Source: Myxococcota bacterium
Lineage (GTDB): Bacteria > Myxococcota_C > UBA6777
Assembly (NCBI GenBank): GCA_023150835.1
Contig: JAKLKB010000049.1
Coordinates: 1 to 42,945, forward strand
DNA: 42,945 bases
Direction of reading: 5' to 3'
The number at the start of each line of letters is the position of its first letter. Within the stretch, counting starts at the first letter, position 1. The notes under the pieces were generated by a model. That model ran no database searches and had not been told where the DNA came from. It was given only the letters and a program-made list of their open reading frames with translations. Of the stretch, positions 1 through 42,945 are shown piece by piece. The translations under genes and the position numbers were made by a program.

Positions 1-24
1 CCCTCCCCCGTGAACAGGGGAGGG
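1..24. repeat. GC-rich hairpin at window edge
   Basis: A perfect 8-bp stem (ccctcccc at 1-8, ggggaggg at 17-24) encloses the loop cgtgaaca. A related palindrome (cccccc, loop gttcac, gggggg) lies at 109-126 in the opposite sense. The loops share gtgaac/gttcac, so the two look like members of one small palindromic repeat. Role unknown; it could terminate a gene lying to the left. Confidence 0.45.
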
Positions 25-301
25 AGCGAAAGTCGGAAGCAGCGGGGATTTTGTTTTTTCATGACGCACGCTGTTTGCACGAGACGCAGACGCTGCCCGT
101 TCCAACTTCCCCCCGTTCACGGGGGGATTGAGGGGGGGGGAGAGAGAAAAAAAAGGCGATCAAGACCGACGCTACGAGGTTTCCACCTTAACAAGGCGCG
201 TATGGGGCAGCGCCCCACAAAAAGAACACAACACAAATCAAATCAACACAACCCCACACAACCCCACAAGGATATCACCCCCAAGACGTTGAGGATAAAA
301 C
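25..301. other. Non-coding stretch upstream of fabG-like gene
   Basis: I see no convincing gene here. It holds the second palindrome (109-126), a G/A-rich run, and around 200-225 a short ggggcagcgcccc palindrome that also ends a degenerate family B repeat near 22005. An A/C-rich run with repeated acaaccccac follows. A gagg Shine-Dalgarno at about 290-293 precedes the ATG at 302. Confidence 0.4.
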
Positions 302-1729
302 ATGACAGATTTTTTTCTTGAGTTAAGCAAAACGCCGCAGTTGCGCGAGTTAATTAAGACGTTGGGTCTTCCGTTGCCGATGCCTGAGCCGTTGTCTCGG
401 TTGAAGGGACCTTGGCAAGCGCAGCCCTTGCAGGATCAGCGGATCGCGGTGGCAGGGGACAACAAAAGTCTTTATACGGCGATGATCGCGGAAACATTGG
501 CGTTGGCGGGGGCCAATCCTTACCTGATGGAGGATTCTTTGCAGATGGCCTTCCGCGTGGCGGGAGAAGCTTACGGGCGTCCTGCGCGGATGTTAGAGAG
601 CTTGGATACCGAAAAAAACCTTCATGCGATCGTGTTGGATGCTTCGGGCTTGGAAGAGATCGATGCGCTCGAAACCTTGCACGCGGTATTTCAGCCGTTG
701 GTCGGTCGTTTGCGACGAAGCGGTCGCGTGGTGGTGATCGGCCAAGCGCTGCACGATCTCGGAGAAAGTGAACTCGTGGCAACCCAAGCAGCACTCGAAG
801 GTTTCACACGCAGCCTTGCCAAAGAGATCGGTCGCAAGGGCGCGACAGCGAATCTATTGCGAATTGCCGAAGGGGCGGGGGTTCGTGCAGCACCTGTGTT
901 GCGTTTCCTGCTGTCGGCGCAATCGGCCTTCGTCACAGCTCAACCGATCGAAGTGGATATCCACACCCAAGACACGGCATCGCCGATCGCTTGGGAGCAT
1001 GTGTTGGACCGCAAGATCGCCTTGGTCACAGGTGCTGCGCGAGGCATCGGCAAAGAAACAGCCCTGCATCTCGCTCAAGAAGGCGCACACGTGGTCTGTT
1101 TGGATCGCCCCGAAGAAGAAGGGCCGCTCAGCCACTTGGCACGAGAGATCGGCGGAACTCCCCTGCCCATCGATCTGATCGCGACACATGCCCCCGAAAC
1201 CATTGCAGACACGCTGCGCAAAAAAGGCGGCGTTGATATCGTCGTTCACAACGCAGGCATCACACGCGACAAGACGATATCGCGGATGAAAGCCGAGTTA
1301 TGGAAGATGGTGTTGGATGTTAATCTTGCAGCAGTAGTGCGACTGCATCGTCACCTGCGCGAAGACGTCTTGCGTGACGGGGGTCGTGTGATCTGCCTGT
1401 CTTCGATCGCAGGGATCGCAGGAAACATCGGACAAACTGCCTATGCAGCGTCCAAAGCGGGTATCATCGGTTTTGTCGAACGCGAAGCCGATCACCTCGC
1501 CCACCGAGGAATCACCGTAAACGCCGTTGCGCCCGGGTTTATCGAAACGCGCCTGACGGCTGCGATCCCCTTGATGATCCGCGAAGCAGGCCGACGCCTG
1601 AGCGCCCTCGGTCAAGGCGGACTCCCCGAGGATATCGCCCAAACCATCACGTTCCTCGCAAGTGTCGGAGCGCAGGGCATCACAGGCCGCACTCTTCGCG
1701 TTTGTGGTGGCGCTTTGATCGGCGCTTGA
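302..1729 (+). CDS. Two-domain 3-oxoacyl-ACP reductase (high-molecular-weight FabG type)
   Basis: A 475-residue short-chain dehydrogenase that should reduce 3-oxoacyl-ACP or 3-oxoacyl-CoA with NAD(P)H in the cytoplasm. Residues 1-230 form a degenerate Rossmann-like domain without a clear nucleotide motif. The catalytic domain follows: TGAARGIG at 243-250, an NAG motif, and the catalytic triad Ser368, Tyr381 and Lys385 (YAASK), ending in a typical FabG tail. The size and the dead-plus-live domain order match FabG4-type enzymes (about 450 residues) rather than the 245-residue housekeeping FabG. The start at 302 has a gagg Shine-Dalgarno. A thiolase follows 287 bp downstream on the same strand, which fits a shared role in fatty-acid or acyl-CoA turnover; the exact substrate cannot be read from sequence. 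Confidence 0.9.
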   Translation: MTDFFLELSKTPQLRELIKTLGLPLPMPEPLSRLKGPWQAQPLQDQRIAVAGDNKSLYTAMIAETLALAGANPYLMEDSLQMAFRVAGEAYGRPARMLESLDTEKNLHAIVLDASGLEEIDALETLHAVFQPLVGRLRRSGRVVVIGQALHDLGESELVATQAALEGFTRSLAKEIGRKGATANLLRIAEGAGVRAAPVLRFLLSAQSAFVTAQPIEVDIHTQDTASPIAWEHVLDRKIALVTGAARGIGKETALHLAQEGAHVVCLDRPEEEGPLSHLAREIGGTPLPIDLIATHAPETIADTLRKKGGVDIVVHNAGITRDKTISRMKAELWKMVLDVNLAAVVRLHRHLREDVLRDGGRVICLSSIAGIAGNIGQTAYAASKAGIIGFVEREADHLAHRGITVNAVAPGFIETRLTAAIPLMIREAGRRLSALGQGGLPEDIAQTITFLASVGAQGITGRTLRVCGGALIGA

Positions 1730-1829
1730 TTCGCTCGCAAGCAACCTATTCGCTTGTTTTTTGGCTTATGGGCAGTAGGACTTGCTGGATACCAAGAGAT
1801 GTGTGCTCGAAACGTCAGAACGATTTGCT

Positions 1830-1904
1830 GTAGACGCCCTGTGGTTGGGCAGCCACGGGGGGCTGCCCCTACATATTGGCGCACACGACGGGCGGATTTC
1901 GTAT
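1830..1904 (+). repeat. Family A dispersed repeat (partial copy)
   Basis: This is the right-hand part of family A: gtagacgcc, then a hairpin with stem gggcagcc (1847-1854) and ggctgccc (1861-1868), then the right terminal repeat cggatttcgtat at 1893-1904. The left terminal repeat is not recognisable. It lies between the reductase and thiolase genes. Confidence 0.7.
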
Positions 1905-1908
1905 AAGT

Positions 1909-2006
1909 GCCTGTCCACCGAGCAGAACTGCAAGCGCCTGTCCACCGAGCAGAACTGTAAGCGCCTGCCCACCGAGCAGGACTGTCAACACCTACCCACC
2001 GAAAGG
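1909..2006 (+). repeat. 27-bp tandem repeat, about 3.6 copies
   Basis: Units start at 1909, 1936 and 1963, with a partial fourth at 1990. The core is ccaccgagcag. Units one and two differ at a single base; the third has more changes. The array ends at the Shine-Dalgarno (aaagga) of the thiolase, so it forms that gene's whole 5' leader. Being a multiple of three, it is open in several frames, but no protein is supported. Confidence 0.85.
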
Positions 2007-2016
2007 ATAGAAGAAG

Positions 2017-3318
2017 ATGTCTGAAAGCAAACCCAAAGCCCGACGGGCAGTAATCGTCGCCGGCCAACGAACCCCTTTTGCAAAGGCTTTTTCGACGTTG
2101 CTCAAGCTCGACACCATCGCGCTGAGCGTCAAAGCCGTGGAATCTCTGCTGAAAAAGACAGGAATCGGTCATCAAGTCGTTGACGCGATCTACTGGGGAA
2201 GCGTGATCTTGCCGAGTGCAGCACCCAACGTCGCTCGCGAGATCGCTTTGGATCTGCGGATCAATCCAAGCAGCGATGCTTTTACAGTCAGCCGCGCTTG
2301 CACATCGGGCCTTCAAGCGATCACGCTTGCTGCGGCAGCGATCGAACGCGGCGAGGCCGATATCATCATCGCAGGCGGTAGCGACTCCACCAGCAACGCC
2401 GAAGTGACGCTGCCCCCCAAAGTCGTCCATGCCCTCGCTCCGATCGCCCTTGGAAAACCAAAGGCCAGCGATTACCTCGGTGTCCTCGCCCAATTGATGC
2501 CCTTCCACGATATCTTTCCCAAGATGCCAAAGATCGCAGAACGCACAACAGGCGAAAAGATGGGCGAATCTGCAGAAAAGATGGCGCAGCGTTGGGAGAT
2601 CTCCCGCGAAGATCAAGACGCCTTTGCCGTGCGCTCGCATCAACGCGCTGCTGCGGCCATCGCCTCAGGCCGTTTCGATGAAGAAGTCGTACCTGTGGAA
2701 ACCCCCGATGGTTCGTGGCTTCACACCGATGCACTGGTCCGAGCCGAAACCAGTCTCGAAAAACTTTCGCGGCTTCGCCCTGTGTTTGCCAAAAATGGAA
2801 CGCTTACGGCAGCCAACTCTACACCGCTCACAGACGGAGCAGCCGCTGTGTTGTTGATGAGCGAAGAAAAAGCCCGTGAGATGGGACTCAAACCTTTGGC
2901 CGCATTTCGTTCGTGGTCTTATGTGGGCGTCGATCCTCGCGACCAACTCTTGATCGGCCCCGCGCTTGCCATGCCCCAAGCCCTCCAACGCGCAGGGCTT
3001 TCCATCGCAGATATCGATGTGGTCGATATCCACGAAGCCTTTGCCGCGCAAGTCCTCTGTGTCCTCAAAGCCCTCGAAAGCGAACACTTCTGCCGCCTCC
3101 GCCTCGGTCTTGAACAACCCATCGGCCCGATCGAACCCGAAAAACTCAACGTACACGGTGGATCCGTCGCCATCGGCCATCCCTTCGGCGCAACAGGCGC
3201 ACGCATGATCACCACGATGGCCCACGAACTCGCCTACACCGGCAAACGCACCGCACTCCTTGGCATCTGTGCCGCCGGTGGCCTCGCTGCTGCCGCCGTA
3301 TTGGAACGCGTCGAGTAA
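2017..3318 (+). CDS. Acetyl-CoA C-acyltransferase (thiolase, FadI/FadA type)
   Basis: A 433-residue thiolase joining or cleaving acyl-CoA and acetyl-CoA; the length fits FadI-type degradative enzymes. The nucleophile Cys95 lies in SRACTSG. HEAFAAQ, GHPFGATGA (His388) and the C-terminal CAAGG (acid/base Cys418) complete the active site. The N-terminal VAGQRTPFAKAF is the usual thiolase opening. The start at 2017 lies just behind a 27-bp tandem repeat and an aaagga ribosome site. With the FabG-type reductase upstream it makes a small fatty-acid or acyl-CoA metabolism pair; direction (beta-oxidation or biosynthesis) is not decided by sequence. Confidence 0.93.
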   Translation: MSESKPKARRAVIVAGQRTPFAKAFSTLLKLDTIALSVKAVESLLKKTGIGHQVVDAIYWGSVILPSAAPNVAREIALDLRINPSSDAFTVSRACTSGLQAITLAAAAIERGEADIIIAGGSDSTSNAEVTLPPKVVHALAPIALGKPKASDYLGVLAQLMPFHDIFPKMPKIAERTTGEKMGESAEKMAQRWEISREDQDAFAVRSHQRAAAAIASGRFDEEVVPVETPDGSWLHTDALVRAETSLEKLSRLRPVFAKNGTLTAANSTPLTDGAAAVLLMSEEKAREMGLKPLAAFRSWSYVGVDPRDQLLIGPALAMPQALQRAGLSIADIDVVDIHEAFAAQVLCVLKALESEHFCRLRLGLEQPIGPIEPEKLNVHGGSVAIGHPFGATGARMITTMAHELAYTGKRTALLGICAAGGLAAAAVLERVE

Positions 3319-3509
3319 CCTCTTCGCTCGAACACGGGGGGTTTTTGCCCACAAAGCAAGTTCCATACGATCGAGAGGCGCAACAGACCGCATCTTTCGC
3401 AGAAGATGTGTCAAAAAATAGCTCTGAACAAAAGAGGAGATTTAGTATACGGGCGCACGGCAAACTATCTGCCGCCTAGATCCAAACGGATTGTCAAGGA
3501 GCGCCCGTC

Positions 3510-6500
3510 ATGGAAGAGATGCAGTCCTACGAACAGCTTTCAAAGACCCCCACGCAAGCCAACCGTATGCGCGAGATCTTTGGGCTGATCGCGCTAACAT
3601 TTGGCGCATTATTGTTTCTGAGCTTACTCACCTACCACCCCGAAGATCCGTGTTGGAATCTCGCAGGACACGGCGTCACACGCAACGCCGCTGGCCCTGT
3701 CGGCGCTTACGTTTCGGATATCTTTTTGCAGATGTTTGGTATCGGCGCGTATTTTATCGTTTTTTTGGCCTTTTTGTGTGCCTTGATGATGATCTTGCAG
3801 CGGCGAATCGCCTTTCGCTGGATCTCACTGGTGGGTTACGCTTGCATCGGCCTGTTGATATCGTCGTTTTTTCATCTGTGGTGGGGACATTGGGGTCCAC
3901 ATGGCTACTCGACGGGCGGCGCAGCAGGACAATGGCTTGCGACGTTGTTGGTCAGCCAGACGGGACGAGGCGGAAGCTACTTGCTTTTGACCATGATGCT
4001 CGCTCTTTCGGTCGTATGGACAACGCAGTTCTCGTTTGTGGAGACGGGTTCGCGGATCGCCGAACGGATGTCTCCGCATACAAGGCGATGGGCGCTTGGT
4101 TTTCACGAAAGGTTTTTGGATTGGCGTGACGCTTGGTATCGTTGGCGCTCTGCCAAACACGCCAACCAACGAAGAGAACGTAAGCCCGTATTTGCCGCAG
4201 CAGGTGGCGATCTGCCTGCATTGGAACTCGACCACTCTTGGCTAGATGCCGACCCTTCTTGGGCCACAAGCGATCTTGCCGCTCGTGACCGCGAAAAAGT
4301 CCTCCCCGAACTCACCCCCCCCGCTGGTGTAGACGCCTATCGCGCCGAGATATCCGCCGTCAAGATCAGTCATCCTGACTGGTCCTCTCAGGCTGCGGGT
4401 TCACCTGCCCTCGATCAAGAAAGCCCCACCAACGAAGGCACTCTCCGCCGCTTTGCCTCCACAAGCGAAAGCCCCGAAGCCACCGAGCATATCCCTCATA
4501 TCGCTATCTCGCAGCTTTCTCGTGGAAAAAGTCTTCCACAACTTAACCTCGGAACACTCGCACTGTCTGTTCCCTCCGAACGTATGGACGCCATCCTGCG
4601 CGGCTTACAAGACCACACCAATGCAGACGATCCGCCCTACGCTCTCCCTCACAACGCCCACCAAGACCACAACGCTCACCATGACTACAACTTCTATCAC
4701 GACCACCACGCCGACCGCGTCGATCGACGCACACAACCTCCCCCAAGCCACGACAAGCGGATCACCTCTCTCGAAGATCTCATCCCCATCTCTCACGCCG
4801 ACATCGAAAGCGAAGCTGATCTATCCGATGAATCCGACGAGATCCACACTCTTGATGTCGACGACCCCCGCCACCAACAAGCCCTCGCTTGGTCAAACCT
4901 CGAACCATCCCTCCCTACCAACACCTTGATCGAACAAGCCCACCCCACATCCAACGAGCAAACCTGCACCGACTGGCCCCATCGACCACTCCACGAAGAC
5001 GACCCAGAAACCACACTTCTCCACGAACCCACCCATCCGCACCCCACTTGGAACGGCACGATCCCCACGCTTGAACAACCCACAACGAACTTTTCTCTCT
5101 CTGCCCCCCAAGCGACACAACACACCATCCAAGCGACACAACACACCATCCAAGCCCCACAACCCATCGATCCTTTCGGCCTGCTGGAAGCTCAAATAAT
5201 CCTCCCTGCCGCTGCGAACGAAGCACAGCGGCCCTTCGGTACTTTGGAATCCCACCACCTCCCCTCCATCGAAAACGCCGCTCCGCTCGAAATACCCACC
5301 GCGATATCTCCCATCAGACCGATGACGATCGATCCAAGACATCAAGCCTTTTATGCCCACTCTCAAGCCTACAGCGCGGTTCCCGCCCCTCAAGCTGCGA
5401 TGACCGCTGACTTGTCTCTCGCTCCTCAATTCGAGAGTGCTGCGAATTTTTCCCGCATCCCTCAAGCGGCGATGACCGCTGACTTTTCCCCGACTTTCGA
5501 TAGAACGAGCGTACTTACTCCCTCCGTCCCCCCTCAAACCGAGACGACAGATAACGTTTCTTCTGCCGCTCTCACAGAGAGTACTTCTGACTTTTCTCCT
5601 ACGCCTCAAGCTGAACGTACCGCTGATTTTTCTCCTGCCGCTCTCACAGAGAGTACTTCTGACTTTTCTCCTGCGCCTCAAGCTGAGCGTACCGCAGACT
5701 TGACTCCTCACTCGTTTGCTTCTTCGTCTTCTTTTGCGGATGCTCCGACGCCCTCCAAACCACCCGCCTCACAAACAGCCGAATTTTCGGCCAAAGAAGT
5801 GCTTTCCCCAGACTTGGCCCAAACCAGCCAGACACCCTCCAGCCGACCCTTTGTGTTGCAACGTCAGAAACACCCGTCGCTTTCGCCGATCACGAACACC
5901 CAGACACCCTCCAGCCAACCCTCTGCGTTGCCTCCATCCACCATCCCAATCGCCCGCTCCACCGAGTCCTTGGTGAAGAAACCCACCCCATCCTTATTTG
6001 AAGAAGACGAGGATGAGATCGAAGACAGCCAAGAAGCTTATCTTTCGGAGGATTCCGAAGACATGGAAAACAGCCTCGATCTCCACCACGCAGAGAACGC
6101 AGAAAGCGTAGAAGAGAATCAAGAGGTCGATCTTTCCGATGGCTTCGATGACATGGAAGATAGCCTCGAAACGGACATCCCGAAGCGCCCTGAGTCGATC
6201 GGGCTCGCGCCCTCCTCCGCCCCGAAGGACGGACGTCCGATCGAGAATGCACCGAAACATCCTGAACCGAGGGTGATCACGCCTGTGCGTTCGGGCCTGA
6301 CGATTCTTCCCGCGCTGCGTGCAGACGCACCGTCATTTGACCCAAGTCACGGCAAATACAACATCGCCGAAGAGGCCGATGCTTCGGAGCATGATCGCGG
6401 TGCAGCCGAAGAGGCGAAAGTTTCGGCGCATACTCGTCCTGCTACACAAAGCCCCACGACTTCGATACACAACCGATTTGCGACCGAAGATGCCGAGGCT

Positions 6501-8564
6501 TCGGTGTATGATCGGGCTGCTGCGCAAGTCGCCGCTGCTGAAAAAGCCAACGCTCTCGAAAAAGCAGAGCAATTGTCGCTACAGCAGATGTTGCCTTCGT
6601 TGCCCAAAGCCCTCGACTATCCGATGGAAGAAGAAGCTCCGAAACTCCGAGGTGTTGCGCAAAGCGAACAAGCTATCGCTGCTGCCCCGATGCTCCGAGG
6701 GATCGCACAAAGTGAACAAGCCATCGCTGCTGTCCCAATGCTCCGAGGGATCGCACAAAGCGAACAAGCTATCGCTGCTGCCCCGATGCTCCGAGGGATC
6801 GCACAAAGTGAGCCGCCCATCGCTGCCGCCCAAGAGTCCGCCGCGATGCTCCGAGGCATGGCGCAAAACGAACAACCGCCCGGGATCGCCCAAGCCACCG
6901 CAGCGATGAATGGGCCGCTTGTTCAAGCCAAAGCGCGTGCGAAAAGCGGTGATGAGCTTCAACAGCAAACCAAACCTGCTTGGCGCTTGCATGGCTACCA
7001 ACATCCCTCGCTCGATCTGCTCGATTACGTCGAGCAAACGCCCGATGAAGATGACGATCTGCTGCCAGAGATCCTTGTCGAAAACGCCCGTGTACTGGAA
7101 AAAACCCTTGAGACTTTTGGGATCAAAGGCGAAGTGCAACAGATCCTGCCCGGACCTGTGATCACCATGTACGAATACCTCCCTGCCCCCGGGATCAAAG
7201 TCAGTCGCATCGCAAGCCTCGCCGACAACCTCGCGATGTCCCTCGCCGCCGTCCAAGTGCGCGTGCTTGCCCCCATCCCGGGCAAAAACTGCGTTGGCAT
7301 CGAGCTTCCCAATCGAAAACGTGAAGTCGTTTACATCAAAGAACTACTCGCAGACGAACGTTTCCAAAAGACCCAAGCCAAACTCCCCATGGCGATGGGC
7401 AAAGACACCACAGGAACCCCCTACATCGCAAACCTCGCCAAGATGCCTCACTTGTTGATCGCAGGAACCACGGGAAGCGGAAAAAGCGTCGGTGTCAACA
7501 GCATGATCGTCTCGTTGCTGTACCACGCTTCGCCCGAAGACGTGCGCTTTATCATGATCGACCCCAAGATGCTCGAACTCTCGATCTATGACGGGATCCC
7601 GCACTTGCTTTTGCCCGTCGTGACGGATGCGAAAAAAGCTGCAACCGCCCTTGCATGGGCCGTCAACGAGATGGAACGCCGTTACTCTCTGATGGCCGAG
7701 GCAGGTGTACGCAATATCAACAACTACAACGCACTCGTCGAGCAACGCAAAAAAGCCCGCGAATTTATCGAGCAACGCGAAGCAAGACTTGATGCCGCCC
7801 GTCGTGAAGCGTTGCGCGAGGACGATATCGCCGAAGAACCCGCCGAGATGGACTGGGAAAGCTCCACAGAGTACTCTCCTGATGAACTCTACCAAAGCAA
7901 CGCCCCCAAAAGTTATTACGAAAAAATGCCTTACATCGTCGTGATCATCGACGAACTGGCGGACTTGATGATGGTTGCGGCCAAAGAAGTGGAATTCAGC
8001 ATCGCACGCCTCGCACAGATGGCCCGTGCTGCGGGGATCCACTTGATGCTCGCCACACAACGCCCTTCCGTGGACGTTCTTACGGGCGTGATCAAAGCCA
8101 ACTTCCCAAGCCGCTGCGCTTTCCAACTCAAAAGCAAGATCGACTCTCGCACCATCCTTGATCAGCCCGGTGCCGAGCGGCTTCTCGGCCAAGGTGATAT
8201 GCTTCTTACTCCACCAAGCAGCAGCGCTCCCGTCCGTATCCACGGATGCTACGTCTCCGAAGAAGAAGTTCACCGCGTCGTCAACCATCTCAAAAAACAA
8301 GGAGACCCCGAATACAACGCCGAGATCCTCCCAAGCAGCGAAGGCCAAGAAGAAGGCGAAGAGTTCTCAGATGATATGTACGACAAAGCCATTGAGATCG
8401 TCGTAAAAACTCGCAATGCCTCGATATCCGCGCTCCAACGCAAGCTCCGCATCGGCTACAACCGCGCTGCCCGCATGATCGAACAAATGGCCCGTGAAGG
8501 CATCGTCGGCGAACAGATCGGCAGCAAACCCCGCGAGATCCTCGCTCCTGAAGGTGAATCTTGA
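3510..8564 (+). CDS. ftsK: DNA translocase FtsK with giant repeat-rich linker
   Basis: A 1684-residue septal DNA pump that moves chromosome ends toward dif and activates XerCD. Four membrane segments lie within about residues 20-170. A low-complexity Pro/Ser/Thr/Ala/Glu linker runs from about 215 to 1130. The motor follows: an alpha domain from about 1140, Walker A GTTGSGKS at 1319-1326, Walker B IVVIIDELADLMM after a charged insert rich in Arg and Glu, and the TQRPSVDVLTG motif. The winged-helix gamma domain (about 1620-1684) should read KOPS sites. Most FtsK proteins have 750-1350 residues, so the excess is linker. The linker holds a 24-residue duplication (5568-5711) and 16-residue units (6645-6836). 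An aaggag site precedes the ATG at 3510. The gene stands alone. Confidence 0.97.
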   Translation: MEEMQSYEQLSKTPTQANRMREIFGLIALTFGALLFLSLLTYHPEDPCWNLAGHGVTRNAAGPVGAYVSDIFLQMFGIGAYFIVFLAFLCALMMILQRRIAFRWISLVGYACIGLLISSFFHLWWGHWGPHGYSTGGAAGQWLATLLVSQTGRGGSYLLLTMMLALSVVWTTQFSFVETGSRIAERMSPHTRRWALGFHERFLDWRDAWYRWRSAKHANQRRERKPVFAAAGGDLPALELDHSWLDADPSWATSDLAARDREKVLPELTPPAGVDAYRAEISAVKISHPDWSSQAAGSPALDQESPTNEGTLRRFASTSESPEATEHIPHIAISQLSRGKSLPQLNLGTLALSVPSERMDAILRGLQDHTNADDPPYALPHNAHQDHNAHHDYNFYHDHHADRVDRRTQPPPSHDKRITSLEDLIPISHADIESEADLSDESDEIHTLDVDDPRHQQALAWSNLEPSLPTNTLIEQAHPTSNEQTCTDWPHRPLHEDDPETTLLHEPTHPHPTWNGTIPTLEQPTTNFSLSAPQATQHTIQATQHTIQAPQPIDPFGLLEAQIILPAAANEAQRPFGTLESHHLPSIENAAPLEIPTAISPIRPMTIDPRHQAFYAHSQAYSAVPAPQAAMTADLSLAPQFESAANFSRIPQAAMTADFSPTFDRTSVLTPSVPPQTETTDNVSSAALTESTSDFSPTPQAERTADFSPAALTESTSDFSPAPQAERTADLTPHSFASSSSFADAPTPSKPPASQTAEFSAKEVLSPDLAQTSQTPSSRPFVLQRQKHPSLSPITNTQTPSSQPSALPPSTIPIARSTESLVKKPTPSLFEEDEDEIEDSQEAYLSEDSEDMENSLDLHHAENAESVEENQEVDLSDGFDDMEDSLETDIPKRPESIGLAPSSAPKDGRPIENAPKHPEPRVITPVRSGLTILPALRADAPSFDPSHGKYNIAEEADASEHDRGAAEEAKVSAHTRPATQSPTTSIHNRFATEDAEASVYDRAAAQVAAAEKANALEKAEQLSLQQMLPSLPKALDYPMEEEAPKLRGVAQSEQAIAAAPMLRGIAQSEQAIAAVPMLRGIAQSEQAIAAAPMLRGIAQSEPPIAAAQESAAMLRGMAQNEQPPGIAQATAAMNGPLVQAKARAKSGDELQQQTKPAWRLHGYQHPSLDLLDYVEQTPDEDDDLLPEILVENARVLEKTLETFGIKGEVQQILPGPVITMYEYLPAPGIKVSRIASLADNLAMSLAAVQVRVLAPIPGKNCVGIELPNRKREVVYIKELLADERFQKTQAKLPMAMGKDTTGTPYIANLAKMPHLLIAGTTGSGKSVGVNSMIVSLLYHASPEDVRFIMIDPKMLELSIYDGIPHLLLPVVTDAKKAATALAWAVNEMERRYSLMAEAGVRNINNYNALVEQRKKAREFIEQREARLDAARREALREDDIAEEPAEMDWESSTEYSPDELYQSNAPKSYYEKMPYIVVIIDELADLMMVAAKEVEFSIARLAQMARAAGIHLMLATQRPSVDVLTGVIKANFPSRCAFQLKSKIDSRTILDQPGAERLLGQGDMLLTPPSSSAPVRIHGCYVSEEEVHRVVNHLKKQGDPEYNAEILPSSEGQEEGEEFSDDMYDKAIEIVVKTRNASISALQRKLRIGYNRAARMIEQMAREGIVGEQIGSKPREILAPEGES
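5568..5711 (+). repeat. 72-bp tandem duplication inside ftsK linker
   Basis: Two copies begin at 5568 and 5640 and encode a 24-residue unit starting ALTESTSDFSP. The DNA copies are nearly identical, including synonymous positions, so the duplication is recent. Shorter relatives of the unit (DFSP, TADFSP) occur just upstream from about 5400. Confidence 0.85.
6645..6836 (+). repeat. 48-bp tandem repeat inside ftsK linker
   Basis: Four in-frame units (6645, 6693, 6741, 6789) encode LRGxAQSExxIAA, residues about 1046-1109, and a degenerate fifth copy follows. The first three units differ by only a few bases. This is the last part of the linker before the alpha domain. Confidence 0.9.
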
Positions 8565-8722
8565 TTCGAGTGACGCAGTTGGAGAGATATTGTTGGCTCC
8601 CGCCTCGCCTCAGACCATCGCCCCTTCCATCCGTATTTGCCCTGCCTACTTGACCTCCTCCCGACACAACAAACCAGCCCTCATCCAAGACAAACCAAGC
8701 ACGACCGAGAAGGCATCTCCTC

Positions 8723-8751
8723 TTGCAAATCTCCGCTGTGCTAGATAGATA
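8723..8751 (+). promoter_or_regulatory. Possible promoter of the radical SAM cassette
   Basis: TTGCAA (8723-8728) and TAGATA (8746-8751) are spaced by 17 bp and would start a transcript about 20 nt before the ATG at 8776. Both boxes deviate from the sigma-70 consensus. The cassette lies 211 bp behind ftsK, so it probably has its own promoter, but this assignment is tentative. Confidence 0.3.
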
Positions 8752-8775
8752 TACAACGACAAAAGGAGGGTATCC

Positions 8776-10563
8776 ATGCAATGGAAGAAAGCCATCCATC
8801 TCTTGTACGTTCCAACCATGTTTTGCAATATGAGCTGCAAATACTGTTATCTTGGGGATTTGACCGAAGAGCGCGTCGATACCGAAAAAGTTAAAGAGAC
8901 GCTGCATCGGACCCTAGAGCAATTGTTAAGCAAAGGCTACCTGCCCTTCAATCTGTCTTTTCATGGCGGCGAAGTGACCACGTTGCCCACAGCAACGTTG
9001 GATGCGCTGTTTCGGATAGCAGCACAACATTACGCTACATACGAACAAGACATCCGCGCCATGGGATATCCCGTCCATCCGCTACACATCAAAACAAATC
9101 TACTCAATCTTGAGAAACACTATGATGTGCTCCAGCAACACGGCGTGTCGATCAGCGGCAGCGTCGACTTGCCACTCAGCTTACACGAGCGATTTCGGCG
9201 AGATAAACGCGACCAGAGCACCCTAGACCGTATCCGCAACAACCTCAAGCTGTTGGCGCGCTACCCTCACAACAAAAAGATATCTTGCGTCGTCACAGCA
9301 GCACACCTGCAACATCTCGACGAGTTCATCGCTGATTTGAAGATGTTGCATGACGATATCGGCCTCGATATGAGCCGATTTAACGTGATGTTCGGCTTTG
9401 ACTCCAAGCAAAACAACGACAAATTCGTCGAACGTACCGCAGGCACAGAGATGTTGTCCGACAGTCAACAACTGGCCTTCTACCGCAAAGTCAAAGCCGC
9501 CGTCGTAGGAACACCGCTGTACAACGCCTTTAAGATGGACTGGTTTAAGGAGTTCACACCAGAGTACTGCTGTTCTGCCCCCAACTGCGGCAACAAGTTC
9601 TTTTTGCTGCAAGCCAACGGCGATGTGTATTCGTGCCCTCGCGGGCAATCCTCACCGAATTACCGCTACGGCAATATTTATCAAGACGATATCGAAGCGA
9701 TTATTGCGCGAGGTTGGCAGGTGATCGAACGCAACGAAAACAGCTTAGAGATCGATGACAAGTGCCTACGTTGTGCGTACCTGCCTTATTGCAATGTGGG
9801 ATGCACCTTTGTCCGTCAAGAAGTCGGTCTCTCCAAGAGCTACACCTGCGCGCTACAGCTTGAGATATACCGCGACAACCCTGATCGCTATCGCCCCCTG
9901 CGCACCGAAGAGATCGAAGCATACAGCCGCCGCTTGCTTCTCCGAAACAATATCAAACGGCTCCAAACACCGCACCCCAAAAAGCAATCCTTTGTGACCA
10001 ACGAGTTGTTTCAAGAAGAAAATTCCCTCGCAAGCCTGATCCGCCGAGACGAAACGCTCCAACATCTCTACGCCGATGATCTGTTTTTTCTGCGGATCGG
10101 AGGTATCCAATACCCTCTGCGCTCAGCGATTTTGAAAAATGAGCGCGACATCGAGATCCTGACTCCCCGAAAAGAAGTCGTCTTGGGGATGCGAGAAGAT
10201 CTGTTTCACCTCGCTTGCGACGATGCTGTGACGAATTTCCTGATGTTGATGCTTTTGCGCGATACGACCGTGATCTACGGCGATGAGCAGCGGCGCAAAC
10301 AGGAACACGTCTTTGAACACACCATCTACTCCAACACAGTACTCGCTTCGGCGCAGCGCGAAGATCATTATGTGCTACTCGATATCGCCCCGATCCTCGG
10401 CCTCCATCGCCACGCTTATCTCGAAGGCGTGACGAACAATCTCTTTTTTACAACACGCACCTTGCGTGAATATCATTACGCAAAACACAAAAAGAATGCT
10501 TTTTACCACCTACAGGCCATCAACTTGCCTTTCCAGAATATCGAATTTGTTTGGCAACCCTAA
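8776..10563 (+). CDS. Radical SAM/SPASM peptide maturase
   Basis: A 595-residue radical SAM enzyme. Cys17, Cys21 and Cys24 (CxxxCxxC, ending CKYCY) should hold the SAM-cleaving 4Fe-4S cluster; FHGGE follows near residue 60. A SPASM-type auxiliary-cluster region spans about 264-360, with Cys in YCCSAPNC, YSCPRG, CLRC, YCNVGC and SYTC. Such domains occur in anaerobic sulfatase maturases and RiPP-modifying enzymes. Residues about 375-595 form a C-terminal extension that I do not recognise. An aaaggaggg site precedes the ATG. The next gene starts 12 bp downstream and encodes a small protein with an Asn/Gly tail, so its substrate is inferred to be that protein. A sulfatase maturase role is less likely, as no sulfatase is nearby. 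The reaction (crosslink, epimerisation or other) is unknown. Confidence 0.88.
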   Translation: MQWKKAIHLLYVPTMFCNMSCKYCYLGDLTEERVDTEKVKETLHRTLEQLLSKGYLPFNLSFHGGEVTTLPTATLDALFRIAAQHYATYEQDIRAMGYPVHPLHIKTNLLNLEKHYDVLQQHGVSISGSVDLPLSLHERFRRDKRDQSTLDRIRNNLKLLARYPHNKKISCVVTAAHLQHLDEFIADLKMLHDDIGLDMSRFNVMFGFDSKQNNDKFVERTAGTEMLSDSQQLAFYRKVKAAVVGTPLYNAFKMDWFKEFTPEYCCSAPNCGNKFFLLQANGDVYSCPRGQSSPNYRYGNIYQDDIEAIIARGWQVIERNENSLEIDDKCLRCAYLPYCNVGCTFVRQEVGLSKSYTCALQLEIYRDNPDRYRPLRTEEIEAYSRRLLLRNNIKRLQTPHPKKQSFVTNELFQEENSLASLIRRDETLQHLYADDLFFLRIGGIQYPLRSAILKNERDIEILTPRKEVVLGMREDLFHLACDDAVTNFLMLMLLRDTTVIYGDEQRRKQEHVFEHTIYSNTVLASAQREDHYVLLDIAPILGLHRHAYLEGVTNNLFFTTRTLREYHYAKHKKNAFYHLQAINLPFQNIEFVWQP

Positions 10564-10575
10564 CGGAGGCTTACG

Positions 10576-11004
10576 ATGCAACAACGCTCCCGCCCCCAAA
10601 CCCAACCTGCGGATGCTCTTCAAGAGAAGTTGGGACTCTTTCTGCATCAGGCGAAAATTGATCAAGATGCAGATTTGAGCGACCAAATTCTCAGGCATCT
10701 TATGGCAAACAACCGCAACTATGTCTTGTTTCGCCACTCCTTGCTGTATTTCTTTAGCGGCGAAGAGATCAGAAACATCGAACAGACCTACGATCAATAC
10801 AAAGATCCAAACTACTGGCGTTTTGATGGAAAAAAAGTGACGAAGATCGATCCTGAATATTATTTAGGACCGACGCAATCTCGCGGATTTTGGGAGACCG
10901 AGAGCCAACAAACGGGGTGGTATGGAGCCGCCGATATCGAATACAGCAACAATAACAACAACAATAACAACAACAACGGCAACAACAACGGCAACAACGG
11001 TTAA
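10576..11004 (+). CDS. Putative RiPP precursor with Asn/Gly C-terminal tail
   Basis: A 142-residue soluble protein I do not recognise. Residues 1-90 are helical-looking and charged (leader-like). A middle part is rich in aromatics (NYWRFDG, GFWETES, GWYGAADIEYS). The end is S-N10-G-N3-G-N2-G. Asn codons are mixed (AAC and AAT), so the run is not a plain trinucleotide slip. It follows the radical SAM gene by 12 bp with a ggagg site and precedes the GIDE-type gene by 5 bp. A leader followed by a low-complexity tail beside a radical SAM/SPASM enzyme is the pattern of RiPP precursors, so the tail or the aromatic stretch before it is the likely modified core. There is no Cys and no classical Gly-Gly leader-cleavage site. 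It could instead be a structural partner of the enzyme. Confidence 0.75.
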   Translation: MQQRSRPQTQPADALQEKLGLFLHQAKIDQDADLSDQILRHLMANNRNYVLFRHSLLYFFSGEEIRNIEQTYDQYKDPNYWRFDGKKVTKIDPEYYLGPTQSRGFWETESQQTGWYGAADIEYSNNNNNNNNNNGNNNGNNG

Positions 11005-11009
11005 CTATC

Positions 11010-11732
11010 ATGACTCTTTCCATCAGAATCCTCGTGATGATCGTGCTGTCTTTTATTCTGTTGCATATCTGGATGAAGTCTCGTAAATTACGCAAAGAGA
11101 TCCGTCGTCTGCAAGAGTTGCCCCCCTTTGCAACCGATCTGCTCGACTGTTATGTTCATTTTCAGGGATACATCGCCACCCCAAACCAACACACCACCCC
11201 GATCTATCAAAAAGCTTGCGCCTTTTACATGAGCAGAATTCAGGCGAAGTGGGAAACCAAGGTCAAAAAGCCGGGCAAAGGCATGCAAACCAACACCAAG
11301 ACGCTCCACAACGAAAGCTCGCCGTCGAGCGTCATCGAACTGAGGGACGCTCAGGGACAAGAGGTTTCTGTCGATCTCAAAGAATTTGCCCCCCCGCTGC
11401 GCACCAAATCCGAGATGATGGATGTTTGTCCCGCGATTTGTGCAGAGAAAGTCGACCCCAAATACAAAAAGTACGATGTTTCGGAAAGGTGGTGCGCTCA
11501 TCAAGACAAGGTCAGCGTCTACGGCAAATTGATCCGAGACGACCAAGGGCAGTTGTGGTTAAAGCACACGGGCTACGAAAGTTATCCCGCGCTCTTTTTG
11601 ATCAGCGGACAGCAAGGACAACATCCCAAAAACCAGATATCGCTCCGACAAAAAGAAATGCCCGGAAGGTTTGGGTTTGTTTTGGTCGGTCTGATACTGT
11701 TCCTCTGTGCTGCTTCTTTCTTTATAGAGTAA
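11010..11732 (+). CDS. Two-TM membrane protein with GIDE/BAM-like domain
   Basis: A 240-residue protein with an N-terminal membrane helix (about 5-25), a domain of about 170 residues and a C-terminal helix (about 216-237). The domain has the layout of the GIDE (beside-a-membrane) fold known from eukaryotic MUL1 and some bacterial proteins: an opening strand ending in FQGYI, a segment with CAFYMSRIQAKWE, a buried region and a final strand VSVYGKLI. The RING finger of MUL1 is absent. The start is only 5 bp behind the Asn-tail gene and has no clear Shine-Dalgarno, suggesting coupled translation. Its place as third gene suggests a membrane partner for handling, export or anchoring of the modified product. 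The GIDE assignment is by eye and moderate; the membrane topology is clear. Confidence 0.7.
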   Translation: MTLSIRILVMIVLSFILLHIWMKSRKLRKEIRRLQELPPFATDLLDCYVHFQGYIATPNQHTTPIYQKACAFYMSRIQAKWETKVKKPGKGMQTNTKTLHNESSPSSVIELRDAQGQEVSVDLKEFAPPLRTKSEMMDVCPAICAEKVDPKYKKYDVSERWCAHQDKVSVYGKLIRDDQGQLWLKHTGYESYPALFLISGQQGQHPKNQISLRQKEMPGRFGFVLVGLILFLCAASFFIE

Positions 11733-11741
11733 TCGGACTTA

Positions 11742-11855
11742 GACGATATCCGAGAGATCTGTGATCGTAGGAGAGTGCGTAAGCACACGATTCTTGGGCA
11801 GCCACGGAGGGCTGCCCCGACACCTTTGCGATAACGCAACGGGCGGATTTCGTAT
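11742..11855 (+). repeat. Family A dispersed repeat
   Basis: The left end is a degenerate terminal repeat (gacgatatccg). The central stem is gggcagcc (11796-11803) with ggctgccc (11810-11817). The right end is cggatttcgtat at 11844-11855. It sits between two convergent genes, directly behind the GIDE-type gene. Confidence 0.75.
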
Positions 11856-11891
11856 GATGCGATAGAAGTGTGCTTGAGGTGTCGGTGCATT

Positions 11892-12335
11892 TTACCCGTC
11901 ACTCCTTCGAGAAAAAGACTTTTTCCATTCCTTCTCTTGGATCAAAACAACGAAGAGAACTCCCAGCAAACAAAGGCAAAAGAGAGAGGTGTTGCGCACA
12001 AAGGAAACCGAATGCCTCAACCACAAGAGTTGGTTCACCAGAAGCAGAAGGAACACCAGCCGCACAGCAAAACGACGCACCAAACAATACAGCAGCAACA
12101 AGTAGCCCAAAGCCGTTAACAGCAGAAAAGCAGCTTGTGCGGTCGTGTGAGCGCTTTGACTGGCGAGAGATTCTGCTTGCTCTATCGTTTCCTTCGAGAC
12201 TGGTTTTTTTCCATGGGGTGTCTGCAAAGCGAAGCTTCCGGCGCGCAAAAACCCTGCCGCCCCAAAGAAGAACACAGCGGAAGAAAGGTGAACGAAAAAC
12301 AACAACACAACGATAGAGAATCCTAGAGTTTTCAT
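11892..12335 (-). CDS. Small integral membrane protein, unknown
   Basis: A 147-residue protein that I do not recognise. It opens with a signal-like hydrophobic segment (about 5-30), then a polar loop of about 35 residues, then three further hydrophobic segments (about 67-85, 87-105 and 113-132) separated by Arg-rich turns, and a charged C-terminus. The inside-positive pattern supports a real membrane protein. The opposite strand is open over part of this region but gives no sensible protein. It lies 171 bp behind the DUF6155-like gene on the same strand. The ribosome site is weak. Confidence 0.6.
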   Translation of the reverse strand: MKTLGFSIVVLLFFVHLSSAVFFFGAAGFLRAGSFALQTPHGKKPVSKETIEQAESLASQSAHTTAQAAFLLLTALGYLLLLYCLVRRFAVRLVFLLLLVNQLLWLRHSVSFVRNTSLFCLCLLGVLFVVLIQEKEWKKSFSRRSDG

Positions 12336-12506
12336 CGGCTCTTCGGCGTTTTCCCCTTTCGGAAAGAGGGAGGAACAAGTGCCGTCCTTTCTTGATGTGA
12401 AGTCGGGAAAGAAAAAGATTGTGCTCGATTGTTTTTTCTAAAAAGAGAACTGGCGCAGAGGAGGACAAGACGCACAGTTCGAGGCGTTTCGAGAGGCTGC
12501 CCGAAC

Positions 12507-13040
12507 TCAACGTTTTCTAGCCTTTTCTCCAAAGAACGCATCGAATAGATCTTGGATATCCGCACCGCAACCATATCCCGCCACGCTCGCTTTCCACACG
12601 ATCTCTCGAAAGCGATCTTTCCAGACTTTCTGCGCTTCGTTGATCTCGACAAGTTGACAAGCATCCCGAAACGCAGCAACCATCGCACCGTAAAAATTGT
12701 CCTTGATGCCACCATACTGACCAACACACTCGGAGCCTTGTTCCACAAAATGCAACAACAGTTCAACAAGCCCTTCAAACGAAACGGCAACCCTTTTGTA
12801 TTGATTCACCGCCTTGCGGATGGTCGGCAGATCCAGTTTTCCAAATCCTTGGGGCGGTAAGATCTGGTTTTGAATGATCTTTTTGTACTTCGACAAAAGC
12901 TTAGCCTCATCCTCTGGGGAAGTTCTCGCTTGGTAGAACTCCTTGACATCTGGGAAGATCTTGATCAGATCGATGATCTCTTCGATCAACTGTTTTTCTG
13001 TCTTCTGGCTTAGATAGCTTCGAACGTCTCTGATTCCCAT
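12507..13040 (-). CDS. DUF6155-like protein
   Basis: A 177-residue soluble protein of unknown function. The opening (short basic helix, then LSQKTEKQLIEEIIDLIKIFPDVKEF split over residues about 8-33) looks like the DUF6155 family, in which a QLIE-type helix is followed by a FPxVKEYY-type motif. I used the ATG at 13040 because it has an aaggaaggg ribosome site and starts directly at the family-like region; an upstream extension of 53 residues is open but has no similarity and would overlap the divergent gene. The intergenic space to the divergent gene at 13094 is only 53 bp, so promoters overlap. Confidence 0.65.
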   Translation of the reverse strand: MGIRDVRSYLSQKTEKQLIEEIIDLIKIFPDVKEFYQARTSPEDEAKLLSKYKKIIQNQILPPQGFGKLDLPTIRKAVNQYKRVAVSFEGLVELLLHFVEQGSECVGQYGGIKDNFYGAMVAAFRDACQLVEINEAQKVWKDRFREIVWKASVAGYGCGADIQDLFDAFFGEKARKR

Positions 13041-13093
13041 CTTTTGTGCCCTTCCTTTCTGCGCCCTCTGAAACCCGAGTCCAAGGATCGAGT

Positions 13094-13819
13094 ATGTCGC
13101 GTAGAGATGCCGTGTTGGTGGTCTTTTTGATCGCATTGGTGAGCTTTCTTGGTTTGCAGCGGCTGGTGGAGCGGTGCTTTTGGTACAAAGCACCTTCACA
13201 AGTGCGAGCCAAACGCGCAGCCATCGCCATTCGGGATCACGTCATCCCCTTCCAAAAATGGGGGACACGACAATTCACCCTGCCCTATCTCACGGCCTAC
13301 TACGACAAAGCATGGTACTTCACACAATCCAAGAAACACAACCACGCTTCAGCCTTTCTCGAACGACTCGACAAAGCCTTGGAGCGCTACGAAGCTGTGG
13401 ATCTCTTTCTCTTGGCGCATGGCAACCATTATTACCGATGGGTGAGCAAGATCCCTTGGCAGAAGCGCCAACGCCTGCGCTTGGTTTACAACACAGGCTG
13501 CAAAGACCTATGGCAGCGGCGTATGTGGATTGGGCTTGGAGCCAAAGCCTACATCAGCCATCCGGGAGTGAGCGCATCTCCGATCTTTTATGTTTATTTC
13601 TTGCGGCGTTGGACGTTGGGATTGCAGATCCCCGAAGCGATGGGTATCTCGAACCGTTCGATGGAAACGATCCTCCACATCGCAAGACCGATCCTGCCTG
13701 CACCGTACACTCCCGAACGTGTGTACCGCGAATCCAAGGCTTTTTGTTATGGACAATGCAACCTACACATCGATCAGCTCGACGCTTCAAGCCTCTCCCC
13801 CCCGCAGGATCGACCATGA
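13094..13819 (+). CDS. Membrane-anchored protein with possible caspase-like His/Cys core
   Basis: A 241-residue protein with one N-terminal membrane helix (about 5-24) and an outward soluble domain. It contains FLLAHGN (His109), then RLVYNTGCKD (Cys136), then a GAKAYISHPG strand and FYVYFLRRW. A strand ending in His-Gly and a later strand ending in Cys is the arrangement of clan CD peptidases (caspase, gingipain, CHAT), so a cysteine-peptidase-like fold is possible, but this is inferred from motif order only. The ATG at 13094 has an aagga site; an upstream start at 13046 is open but adds no sensible sequence. The stop overlaps the ATG of the next gene (ATGA at 13816), so the two are co-translated. 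Confidence 0.7.
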   Translation: MSRRDAVLVVFLIALVSFLGLQRLVERCFWYKAPSQVRAKRAAIAIRDHVIPFQKWGTRQFTLPYLTAYYDKAWYFTQSKKHNHASAFLERLDKALERYEAVDLFLLAHGNHYYRWVSKIPWQKRQRLRLVYNTGCKDLWQRRMWIGLGAKAYISHPGVSASPIFYVYFLRRWTLGLQIPEAMGISNRSMETILHIARPILPAPYTPERVYRESKAFCYGQCNLHIDQLDASSLSPPQDRP

Positions 13820-14190
13820 CCGACCCCATCCTCCCAAATCCACAAGCTCTGAGAAAAGAAAGCTCAAACTCCCTCAAACGTGCGCATCGATGGTGCTTGG
13901 GTGCCTTTTTGGTGCAAGGGTTACCGCCTTGGTTGTTGTTGGGACTGGCGCACCTTGCTTACGCGGAACCTTCGTTGTTTTCGGCGCGTTGGGAGGATAT
14001 CTGCACCTCTGCGTTGTTGGGGACGAGCGCCGTCTGCGGCTTGGGGATGGGTGGAGGCGGATTGTACTTGCTTTTGCGCAACAGGCCATGGCGACGCACA
14101 ACGTGGCTGTTTGGATTCCTCGGATGGATCAGCCTTTTCGCAGGGATCGTGTATGCACAAGCGCTGTTGATCTTTTGGGTGTGGTGGTGA
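13816..14190 (+). CDS. Three-TM membrane protein, unknown
   Basis: A 124-residue protein with three hydrophobic segments: about 28-49 (LVQGLPPWLLLGLAHLAYA), about 62-85 (Gly-rich, GLGMGGGGLYLLL) and about 97-123. I do not recognise a family. The start codon overlaps the stop of the upstream His/Cys membrane protein, so the two products are likely made together and may form a complex. Family B and family A repeats follow directly. Confidence 0.65.
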   Translation: MTDPILPNPQALRKESSNSLKRAHRWCLGAFLVQGLPPWLLLGLAHLAYAEPSLFSARWEDICTSALLGTSAVCGLGMGGGGLYLLLRNRPWRRTTWLFGFLGWISLFAGIVYAQALLIFWVWW

Positions 14191-14250
14191 CAAAGTGACA
14201 GCCCCCACAAGCGCTCAAATCCGATAGGACTTAGGCATTTGGGCTGATGT

Positions 14251-14390
14251 TGTGGGGTGTGACGCCATGCCCCGCCATAGACTGTCGCCCCTTTCGGGGT
14301 CAAGGGGCGAACAGGTCACGGTTTTTCAAAACAACGGCGCTGTCGCTTGAGCGTTCGCGAACATGGCTTTTTTTGGCAACTGCGCAACTC
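14251..14390 (+). repeat. Family B dispersed repeat
   Basis: It opens with tgtggggtgt, contains cggggtcaaggggcgaac and ends with a T run followed by ggcaactgcg. The same order of blocks recurs near 36208, 38214 and 41877 and, inverted, near 26786 and 38779. It is non-coding and lies between the three-TM gene and a family A copy. Confidence 0.8.
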
Positions 14391-14411
14391 CGATCCGATC
14401 TGAGCCAGATC

Positions 14412-14624
14412 ATACGAAATCCGAACGATGTGTACACAAAGGAGAGTACGTAGACGCCCTATGATTGGGCAGACACAGGGGTCTGCCCCTACATCTTTAC
14501 GATCACATAACACGATACCCGAGCGATCTGAGATCGTACGAGAGTGCGTAGACGCCCTATGATTGGGCAGACACAGGGGTCTGCCCCTACATCCTTACGA
14601 TCATACAACGGGCGGATTTCGTAT
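14412..14624 (+). repeat. Family A repeat, two hairpin units between one pair of ends
   Basis: The left terminal repeat atacgaaatccg (14412-14423) is the exact reverse complement of the right one, cggatttcgtat (14613-14624). Between them lie two hairpins with identical stems, gggcagac with gtctgccc, at 14467-14488 and 14565-14586. The right end overlaps the stop codon of the NUDIX-GNAT gene. The internal spacing suggests one unit nested in or fused to another. Confidence 0.88.
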
Positions 14625-15553
14625 CACTCGCTATGAGGGCGAGAAGAAGGGTACAAAAAAGCCTCTTCCATGATCCGATAATAGGAGCGCTTCATACCCA
14701 GCCGATGATAGGCCGCGAGCGCAGGGGCGTTGTCTTCCTCGACGTACAGGCGCAGACCACAACATTGTGGATCGGCGATGGCCTGTTGGCGGATATGCTC
14801 GTGAAGCGCCCGATATACGCCGCGTTGACGATATGCTGCGTCCACATACACGCTCTGAATCCACCAAAAGTTTCCGTTGCGCCAATCGCTCCATTCGTAG
14901 GTGATCGCCAACTGCCCGACAAGCCGCTCTCCCTCCAAAGCCAACAGATAAAACCCCCGCGAAGGTTCCGCGATCATCGCAGTGACGCCTGCCAAGATGC
15001 GCGGCCATTCGAGCTTGATCTTCTCGGTTTCCCATGCAATGCCTTGATTGAAACGTGCGATGTGTTCGGCATCTTCGCGGCTCGCTTGGCGCAAGGCCAA
15101 ACGAAGCACCGTTGCATTTTTGGGCAAGGAGAGGTGATCTTGGGCAGTTTGTAGAGATACTTCTTCTTGAAGCCGCCGAACAGCCGAGATATCCGCAGGA
15201 GACCACGCAAGTTCATGTAGCTGCTCTCGTACCACCCATCGCACCGCAGCATGTTCGTGTGGAGTCGGTTCACCCGAACAGATGCGGGCTTCAAAAAGTC
15301 GCAGATCGACAAGGATCTGTTCATAAGCGTGTGCTGTCCGCTCAAAAGGCCCCAACACCTCGATCTCGCATCCAAGCTCCTCTCGGATCTCCCGTACCAA
15401 CGTCACTTCGGGGCTTTCGCCTGCCTCGATCTTCCCACCGGGAAACTCCCATAAATCGGGCATCGACATCGTCTTACCACGTAAAGCACACAATATCCGC
15501 CCCGCTCCATCGCGGATCACGGCTCCCACGACCTCGACACGTCGCTTCTCCAT
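14624..15553 (-). CDS. NUDIX hydrolase-GNAT acetyltransferase fusion
   Basis: A 309-residue two-domain protein. Residues about 6-135 are a MutT-like NUDIX hydrolase with a complete Nudix box (G40-x5-E-x7-REIREELG), which would cleave a nucleoside diphosphate linked to X, perhaps 8-oxo-dGTP. Residues about 150-305 are a GNAT fold with VGQLAI, the strand IQSVYVD and the acetyl-CoA loop YRQRGVYRAL, ending LGMKRSYYRIM, the usual GNAT end. The start at 15553 (gggag site) fits the Nudix opening; a GTG at 15613 is open but adds nothing recognisable. It is divergent to the his attenuator region. The link between the two activities is not known; the GNAT substrate cannot be read. Confidence 0.88.
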   Translation of the reverse strand: MEKRRVEVVGAVIRDGAGRILCALRGKTMSMPDLWEFPGGKIEAGESPEVTLVREIREELGCEIEVLGPFERTAHAYEQILVDLRLFEARICSGEPTPHEHAAVRWVVREQLHELAWSPADISAVRRLQEEVSLQTAQDHLSLPKNATVLRLALRQASREDAEHIARFNQGIAWETEKIKLEWPRILAGVTAMIAEPSRGFYLLALEGERLVGQLAITYEWSDWRNGNFWWIQSVYVDAAYRQRGVYRALHEHIRQQAIADPQCCGLRLYVEEDNAPALAAYHRLGMKRSYYRIMEEAFLYPSSRPHSE

Positions 15554-15660
15554 CGCGTTCTCCCAACATCTCACAAAAGCGCAGAGGCTCGGCTTTACAG
15601 ACGGCCTATTCACGCCGCTTGTCCGTCGCGCTCTCCCTTCGCTGTGTGTTCAAAAAATCC

Positions 15661-15690
15661 TTGACAGCCTTGTCGCGTTTGTGGCTACAT
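15661..15690 (+). promoter_or_regulatory. Probable his operon promoter
   Basis: A perfect -35 TTGACA (15661-15666) stands 17-19 bp before a GCTACAT region (15684-15690) that would be a weak -10. Transcription would start near 15697, about 50 nt before the leader peptide start. The position relative to the leader peptide and terminator is what makes the assignment plausible. Confidence 0.5.
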
Positions 15691-15749
15691 CCTGCGCAAC
15701 AAACACGCAAGCCCCTGTCTTGCCACCCACCCAACTACGGAAGAATCCA

Positions 15750-15812
15750 ATGCAACGCACACAACACCATCCGCATCCTCATCTCCAAGGAGTTTCCCCC
15801 TCCAAGATGTGA
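15750..15812 (+). CDS. hisL: His operon leader peptide
   Basis: A 20-residue open frame, MQRTQHHPHPHLQGVSPSKM, with four His among residues 6-11. It has a ggaag ribosome site at 15739-15743, six bases before the ATG, and lies 121 bp before hisG. A strong intrinsic terminator follows. This is the layout of the classical his attenuator of enteric bacteria: when charged tRNA-His is scarce the ribosome stalls on the His codons and the terminator is not formed. Codons are four His (CAC, CAT, CAT, CAT) interrupted by Pro. Confidence 0.85.
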   Translation: MQRTQHHPHPHLQGVSPSKM

Positions 15813-15844
15813 CGGTGTGCAACACAACACCCAGCGTTTCAAGC

Positions 15845-15880
15845 AACGCCGCATCTTTGGAGGGTGCGGCGTTTTTTTTT
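15845..15880 (+). terminator. Intrinsic terminator of the his attenuator
   Basis: A perfect stem (15846-15853 acgccgca with 15865-15872 tgcggcgt, extendable by one A-T pair) with an 11-nt loop is followed by a T run to 15880. It lies between the leader peptide and hisG (start 15934), so it would cut transcription before the operon. Two competing pairings are visible: 15798-15805 (ccctccaa) with the terminator loop 15857-15864, and 15834-15838 (gcgtt) with the left arm 15845-15849. Confidence 0.88.
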
Positions 15881-15933
15881 ATATCGTATTCGTCGGCTGT
15901 ATCGTACTTTCACTTGCATGCATAGGAGTTTTG

Positions 15934-16797
15934 ATGAGCGATCCGATCTTGCACTTGGCGTTACCCAAAGGACGGATGCAAGACAACGTCTTTCGATTGT
16001 TGGCTGATGCCGGAATCCACGTCAAAATGGGTTCGCGCAACTACCGCCCCGCCATCTCGTTTGCAGGTGTCGAGGCCAAGATCCTCAAGCCCCAAAATAT
16101 CATTGAGATGCTGCACGCAGGTTCGCGAGATCTGGGCTTTGCAGGAGCCGACTGGGTCGCAGAAAAGCATGTTGAACTGGTCGAGCTGCTCGATACTGGG
16201 CTTGATCCTGTTCGCTTGGTTGCGGCAGCCCCGATCGATCTGCTCGAATCGGGTGTGCTCCCCAAACGCCATCTGGTGATCGCTTCGGAGTACGAACAGT
16301 TGGCCCTCCGCTGGATCCGCAAGAATGGCCTCAATGCCACATTTGTCCGCACCTACGGAGCCACCGAAGTATTCCCCCCCGAAGATGCAGACTGCATCGT
16401 CGACAACACCGCAACAGGCGCAACGCTGCGCAGCAACGGACTCCAGATCGTCGATCAACTGATGACTTCTTCGACGCGCCTATACGCCAGCCCTGAAGCG
16501 ATGGACAAGCCCCAAAAACGCGATGTGATCGAGCATATCGCTTTGTTGATCAAGGGCGTTCTCGAAGCACGCAAGCGCGTGATGGTCGAGATCAACATCT
16601 CAGGCGAGCAACTCGAACGATTGGTTGCGATCTTACCGTGTATGCGCGAACCCACCATCGCCCCCTTGCATGGATCAGCAGGATATGCGGTCAAAGTCGC
16701 CGTCCCACGGGCGGATCTGCCACACCTTATTCCACAGATTCGCGCTGCGGGCGGAACCGATATCGTCGTCACCACGCCCAATCAGATCATCCCGTGA
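15934..16797 (+). CDS. hisG: ATP phosphoribosyltransferase (long form)
   Basis: A 287-residue enzyme for the first, feedback-controlled step: ATP plus PRPP to phosphoribosyl-ATP. It opens LHLALPKGRMQ, has DLGFAGADWV and the PRPP-binding ETGxT-like block written here as DNTATGATLRSNGL. Residues about 210-287 form the HisG_C regulatory domain (VMVEINISGEQLE to the end), so this is the long form, which works without HisZ. The ATG at 15934 has an aggag site at 15924-15928. It is the first gene behind the attenuator, and hisC follows after 15 bp. Confidence 0.97.
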   Translation: MSDPILHLALPKGRMQDNVFRLLADAGIHVKMGSRNYRPAISFAGVEAKILKPQNIIEMLHAGSRDLGFAGADWVAEKHVELVELLDTGLDPVRLVAAAPIDLLESGVLPKRHLVIASEYEQLALRWIRKNGLNATFVRTYGATEVFPPEDADCIVDNTATGATLRSNGLQIVDQLMTSSTRLYASPEAMDKPQKRDVIEHIALLIKGVLEARKRVMVEINISGEQLERLVAILPCMREPTIAPLHGSAGYAVKVAVPRADLPHLIPQIRAAGGTDIVVTTPNQIIP

Positions 16798-16812
16798 ACC
16801 ACAGAGGACGCC

Positions 16813-18612
16813 ATGTCACAAAGCCCCACACTTCGGGTCGAACCAGCCTCACTCTTACAAGGTCGACAAGCCTATCGCGTCCCACGTCACGGCGCTCCGA
16901 TGGATCTGATCCTTGATGGTAGCGCATCTTATCCGCCCCCCGCTGCTTTGTTGGACGCGATGGCATCGCTGCGTGCGGATGATCTGGCTCGTTATCCCGA
17001 CACAACGCCGCTGGTGGATGCCCTTGCTGCACGCTGGTCTCTCGCTGCGCAACGCATCCTTGTTACCGCTGGCGTGGACGATGCGATCGATCGTTTGTCC
17101 AGAGCCATCTTGTCCGATGGTGCAGCGTTTTTGCTTCCGACTCCAACCTTCGAGATGCTCACGCATTACGCGACGATGGCCGGCGGCGTCCCCAAACGCT
17201 TGCCTTGGCCTGTCGGTGAACCCTACCCCACTCAAGCCGTGTTGGAAGCGATCACGCCCGAGGTCAAACTGATCGTCGCGATCAGTCCGAACAATCCGAC
17301 GGGATCGATCATCTCCCCCGAAGATATCGCCACGATCGCCCAAGCCGCTCCCCACGCCATCTTGTTGCTCGATCTCGCTTACGTCGAGTTCGCAGACCAC
17401 GACCCCACCTTGTTTGCGCTTCAATGGCCCAACGTCGTGGTCACGCGCACCTTTTCAAAAGCATGGGGAATCCCGGGATTACGTGTCGGCTACGCTCTCG
17501 GCGATCCCGATGTCATCGGATGGATGCGCACCGCTGGTGAACCTTATGCGGTCTCGACCCCCTCGATCCACCTCGCCCGCACACAACTCTCCCAACACAA
17601 AGCCCATCTCGACGCACACACCGCCCAAGTTCGCCTCGAACGCGCCTCGATCGAGCGCTTGTTTGCCGAATCCCACCTACCTGTCGCACGCTCACAAGCC
17701 AACTTCGTCTTTGCGCAAGCTCCCGATGCCTTCTGGGTGCGCGATGCTCTCGCAGGGATGGGCATCTCCATTCGAGCCTTCCCCGGCCAAGAGGCCCTTG
17801 CGGGCTGGTTGCGCATCACCTGCCCAAGCGATCCGACTGCACACCAACGCCTTGAACACGCCCTTCGTACGGTGTTTTCCCCACAAGTCATGCTCTTTGA
17901 TATGGATGGCGTCTTGGTCGATGTGTCGGGTTCGTATCGCCAATCGATCATCCAAACGGCTGCATCTTACGGTGTCACCGTGACAGGCGAAGATATCCGC
18001 CTCGCCAAAGCCGCTGGCGATGCCAACAACGATTGGAAACTCACGCAGCGACTTCTCGCCCAAGCAGGTATCACGGCCCCTCTCGACGATGTCACCGCAC
18101 GTTTCGAGGATCTTTACCAAGGAAGCCCCACACACGAAGGACTGCGCAGACGCGAGACCTTGCGCCTTGATGCGGCTTGGTTGGCCGCGCTACGCGAAGA
18201 GATGCCACTTGGGATAGTCACAGGACGCCCACGCCGCGATGCTTTGCGTCTACTCGAAGAACATCATCTGTCGCATCTCTTTGATGCAGTCGTGTGTATG
18301 GAAGATGCCCCTGCCAAGCCACGCCCTGATCCCGTCCACTTGGCCCTGCAAAAACTGGGGGCTTCGCGTGCGTGGCTGCTGGGTGATACGCCCGACGATC
18401 TGTGGGCCAGTCGCCACGCTTCTGTCCTTCCCATCGGCATTATCGCCCCGGGCGAAGATCCCTCCAAAGCCACAGCAACCCTCACTTCGGCGGGTGCAGC
18501 GCGTGTCCTTCATGACCCAGCAACCTTGATGGCTCTGCTGATGCTTCGCCCCAAATCCACCAACGCCCGCCATCTTTCGCCTTCTCTCGCTCCCACAAAG
18601 GCCACCCCATGA
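16813..18612 (+). CDS. hisC: Histidinol-phosphate aminotransferase fused to HAD phosphatase
   Basis: A 599-residue fusion. Residues 1-355 are a HisC-type PLP aminotransferase: PNNPTG, the PLP lysine Lys216 in [15 protein letters not shown], and WLRIT near the end. Residues about 357-585 are a HAD hydrolase with nucleophile pair Asp363 and Asp365 in [10 protein letters not shown], a VTGRPRRDA motif and the late acidic motif LLGDTPDD. It resembles the TIGR01548-type HAD proteins often found with his genes. The window holds no other histidinol-phosphatase (hisB here is dehydratase only), so the HAD half is inferred to remove the phosphate from the aminotransferase product, coupling two consecutive steps. 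The ATG follows hisG by 15 bp; the stop overlaps a mini-ORF start (ATGA, 18609). Confidence 0.93.
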
Positions 18613-18668
18613 CTTCACACAAGCTCTACTCCCATCGCCACCTCCTAGAAACGCGGGCCACCCGATGA
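18609..18668 (+). CDS. 19-codon coupling mini-ORF between hisC and hisB
   Basis: ATG at 18609 overlaps the hisC-HAD stop (ATGA), and its own TGA (18666-18668) overlaps the ATG of hisB at 18665. The sequence around its start is a near copy of that around the hisB start (ccacccnatgacttcac), so it looks like a partial duplication of the junction. Ribosomes could pass along both overlaps, keeping hisB coupled. No function for the peptide is claimed. Confidence 0.5.
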
Positions 18669-19258
18669 CTTCACGCAGCGCCCACAAAGAACGCCAAACC
18701 CAAGAAACCGATATCTCCCTGACACTCGACCTTGACGGCAGCGGAAAGGCCGATATCCAAACAGGTATCGGCTTTCTCGATCACATGATGCACGCGCTGG
18801 CCAAACACGCTCGCCTCGATCTTTCTCTTCGATGCCAAGGAGATCTCCATGTGGATGATCACCATACCGCCGAAGATTGCGCGATCTTGCTCGGTCAAGC
18901 CTTCGACCAAGCTCTCGGTCAAAAGCGTGGCATCCGTCGCTTTGGATATGCCTACGCTCCGCTCGATGAAGCCCTTGTACGCGCCGTTGTCGATCTTTCA
19001 GGTCGGCCTTGGGCTGAGATCCATCTCGATCTCAAACGCCCGCAAATCGGCGATATCGCCTGTGAGAATCTGATCCATTGGCTACAATCCTTCGCTATCA
19101 ACGCTCGCATCACCCTTCACATCGACCTCTTGCGCGGTGCCAACGACCATCACAAGATCGAGGCCGCCTTCAAAGCCCTTGCCTTGGCCCTTCGACAAGC
19201 CATCACCCCCGATCAACATCACGATATCCCTAGCACCAAAGGGAGTCTCGCAGGATAA
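18665..19258 (+). CDS. hisB: Imidazoleglycerol-phosphate dehydratase
   Basis: A 197-residue monofunctional IGP dehydratase making imidazole acetol phosphate. It has [16 protein letters not shown], the metal-binding DDHHTAEDC block, and a later [14 protein letters not shown] repeat of the same type, as expected for the duplicated half-domains with paired manganese sites. The N-terminal phosphatase domain of enteric HisB is absent, which leaves histidinol-phosphatase activity to another protein, most simply the HAD half of the preceding gene. The start overlaps the mini-ORF stop. Confidence 0.97.
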
Positions 19259-19283
19259 GCCCCCAACCTCAGGAGTCCTCGCC

Positions 19284-19895
19284 GTGTCTGATACGCTCCC
19301 AGTCGTCCACACAGGAACCGCCAATCTTGCTTCTGTCTTTGCAGCCCTCCGACGTGCAGGCGTGACGCCCCAAGACACCCTTGATGCGGTCGTGATCGAA
19401 CACGCACCGCGTCTTGTATTGCCGGGTGTTGGGGCCTTTGGAGCCGCCATGCAAAATCTCCATGAGGCCGATCTGATCGAGCCGCTGCGCCGCCGCTTGC
19501 GTGCAGGTCGGGCGACCTTTGCGATCTGTTTGGGGATGCAGATCCTCTGCGCAAGCAGCGAAGAAACCCCCGGCATCGAAGGATTGGGTCTATTTGACCT
19601 CCCCGTCACACGCTTTCGCAACACACCACGCATCCCTCAATTTGGTTGGGCCCCCGTCGAAGTCTCGCCCACAACTCAAGGTATCCTTTGTGATGGCTAT
19701 GCCTACTTTGCCCACTCCTACAGGCTGATCGAACAACCCCAAGGCTGGCGTTGTGCGATCTCCGAATACGGCGGTCCCTTTGTGGCGGCCCTTGAAAAAG
19801 ACGGCATCGTGGCTTGTCAATTTCATCCCGAACTTTCGGGCGAATGGGGCCATGAATTGATCTGCCGCTGGTTGGAACACACCCATAACGATTGA
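19284..19895 (+). CDS. hisH: Imidazole glycerol phosphate synthase, glutaminase subunit
   Basis: A 203-residue class I glutamine amidotransferase supplying ammonia to HisF. The nucleophile Cys82 lies in AICLGMQ, with His181 and Glu183 in CQFHPE. LPGVGAFGAAM and GWAPV are typical HisH blocks. I chose the GTG at 19284 because an aggag site lies eight bases upstream and the family-like sequence begins here. Its partner hisF is not adjacent but lies 7 kb downstream, behind a repeat cluster and a minus-strand island. Confidence 0.95.
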   Translation: MSDTLPVVHTGTANLASVFAALRRAGVTPQDTLDAVVIEHAPRLVLPGVGAFGAAMQNLHEADLIEPLRRRLRAGRATFAICLGMQILCASSEETPGIEGLGLFDLPVTRFRNTPRIPQFGWAPVEVSPTTQGILCDGYAYFAHSYRLIEQPQGWRCAISEYGGPFVAALEKDGIVACQFHPELSGEWGHELICRWLEHTHND

Positions 19896-19978
19896 AGAGT
19901 CCACGGAAAGCACGAACGACGACCAACGGGAGTCTCACGCTTCGTAAAGCACGGAAAGAGGGCAGGAAAAGAAGAGTA

Positions 19979-20093
19979 ATACGAGATCCGCCCGTTGTAT
20001 GATCGTAAAGAGGTAGGGGCAGACAGGTGTGGCTGCCCAAGAATCGGGCGTCTACGCACTCTCCTTTGTGTACACATCGTTCGGATTTCGTAT
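19979..20093 (-). repeat. Family A repeat, cluster unit 1
   Basis: Ends are atacgagatccg (19979-19990) and cggatttcgtat (20082-20093). Outer stem gggcag (20017-20022) with ctgccc (20033-20038). The orientation is opposite to the copies at 1830 and 14412. Confidence 0.85.
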
Positions 20094-20094
20094 G

Positions 20095-20217
20095 ATACGA
20101 AATCCGCCCCTTGTGTGATCGTAAAACGTAGGGGCAGACAGGTGTGGCTGCCCAAGAATAGGGCGGTTCGCGAACCGCCCCTACATCATGCGATCATACA
20201 TTACGCGGAGATCGTAT
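20095..20217 (-). repeat. Family A repeat, cluster unit 2 with extra palindrome
   Basis: It begins one base after unit 1 with atacgaaatccg (20095-20106) and ends cggagatcgtat (20206-20217). Besides the outer stem gggcag/ctgccc (20132-20153) it carries a perfect 20-bp palindrome, GGGCGGTTCGCGAACCGCCC, at 20161-20180, which is also found at 36103-36122. Confidence 0.85.
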
Positions 20218-20277
20218 AAATACGAGTTGACAGAGAGTCCATGACAGACAACCGAAGGAAGTCTCGCTCTTCGTGTG

Positions 20278-20393
20278 ATACGAGATCCGCCCGTTGTGTG
20301 ATCGTAAGGATGTAGGGGCAGACCCCTGTGTCTGCCCGATCATAGGGCGTCTACGTACTCTCCTTTGCTGTGTACATCACTCGGATATCGTGT
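20278..20393 (-). repeat. Family A repeat, cluster unit 3
   Basis: Ends are atacgagatccg (20278-20289) and an imperfect cggatatcgtgt (20382-20393). The central stem is gggcagac (20316-20323) with gtctgccc (20330-20337). A short block ending ctcgcgcttcg or similar recurs beside the units near 19930, 20255 and 20400, so the flanks were amplified too. Confidence 0.82.
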
Positions 20394-20427
20394 GACCACC
20401 GAAGGGGAACCTCGCGCTTCGCAAAAA

Positions 20428-21780
20428 TTAAGGGATTGTGCGAACGACGCGAAAGCCACGATTTGGGCTGCGTGTGGAAGCAGAACCGCCATAACGTGCC
20501 GCAGCGCGCAAGCTTCGTGCAACCATATCGTATGCCCCACCCCGATACGTTCGCGAAGCCGCTTCCACCGCCCCCACAGGATCGACGACCGCTTGCGTCG
20601 GATACGGACCATGTAGATCATAAACCCATTCGAGCGCGTTTCCAGCCATATCATAAAGCCCCCATGCGTTCGGTTGCTTTCCAGCAACAGGACGGATCTT
20701 GCTTGCTGCGTTACAATCGTACCATGCGATCGCATCGGCGTTTGGGTCGAGCGGAGAGCAGAGATGATTCACAAGATCGCCGTTATAAAGAGCCGTCGCT
20801 GTCCCCGCACGGTAGGCATATTCCCACTCTGCTTCCGTCGGTAAGCGATAACCAAGACATTGATAATATTTTCCTTGTTGATAAGCCGGTGCAACGGAGC
20901 AGATCGTACTGGCCTGCGATCCAGTACAAGTGAAGCACTCTGCAAGCCCCATCTTTCGGGAAGCCGCGTTACAAAAAGCAGCGGCTTCATGCCAATTGAC
21001 CCGCTCCACAGGACAACTCCCACACCCCACGGACTGCGAGGGATCATAGCCCATCTGCGTGACGAATGTGCTTTGTGTGATCTCGTGCTTGCTGATCAAA
21101 AAAGACCGTGTCAGCGTCACTTGGTGTTGTGTCTCGTCGGATTTTCGCTCGGCTTCGGTGGTCGGGCTTCCCATCGTAAACGTCCCTGCGGGGATCAACA
21201 CTTCATCGATGCGAAAAGGAACAGCTCCTTCGTTTTCTGACGGAGCCTGTTCTTTTGAGACTTCAGGATCGCTTTCTACGGAACCTTCTTGGATGCTTTC
21301 GGGCTTGCTTTCTGCGGAACCTTCTTGGATGCTTTCGGGTTCGTTTTCTGGCGAGGGTTCGGAGAACTGGTCTACACGAAAACGCTCGCCTTCGGTTGTC
21401 GTCTCGGAGGGTGAAGCATCCGATCGTAGAGGTTCTTGTGGTGGCAAACAAGAGCAGTACACCTTGGCCGTCTCGGCGGTGTCTTCTGGCTGCGTTTGAG
21501 TCCTCAGTCCACGCAAACATTGCTCTGCTTGAGGGCCGTCGTTGGCCGACAAACAACTGCTCAGTTCTGGTGGAGCGGATTTTTTTTGCGCGCAGATCTC
21601 TTTCGCGTACGAGTCCTTCAACACGCTACAGTCGAGTTCTTTTCGACAAGAAGACACCGCGTTCGCAAGGATCGCGCAAGCATCGTCACAACCGCTGCTG
21701 ATCATCACATACACCCAAAAAAACGACCCAATCAAAACCAAAACAGCCAACGGTGTAGGCTTTTGATGGACGCGCAACAT
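20428..21780 (-). CDS. SUMF1/formylglycine-generating-enzyme-domain protein, membrane or lipid anchored
   Basis: A 450-residue exported protein. An N-terminal hydrophobic segment (about 11-30) ends at SSGC, which could be a lipid site but lacks the usual Leu. A Cys-rich part (about 30-130) and an acidic Ser/Glu/Pro linker with the repeated unit ESIQEGS follow. The C-terminal half (about 215-450) is an FGE-sulfatase domain: IPAGTFTMGSP, the VNWHEAAAFCNA block, RLPTEAEWEYAYRAG, GLYDMAGNALEWV and the final NRGFRVVR. Many such proteins are not formylglycine enzymes but outer-surface proteins of unknown role. The start at 21780 has an aggagg site; an upstream start at 21837 is open but has none. 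Confidence 0.85.
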   Translation of the reverse strand: MLRVHQKPTPLAVLVLIGSFFWVYVMISSGCDDACAILANAVSSCRKELDCSVLKDSYAKEICAQKKSAPPELSSCLSANDGPQAEQCLRGLRTQTQPEDTAETAKVYCSCLPPQEPLRSDASPSETTTEGERFRVDQFSEPSPENEPESIQEGSAESKPESIQEGSVESDPEVSKEQAPSENEGAVPFRIDEVLIPAGTFTMGSPTTEAERKSDETQHQVTLTRSFLISKHEITQSTFVTQMGYDPSQSVGCGSCPVERVNWHEAAAFCNAASRKMGLAECFTCTGSQASTICSVAPAYQQGKYYQCLGYRLPTEAEWEYAYRAGTATALYNGDLVNHLCSPLDPNADAIAWYDCNAASKIRPVAGKQPNAWGLYDMAGNALEWVYDLHGPYPTQAVVDPVGAVEAASRTYRGGAYDMVARSLRAAARYGGSASTRSPNRGFRVVRTIP

Positions 21781-21904
21781 CCCAATCCTCCTGTTCCTTG
21801 TGTCATCGGCCTCAAAACGACAGAGACGGCAAAGCAAAAAAGCTGCAAAACTCTCCCTGAGGCAAGGCTCTCTTCGCTTCTGACGAGTTTGACGCGATCA
21901 AAAA

Positions 21905-22030
21905 AACCGTGTTCGTATCGCTTTAAGCGGCAGGGCTATTGGTTTGAAAAACCTCTGTGTACCCCATCGATACGAAGTTAAGGGAGCCGCGCTAAGGAGG
22001 CGGGGCTTGGGACAGCGCCCCAAAAACACC
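21905..22030 (-). repeat. Degenerate family B repeat
   Basis: An inverted, diverged copy: gtgttcgtatcgctttaagcg, then ggtttgaaaaacc, then gggcttgggacagcgcccc near 22005-22022. These blocks appear in the same order in the inverted copy at 38779. It lies between two minus-strand genes. Confidence 0.55.
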
Positions 22031-22076
22031 ATCCAATAAGCCGCTCCTATCCGTCATTCGCGGGGCTCACCTCCGC

Positions 22077-24413
22077 TCAAAAGTCGTAGGGCGTCTCATA
22101 ACATCTATCGCAAAAGCGCTCCCATGACAGGGGGGCGAGGGCTTTTCCGCAGCTTTTGCATGTTTTCTTTTGTTGGAGCTTGGCGCGACAAAGCAAGGCG
22201 TCCATCCGCTGACTGAGTGTGTGCTTTTGTTCGGTCATCTCGTCGATATCAGCGGAAGTGACGGCGTGAGCAAACAAGGGACGATGGGCCAACCACAAGA
22301 AGAGTTCTCTCTCACCCACCGCTCGTTCAAGGGCGAGCAATTCACGGCTTGGCTCGGATGATCTTTTGGGAAGAGATATCTCGTCAGGGAGGGGGAATTC
22401 GTCATGATGGAGGAAAGAATGGACACATTGCCCCCAATAGGACAGGGTTTCGCGACTGACGGGGGCTTGCACAAAAGCCAAACAGCGTTCGAGGCCCAGC
22501 GCTCGCTGCATATCGAGGGGGATCATCGCGGCAAGTTCGATCAAAGGCCGCGTATCACAGGGCGAAAGCAGCGATTGAAAAGAGGACGGTATCGCCCGCA
22601 GTTCGGCCCAATAAGCAAGTCGATCTTGCAGCGAACCCGCAAGCATCTCAAGCTCCTGCAAGGTCGGTGTAATGCGAAGTGTGGTGGGTTTTTGGACGGT
22701 TGCAGAAAACAGGTGCTGGAGGTCGTGTTGAACGTCAGGCGAACAAGCCCCGACAGCACCGAATTCATGCCACCCAAAACGGCCTGCACGTCCCGCGATC
22801 TGTTGAACTTCGGCGGGTGTGAGCAGGCGCCGCTGTTTACCATCGAACTTGTGCAGCGTCGTAAAGGCGATATAACGGGCAGGAAGGTTCATCCCCATGC
22901 CAAGGGCATCGGTGGCGACACAGATCCGGGTCTCTCCACGCAAGAAGCGTTCGGCCTGTGCGCGCCGAACATCGGGAGGAAGCGCACCATACAAAACGGA
23001 GGTGGGGATGTTCTTTTGTTCCTCGAAGTAGCTTTTGAGGACCAGTGCGTCGATGCGTGAAAAGACGATGTAGATGCAGCTTTCTGTGGGCTTTTCGATC
23101 GGAAACAAGGCATCGTGAAGTTGTAGTGGACAAAGTCGTTGGTGGTGTTGGACGGTGGGCGGCGGATAACCAAGCACCGAGACAAAACGCTGCAACAGCG
23201 GCAACGCTTCGGGCGCGCAACATAGGTAGAGGGTTTTGGCTTGGGCGTGGGTAAGGACACGAGTCCATGCCCCGCCACGTTGGGGGTCTGCGGCCATCTG
23301 CGCTTCGTCAAGGACGATGATCTGTTCTTCGGTGGGACGGAACATCTCGACGGTTGCGGCTTGATGGCGGGCGTTGGGGGTGCGGATCACCTCTTCACCC
23401 GTCACCAGATCGCAGGGAACACCTTGCGCATTCAGGCGTTCGTAGATCTCCCACGCCAACAAGCGCAACGGAGCGAGATACACACCGCTCGGGGCGGCAG
23501 CAAGGGCTTCGATGGCGGTGTGCGTCTTGCCGGAGTTGGTCGCTCCAACAGAGACGATCGGTTGGGGCCACGTTGCGCGTGCGACGATCGGAAACATCGC
23601 CATCAGTTGTTGTCGATCGCGTTCTTGCTTCTCGATAAGTGCTTGACGTTTCTTGGCTTCTTTGGCTTCTTTGGCCTCTTTGGCCGCCTGTTTTTTCTCT
23701 TCGAACTCCGCTTCAAGAACCGAAAGCTCCGGGATCGGCTCAGGAAACAAAACACGCACATCCCTCCACAGATACAAGCTGCTGCGATGTATACCTCCTT
23801 GGCTCCAAGGCCGGATATCGAGAGTTTGCAAGCGTCGCCGCACCGTCTGGGGCGTCACTCCCAAACAGGTCGCCAAAAAAGTCGTCTTCACCGTAGAAAA
23901 AGACAGCAGTTGTTCACGATGGGCTTTGGCTTCGTGCAGATCGTACCATGTCCCCCCTTTGGCATCGACGCATGAAGCGATCGGCAAGACCGCCAAGCCG
24001 CGCTCCAGCATCGACTTACGGATGCCCAAAGCCTTGACCAGACCAGATATCGTTGCGATAGATTCTCGCTGCTCACGAAACGCCTGAAATGCCCGATTCA
24101 TCGCGTCCGCGATCCGCTTTCGTTCGGCCTCTCTTTCCGCAGCAAGGCGGGCAGCTTCCGCTCGTGCTCGTTCGGCCTCGATACGTTCGGCCTCTTGGCG
24201 CGCCAAGATCGCTTGGCGACGCGCTTCGAGTCCCTCCAACAGCGCGCCTTCCGCCCTGTACATCCCACCCACAAGCACCAACGCGCCGCTCGCCAAAAAC
24301 TCCGACATCAGCTTCTTTTTGTGAAAAAGGCCCTTCAGATCGCCTTCTTTGAGCGTCCCTTCCGCCACCGCCAACCGATCCAACAACACAGACTTTGCCG
24401 CTTCGTAATCCAT
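22077..24413 (-). CDS. SUV3-like RNA helicase
   Basis: A 778-residue superfamily 2 helicase resembling mitochondrial SUV3. The N-terminal part (about 1-270) holds a coiled coil rich in Glu/Arg/Ala (70-110) and a KEAKEAKEAKK stretch near 245. Walker A GATNSGKT lies at about 289-296, DEAQ near 367, ATDALGMGMNLP near 515 and QIAGRAGR near 540. GxTNSGKT and the short GRAGR box are SUV3 signatures. The extreme C-terminus is a zinc-ribbon-like CKSCG...CDRC (about 753-772). SUV3 unwinds RNA for decay; a similar role here is inferred. The ATG has a ggaggtgag site and lies 37 bp behind the BASS transporter gene, so the two are likely co-transcribed. Confidence 0.87.
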   Translation of the reverse strand: MDYEAAKSVLLDRLAVAEGTLKEGDLKGLFHKKKLMSEFLASGALVLVGGMYRAEGALLEGLEARRQAILARQEAERIEAERARAEAARLAAEREAERKRIADAMNRAFQAFREQRESIATISGLVKALGIRKSMLERGLAVLPIASCVDAKGGTWYDLHEAKAHREQLLSFSTVKTTFLATCLGVTPQTVRRRLQTLDIRPWSQGGIHRSSLYLWRDVRVLFPEPIPELSVLEAEFEEKKQAAKEAKEAKEAKKRQALIEKQERDRQQLMAMFPIVARATWPQPIVSVGATNSGKTHTAIEALAAAPSGVYLAPLRLLAWEIYERLNAQGVPCDLVTGEEVIRTPNARHQAATVEMFRPTEEQIIVLDEAQMAADPQRGGAWTRVLTHAQAKTLYLCCAPEALPLLQRFVSVLGYPPPTVQHHQRLCPLQLHDALFPIEKPTESCIYIVFSRIDALVLKSYFEEQKNIPTSVLYGALPPDVRRAQAERFLRGETRICVATDALGMGMNLPARYIAFTTLHKFDGKQRRLLTPAEVQQIAGRAGRFGWHEFGAVGACSPDVQHDLQHLFSATVQKPTTLRITPTLQELEMLAGSLQDRLAYWAELRAIPSSFQSLLSPCDTRPLIELAAMIPLDMQRALGLERCLAFVQAPVSRETLSYWGQCVHSFLHHDEFPLPDEISLPKRSSEPSRELLALERAVGERELFLWLAHRPLFAHAVTSADIDEMTEQKHTLSQRMDALLCRAKLQQKKTCKSCGKALAPLSWERFCDRCYETPYDF

Positions 24414-24450
24414 CGCTCACCTCCACCCAAAAAAACAACAGAACAACCGC

Positions 24451-25305
24451 TCAAGCGGTGGCTAGGGATTTTCGGGCGGGTGGGAAGCGACCCCAAAACC
24501 ATGCAACCAAATAGGCGAGAGCCATCATCAAGAAGCTGTAGGCGAGAGCAGACGCATCGATTAGAGGATCCGTAAAATAGAAGGTCGCGATCAACAAGGC
24601 AAACGGGATGTTGCGGATCCCCGCGACCATCGAGTAACTCCGCCGCAAGGAAGCATCCGTCGACGTCAAAGCCCCCACCCCAAGATTCAACAGGATCAAC
24701 AAAACACAGCACCCCAACCCCAACCATCCAACGAGCAAAAATACACTGAATTTCAGCATGAGTAGCCCCATCACCACCAACAACAACAACACATTTGCAG
24801 CTTGGCTCATGGGCTTGCTATAGCGGGCCGCAAACAGCGGGCGATAATGTTGAATCATCAACCCGACCACGAGAGGGAACAAAAGGTAAAGTACCAGCGT
24901 GGAAAGCATCGAACCAAACAACCCAACCGAGCGCGCCAGCGTCATCTTCGCCCCCAAGATCACCACCAAAGCCAACGGGGCGATCACCACGCTCAACAAC
25001 GAAAGCAAGATCATCGTCACCGTAGCCGCAGCAGCATCGCCCTTGGCTTTGAGCGTGAGCAACGGCCCTGCAACCCCGCCCGGACTGACCATACACAACA
25101 AGATCCCCAAAACAACCGGCTGCTCCAAAGGCAACACCGACAAAAACCACCAAGCAAACGCCGGAACCGCGATCAAATTCAAAAGACCCGCGAACAACAA
25201 AGAGCCCTTGTGTTGGCGCAATGCCGCAAATTCTGCGATCTTCGTCCCCATCCCGATCGCAAGCATCGTGACGATCAACAAAACGGTCAGCGCAATCTGT
25301 TGCAT
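24451..25305 (-). CDS. BASS/SBF-family transporter (bile acid:sodium symporter-like)
   Basis: A 284-residue protein with 8-9 hydrophobic helices and the BASS-type blocks CMVSPGGVAGPLLTLKAKGD (third helix region) and SYSMVAGIRNIPFALLIATF (last part). Members move organic anions with sodium. Substrate unknown. I chose the ATG at 25305, which has a ggag site and begins directly with the first helix; a longer frame to 25470 is open but polar and not family-like. It is the first gene of a minus-strand pair with the SUV3-like helicase. Confidence 0.82.
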   Translation of the reverse strand: MQQIALTVLLIVTMLAIGMGTKIAEFAALRQHKGSLLFAGLLNLIAVPAFAWWFLSVLPLEQPVVLGILLCMVSPGGVAGPLLTLKAKGDAAAATVTMILLSLLSVVIAPLALVVILGAKMTLARSVGLFGSMLSTLVLYLLFPLVVGLMIQHYRPLFAARYSKPMSQAANVLLLLVVMGLLMLKFSVFLLVGWLGLGCCVLLILLNLGVGALTSTDASLRRSYSMVAGIRNIPFALLIATFYFTDPLIDASALAYSFLMMALAYLVAWFWGRFPPARKSLATA

Positions 25306-25580
25306 AAAGACTCCATCCCCTACGCTTTCATCCTTGAGGCGCGCAGGATCATATCGAGGTGCTATCCAAATCATTGGGGTGCGTAGAGCCTGTCTGGTGC
25401 GGTACAGCCGACTCTTGCATTTGTGGGGGGCTACAGGTATAGATGCCTCGCCTTTTGGTGTCAACACCAACGCCCTGTTTTTCTCTTTGCCTTGTGCCGG
25501 AGAAAAGAATCCTCTTGCCTGCGTTTTTTGAGCAAAGAACCGCCGTAGCCGGAGTCACCCACATTTTGGGGGAGTTTTTG

Positions 25581-26765
25581 ATGAATCCTTTTCTTCTCAA
25601 GCAGCTCGAAGCCTCGGCATGGCTGCGTCAGATCTTTCAGCGGTTTGATGGAACCCAAGAAGACGCACCTGTGAGCCTCGCGATCGGCAACCCGCACATG
25701 ATCCCTCCCGCTGCTTTTTATTCCGCCCTAGAGCGGCAACTTCGCCAGCCCACCGAGACGCTGCATCACTACACTCCCCAAGAAGGTCTGACGGGTTCGC
25801 GAGAGAAGATCGCGGCGCATCTTCGGGCATCTTGTCAAACCCGATTTCGCGCTGAAGATATCTTCCTCACGATGGGCGCTTCGGGGGCCTTGGCGCTCCT
25901 GCTCAAGACGCTGTTTGCGCCTAGCGACGAAGTGCTTTTGCTGGCTCCTTATTTTTTGGAATATCCCACCTCTCTTGCGCTGTATTCGCTGCGCCCCAAG
26001 ATCGTCCAAACAGACGCGCATTTTCACCTTGATCTCGACGCCATCGAACAAGCCATCACCCCCCAAACGCGGGGATTGATCCTCAATTCGCCAAATAACC
26101 CCACAGGCGTGATCTACACGCGCCAAGAACTCACCGCTTTGGGAGCGTTGCTTTCGGCGAAAAGTCGCGCCTTTTCTCATCCGATCTACCTGCTCTCCGA
26201 TGAACCTTACCGCTACATCAACCTCACCCAACAAGATATCCCTTTTCTCTCCGATCTGTACGATCAATCCGTCTTGATCACCTCCTTTAGCAAACAACTC
26301 GCGATCCCGGGAGAGCGTATCGGCTATCTCGCCCTCTCGCCTTCTTTCCACGAACACGAACAAGTGCGACAAGGTCTTAACCTCGCTCAACGTCTGCTCG
26401 GCTTTATCAACGCACCGAGCCTGATGCAGACCGTTGTTTGCGAGCTTTTGGACGTGACCATTGACTTGTCGATGATCTTGGAAAACAAAGCGCTGCTTGA
26501 GGACACGCTTCGGCGCAATCGTCTCGATTTTGTCGAACCCGAAGGGGCTTTTTACACCTTCGTTCGTTCGCCACTTGCTGATGATGTGGCTTTTTGCGCC
26601 TTAGCCCGCGAATCGGGCGTGTTGCTGATGCCGGGAAGCGCCTTTGGTGCTCATGGGTGGTTTCGTGCGTGCTTGTGTACTTCCACCCCGATCATGCACG
26701 CTGCTCTCCCACGCCTCCAAAAAGCCATCACCCTCGCCCACGCTGCGGAAAACAAGCCGCAATAG
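25581..26765 (+). CDS. PLP-dependent aminotransferase (class I/II)
   Basis: A 394-residue fold-type I enzyme. Visible are HHYTPQEGLTGSREKIA near the N-terminus, LILNSPNNPTGVIY, LLSDEPYRYI and the PLP lysine in ITSFSKQLAIPGERIGYL, then MPGSAFGAHGWFRACLC near the end. The layout is that of aspartate/alanine-type aminotransferases, but substrate cannot be read. The start at 25581 has a gggggag site. It lies upstream of hisF, separated by a family B repeat; it may or may not be part of histidine metabolism, since hisC is already present. Confidence 0.88.
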   Translation: MNPFLLKQLEASAWLRQIFQRFDGTQEDAPVSLAIGNPHMIPPAAFYSALERQLRQPTETLHHYTPQEGLTGSREKIAAHLRASCQTRFRAEDIFLTMGASGALALLLKTLFAPSDEVLLLAPYFLEYPTSLALYSLRPKIVQTDAHFHLDLDAIEQAITPQTRGLILNSPNNPTGVIYTRQELTALGALLSAKSRAFSHPIYLLSDEPYRYINLTQQDIPFLSDLYDQSVLITSFSKQLAIPGERIGYLALSPSFHEHEQVRQGLNLAQRLLGFINAPSLMQTVVCELLDVTIDLSMILENKALLEDTLRRNRLDFVEPEGAFYTFVRSPLADDVAFCALARESGVLLMPGSAFGAHGWFRACLCTSTPIMHAALPRLQKAITLAHAAENKPQ

Positions 26766-26785
26766 CCCATCTCTTCAGGCGGATA

Positions 26786-26923
26786 GGAGTGACCTGTGGA
26801 CAACAACCCCCGTGTTCGCGCCCGTTCAAGCGACAGAGCCGTTCGTGGAAAAACATCTGCTCTGTTCGCCGATACGGGGTCAAGGGGCGACAGTCCCTTG
26901 TGGGGCGTGGGGCAAAGCCCCAC
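26786..26923 (-). repeat. Family B dispersed repeat (inverted)
   Basis: Reads, on the plus strand, cccccgtgttcgcgcc, then gttcaagcgacagagccg, then gatacggggtcaaggggcga and gggcgtggggc. This is the reverse complement order of the copies at 14251 and 36208. It lies between the aminotransferase gene and hisF. Confidence 0.78.
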
Positions 26924-26975
26924 CACTCTGTCCAAATGCTTCACTCTTAAGACAAAACGACCTACCAAAACAGCA

Positions 26976-26998
26976 GCCTCTCCCACACACAGAGAGGC
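26976..26998 (+). promoter_or_regulatory. Hairpin directly before the hisF ribosome site
   Basis: A perfect 7-bp stem (gcctctc 26976-26982, gagaggc 26992-26998) ends a few bases before the hisF ggag site at about 27003-27006. It could protect the 5' end or influence initiation; no terminator T run follows and no His-rich leader is seen here. Confidence 0.4.
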
Positions 26999-27012
26999 AA
27001 CGGAGCGGATCG

Positions 27013-27852
27013 ATGGCAACTCGGCGGATCATCCCTTGTTTGGACGTAAGCCACGGGCGCGTCGTCAAGGGTGTCAAGTTTCAAGGTTTGCGGGATGCAG
27101 GTTGTCCCGTCGAACTCTCTGCGCGTTATCAAGAACAAGGCGCGGATGAGATCGTGATCTTGGATGTCTCTGCAACTCCCGAAGGACGGGGAAATCAGCT
27201 TGACACGGTGCGCAAAGTCCGCGAGGTGCTGAGCATCCCGCTGACGGTGGGCGGTGGCATCCGCAAGATCGAAGATGCAAGCGCGTTGTTGCAAGCAGGC
27301 GCAGACAAAGTCTCCATGAACACAGCGGCGGTCTTCGATCCTGCGCTATTGTCGGCGATCGCAGAGCGTTTTGGCCGTCAATGTACGGTGCTTGCGATCG
27401 ATGCTGCGGCCAAGATCGGCATGGAGGGGTGGGAAGTGGTGGTACGTTCTGGAACGCAGCGCGTCGGGCGTGACGCGATCGAATGGGGCAAAGAAGGCGA
27501 AGAACGCGGTGCAGGGGAGATCTTGTTGACGAGCTTTGATCGAGATGGAACGCGGTCAGGTTATGATCTTTCGCAGTTGCGGGCTTTTTCGCAAGCCGTC
27601 AAGCTTCCGATCATCGCATCAGGCGGAGCGCACAGCCCCGAGCATCTGCTCGAAGCCTTGGATGCAGGGGCCGATGCGGTGCTTGCGGCCTCGATCTTCC
27701 ACGACGGGGATTGGACGGTCGATGCGCTCAAGGTGTTCTTGTTGTCGCGTGGTGTCGAGGTGCGCCCTCCGCACACAACCCAAGCCAGACTCTCTACCAC
27801 AACAAAAAATACCGATTCATCGACCCATACGACAGAAGGTAGCCAAGCATGA
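27013..27852 (+). CDS. hisF: Imidazole glycerol phosphate synthase, cyclase subunit
   Basis: A 279-residue TIM barrel joining ammonia from HisH to PRFAR, giving imidazole glycerol phosphate and AICAR. It opens RRIIPCLDV with catalytic Asp11 and has VLAIDAA for the second catalytic Asp, GGGIRKIEDA, LLTSFDRDGTRSGYD and ASGGAHSPEHL. It carries a C-terminal Thr/Ser-rich tail of about 25 residues beyond the barrel. The ATG has a ggag site. The stop overlaps the start of the hisA-I-E gene (ATGA at 27849). Confidence 0.96.
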   Translation: MATRRIIPCLDVSHGRVVKGVKFQGLRDAGCPVELSARYQEQGADEIVILDVSATPEGRGNQLDTVRKVREVLSIPLTVGGGIRKIEDASALLQAGADKVSMNTAAVFDPALLSAIAERFGRQCTVLAIDAAAKIGMEGWEVVVRSGTQRVGRDAIEWGKEGEERGAGEILLTSFDRDGTRSGYDLSQLRAFSQAVKLPIIASGGAHSPEHLLEALDAGADAVLAASIFHDGDWTVDALKVFLLSRGVEVRPPHTTQARLSTTTKNTDSSTHTTEGSQA

Positions 27853-29156
27853 TCATCCCATCGATCGATCTTCAAGACGGGCAAACAGTACAGCTCATCG
27901 GTGGAAAGCAAAAAGCCTTGGACGCGGGAGATCCGCATCCGATCGCGGAACGCTTTGGCCGAGTGGGTGAGATCGCGGTGATCGACTTGGATGCAGCGAT
28001 GGGAAAAGGCCGACAATCGGCATTGATCGAGCCGTTGTTGCGGGTGGCGCGCTGTCGGGTCGGTGGAGGCATCCGCGATGTGGATAGTGCGCTGCGCTGG
28101 TTGGATGCAGGAGCCGTCAAAGTGATCCTTGGGACGGCTGCACGACCTGATATCTTGCAGCACCTACCAAAAGAGCGGGTGATCGCGGCGTTGGATGCGG
28201 TGCATGGCGATATCGTGGTCGAGGGATGGCAGACCAAGACGGGCAAGCGCGTGGAAGAACAGATGGCCGCGTTATCGCCCTATGTGGGGGGATTTTTGGT
28301 GACATTTGTGGAGCGCGAAGGCCGCATGGTCGGGATCGATCTGGAAGAGATCGCCCGATTGAAAGCTGCCGCAGGAGACGCACAACTGACGATCGCAGGG
28401 GGCGTTGCAACGGTCGAAGAGATCGCTGCGTTGGATGCGATGGGCATTGATGCACAAGTTGGGATGGCCCTCTACACAGGAGCCTTTGATCTAGCCGATG
28501 CCATCGGGGCTTGTTTGAAAAGCGATCGCTCTGATGGAAAGTGGCCGACCGTGATCACCGATCCCGATGGGATGGCGTTGGGTCTGGCCTACTCCGATCG
28601 CGAAAGCCTACGGGCCGCTCTGGATCGCGGCGTGGGAGCGTATGCTTCACGCAAACGTGGGCTGTGGATCAAAGGTGAAACATCGGGCGCAACGCAGCGC
28701 TTGTTGCGGGTGGATCTTGATTGTGATCGCGACACCTTGCGCTTTATGGTGGAGCAGCAAACACCGGGCTTTTGCCACCTCGATACATGGACTTGTTGGG
28801 GCGAAACGGAAGGGATGCACGCCTTGATGCGAACGCTTGCAAAACGCTTGCATCATGCCCCGACAGGCTCTTACGCTCGTCGTCTCTTCGATGACCCCGC
28901 CCTCTTGGCCGCCAAACTCCGCGAAGAAGCTCATGAACTCAGCGAAGCCACCGACCCCTCGCACGTCCGCGAAGAGGCTGCTGATCTGCTGTATTTTGCG
29001 CTGGTTGCGGCCACACGCGCTGGTGTCTCGCTATCGGATCTTCATCGCACCTTTTCGATGCGCGCTTGCAAAGTCTCGCGGCGCCCCGGGGATGCGAAAC
29101 CTCCGTTCCTTGCATCGGCTTCTGCCGAAGAAACCTTGCCCCCATCCAACGACTGA
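27849..29156 (+). CDS. hisA: Trifunctional HisA-HisI-HisE fusion
   Basis: A 435-residue fusion. Residues 1-226 are the HisA isomerase: IPSIDLQDG (Asp7), RVGGGIRD, and the second catalytic Asp in AALDAVHGD. Residues about 228-320 are the HisI cyclohydrolase: AYSDRESL, KGETSGATQRL and zinc-binding Cys in LDCDRD and CHLDTWTC, with family spacing. Residues about 325-415 are the HisE pyrophosphatase: YARRLFDDPALLAAKLREEAHEL and EEAADLLYFALV. Known bacterial fusions are mostly HisI-HisE, so HisA in front is unusual. It covers steps two, three and four of the pathway in one chain. Translation is coupled to hisF by an ATGA overlap. Confidence 0.93.
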   Translation: MIIPSIDLQDGQTVQLIGGKQKALDAGDPHPIAERFGRVGEIAVIDLDAAMGKGRQSALIEPLLRVARCRVGGGIRDVDSALRWLDAGAVKVILGTAARPDILQHLPKERVIAALDAVHGDIVVEGWQTKTGKRVEEQMAALSPYVGGFLVTFVEREGRMVGIDLEEIARLKAAAGDAQLTIAGGVATVEEIAALDAMGIDAQVGMALYTGAFDLADAIGACLKSDRSDGKWPTVITDPDGMALGLAYSDRESLRAALDRGVGAYASRKRGLWIKGETSGATQRLLRVDLDCDRDTLRFMVEQQTPGFCHLDTWTCWGETEGMHALMRTLAKRLHHAPTGSYARRLFDDPALLAAKLREEAHELSEATDPSHVREEAADLLYFALVAATRAGVSLSDLHRTFSMRACKVSRRPGDAKPPFLASASAEETLPPSND

Positions 29157-29230
29157 TCCACCACAAAGACTGCTCTGCTGACTCCTTACCATGATCGCTT
29201 TGACAAGCGCCGAAGAACAAAGGAAGATCC

Positions 29231-31609
29231 ATGTCGAAAAATGCACGGTTGTTTTACGGGGGAGTGGGTGTGCTAACCGCCGCGACCTTGTTGCTTGAAC
29301 TCTCGCTGACGCGGATCTTTTCCGTGATCATGTTTTATCACTTCGCCTTTCTGGCGATCTCTCTTGCGTTGTTTGGCATCGGACTCTCGGGGATCTACGT
29401 TTACTTGCAGCCGCGTCTTCTCGAAGAACAAAGACGAAACCGCGTCCTTGCGTTGTATGGCATCCTCGCGGGCGTATCGGCCTTTGCGTGTTTGCCGCCG
29501 ATCTTCCAGCAGTCTGCCCATCTTGGGTTTCGCACGCCGACCTTTTCGGCGCTGGGTGTGATTTATCTGTTTGCCTCGGCTCCCTTTTTCTTTTCAGGGG
29601 TTTGTTTGACGATCCTGATCGAACACTTCCGAAAAGATATGGGGCGGTTGTATTTTTACGATCTGGTCGGGGCAGGGATCGGATGTTTGCTGTTAACGCC
29701 GATACTCGGGGGATTCGGAGGCATCCATAGCGTCTTGTTTGCAGGTTTGTTGTTTTTCGTCAGCACATGGATGTTTTTGTGGGCGGGTGGGGCATCGCGC
29801 AAGACATGGGCGGTCTTTTCGTGCTTTGGGATCGCAGCGCTCGGCTTTTTTGTTTATAGCCTACGCACACCGATCCTCAAGATCCCTTCGGTCAAAGAGA
29901 TCGTCGAGCAGCGCGTGATCTTCCACCAATGGAACTCATTTTCCCGCGTGACTCTCGAAGATGTCCCTCACAAATACTATATGTGGATACGCATGGATTC
30001 ATCCGCAGCGACCGCGATGAATCGCAAGCACGCTATCGACCAGCCTGAAAAATACCTGTTTTCCGACGCAAGCACAAAACTCGGAAACCTGTTGTACTAC
30101 CTCGATATCCCGGGTGAAGCCGTCATTATTGGCCCGGGCGGTGGAACCGAAGTGGCGGCTGCCGTTGCACGTGGCCGCCAACAAGTGATCGGCGTCGAAC
30201 TCAATCCGATCATCATCGATATCGTCAAGCGCCGATATCGCCATCTCAACGGAGATATCTACAACCATCCAAACGTCACGATCCATAACGCCGAAGGGCG
30301 CAACTTTATCCGCTCTTCCAAGCGGCGGTTTGGCTCGATCCAAGCCACACTCGTCGATACTTGGGCCGCAACGGCTGCCGGCGCATTCTCACTTTCTGAA
30401 AACTCCCTCTACACCCGCGAAGCCTTTTACGAATACCTCGATCATCTCTTGCCCCAAGGCATCCTTGCGATGCAGCGGTGGAAACAACCGCAGCATGAGT
30501 TCTTGCGTCTGTTGGTTCTTGGGCGTGCAGGTCTCCAAGATCACGGCATATCGGGCGAAACGCATTACAAACACTTTTTTGCCGCATCCAAGGGCATCTA
30601 CACCTCGATGTTCTTGAAAAAAACCCCCTTTACCGCCGCAGAGATCGCCCTGCTTGAGCGCGAATGCAACAACGCCAAACTGGTGATCGAACACACCCCT
30701 TCACGCCCGCTAAAAAATCCCTTCGCCGAATTCTTGCGCAAGCCACGTTGGGAAGAAACCGTCCAAAAACATCCTTTTGATATCTCTCCTCCCCCCGATG
30801 ATCGGCCTTTTTTCTTTTATATGCACCGCCCAACAGACTCGCTCCAACTGTTTTCTTTGCGCGGCTTGCCGAGCCACAACCACGGCTTACTGATCATTCT
30901 TCTTGCGCTGGTGGTTGTAAGTATCTTGTTACTGCTGTTTTTCTTGTTGCCGTTGTTCTTGTTTCGACGCGAAGCGCTGCGCGAAAACAAGCTTCAAAAG
31001 CTCCGCTATCTGCTTTACTTTTTCTCCCTTGGGATCGCGTTTATCGTGATCGAGATCGGGATGATGCAACGCTTCTCGTTGTTTTTGGGTCACCCGATGT
31101 ATGCGTTGATCGTGATCTTGTTTACGGTGTTGGTGGCGAGTGGCATCGGTAGCTTGGCGATCCGCTCGACCCTCGAAGCCGAAAGCCTCGGGAAGATCAA
31201 ACGCCACATCTTCTTGCTGTGTGTGTTGATCGCGGCGTACCACATCGCGCTGCCGACGATCTTTCATGCGTTTGCGGCAGCACCGCTGTTTTTGCGGATC
31301 TTGTTGACCGTCGGACTCCTTACACCGATGGGCTTTTGGATGGGTTCGCTGCTTCCGCTTGGCATCCAAGGCGCCTCCCCAGCCTTTCAATCCTTGATCC
31401 CTTGGGCGTGGGGGATCAACGGTGCGGCCTCGGTGTTGGGTTCGATCCTTGCGATGCTGCTTGCGCTTCACATCGGCTTTTCGTATGCCATCTTTGTGGG
31501 TATCGCTGTGTATCTATTCGGCGTGCTGATGCTGCGCGGTACACAGATGCCTCCAACCGCGCAAGAGGCCGTCCCTTCGCCGCAAACCACATCCTCGACG
31601 CAAGCCTGA
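29231..31609 (+). CDS. Spermidine-synthase-like integral membrane protein
   Basis: A 792-residue protein with a helical membrane part (about 6-215), a Rossmann methyltransferase-like domain (about 240-525) and a second membrane part (about 550-770). The middle domain has IIGPGGGTEVAAAV near 300 and VELNP near 322, as in spermidine synthases, and ends with PPDDRPFFF near 522, usual in this membrane-bound group. These proteins resemble aminopropyltransferases but their reaction is not established. It sits inside the his gene series: 74 bp behind hisA-I-E and 17 bp before hisD, with an aggaag site. Confidence 0.83.
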   Translation: MSKNARLFYGGVGVLTAATLLLELSLTRIFSVIMFYHFAFLAISLALFGIGLSGIYVYLQPRLLEEQRRNRVLALYGILAGVSAFACLPPIFQQSAHLGFRTPTFSALGVIYLFASAPFFFSGVCLTILIEHFRKDMGRLYFYDLVGAGIGCLLLTPILGGFGGIHSVLFAGLLFFVSTWMFLWAGGASRKTWAVFSCFGIAALGFFVYSLRTPILKIPSVKEIVEQRVIFHQWNSFSRVTLEDVPHKYYMWIRMDSSAATAMNRKHAIDQPEKYLFSDASTKLGNLLYYLDIPGEAVIIGPGGGTEVAAAVARGRQQVIGVELNPIIIDIVKRRYRHLNGDIYNHPNVTIHNAEGRNFIRSSKRRFGSIQATLVDTWAATAAGAFSLSENSLYTREAFYEYLDHLLPQGILAMQRWKQPQHEFLRLLVLGRAGLQDHGISGETHYKHFFAASKGIYTSMFLKKTPFTAAEIALLERECNNAKLVIEHTPSRPLKNPFAEFLRKPRWEETVQKHPFDISPPPDDRPFFFYMHRPTDSLQLFSLRGLPSHNHGLLIILLALVVVSILLLLFFLLPLFLFRREALRENKLQKLRYLLYFFSLGIAFIVIEIGMMQRFSLFLGHPMYALIVILFTVLVASGIGSLAIRSTLEAESLGKIKRHIFLLCVLIAAYHIALPTIFHAFAAAPLFLRILLTVGLLTPMGFWMGSLLPLGIQGASPAFQSLIPWAWGINGAASVLGSILAMLLALHIGFSYAIFVGIAVYLFGVLMLRGTQMPPTAQEAVPSPQTTSSTQA

Positions 31610-31626
31610 TTTCCACGAGGTCATTG

Positions 31627-32904
31627 ATGCTTCCCCTTCGCCAGATCTCCGCACAATCCATCCCTACCCTTCGGCGTCATGCGATCGACGCACAAACCCT
31701 CAGCCAAGCCGCAGTGATCGTCGAACAAGTCCGAACGGGCGGCATCTCCGCTCTTCGTGATATCGCTCTGCGCTTTGGCGATATCAACGAAACGCAGCCG
31801 ATGCTCTACGATCGAGCAGCACTTGGGGAGATCCTACTAACCATTCCCCCGAAAGATCAGGCGTTGTTGCAGCGAAGCATCGCACGTGTTCGCCATTTTG
31901 CCGAAGCCCAACGCGCTTCCCTTCAACCCACCCGCACCGCGATCCCGGGGGGATGGGCCGGTCAAGAGATCGCACCTGTCGAACGTGCGGGTTGTTATGC
32001 ACCCGGTGGACGCTACCCTCTGCCATCTTCGGTGATCATGACGGTCGTCACGGCTCGCGCTGCGGGTGTTTCCGAAGTCTGGGTGGCTTCTCCCAAACCC
32101 ACACCGATCACACTCGCAGCAGCGGCCCTCTCAGGAGCCGATGCGCTTCTGGCGGTCGGCGGCGCCCAAGCCATCGCCGCGCTTGCGTACGGCGCAGGAG
32201 AGATCCCGCCTTGTGATGCCATCGTTGGCCCGGGCAATCGTTGGGTGACTGCCGCAAAGCAACTGGTATCGGGGCATGTTGCGATCGATATGTTGGCGGG
32301 TCCATCTGAACTGGTGGTGATCGCCGATGCGTCGGCAGATCCAGCCACTCTTGCCGCCGATCTTCTTGGACAAGCCGAACACGACACCGACGCGATCCCG
32401 ATCTTGATCGCACTCGAACAAACCATCCTCGACGCCACGCAACGCGAAATCGCCGCGCAACTCGAAGACCTCCCCACCGCCACCATCGCCCGCGAAGCCC
32501 TCAAAAATGGCTTTGCAACACTCGCAACTGATCGCGCCCACGCCTTCCAGATCGCCGATCAACTGGCCCCCGAACACCTTGAACTCTCGATCGCCGACGC
32601 CCCCGCTGCAATGCCTTTTCTGCATCATTACGGCGCACTATTTGTCGGCCACGCCAGCGCCGAAGTTCTCGGCGATTATTGTGCAGGCCCCAATCACACC
32701 CTCCCCACAGGCGGCACAGCACGCTCGGCAGGTGGCTTGTCCGTTCACCACTTCCTGCGCATCCGCACTTGGATGCAGATCGACGATCTCAGCGCGGCCC
32801 AAGAACTCATCCAAGATGCTATCGATCTCGCCCGCCACGAGGGGCTCGAAGCCCACGCACGCTCCGCACAACACCGCCAGCAGCCCACAGGGTCGAACGT
32901 ATGA
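31627..32904 (+). CDS. hisD: Histidinol dehydrogenase
   Basis: A 425-residue zinc enzyme oxidising histidinol to histidine in two NAD steps. It shows YAPGGRYPLPSSVIM, VGGAQAIAALAYG, DAIVGPGNRWVTAAK, DMLAGPSE, AEHD and the C-terminal GPNHTLPTGGTARSAGGLSVHHFL block with catalytic His. The ATG at 31627 has a gaggt site. The stop overlaps the start of the DUF5698 gene (ATGA at 32901). It closes the pathway and is the last his gene in the window. Confidence 0.97.
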   Translation: MLPLRQISAQSIPTLRRHAIDAQTLSQAAVIVEQVRTGGISALRDIALRFGDINETQPMLYDRAALGEILLTIPPKDQALLQRSIARVRHFAEAQRASLQPTRTAIPGGWAGQEIAPVERAGCYAPGGRYPLPSSVIMTVVTARAAGVSEVWVASPKPTPITLAAAALSGADALLAVGGAQAIAALAYGAGEIPPCDAIVGPGNRWVTAAKQLVSGHVAIDMLAGPSELVVIADASADPATLAADLLGQAEHDTDAIPILIALEQTILDATQREIAAQLEDLPTATIAREALKNGFATLATDRAHAFQIADQLAPEHLELSIADAPAAMPFLHHYGALFVGHASAEVLGDYCAGPNHTLPTGGTARSAGGLSVHHFLRIRTWMQIDDLSAAQELIQDAIDLARHEGLEAHARSAQHRQQPTGSNV

Positions 32905-33488
32905 TGGAGTATTTGTTAGCCCATCCTTGGTTGTTGGCTTTGGCGATCTTTGGTGCGCGGATCTTGGATGTTTCCTTGGGCACGATCCGCACGATCACGG
33001 TGGTGCGGGGTTATCGCTACACCTCCGCCATCATCGGATTTTGCGAAGTGATCTTGTGGGTGACTGCTGCAGGGCAAGTCCTCAAACACACCGATCGCTG
33101 GTATCTCTTGTTTGCCTATGCAGGCGGGTTTGCGACGGGTACGCTTTGTGGCATCTGGCTTGAAAATCTGCTGGCTTTGGGAAACGTCATGGTGCGCGTG
33201 ATATCCGCCAACCCCGAAGTTTCTGTTGCAAATGCCTTGACCGCACAAGGCTACGAAGTTACCGTGATGCAAGGCATGGCGGAACCCCAAGGCCAATTTG
33301 TTGAAGTGTTGCTTGTCATCGAAAAGCGACGCAACGTTCCCGCACTGATGCGTTGTATCGATGCAGCCGACTCCACCGCGCTTTTCACCATCGAAGATGT
33401 TCGCTCCGTCCACAACGTCCGCTTCCCCCCAAGAGGACGTTCTTCTCTCGTCCCCACAGGATGGCGCACCCTCTTCCAAAGAAAATAA
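32901..33488 (+). CDS. DUF5698/DUF2179 (UPF0316-type) membrane protein
   Basis: A 195-residue protein with three N-terminal membrane helices (about 6-100) and a soluble C-terminal domain of DUF2179 type (about 100-175). Opening FGARILDVSLGTIRTI and the following helix EVILWVTAAGQVL are typical for this uncharacterised family. Two adjacent ATGs (32901 and 32904) overlap the hisD stop, so translation is coupled. The last codons lie within the first unit of a 66-bp tandem repeat, so the C-terminus may be recent. Confidence 0.85.
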   Translation: MMEYLLAHPWLLALAIFGARILDVSLGTIRTITVVRGYRYTSAIIGFCEVILWVTAAGQVLKHTDRWYLLFAYAGGFATGTLCGIWLENLLALGNVMVRVISANPEVSVANALTAQGYEVTVMQGMAEPQGQFVEVLLVIEKRRNVPALMRCIDAADSTALFTIEDVRSVHNVRFPPRGRSSLVPTGWRTLFQRK

Positions 33489-33600
33489 CCCGACGCAGCG
33501 CGAACGCAGCCGAAATATCGGATAAAACGGCGCGCTCTCTTCCAAAGAAAATCATCAAACCGAGCGCGAACACAGCCGAAAAATCGGCCAAAATGGCGCT
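33463..33600 (+). repeat. 66-bp tandem repeat, about two copies
   Basis: Units begin at 33463 and 33529, with the start of a third at 33595 (ggcgc followed by ctct-like sequence). The period is 22 codons and the frame reading into the decarboxylase gene stays open through all copies. The first copy includes the DUF5698 stop codon. Confidence 0.8.
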
Positions 33601-33649
33601 CTCTCCCGAACCCAATCACCCCAACAGACTGTCATGGAGACCATCACGA

Positions 33650-34936
33650 ATGGACATCGCCCAAGAACCCCAAGAACCTCCTTTGCCTTCCTCAGCCCCC
33701 ACTTCTTCCGTTTCTGCAACCGACGCTCCTCTCGCCCCAGCCGCTCCTTGGTGGAAACACGAAAGCTACACACTTCACAACGACGACATCCTGCTTGACG
33801 GCCACTCCTTGCGCGATCTCGCCAAAACGCACGGCACTCCGTTGTATGTGTACAGCAAAGCCACGATCATCCGCCAACTCCGACGGATGCAAGCTGCCCT
33901 ACGCGAATCTGCCCAAGAGCACAAGATCTACTACGCCATGAAATCCAACCGTCACCCCGGCATCTTGGCTGCGGTACGCTCTCTTGGCGAAGTCGGCGTA
34001 GACACTTGCTCCCCGCGTGAAGTCCGATGGGCCTTGGCCCAAGGCTTCGCTCCCTCCGAGCTTTCCTTCAACGCAGGTATGCTCTCGGATCGCGATCTTC
34101 GCCAGCTTGTCGACATGGGCGTCCACTGCACTCTCGACACCCAATCCGCCCTCCGTCGCTACGGTGCCATCGCCCCCAAAGGCACCCGTGTTGGCCTTCG
34201 CTTTAACCCCGGTATCCACGCAAGCTACGGCGACAACCCACGCCTCAGCTACGGACAAGCCAAGTTCGGCTTTGAAGCCGAAGACGCCGAACAAGCCCTC
34301 GCCGCCGCCACAAACGCTGGACTGATCGTCGATAGCGTCCACATGCACCTTGGTTGGGGACTTCCGCAAAGCAGCCAAACCCAAGTCTCCCAAGCCTTCG
34401 CTCGCCTCGCTTCTGTCGCCCAAAAGATGCCCGATCTCGAAACGATCAACGTCGGCGGTGGTCTCGGCGGACGTTATATATACTCCGATCATCCGCTGCT
34501 TTTGGAAACATGGGCCGCCATGATCCGCCAACACCTCGCTCCTCTCGGTCGCAAACTGATCTGTGAACCCGGAACCTTTGTAGTCGCTCCTTCCGGCATC
34601 TTGATCCTCGAAACCAACACCATCGAACGCCGCCGAGGCCGCTGCTGGCTTGGTGTCGATGCAGGCTTTGCCGTCAACCTCAACCCCGCACTCTACGGGA
34701 TCCCGCTCACTGCTGTGGCCTTGAACCAGCCTCTCGCTCCTGCCACCGAAGCCTACACCATCGCTGGAAATATCAACGAAGCCGGCGATATCTGGTCTCC
34801 CGAACAGCTCCTCCCTCCCCTCCAAGAAGGCGACCTGATCGGCTTCCTTCCCGCCGGTGGCTACGGCTCCAGCATGTCCAACGACCACTGCCTGCGCGGC
34901 CAACCCACCGAGATCGCACTCGATCCCATCTCCTGA
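33650..34936 (+). CDS. Diaminopimelate-decarboxylase-like (LysA family) PLP enzyme
   Basis: A 428-residue fold-type III PLP protein: alanine-racemase-like barrel (about 70-310) and C-terminal beta domain. PLP lysine Lys98 lies in YYAMKSNRHPG; the phosphate loop GGGLGG and EPGTFVV follow. Two positions differ from typical decarboxylases: EPGR is EPGT, and the GPxCExxD-type block with the catalytic Cys reads GNINEAGD, so Cys is Asn376. HxHxGS is HMHLGWG. The substrate may therefore not be diaminopimelate. I chose the ATG at 33650 (ggaga site); a frame open to 33353 runs through the 66-bp repeat and is not family-like; 33593 is another possible start. It follows DUF5698 by 161 bp. Confidence 0.82.
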   Translation: MDIAQEPQEPPLPSSAPTSSVSATDAPLAPAAPWWKHESYTLHNDDILLDGHSLRDLAKTHGTPLYVYSKATIIRQLRRMQAALRESAQEHKIYYAMKSNRHPGILAAVRSLGEVGVDTCSPREVRWALAQGFAPSELSFNAGMLSDRDLRQLVDMGVHCTLDTQSALRRYGAIAPKGTRVGLRFNPGIHASYGDNPRLSYGQAKFGFEAEDAEQALAAATNAGLIVDSVHMHLGWGLPQSSQTQVSQAFARLASVAQKMPDLETINVGGGLGGRYIYSDHPLLLETWAAMIRQHLAPLGRKLICEPGTFVVAPSGILILETNTIERRRGRCWLGVDAGFAVNLNPALYGIPLTAVALNQPLAPATEAYTIAGNINEAGDIWSPEQLLPPLQEGDLIGFLPAGGYGSSMSNDHCLRGQPTEIALDPIS

Positions 34937-34997
34937 TCACGACCTCACGATCGGCTCACGAACCACGAAAATGGCGCACAACACAACCGCGCAGCCG

Positions 34998-35990
34998 CTA
35001 TTCTCCAGCCAAACTCGGATTCTCCGCATAAACCGCCATCATCCGCTCGTGTAAAAACAACAAAAATCCCTCCACTTCCCCAACTGTCCAATCGTTGTCT
35101 TGGAAAAACACATACTCGCCCTTTTGTACCATCGCCCAAAACGCCGATGCTGGCGCACAAGCCACAGGCGCTGACCATCCTCGCGCCAAAGCCTGCTCCC
35201 GTTCCAAGGTCCACCGACCGAGCTTCGGCAAACGCTCCCGCAGCGTGCGCCGACGATACACTTCGATCCGCAAATGCAGATCGTCTTTGTGCGCCACCAA
35301 GTAAGCAAAACACGCTCGCACGAACGCTTCGGGATCTTGCCCTTGCCACAACGCCGACGCAAACGACGCTTTCATCCGCAAACCATCCGCCTCCCAAGCC
35401 TCCGACTCGTCTGTCAAACTTTGCCAAAGCTCCCGATACTTCGCACGTTCCATCCCCATCTCTTCCATCAAGAACTCGCCCACCAGATACGACAACATGA
35501 TCAAGTAGCTCGATAACCCAAACCAAAAAGCAATGATCTCACGATTCGGTGGATACGAACATTGAAACGCCAGACAAGCATACGGGCGTTGCTCGTAGAT
35601 CGTACAACGCCCATCTTGCCCCAACAGCGGACAGGCTGGCACCTTCTTTCGATCTTTGTATCGCTCTTTGTCATAACGCTGCGCCAACAGCGGCGGCGTC
35701 TCCGAAAACATCGGACCCATCCGCCCACCCCGCAGCCAGTCTTGCACCACCCGATCTTGCGCCCCTTCGGACTGCCCACGCTCCACGATCTCACCCATCA
35801 AAAAATTCGGAATGATCGGATAGATCGTGCAACACTTGGCGCGCTCCTCGAAATAACCACACGTCGCCATCCAACAACGATCACACGTCACCCTCGGCAG
35901 CGAGGGAAACTTCAACGACTTGATCGCTGAAGACATCAACAACTTCCAAGAAACCCCCAGATCGATCGGCCCCAAACGAAAACCTTGCAT
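34998..35990 (-). CDS. YkgJ-type cysteine-cluster protein
   Basis: A 330-residue protein. The N-terminal half has Cys at 36, 39, 44, 53 and 54 and a second set in ACPLLGQDGRCTIYEQRPYACLAFQC (given here in parts: ACPLL, RCTIY, RPYACL). This spacing is that of the YkgJ/CxxCxxCC family, which is thought to bind zinc or an iron-sulphur cluster. The C-terminal half is helical, with a long aromatic- and Arg-rich part that I do not recognise. The start at 35990 has an aaaggagc site. It converges with the decarboxylase gene; nothing nearby fixes its function. Confidence 0.82.
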   Translation of the reverse strand: MQGFRLGPIDLGVSWKLLMSSAIKSLKFPSLPRVTCDRCWMATCGYFEERAKCCTIYPIIPNFLMGEIVERGQSEGAQDRVVQDWLRGGRMGPMFSETPPLLAQRYDKERYKDRKKVPACPLLGQDGRCTIYEQRPYACLAFQCSYPPNREIIAFWFGLSSYLIMLSYLVGEFLMEEMGMERAKYRELWQSLTDESEAWEADGLRMKASFASALWQGQDPEAFVRACFAYLVAHKDDLHLRIEVYRRRTLRERLPKLGRWTLEREQALARGWSAPVACAPASAFWAMVQKGEYVFFQDNDWTVGEVEGFLLFLHERMMAVYAENPSLAGE

Positions 35991-36052
35991 CCACCGCTCC
36001 TTTGCTCGACTACCTTTTGATCAAAACCTAACGGCTCAACACGAGCTTCACT

Positions 36053-36196
36053 CTACATAGAACTTACGCAGTTCGATACGAAAAAGGCCAATGTTCGGGC
36101 GCGGGCGGTTCGCGAACCGCCCCTACAACGTTCTGATATCTCAGGGTTTCCCTTTTCAACTGCGTCACTCCTATCTACATAGAACTTACGCAGTTC
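36053..36196. repeat. 22-bp direct repeats flanking a family A type palindrome
   Basis: A 22-bp sequence (ctacatagaacttacg and on) is present identically at 36053-36074 and 36175-36196. Between them lies the perfect palindrome GGGCGGTTCGCGAACCGCCC (36103-36122) followed by cctac. The inner right flank aactgcgtcact is partly inverted relative to the direct repeat. The pattern resembles an insertion flanked by duplicated target or element ends. Confidence 0.75.
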
Positions 36197-36200
36197 AATG

Positions 36201-36347
36201 ATTTTTATGGGGTTTCACCCCACACCCCACAAGGGAGATGGCTCCCTTGACCCCGTATCGGCGAAGAGACCGATGGTTTTCCAGACGGACAACTCTGTCG
36301 CTTCAAGCAACGCGAACACGGGTTTTTTTGGCAACTGCGTAAGCCCT
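36201..36347 (+). repeat. Family B dispersed repeat
   Basis: Blocks in order: atggggtttcaccccacaccccacaa (first part), cttgaccccgtatcgg, cgcttcaagcaacgcgaaca, T run and ggcaactgcgtaag. Same order as at 14251 and 38214. It lies between the YkgJ-type gene and a HAD hydrolase gene, immediately behind the second 22-bp direct repeat. Confidence 0.8.
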
Positions 36348-36474
36348 ACCTGCAAAAAACAGCCCTGCTTTGGCTTTCACCGATTCTTTGCGCAAGACCC
36401 TTTGCACAAAACGCCTTGCCTTGGTATGCTCACCCCACGAACCTGCAACGCGCTGACGACAAAGAGGCCGAACG

Positions 36475-37206
36475 ATGAGTACCATCCTCGCACGAATCTT
36501 AGAGAAGATCGAAAGAACCCGTCAACAAGGACGTGATCCGTTGATCGTTTTTGATCTCGACGGAACAATCTACAACAATGCCCCCCGTACCTTGCGCATC
36601 CTTCAAGAATTCGCCCACCAACACGCCTTTGAACAACCCCGTCTACTCAACAAGATCGAACAACTCGCCGCACGCGATATCCTCTACGGCGTCTCCGATA
36701 CCCTCCGTAGCGTCGGCATCGACAACGAATCTCTGTTAAAGCAGATCCAAAACTTCTGGTTCGATCGCTTTTTTACCAACGCCTACCTCCTCCACGATCT
36801 CCCCACCGAAGGGGCTGTCGAATTCGTCCACCGCGTCTACCAAGCCCAAGCCATCCCCGCCTATCTGACGGGACGCGATGCTCCCAATATGCTGCTCGGA
36901 ACCATCCAAACCCTCCAACGCGACGGCTTCCCCGTCGGCACTGTCGATACGCGCACCATCCTCAAACCCAACTTCAAGATCGGCGACAGCGCCTACAAAC
37001 AATCCGTCGTCGATCACCTCCGACAAGCCGGCGATGTCGTCGCAGTCTTTGACAACGAACCCGGTCTCTGCAACCTTTTCTTGCGCGCTTTCCCCGAAGC
37101 TGTCGTCGTTCGTCTCGATATGCCACACGCCCCCAATCCCGAATCTTTGCTCGAAGATATCATCCAAATCCCTCACTTTGCTCACCTTTTGCGCGGACAG
37201 GCTTAA
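36475..37206 (+). CDS. HAD-family hydrolase
   Basis: A 243-residue HAD protein. Motif 1 is VFDLDGTIYNN (Asp27 and Asp29), a helical cap follows, motif 2 is AYLTGRD, and late motifs include a Lys (KPNFKIGDSAYK) and FDNEPG as the acidic loop. This should be a phosphatase; substrate unknown. A gagg site precedes the ATG. It ends 2 bp before prolyl aminopeptidase, so the two form an operon. Confidence 0.83.
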   Translation: MSTILARILEKIERTRQQGRDPLIVFDLDGTIYNNAPRTLRILQEFAHQHAFEQPRLLNKIEQLAARDILYGVSDTLRSVGIDNESLLKQIQNFWFDRFFTNAYLLHDLPTEGAVEFVHRVYQAQAIPAYLTGRDAPNMLLGTIQTLQRDGFPVGTVDTRTILKPNFKIGDSAYKQSVVDHLRQAGDVVAVFDNEPGLCNLFLRAFPEAVVVRLDMPHAPNPESLLEDIIQIPHFAHLLRGQA

Positions 37207-37208
37207 TA

Positions 37209-38174
37209 ATGACAGGTAGTCTTTTCCCTCATATCGAACCTTACCGACAAGAATTCTTGCCCGTCTCTTCCCTTCACACCCTCTACCTCGAAGAATGTGG
37301 AAACCCCAACGGGATCCCTGTCCTCTTCGTTCATGGCGGCCCGGGCGGTGGCACTTCACCGATCTGCCGCCGCTTTTTCGACCCCGAACGCTTCCGTATC
37401 ATCCTCTTCGATCAACGCGGATGCGGTCATAGCCTACCCCACGCCGAATTGCGCGAAAACACCACTTGGCACCTCGTCGAAGATATCGAAACCATCCGAC
37501 GCAAACTCCACATCGAACGCTGGCTGTTGTTTGGCGGAAGCTGGGGCTCCACCCTCTCCCTCGCTTATGCCATCTCTCACCCTGATCGCTGCTTGGGCCT
37601 GATCTTGCGCGGCATCTTTTTGTTGCGACCCCAAGAACTCGATTGGTTCTACGAAGGCGGCGCAAGCACCATCTTTCCCGATTATTGGGAAGACTTCCTC
37701 GCTCCCATCCCGCCCTCCGAACGCACAAGCCTGATCAAAGCCTATTATCGGCGCCTCACCGACGAAGACACCAATGTTCAACTCCATGCCGCCCGAACTT
37801 GGGCGCATTGGGAAGTCCGCACCAGCCGACTCTACATCCCCGCCGATTACCTTGGCCGCTTTGAAAACGCCCCCGAAGCCCTCGCCTTCTCTCGCATCGA
37901 ATGCCACTACTTCGTCAACGGTGGCTTCTTTGAAACCGACAATTGGTTGCTCGAAAACGTACACAAGATCCGCCACCTCCCCGCAGTCATCGTCCAAGGA
38001 CGCTATGATATCGTCTGCCCTGCCATCTCCGCATGGGATCTCCACCGCGCTTGGCCCGAAGCAGACTTCCACATCATCCCTTGCGCTGGGCACTCCATGA
38101 CAGAACCCGCCATTCAAGAAAAACTGCTCGAACAAGCCCATGCCTTCGGTGAAATGCTTTCCCCAGACTTCTAA
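37209..38174 (+). CDS. pip: Prolyl aminopeptidase
   Basis: A 321-residue alpha/beta hydrolase releasing N-terminal proline from peptides in the cytoplasm. It shows HGGPGGG, DQRGCGHS, the nucleophile elbow GGSWGST, and the later Asp (GRYDIVCP) and His (AGHSMTE) of the triad, all in the order and spacing of the family. The cap region contains FYEGGAS and DEDTNVQLHAA... (cut here) with WxxWE (AHWEVRTS). Length agrees with the family. The start is two bases behind the HAD hydrolase stop, without a clear Shine-Dalgarno, suggesting coupling. Confidence 0.93.
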   Translation: MTGSLFPHIEPYRQEFLPVSSLHTLYLEECGNPNGIPVLFVHGGPGGGTSPICRRFFDPERFRIILFDQRGCGHSLPHAELRENTTWHLVEDIETIRRKLHIERWLLFGGSWGSTLSLAYAISHPDRCLGLILRGIFLLRPQELDWFYEGGASTIFPDYWEDFLAPIPPSERTSLIKAYYRRLTDEDTNVQLHAARTWAHWEVRTSRLYIPADYLGRFENAPEALAFSRIECHYFVNGGFFETDNWLLENVHKIRHLPAVIVQGRYDIVCPAISAWDLHRAWPEADFHIIPCAGHSMTEPAIQEKLLEQAHAFGEMLSPDF

Positions 38175-38213
38175 ACCAATGCAGTCGATCTATGCCAAAC
38201 TGGCATCACCTCT

Positions 38214-38352
38214 TGGTTTTGTGGGGTGTCACCCCACACCCCACAAGGGAGCTTAGCCCCCTTGACCCCGTGAGGATACAGATCACAGGGTCTTCAAACC
38301 AGCAGATCTGTCGCTTGAACTTCCGTGAACACGGGAGTTTTCCAACAAGTAG
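38214..38352 (+). repeat. Family B dispersed repeat
   Basis: Opening ttttgtggggtgtcacccca, then cttgaccccgtgaggat, then gtcgcttgaacttccgtgaa and a short T run with ccaacaagt. It lies behind prolyl aminopeptidase and contains a possible small hairpin (gtggggtgtcaccccac). Confidence 0.8.
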
Positions 38353-38378
38353 CACTTCATTGACTCGGTAGCAACGAT

Positions 38379-38756
38379 ATGCCTTCAACAAGACGCGATA
38401 CCCTCACCTTTTCCCTCGCCTCCGCCCTCTTCGGACTTACGCTGCTCTGCAACTCTCCTCTCGCCTCTCCACCCAAACTCTCCAAACCCGCAACCTCTCG
38501 GCCTCTTTCCCCAACCTCTCACCCCACGCCCAAATCCACGCCCAAATCCACGCCCAAACCCACCCCCAAACCCACCCCCAAACCCACCCCCAAACCCGCT
38601 GCCGATTGCATCACAGGCAAAACCACCTCCCCCAACCAACCCCCCGAAGATTGCGACGATCCCGTCATCTTCCCCGAAGAGCCACCTACCTCCAAACCCA
38701 CCTCCAAACCCACGCCCAAACCCACGCCCAAACCCACGCCCAAACCCACCCCATAA
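38379..38756 (+). CDS. Secreted Pro/Thr/Lys-repeat protein
   Basis: A 125-residue protein with a signal-like N-terminus (basic start, hydrophobic 11-27, SPLAS). The rest is low-complexity: two blocks of the unit PTPK or STPK (about 48-70 and 105-125) around a short segment with two Cys (ADCITGK and EDCDDPV). This could be an exported cell-wall or outer-surface linker. No enzyme domain. The DNA is a run of cccacncccaaa units, so the length may vary by slippage. The Shine-Dalgarno is weak, and expression is not certain. Confidence 0.5.
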   Translation: MPSTRRDTLTFSLASALFGLTLLCNSPLASPPKLSKPATSRPLSPTSHPTPKSTPKSTPKPTPKPTPKPTPKPAADCITGKTTSPNQPPEDCDDPVIFPEEPPTSKPTSKPTPKPTPKPTPKPTP

Positions 38757-38778
38757 CTTCGGCGCGATCTCTTCACAA

Positions 38779-38905
38779 ACCCCCGTGTTCGCGCCTGTTC
38801 AAGCGGCGCAGCCGTTGGTTTGAAACACGCTTGTTCGCTCCGCCGACACGGGGTCAAGGGGACGCAGTTCCCTTGTGGGGCGTGGGGTGACACCCCAAAA
38901 CATTG
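38779..38905 (-). repeat. Family B dispersed repeat (inverted)
   Basis: Plus strand reads cccccgtgttcgcgcc, gttcaagcggcgcagccg, ggtttgaaac, cacggggtcaagggg and gggcgtggggtgacacccc. It is oriented opposite to the copy at 38214, so the two flank the Pro/Thr/Lys gene as a large inverted repeat. Confidence 0.8.
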
Positions 38906-38916
38906 CTCCGACACTC

Positions 38917-39031
38917 ATACGATATCCGAGCGACGTACACACAAAGGAGAGCACGTAGACGCCCGATTGTTGGGCAGCCACACCTGTCTGCCCCTACATC
39001 TTTGCAATAACGCAGCGGGCGGATTTCGTAC
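38917..39031 (+). repeat. Family A dispersed repeat
   Basis: Ends atacgatatccg (38917-38928) and cggatttcgtac (39020-39031). Outer stem gggcag (38972-38977) with ctgccc (38988-38993). It lies directly behind a family B copy. Confidence 0.82.
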
Positions 39032-39079
39032 CAACGCACACACCAGCATCACAGAACCCGTCCCAACAACCAAAAGCCC

Positions 39080-40144
39080 CTACCACGCGAGCCTTGCGGG
39101 GGGGGCGCAATGGATCTCCATCGTTTCGCAGGTGCGGGGATGTTGGAAGACCACCTGACAGGCATGAAGCGCATAACCGCCATCTCCCGGCAATGCGACG
39201 CGCCATTCTTCCGATACATCCGCACCTTTCGAGCCCCGAGACCCGTCGAACGCCCCCGCACCTCCCAGACCGCGCAGTTCTTCAATCATACCCGCAACTT
39301 CCGACCCCCGAGACTCTTCGATCGTACACGAACCTCCCAAACCACCGCTCTTTTCTGAGACGATCACCTTGCCGCCGACGCCGTAGAGCGGATCGCCAAG
39401 CAACGGAAACCCCATCACCGCCAAATGAATGCGGATCTGATGCGGACGCCCCGTTGCGATCGTCATCTCCACCAACGTTTCCCCTGCTCGCCGACCCAAC
39501 ACCCGCCCCTCGCTATAAGCATACGATCCCTGCGGATGTGCCGCGTAGATCTGCCCAAGTAGCGGATGCTCCACTTTGCCGATCGGCGCGTCCACCACAA
39601 ATTGCGCGGGCAGATCGCATTCTCCCACCAACGCCCGATACGACTTGCGCATCCCTTTGTGACCTGCGGTGCTTTGGCGCAACTGTTGGCTCAAACTCGC
39701 ACGCGCTTGCCCTGTACGCGCCAACAACAAGATCCCCGACGTTCCTCGTCCCAAACGATGCACAGGAATCGGCGGATCTTTCGGATAACGCTGTCGCATC
39801 TGCCACCACAAGGTATGCTGCAAAAATCCTCCCGCTGGCATCACGGGCAACCCCGACGGCTTCGCCACCACCAACACTTCCGCGTCTTCGTACAACACCT
39901 CTATATCGAGCGGAACAGCGGGTTCTTCCCACGGAGGCCGCGCATAACACAACGATTCTCCCGCACGCAACGCGTACGTCGGCGAAACAACCCGACCCTC
40001 CACCCGCACCTCCCCCGCAACGACACGCGCCTCCCACACCGACGCCTCCGAGTGCCGATAGCGTTTTGCATAATACGCCAGCACACTCCAACCCGCAAAA
40101 TCCCTCGGAACACGTTCTCGATACAACCAGCCTTGATTCAACAC
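39080..40144 (-). CDS. RluA-family pseudouridine synthase-like protein, catalytic Asp replaced
   Basis: A 354-residue protein (GTG at 40144 with a ggagg site six bases upstream; an ATG at 40240 is open but poorly supported). It opens with LNQGWLYRERV and an S4-like stretch (YYAKRYRHS, W, GEVRVEGR). The RluA block that normally reads HRLDxxTSG reads HRLGRGTSG, so the catalytic Asp is Gly132. The remaining RluA motifs are present: RKSYRALV, PIGKVEHP and TGRPHQIRIHLA, then GDPLYG. An insertion of about 70 residues of Gly/Glu/Ser-rich repeats precedes the end LHACQVVFQHP. HRLGRGTSG is, as I recall, shared with a plant and cyanobacterial subgroup, so it may be natural for this branch. Confidence 0.83.
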   Translation of the reverse strand: MLNQGWLYRERVPRDFAGWSVLAYYAKRYRHSEASVWEARVVAGEVRVEGRVVSPTYALRAGESLCYARPPWEEPAVPLDIEVLYEDAEVLVVAKPSGLPVMPAGGFLQHTLWWQMRQRYPKDPPIPVHRLGRGTSGILLLARTGQARASLSQQLRQSTAGHKGMRKSYRALVGECDLPAQFVVDAPIGKVEHPLLGQIYAAHPQGSYAYSEGRVLGRRAGETLVEMTIATGRPHQIRIHLAVMGFPLLGDPLYGVGGKVIVSEKSGGLGGSCTIEESRGSEVAGMIEELRGLGGAGAFDGSRGSKGADVSEEWRVALPGDGGYALHACQVVFQHPRTCETMEIHCAPPARLAW

Positions 40145-40360
40145 CTCGCGCCTCCGCAACCCATGCCCACACGCTCGAAAAAAACCTTCCACACAAAGCG
40201 ACTTCTCACCACAAAACAGCGAGGTTGTGCAACCCCCCACGATGGTGATAAAAACAACGCAAGCTCTCTTCGCAACCTGCCCGAACGAGGCCCCTATCTC
40301 GCCGTTCGAGAAGCCATTGCGAAACCAATCACGCCCCCTTAGTCACGGAGACATCGCCCC

Positions 40361-41758
40361 ATGCACACTCACCCCGCCAAGCCTCTCTTGCGCAATCTCT
40401 GGTCCGAAAGAGAGTCAACTCAAGGTGTCAAGCTCGCGACCGCCAAGCCTCTCTTGCGCAATCTCTGGCTCGCCGCAGTGTTGTGCAGCCTTATCGCTTG
40501 CCGCTCCAACGAAGTCAAAGACACGGGCGCACTTGCCCCGGGCGAACTCACCACTGCCGAAAAAGAAAGCAAGATCCCTCCTTGCCCCGAACTTGACCGC
40601 GCCATGTGCCACCTCTGGAGAGAGTGTCACCTCGATGACAAGGTGCGCTGCTTTCAGCTTGGCGCGCTCTACCTCACAGGCAAACGCACCCTACCCAACC
40701 CCCAACGCGCACGCACTTTCCTCAAAAAAGCTTGCGACATGAAAGAACCACGCGGCTGCTACGGCATGGGCGCACTCCTCGCCAAAGAACCCAAAACCTT
40801 CCAAGACGCCATCCAATACCTCACCCAAGCCTGTGAGATGGGAGAAGCCCAAGGATGCGCTGGCGCGGGCAACTTGCTCTTGCGACCCCCGCGCACCCCC
40901 AGTCGCCTCCAACAAGCCCGTGATATCCTCCAACAAGCCTGCACTCGCGGACAACACCTCTCTTGCACACCTCTCGGACACCTTTACGCAGACGCCCTCG
41001 GCGGCCTCCGCGATCTCCAAGCCTCCACCCGCGCCTTTCAACAAGCCTGCACCCAAGCACAACAACCCGATGCTTGTTTTTATCTTGCCGTCCACCATCA
41101 AAAAGGGCGCGGCACTCCACGCGATCCCGCCCAAGCCATCGCCCTTTACAAAACCATCTGCGACAAAGGCCACGCCAACGCTTGTCTCAACCTTGGCGTC
41201 ATGTACGCCCAAGGCGACGGCGCTCCCCAAAACAACGAAAACGCCTTCCTACTTTTCCGCCAAGCCTGTCAAAACAAACTCGTCCAAGGCTGCCTCAACA
41301 CAGGACTCGCCTATATGCGCGGCATCGGAACCCCCGTCCAATGGGAACAAGCCGCCCATCATCTTCGCCTTGGATGCACACAAAAAGACCCCCAAAGCTG
41401 CTTTCACCTCGCCAACGTCTATCTCAAATCCCCCTCCCTGCGCAACGACAACACAGGACACAAACACCTCAAACAAGCCTGCTTCTTGCGACACGTCCCC
41501 GCTTGCGAACAACTCAACCAACTCTACGAATTGCCCACCCTTGACGTCGAGGGCTACGAAGAATCCGCCTTCTTCTTTCGCAAATCCTGCACTCTCGGAC
41601 AACCCCGTAGCTGCTACGGTCTCGGCCTACTCAACAAATACGGGCGCGGCACCGACCCCAACTGCACCGAAGCACTCAAACTCTTTCGCCTCGCTTGTCG
41701 CAACGGCTTCTCCAAAGCCTGCAACGCCCAATGCACCAAGAAAAAAGACGATGAGTGA
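40361..41758 (+). CDS. Cys-rich Sel1-repeat lipoprotein
   Basis: A 465-residue exported protein made of about ten Sel1-like repeats of 36-40 residues. Each repeat has an Ala/Cys pair at fixed places (for example FLKKACDMKEPRGCYGMG, FRQACQNKLVQGCLNTG), so each is likely closed by a disulphide, as in Helicobacter Hcp proteins. The lipobox L44-I-A-C47 follows a hydrophobic segment. The N-terminus carries a duplication: AKPLLRNLW at residues 6-14 and 28-36, from DNA copies at 40376 and 40442. Such proteins act as binding scaffolds outside the cytoplasm; partner unknown. A ggag site precedes the ATG. Confidence 0.85.
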   Translation: MHTHPAKPLLRNLWSERESTQGVKLATAKPLLRNLWLAAVLCSLIACRSNEVKDTGALAPGELTTAEKESKIPPCPELDRAMCHLWRECHLDDKVRCFQLGALYLTGKRTLPNPQRARTFLKKACDMKEPRGCYGMGALLAKEPKTFQDAIQYLTQACEMGEAQGCAGAGNLLLRPPRTPSRLQQARDILQQACTRGQHLSCTPLGHLYADALGGLRDLQASTRAFQQACTQAQQPDACFYLAVHHQKGRGTPRDPAQAIALYKTICDKGHANACLNLGVMYAQGDGAPQNNENAFLLFRQACQNKLVQGCLNTGLAYMRGIGTPVQWEQAAHHLRLGCTQKDPQSCFHLANVYLKSPSLRNDNTGHKHLKQACFLRHVPACEQLNQLYELPTLDVEGYEESAFFFRKSCTLGQPRSCYGLGLLNKYGRGTDPNCTEALKLFRLACRNGFSKACNAQCTKKKDDE

Positions 41759-41776
41759 CCCCTACGTTTTTCTTTG

Positions 41777-42015
41777 TTTTTGTGGGGTTCCACCCTGCAT
41801 CTTTTTGTGGGGTTCCACCCTGCATCTTTTTGTGGGGTTCCACCCTGCATCTTTTTGTGGGGTTCCACCCTGCATCTTTTTGTGGGGTTCCACCCCAAAC
41901 CCCGCAAGGGACTCTCGCCCCTTGACCCCGTGTTGGCGGGGTGAACAAGCGTGTTTCAAACAAATAACACAGCCGCTTGAAGTGCTGCGAACACGGCTTT
42001 TTTTGGCAACTACGT
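41777..42015 (+). repeat. Family B repeat with 25-bp tandem expansion of its left end
   Basis: Five 25-bp units start at 41777, 41802, 41827, 41852 and 41877. The unit is T5, then gtggggttccac, then cctgcatc; the first four are identical and the fifth runs into the rest of family B (ccccaaaccccgcaaggg, cttgaccccgtg, cgcttgaagtg, T run, ggcaactacg). The unit itself is the opening of family B, so the array grew from its left end. Confidence 0.88.
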
Positions 42016-42137
42016 AACTCAAAAGACTTTTTCGCGTGGAATACTTACACGCCGAAGGGCAGGAGGTTTCAGGAGAACATCGCTTTGAATGGTTCGCGGG
42101 ATGCGAAAGCAAAAGGCTTTTCCATCAAAGAACATCT
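42016..42137. other. Non-coding gap before retropepsin-like gene
   Basis: I see no gene and no terminator. The base composition becomes AT-richer here. Confidence 0.3.
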
Positions 42138-42551
42138 TTATTTTTTCGGACTGATCTCGAACGTGTTTTGTGAACCAAAAAAGCAAACATCAAATTGTGT
42201 GAAAAAGTTCGTTTGACCAAGCAATACAGGTACTTGATCGCTAGATGTCCAAGCAAACGCAAGCTTGACAGAAGGAAAAGGAAGAATGATACAATCCAGA
42301 AGAACGCCAAATGCTTGTAAGCCTTTTAAGTTTCCAACAAGCGACGGAAGAGGGAAGGTTTGAGATTGCCAGTCCAAACCAAGTTGGAGACCGATGTGAT
42401 ATGGAAGAACGTTAAGTGTGCTTCCTGAATCAACAAGAGCAGACACATCGATGGAGCGATGTTCGCGAGAAAGAGTAAGAGGGAGATAAGGCATACCGAT
42501 TTGTAGGCCAACAGGAGGAGTGGTGTAATTTACTTTGCGTGAAGATGTCAT
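42138..42551 (-). CDS. Retropepsin-like aspartic protease
   Basis: A 137-residue protein with the catalytic motif ALVDSGSTLNVLP (Asp41-Ser-Gly) and a later hydrophobic VPVLLGQTNFFTQFDV segment typical of dimeric retropepsin-like (clan AA) proteins. A single domain of this size would act as a homodimer. The start ATG overlaps the stop of the next gene on this strand (ATGA at 42548-42551). Codon use (aga, gga, tta-rich) is AT-richer than the rest of the window, which suggests recent acquisition. Its target is unknown. Confidence 0.78.
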   Translation of the reverse strand: MTSSRKVNYTTPPVGLQIGMPYLPLTLSREHRSIDVSALVDSGSTLNVLPYHIGLQLGLDWQSQTFPLPSLVGNLKGLQAFGVLLDCIILPFPSVKLAFAWTSSDQVPVLLGQTNFFTQFDVCFFGSQNTFEISPKK

Positions 42552-42751
42552 ACTTGTTTTCCGAGTAAGTCTTGAAGTGCAAGAGCGGCTTCAAAAGCGT
42601 TTTGTTGGCTCCAATAACCTTGTTCTTTTTGTGAATCGATAGGAGGTGTTGTTTCTTCTTGTGCGAGATCGGCGATCAGTTGTTGAACCAATTGAAATTT
42701 TTCCCAACGAGACAAGTCTTTTACACTTTTATGAATCTCGATCAACGTCAT
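42548..42751 (-). CDS. Small protein paired with retropepsin-like gene
   Basis: A 67-residue acidic protein (MTLIEIHKSVKDLSR at the start, EKFQLVQQLI, later YWSQQNAFEAALAL). As I recall, proteins of this type with an EKFQLVQ helix are found before small aspartic-protease-like genes, often in cyanobacteria. It may be a partner, chaperone or antitoxin-like regulator. The gene overlaps the protease by four bases and is transcribed first. Function not known. Confidence 0.7.
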   Translation of the reverse strand: MTLIEIHKSVKDLSRWEKFQLVQQLIADLAQEETTPPIDSQKEQGYWSQQNAFEAALALQDLLGKQV

Positions 42752-42848
42752 CTTTTTTCTTCTTTCTGTACTGTTTTGTTTTGTTGGCTGCGTCCTAAAA
42801 CGAAACTGACTCTAACGGATTTTGTGTAAGGTGACAAAAGTAGAAAGA

Positions 42849-42903
42849 GAGGGTACCCTAGACCCTGCATACCCAAACAATGGGAGGTCTAGGATGTACC
42901 CTC
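42849..42903 (+). promoter_or_regulatory. Long hairpin over a start codon
   Basis: Left arm 42849-42864 (gagggtac then cctagacc) pairs with 42886-42903 (ggtctagg, bulged at, gtaccctc), 16 base pairs with a two-base bulge. The bulge plus one base is the ATG at 42894; the gggagg ribosome site (42882-42887) lies at the loop edge. Such a fold would restrict initiation of the gene that begins here. Confidence 0.6.
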
Positions 42904-42945
42904 AAGTGCAAGGTAAAACAATCGTGCTTCCTTTGGCAAGCCCCG
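42894..42945 (+). CDS. Start of a further gene, cut by window end
   Basis: ATG at 42894 after gggagg opens MYPQVQGKTIVLPLASP, still open at the window end. Too short to assign. A start codon locked in a hairpin is known from some insertion-sequence transposases, so a mobile element gene is possible. Confidence 0.4.
   Translation, partial: MYPQVQGKTIVLPLASP

Follow-up and report, generated by a model that had tools for sequence, protein, structure and literature searches.

A cassette of three closely spaced genes lies on the forward strand of a 42,945-nucleotide stretch of DNA from a Myxococcota bacterium (contig JAKLKB010000049.1, termed here the window). The first gene (8776..10563) encodes a radical SAM/SPASM enzyme of 595 amino acids, characterized by Pfam and NCBIfam domains, a 26-row family alignment and an AlphaFold2 model. 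The second (10576..11004) encodes a 142-amino-acid protein that is the probable substrate; it has been modelled, and same-tailed homologues are found in all Gram-negative loci described below. The third (11010..11732) encodes a 240-amino-acid membrane protein with a BAM/GIDE-like domain between two transmembrane segments, as judged from hydropathy and profile alignment; it is kept in 14 loci. The tight spacing that had been noted in a sequence-only reading is exact, with gaps of 12 bp between enzyme and small protein and 5 bp between small protein and membrane protein, and all three open reading frames are on the forward strand. The enzyme gene is preceded by a good ribosome-binding site, aaaggaggg. 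Scans of the cassette for sigma-70 promoters and terminators gave a signal about equal to that of shuffled sequences.

Upstream of the cassette is an FtsK-like gene (3510-8564). Its product is an FtsK/SpoIIIE-like protein of 1684 amino acids with a very long low-complexity linker that carries the tandem repeats MLRGIAQSEQAIAAAP and FSPTPQAERTAD. The window also contains dispersed repeats of about 100-300 bp (14223-14601, 19976-20367, 26783-26946, 36054-36347, 38214-39008 and 41877-42017). These are of two types, CGTAGACGCCC..GGGCAGACA..TCTGCCCCTAC and CCCTTGACCCCGT..TTTTTTTGGCAACTGCGTAA, and are common in the contig of a sister species as well.

The sister species, of the same genus (public record KLAP109, Myxococcota), has the trio in the same order behind an FtsK-like gene. 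Identities to the window proteins are 94 % for the enzyme, about 80 % for the small protein and 88 % for the membrane protein, with dN/dS ratios (Nei-Gojobori) of about 0.09, 0.41 and 0.17, respectively. As the trio and its order are kept with these ratios, the three open reading frames are real genes under purifying selection. Three further genomes from the family of these two species lack the whole trio, and thus the cassette comes and goes.

In Pfam and NCBIfam, only the radical SAM core (Radical_SAM, 38.9 bits against a cut-off of 29.5) and the SPASM domain (TIGR04085, 44.9 bits against 27) exceed the cut-off for the window enzyme. The CxxxCxxC motif of the radical SAM cluster (C17, C21 and C24; 8824..8847, forward strand) is present in 25 of the 25 alignment rows that reach it. 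The SPASM region (9568..9849, forward strand) carries cysteines for two auxiliary clusters, C265, C271, C287, C330, C333, C339, C343 and C358, and these eight are found in 26/26 rows. All 11 cysteines of the three clusters are thus invariant in the family alignment, as are R289 and Q291. Beyond the SPASM region is a C-terminal extension (residues about 380-595; 9916..10560, forward strand), a domain of about 200 residues conserved across the family with the motifs YGDE.R.K.H and TT..REYHY.K..KNAFYH..INLPF. The extension had been called unrecognized from the sequence, and this proved correct: no Pfam or NCBIfam domain covers it, and it defines the enzyme family.

The AlphaFold2 model of the enzyme (pLDDT 86) superimposes residues 5-373 on the anaerobic sulfatase maturase anSMEcpe with a Z score of 27.9 (334 residues, 3.3 A); the next best folds for the core are ChlB, CteB and SuiB. 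In whole-chain searches, none of the listed matches covers the residues after 380, be it a solved radical SAM structure or an RRE leader-binding domain. No NCBIfam family claims the enzyme, which falls below the cut-off for every maturase family listed. Its best family matches there are peptide maturases, namely DynA (95 bits against a cut-off of 450), the anaerobic sulfatase maturases and the cyclophane formers. A viperin-like match in PADLOC (26 bits, residues 14-189) was rejected, as it covers only the common radical SAM core. One named grouping is phrog_1802 (radical SAM domain-containing phage protein), which spans the length of the enzyme including the C-terminal domain, with E-values of 2.2e-50 for the window enzyme and 6.4e-142 for a Campylobacter phage enzyme. 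Phrog_1802 is a sequence cluster for which no function or substrate is described.

Relatives of the enzyme are found in distant lineages. By tblastn, a protein with 33 % identity across 98 % of its length was detected in phage CAM-P21, the sole full-length relative in the phage collections searched, and in a Campylobacter prophage that is part of a plasmid record. When the window enzyme was the only query, viral contigs yielded no close relative; an alignment of two lineages, the window enzyme and the Campylobacter phage relative, was needed as search profile. This profile matched proteins of Thiotrichales, Desulfogranum japonicum, Thiotrichaceae, an epsilonproteobacterial MAG, an unclassified bacterium and Methylococcales, and also of Corynebacterium, Campylobacter phages and one IMG/VR phage; genome searches added further members. 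Some enzymes from different phyla are about 62 % identical, a sequence similarity that suggests horizontal transfer. In the tree, the phage enzymes do not form one clade: that of L102 pairs with Corynebacterium and that of phage L047 falls next to the clade of Gram-negative cells, each on a long branch. Exchange of the enzyme between phages and cells is likely. Enzyme genes broken by a frameshift or stops are found in L066/L101 (Campylobacter phage), L067/L080 (C. jejuni 414) and the Corynebacterium locus L035 (C. suicordis).

The small protein of the window ends in SNNNNNNNNNNGNNNGNNG. Its asparagine tail, S-N10-GNNNGNNG (10945..11001, forward strand), reads SN10GNNNGNNG and holds 15 asparagines, in accord with the tract of 10 asparagines originally described; the tail is a feature shared with the Corynebacterium and phage partners. 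In the sister species the tail is identical at the protein level and differs by one codon. Asparagine tails are encoded by mixed AAC and AAT codons, and the tract is therefore kept at the protein level. The sequence-only reading had proposed a search for the three genes in other genomes, and this found the trio together in distant Gram-negative lineages of several phyla, in 14 of 14 cellular loci (only loci with uncut surroundings are counted; the window and the sister species are included). The outcome that the reading had named as its refutation, a lack of co-occurrence, thus did not arise. In each of the 14 the small-protein homologue adjoins the enzyme gene or sits one gene away. In some Desulfogranum relatives the small-protein gene comes first, followed by those for the membrane protein and the enzyme; elsewhere the enzyme gene leads, followed by those for the small protein and the membrane protein. 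Tails in the Gram-negative loci have the form [STA]N8-28 with interspersed glycines and a final glycine.

In the model, residues 11-91 of the small protein form a helix-helix-beta domain with two helices and five strands, and the tail is disordered. No solved fold clearly resembles it (the best hits reach Z 4.0 and, by Foldseek, E 0.44), and a hydrophobic transmembrane-like segment is lacking. Searches of Pfam, NCBIfam, PHROGs and PADLOC assigned no family to the small protein or the membrane protein. A role as ubiquitin-like carrier with its C-terminal glycine, an idea that stems from the E3-ligase name of GIDE, found no support in the model.

The membrane protein is hydrophobic at both ends, with hydropathy maxima over residues 1-25 and 216-240. 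It had been described as GIDE-type; a remote relation holds, yet detection by Pfam does not. The Pfam GIDE family (PF12483) gave no match in the membrane protein (P0003), in its 11 relatives or in the genome. As a scan of 258 genomes of the Desulfogranum order also yielded no GIDE above the cut-off, a comparison profile was built from three GIDE-domain proteins (L104, L147 and L148). Alignment of a profile of 12 membrane-protein relatives with these by hhalign gave an E-value of 1.5e-6 and a probability of 90 % over 134 columns. By these profiles and by its layout, the membrane protein is a remote relative of BAM/GIDE proteins. Like MAPL/MUL1 and the prokaryotic relatives, it has a domain between two transmembrane segments, but it lies below Pfam detection, has no RING domain and is encoded in a three-gene cassette with a radical SAM enzyme. 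The function of the BAM/GIDE domain itself is unsettled (PMC4457424).

The pairing of the enzyme with an asparagine-tailed protein extends beyond the Gram-negatives, to Corynebacterium and to phages. The enzyme is present in 6 of 201 Corynebacterium genomes. The same 201 genomes were searched for a DNA pattern of eight asparagine codons, a glycine codon and a stop, with the reversed pattern as control. The pattern gave six matches, one per genome, in exactly the six enzyme-bearing genomes, and the control gave none; the chance of such a 6/6 overlap is about 1e-11 if the kinship of the species is ignored. All six genes adjoin the enzyme gene. They encode proteins of 62-98 amino acids that have only the tail in common with the small protein of the window. 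A membrane protein is encoded just upstream in 6/6 loci and is weakly DUF3592-like, below the cut-off. In these loci (L033, L035 and L083-L086) the DUF3592-like type replaces the BAM/GIDE-like membrane protein, and the enzymes are related.

In phages, the partner is a tail fibre and the cassette membrane protein is absent. Campylobacter Mu-like phage contigs, 28 in number, were collected by a conserved fibre N-terminus, blind to the presence of the enzyme; seven carry it, 19 do not and two are cut. The fibre ends in NNNNY or GNNF in 7/7 enzyme-bearing phages and in 0/19 enzyme-less sister phages with the same fibre N-terminus (p = 1.5e-6, a value that overstates independence since the contigs are closely related). 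Gene order in the seven is fibre, a 210-amino-acid gene and then the enzyme. The enzyme-less phages have other fibre ends, for example SKSIVSFMELR or LLNLNRGHV, and a different next gene of about 168 amino acids. As fibre end, 210-amino-acid gene and enzyme vary together, they are exchanged as one module, and this is a stronger argument than the p value. In L119-L140, the fibre C-terminus and a following gene of 165-170 amino acids (MKYFIDKN...) form an alternative module that replaces the radical SAM module.

Other phage fibres encoded next to the enzyme end in SSNNNNY (another fibre type), CNNNNN and NGNNNNNGNNNTK. The fibre beside the broken enzyme gene in L066/L101 ends in MGNNS, with no terminal aromatic residue. 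In phage L047 (IMGVR_UViG_3300010935_000101), whose enzyme (6761-8001) is 42 % identical, the genes neighbouring the enzyme encode no asparagine tract; upstream of it is a gene for a 200-amino-acid protein, preceded by one for a cysteine-rich protein of 172 amino acids. Among phages that infect Campylobacter, the virulent CP220 and CPt10 carry many radical SAM genes, which have been read as metabolic genes (PMC2853527).

As the C-terminal asparagine tract is the sole common feature of the three kinds of partner, it is the probable substrate, and we infer that the tail is modified by the enzyme. The genes, their conservation, the intact cluster sites and the close pairing of enzyme and asparagine tail are established. 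The reading that we favour is that of a protein-modification cassette, in which the enzyme alters the asparagine tract at the C-terminus of a protein encoded by a neighbouring gene; its probability is put at roughly three in four. The enzyme would recognize the tract, probably via its own C-terminal domain, and would abstract hydrogen atoms from asparagine; the beta carbon, the site used by anSME and the cyclophane maturases, is the most likely position. Attack at this carbon is suggested by the core fold and the nearest families, those of anSME, DynA and the cyclophane formers. Enzymes of the DynA type act on the Cbeta of residues that include asparagine. The outcome in the tail would be an oxidative change or a cross-link. 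In phages this partner would be a tail fibre. In Gram-negatives and Corynebacterium it would be a small protein of the cytosol whose modified tail is retained and which acts together with a beta-domain protein anchored in the membrane, of the BAM/GIDE-like type or, in Corynebacterium, of the DUF3592-like type. In this scheme, where the enzyme attacks, what it produces and what happens at the membrane are guesses. The sequence-only proposal of a new peptide-modification system is thus supported, but its placement at the membrane is less sure, since the phage branch has no membrane protein. Phage L047, whose enzyme has no asparagine tract in its vicinity, speaks against the favoured reading. The motifs of phages are short, as in GNNF, and most of them finish with an aromatic residue, whereas the cell tails are long (N8-N28...G), so that a single reaction common to all branches is uncertain, and the terminal aromatic residue of most phage fibres may entail a different outcome there. 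The wider proposal, of one radical SAM family that modifies C-terminal asparagine tracts both at phage fibre ends and on a cell protein working with a BAM/GIDE-type membrane protein, is considered probable, with less assurance than the cassette reading.

Among other readings, the main logical rival is that the tail is a recognition tag only, to which the enzyme docks while its chemistry falls on a different residue of the partner, or on a third molecule. In its favour, aromatic residues precede the tail (WYG..EYS in the window) or follow it (NNNNY, GNNF). The partner domains are, however, unrelated between Gram-negatives, Corynebacterium and phages, with asparagine the sole residue shared by all, and a mere docking role is unlikely. 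The main chemical rival, epimerization, is slightly less probable again: a radical SAM epimerase would convert tail asparagines to D-Asn, and the alternating tract could form a membrane-inserting beta-helix of the polytheonamide kind. Polytheonamide-type peptides are Asn-rich and epimerized, and in cells the long tracts are encoded beside a membrane protein; but short phage motifs such as GNNF could not form a helix, the best folds and families (anSME, cyclophane formers) perform beta-carbon chemistry, and the epimerase EpeE scores much lower in the structural comparison (Z 15 against 28).

A SPASM maturase beside a small protein with a low-complexity C-terminus had been taken as the pattern of RiPP systems. 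That juxtaposition stands, and a classic pathway in which the Asn-rich C-terminus is a core peptide, cleaved and exported as, for example, a toxin or signal, could be built on it. Against this, the cassette has no protease, transporter or signal peptide, and in the loci read no genes for leader cleavage or export recur within about 1.5-3 kb, although such genes may lie elsewhere in the genome. The phage partner, moreover, is a structural tail fibre. With these parts missing from the cassette, it looks unlike a source of an exported RiPP natural product and more like one whose product retains the modified tail, and the RiPP pathway is judged improbable. The maturases of dynobactin, darobactin and cyclophanes (DynA, DarE, GrrM/OscB, AmcB, YhhB and XyeB) are the best NCBIfam matches, but the enzyme is far below their cut-offs and its cassette lacks an exporter; the precursors of all these maturases require an aromatic residue for the cross-link, whereas the cell asparagine tracts contain none. 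By far the least probable reading is an anaerobic sulfatase maturase, or a housekeeping radical SAM enzyme, that happens to lie beside an unrelated low-complexity protein. The core does resemble anSME in sequence and fold, with a radical SAM cluster and two auxiliary clusters, and action on a protein side chain is a likeness that we propose for the cassette enzyme. Yet the score for the anaerobic sulfatase maturase family (TIGR03942) is 93.7 bits against a cut-off of 349.45, no sulfatase is encoded adjacently and the C-terminal domain is extra. Alignment to 4k37 places an aspartate after the auxiliary-cluster cysteine of anSME, which we take to be the catalytic base; the residue after C287 is proline in 14/26 and histidine in 12/26 rows, with R289 and Q291 invariant instead. 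As the aspartate is replaced in every row, the enzyme is not a sulfatase maturase, and that reading was rejected on residues and score. The perfect pairing with asparagine tails in Corynebacterium likewise argues against that reading.

Searches of open-licence PMC papers found no radical SAM enzyme described in association with Asn-rich tails, tail fibres or receptor-binding proteins. The cassette presents a radical SAM family with a predicted substrate of its own, the C-terminal asparagine tract, distributed over several bacterial phyla and tailed phages. It also provides a genetic context for a membrane domain of the BAM/GIDE-like kind, whose ancestral function is unsettled. If the asparagine tail is indeed modified, this would represent a new asparagine-directed post-translational chemistry, and if the same holds on phage fibres, the end of the fibre would depend on a radical enzyme encoded by the phage itself.
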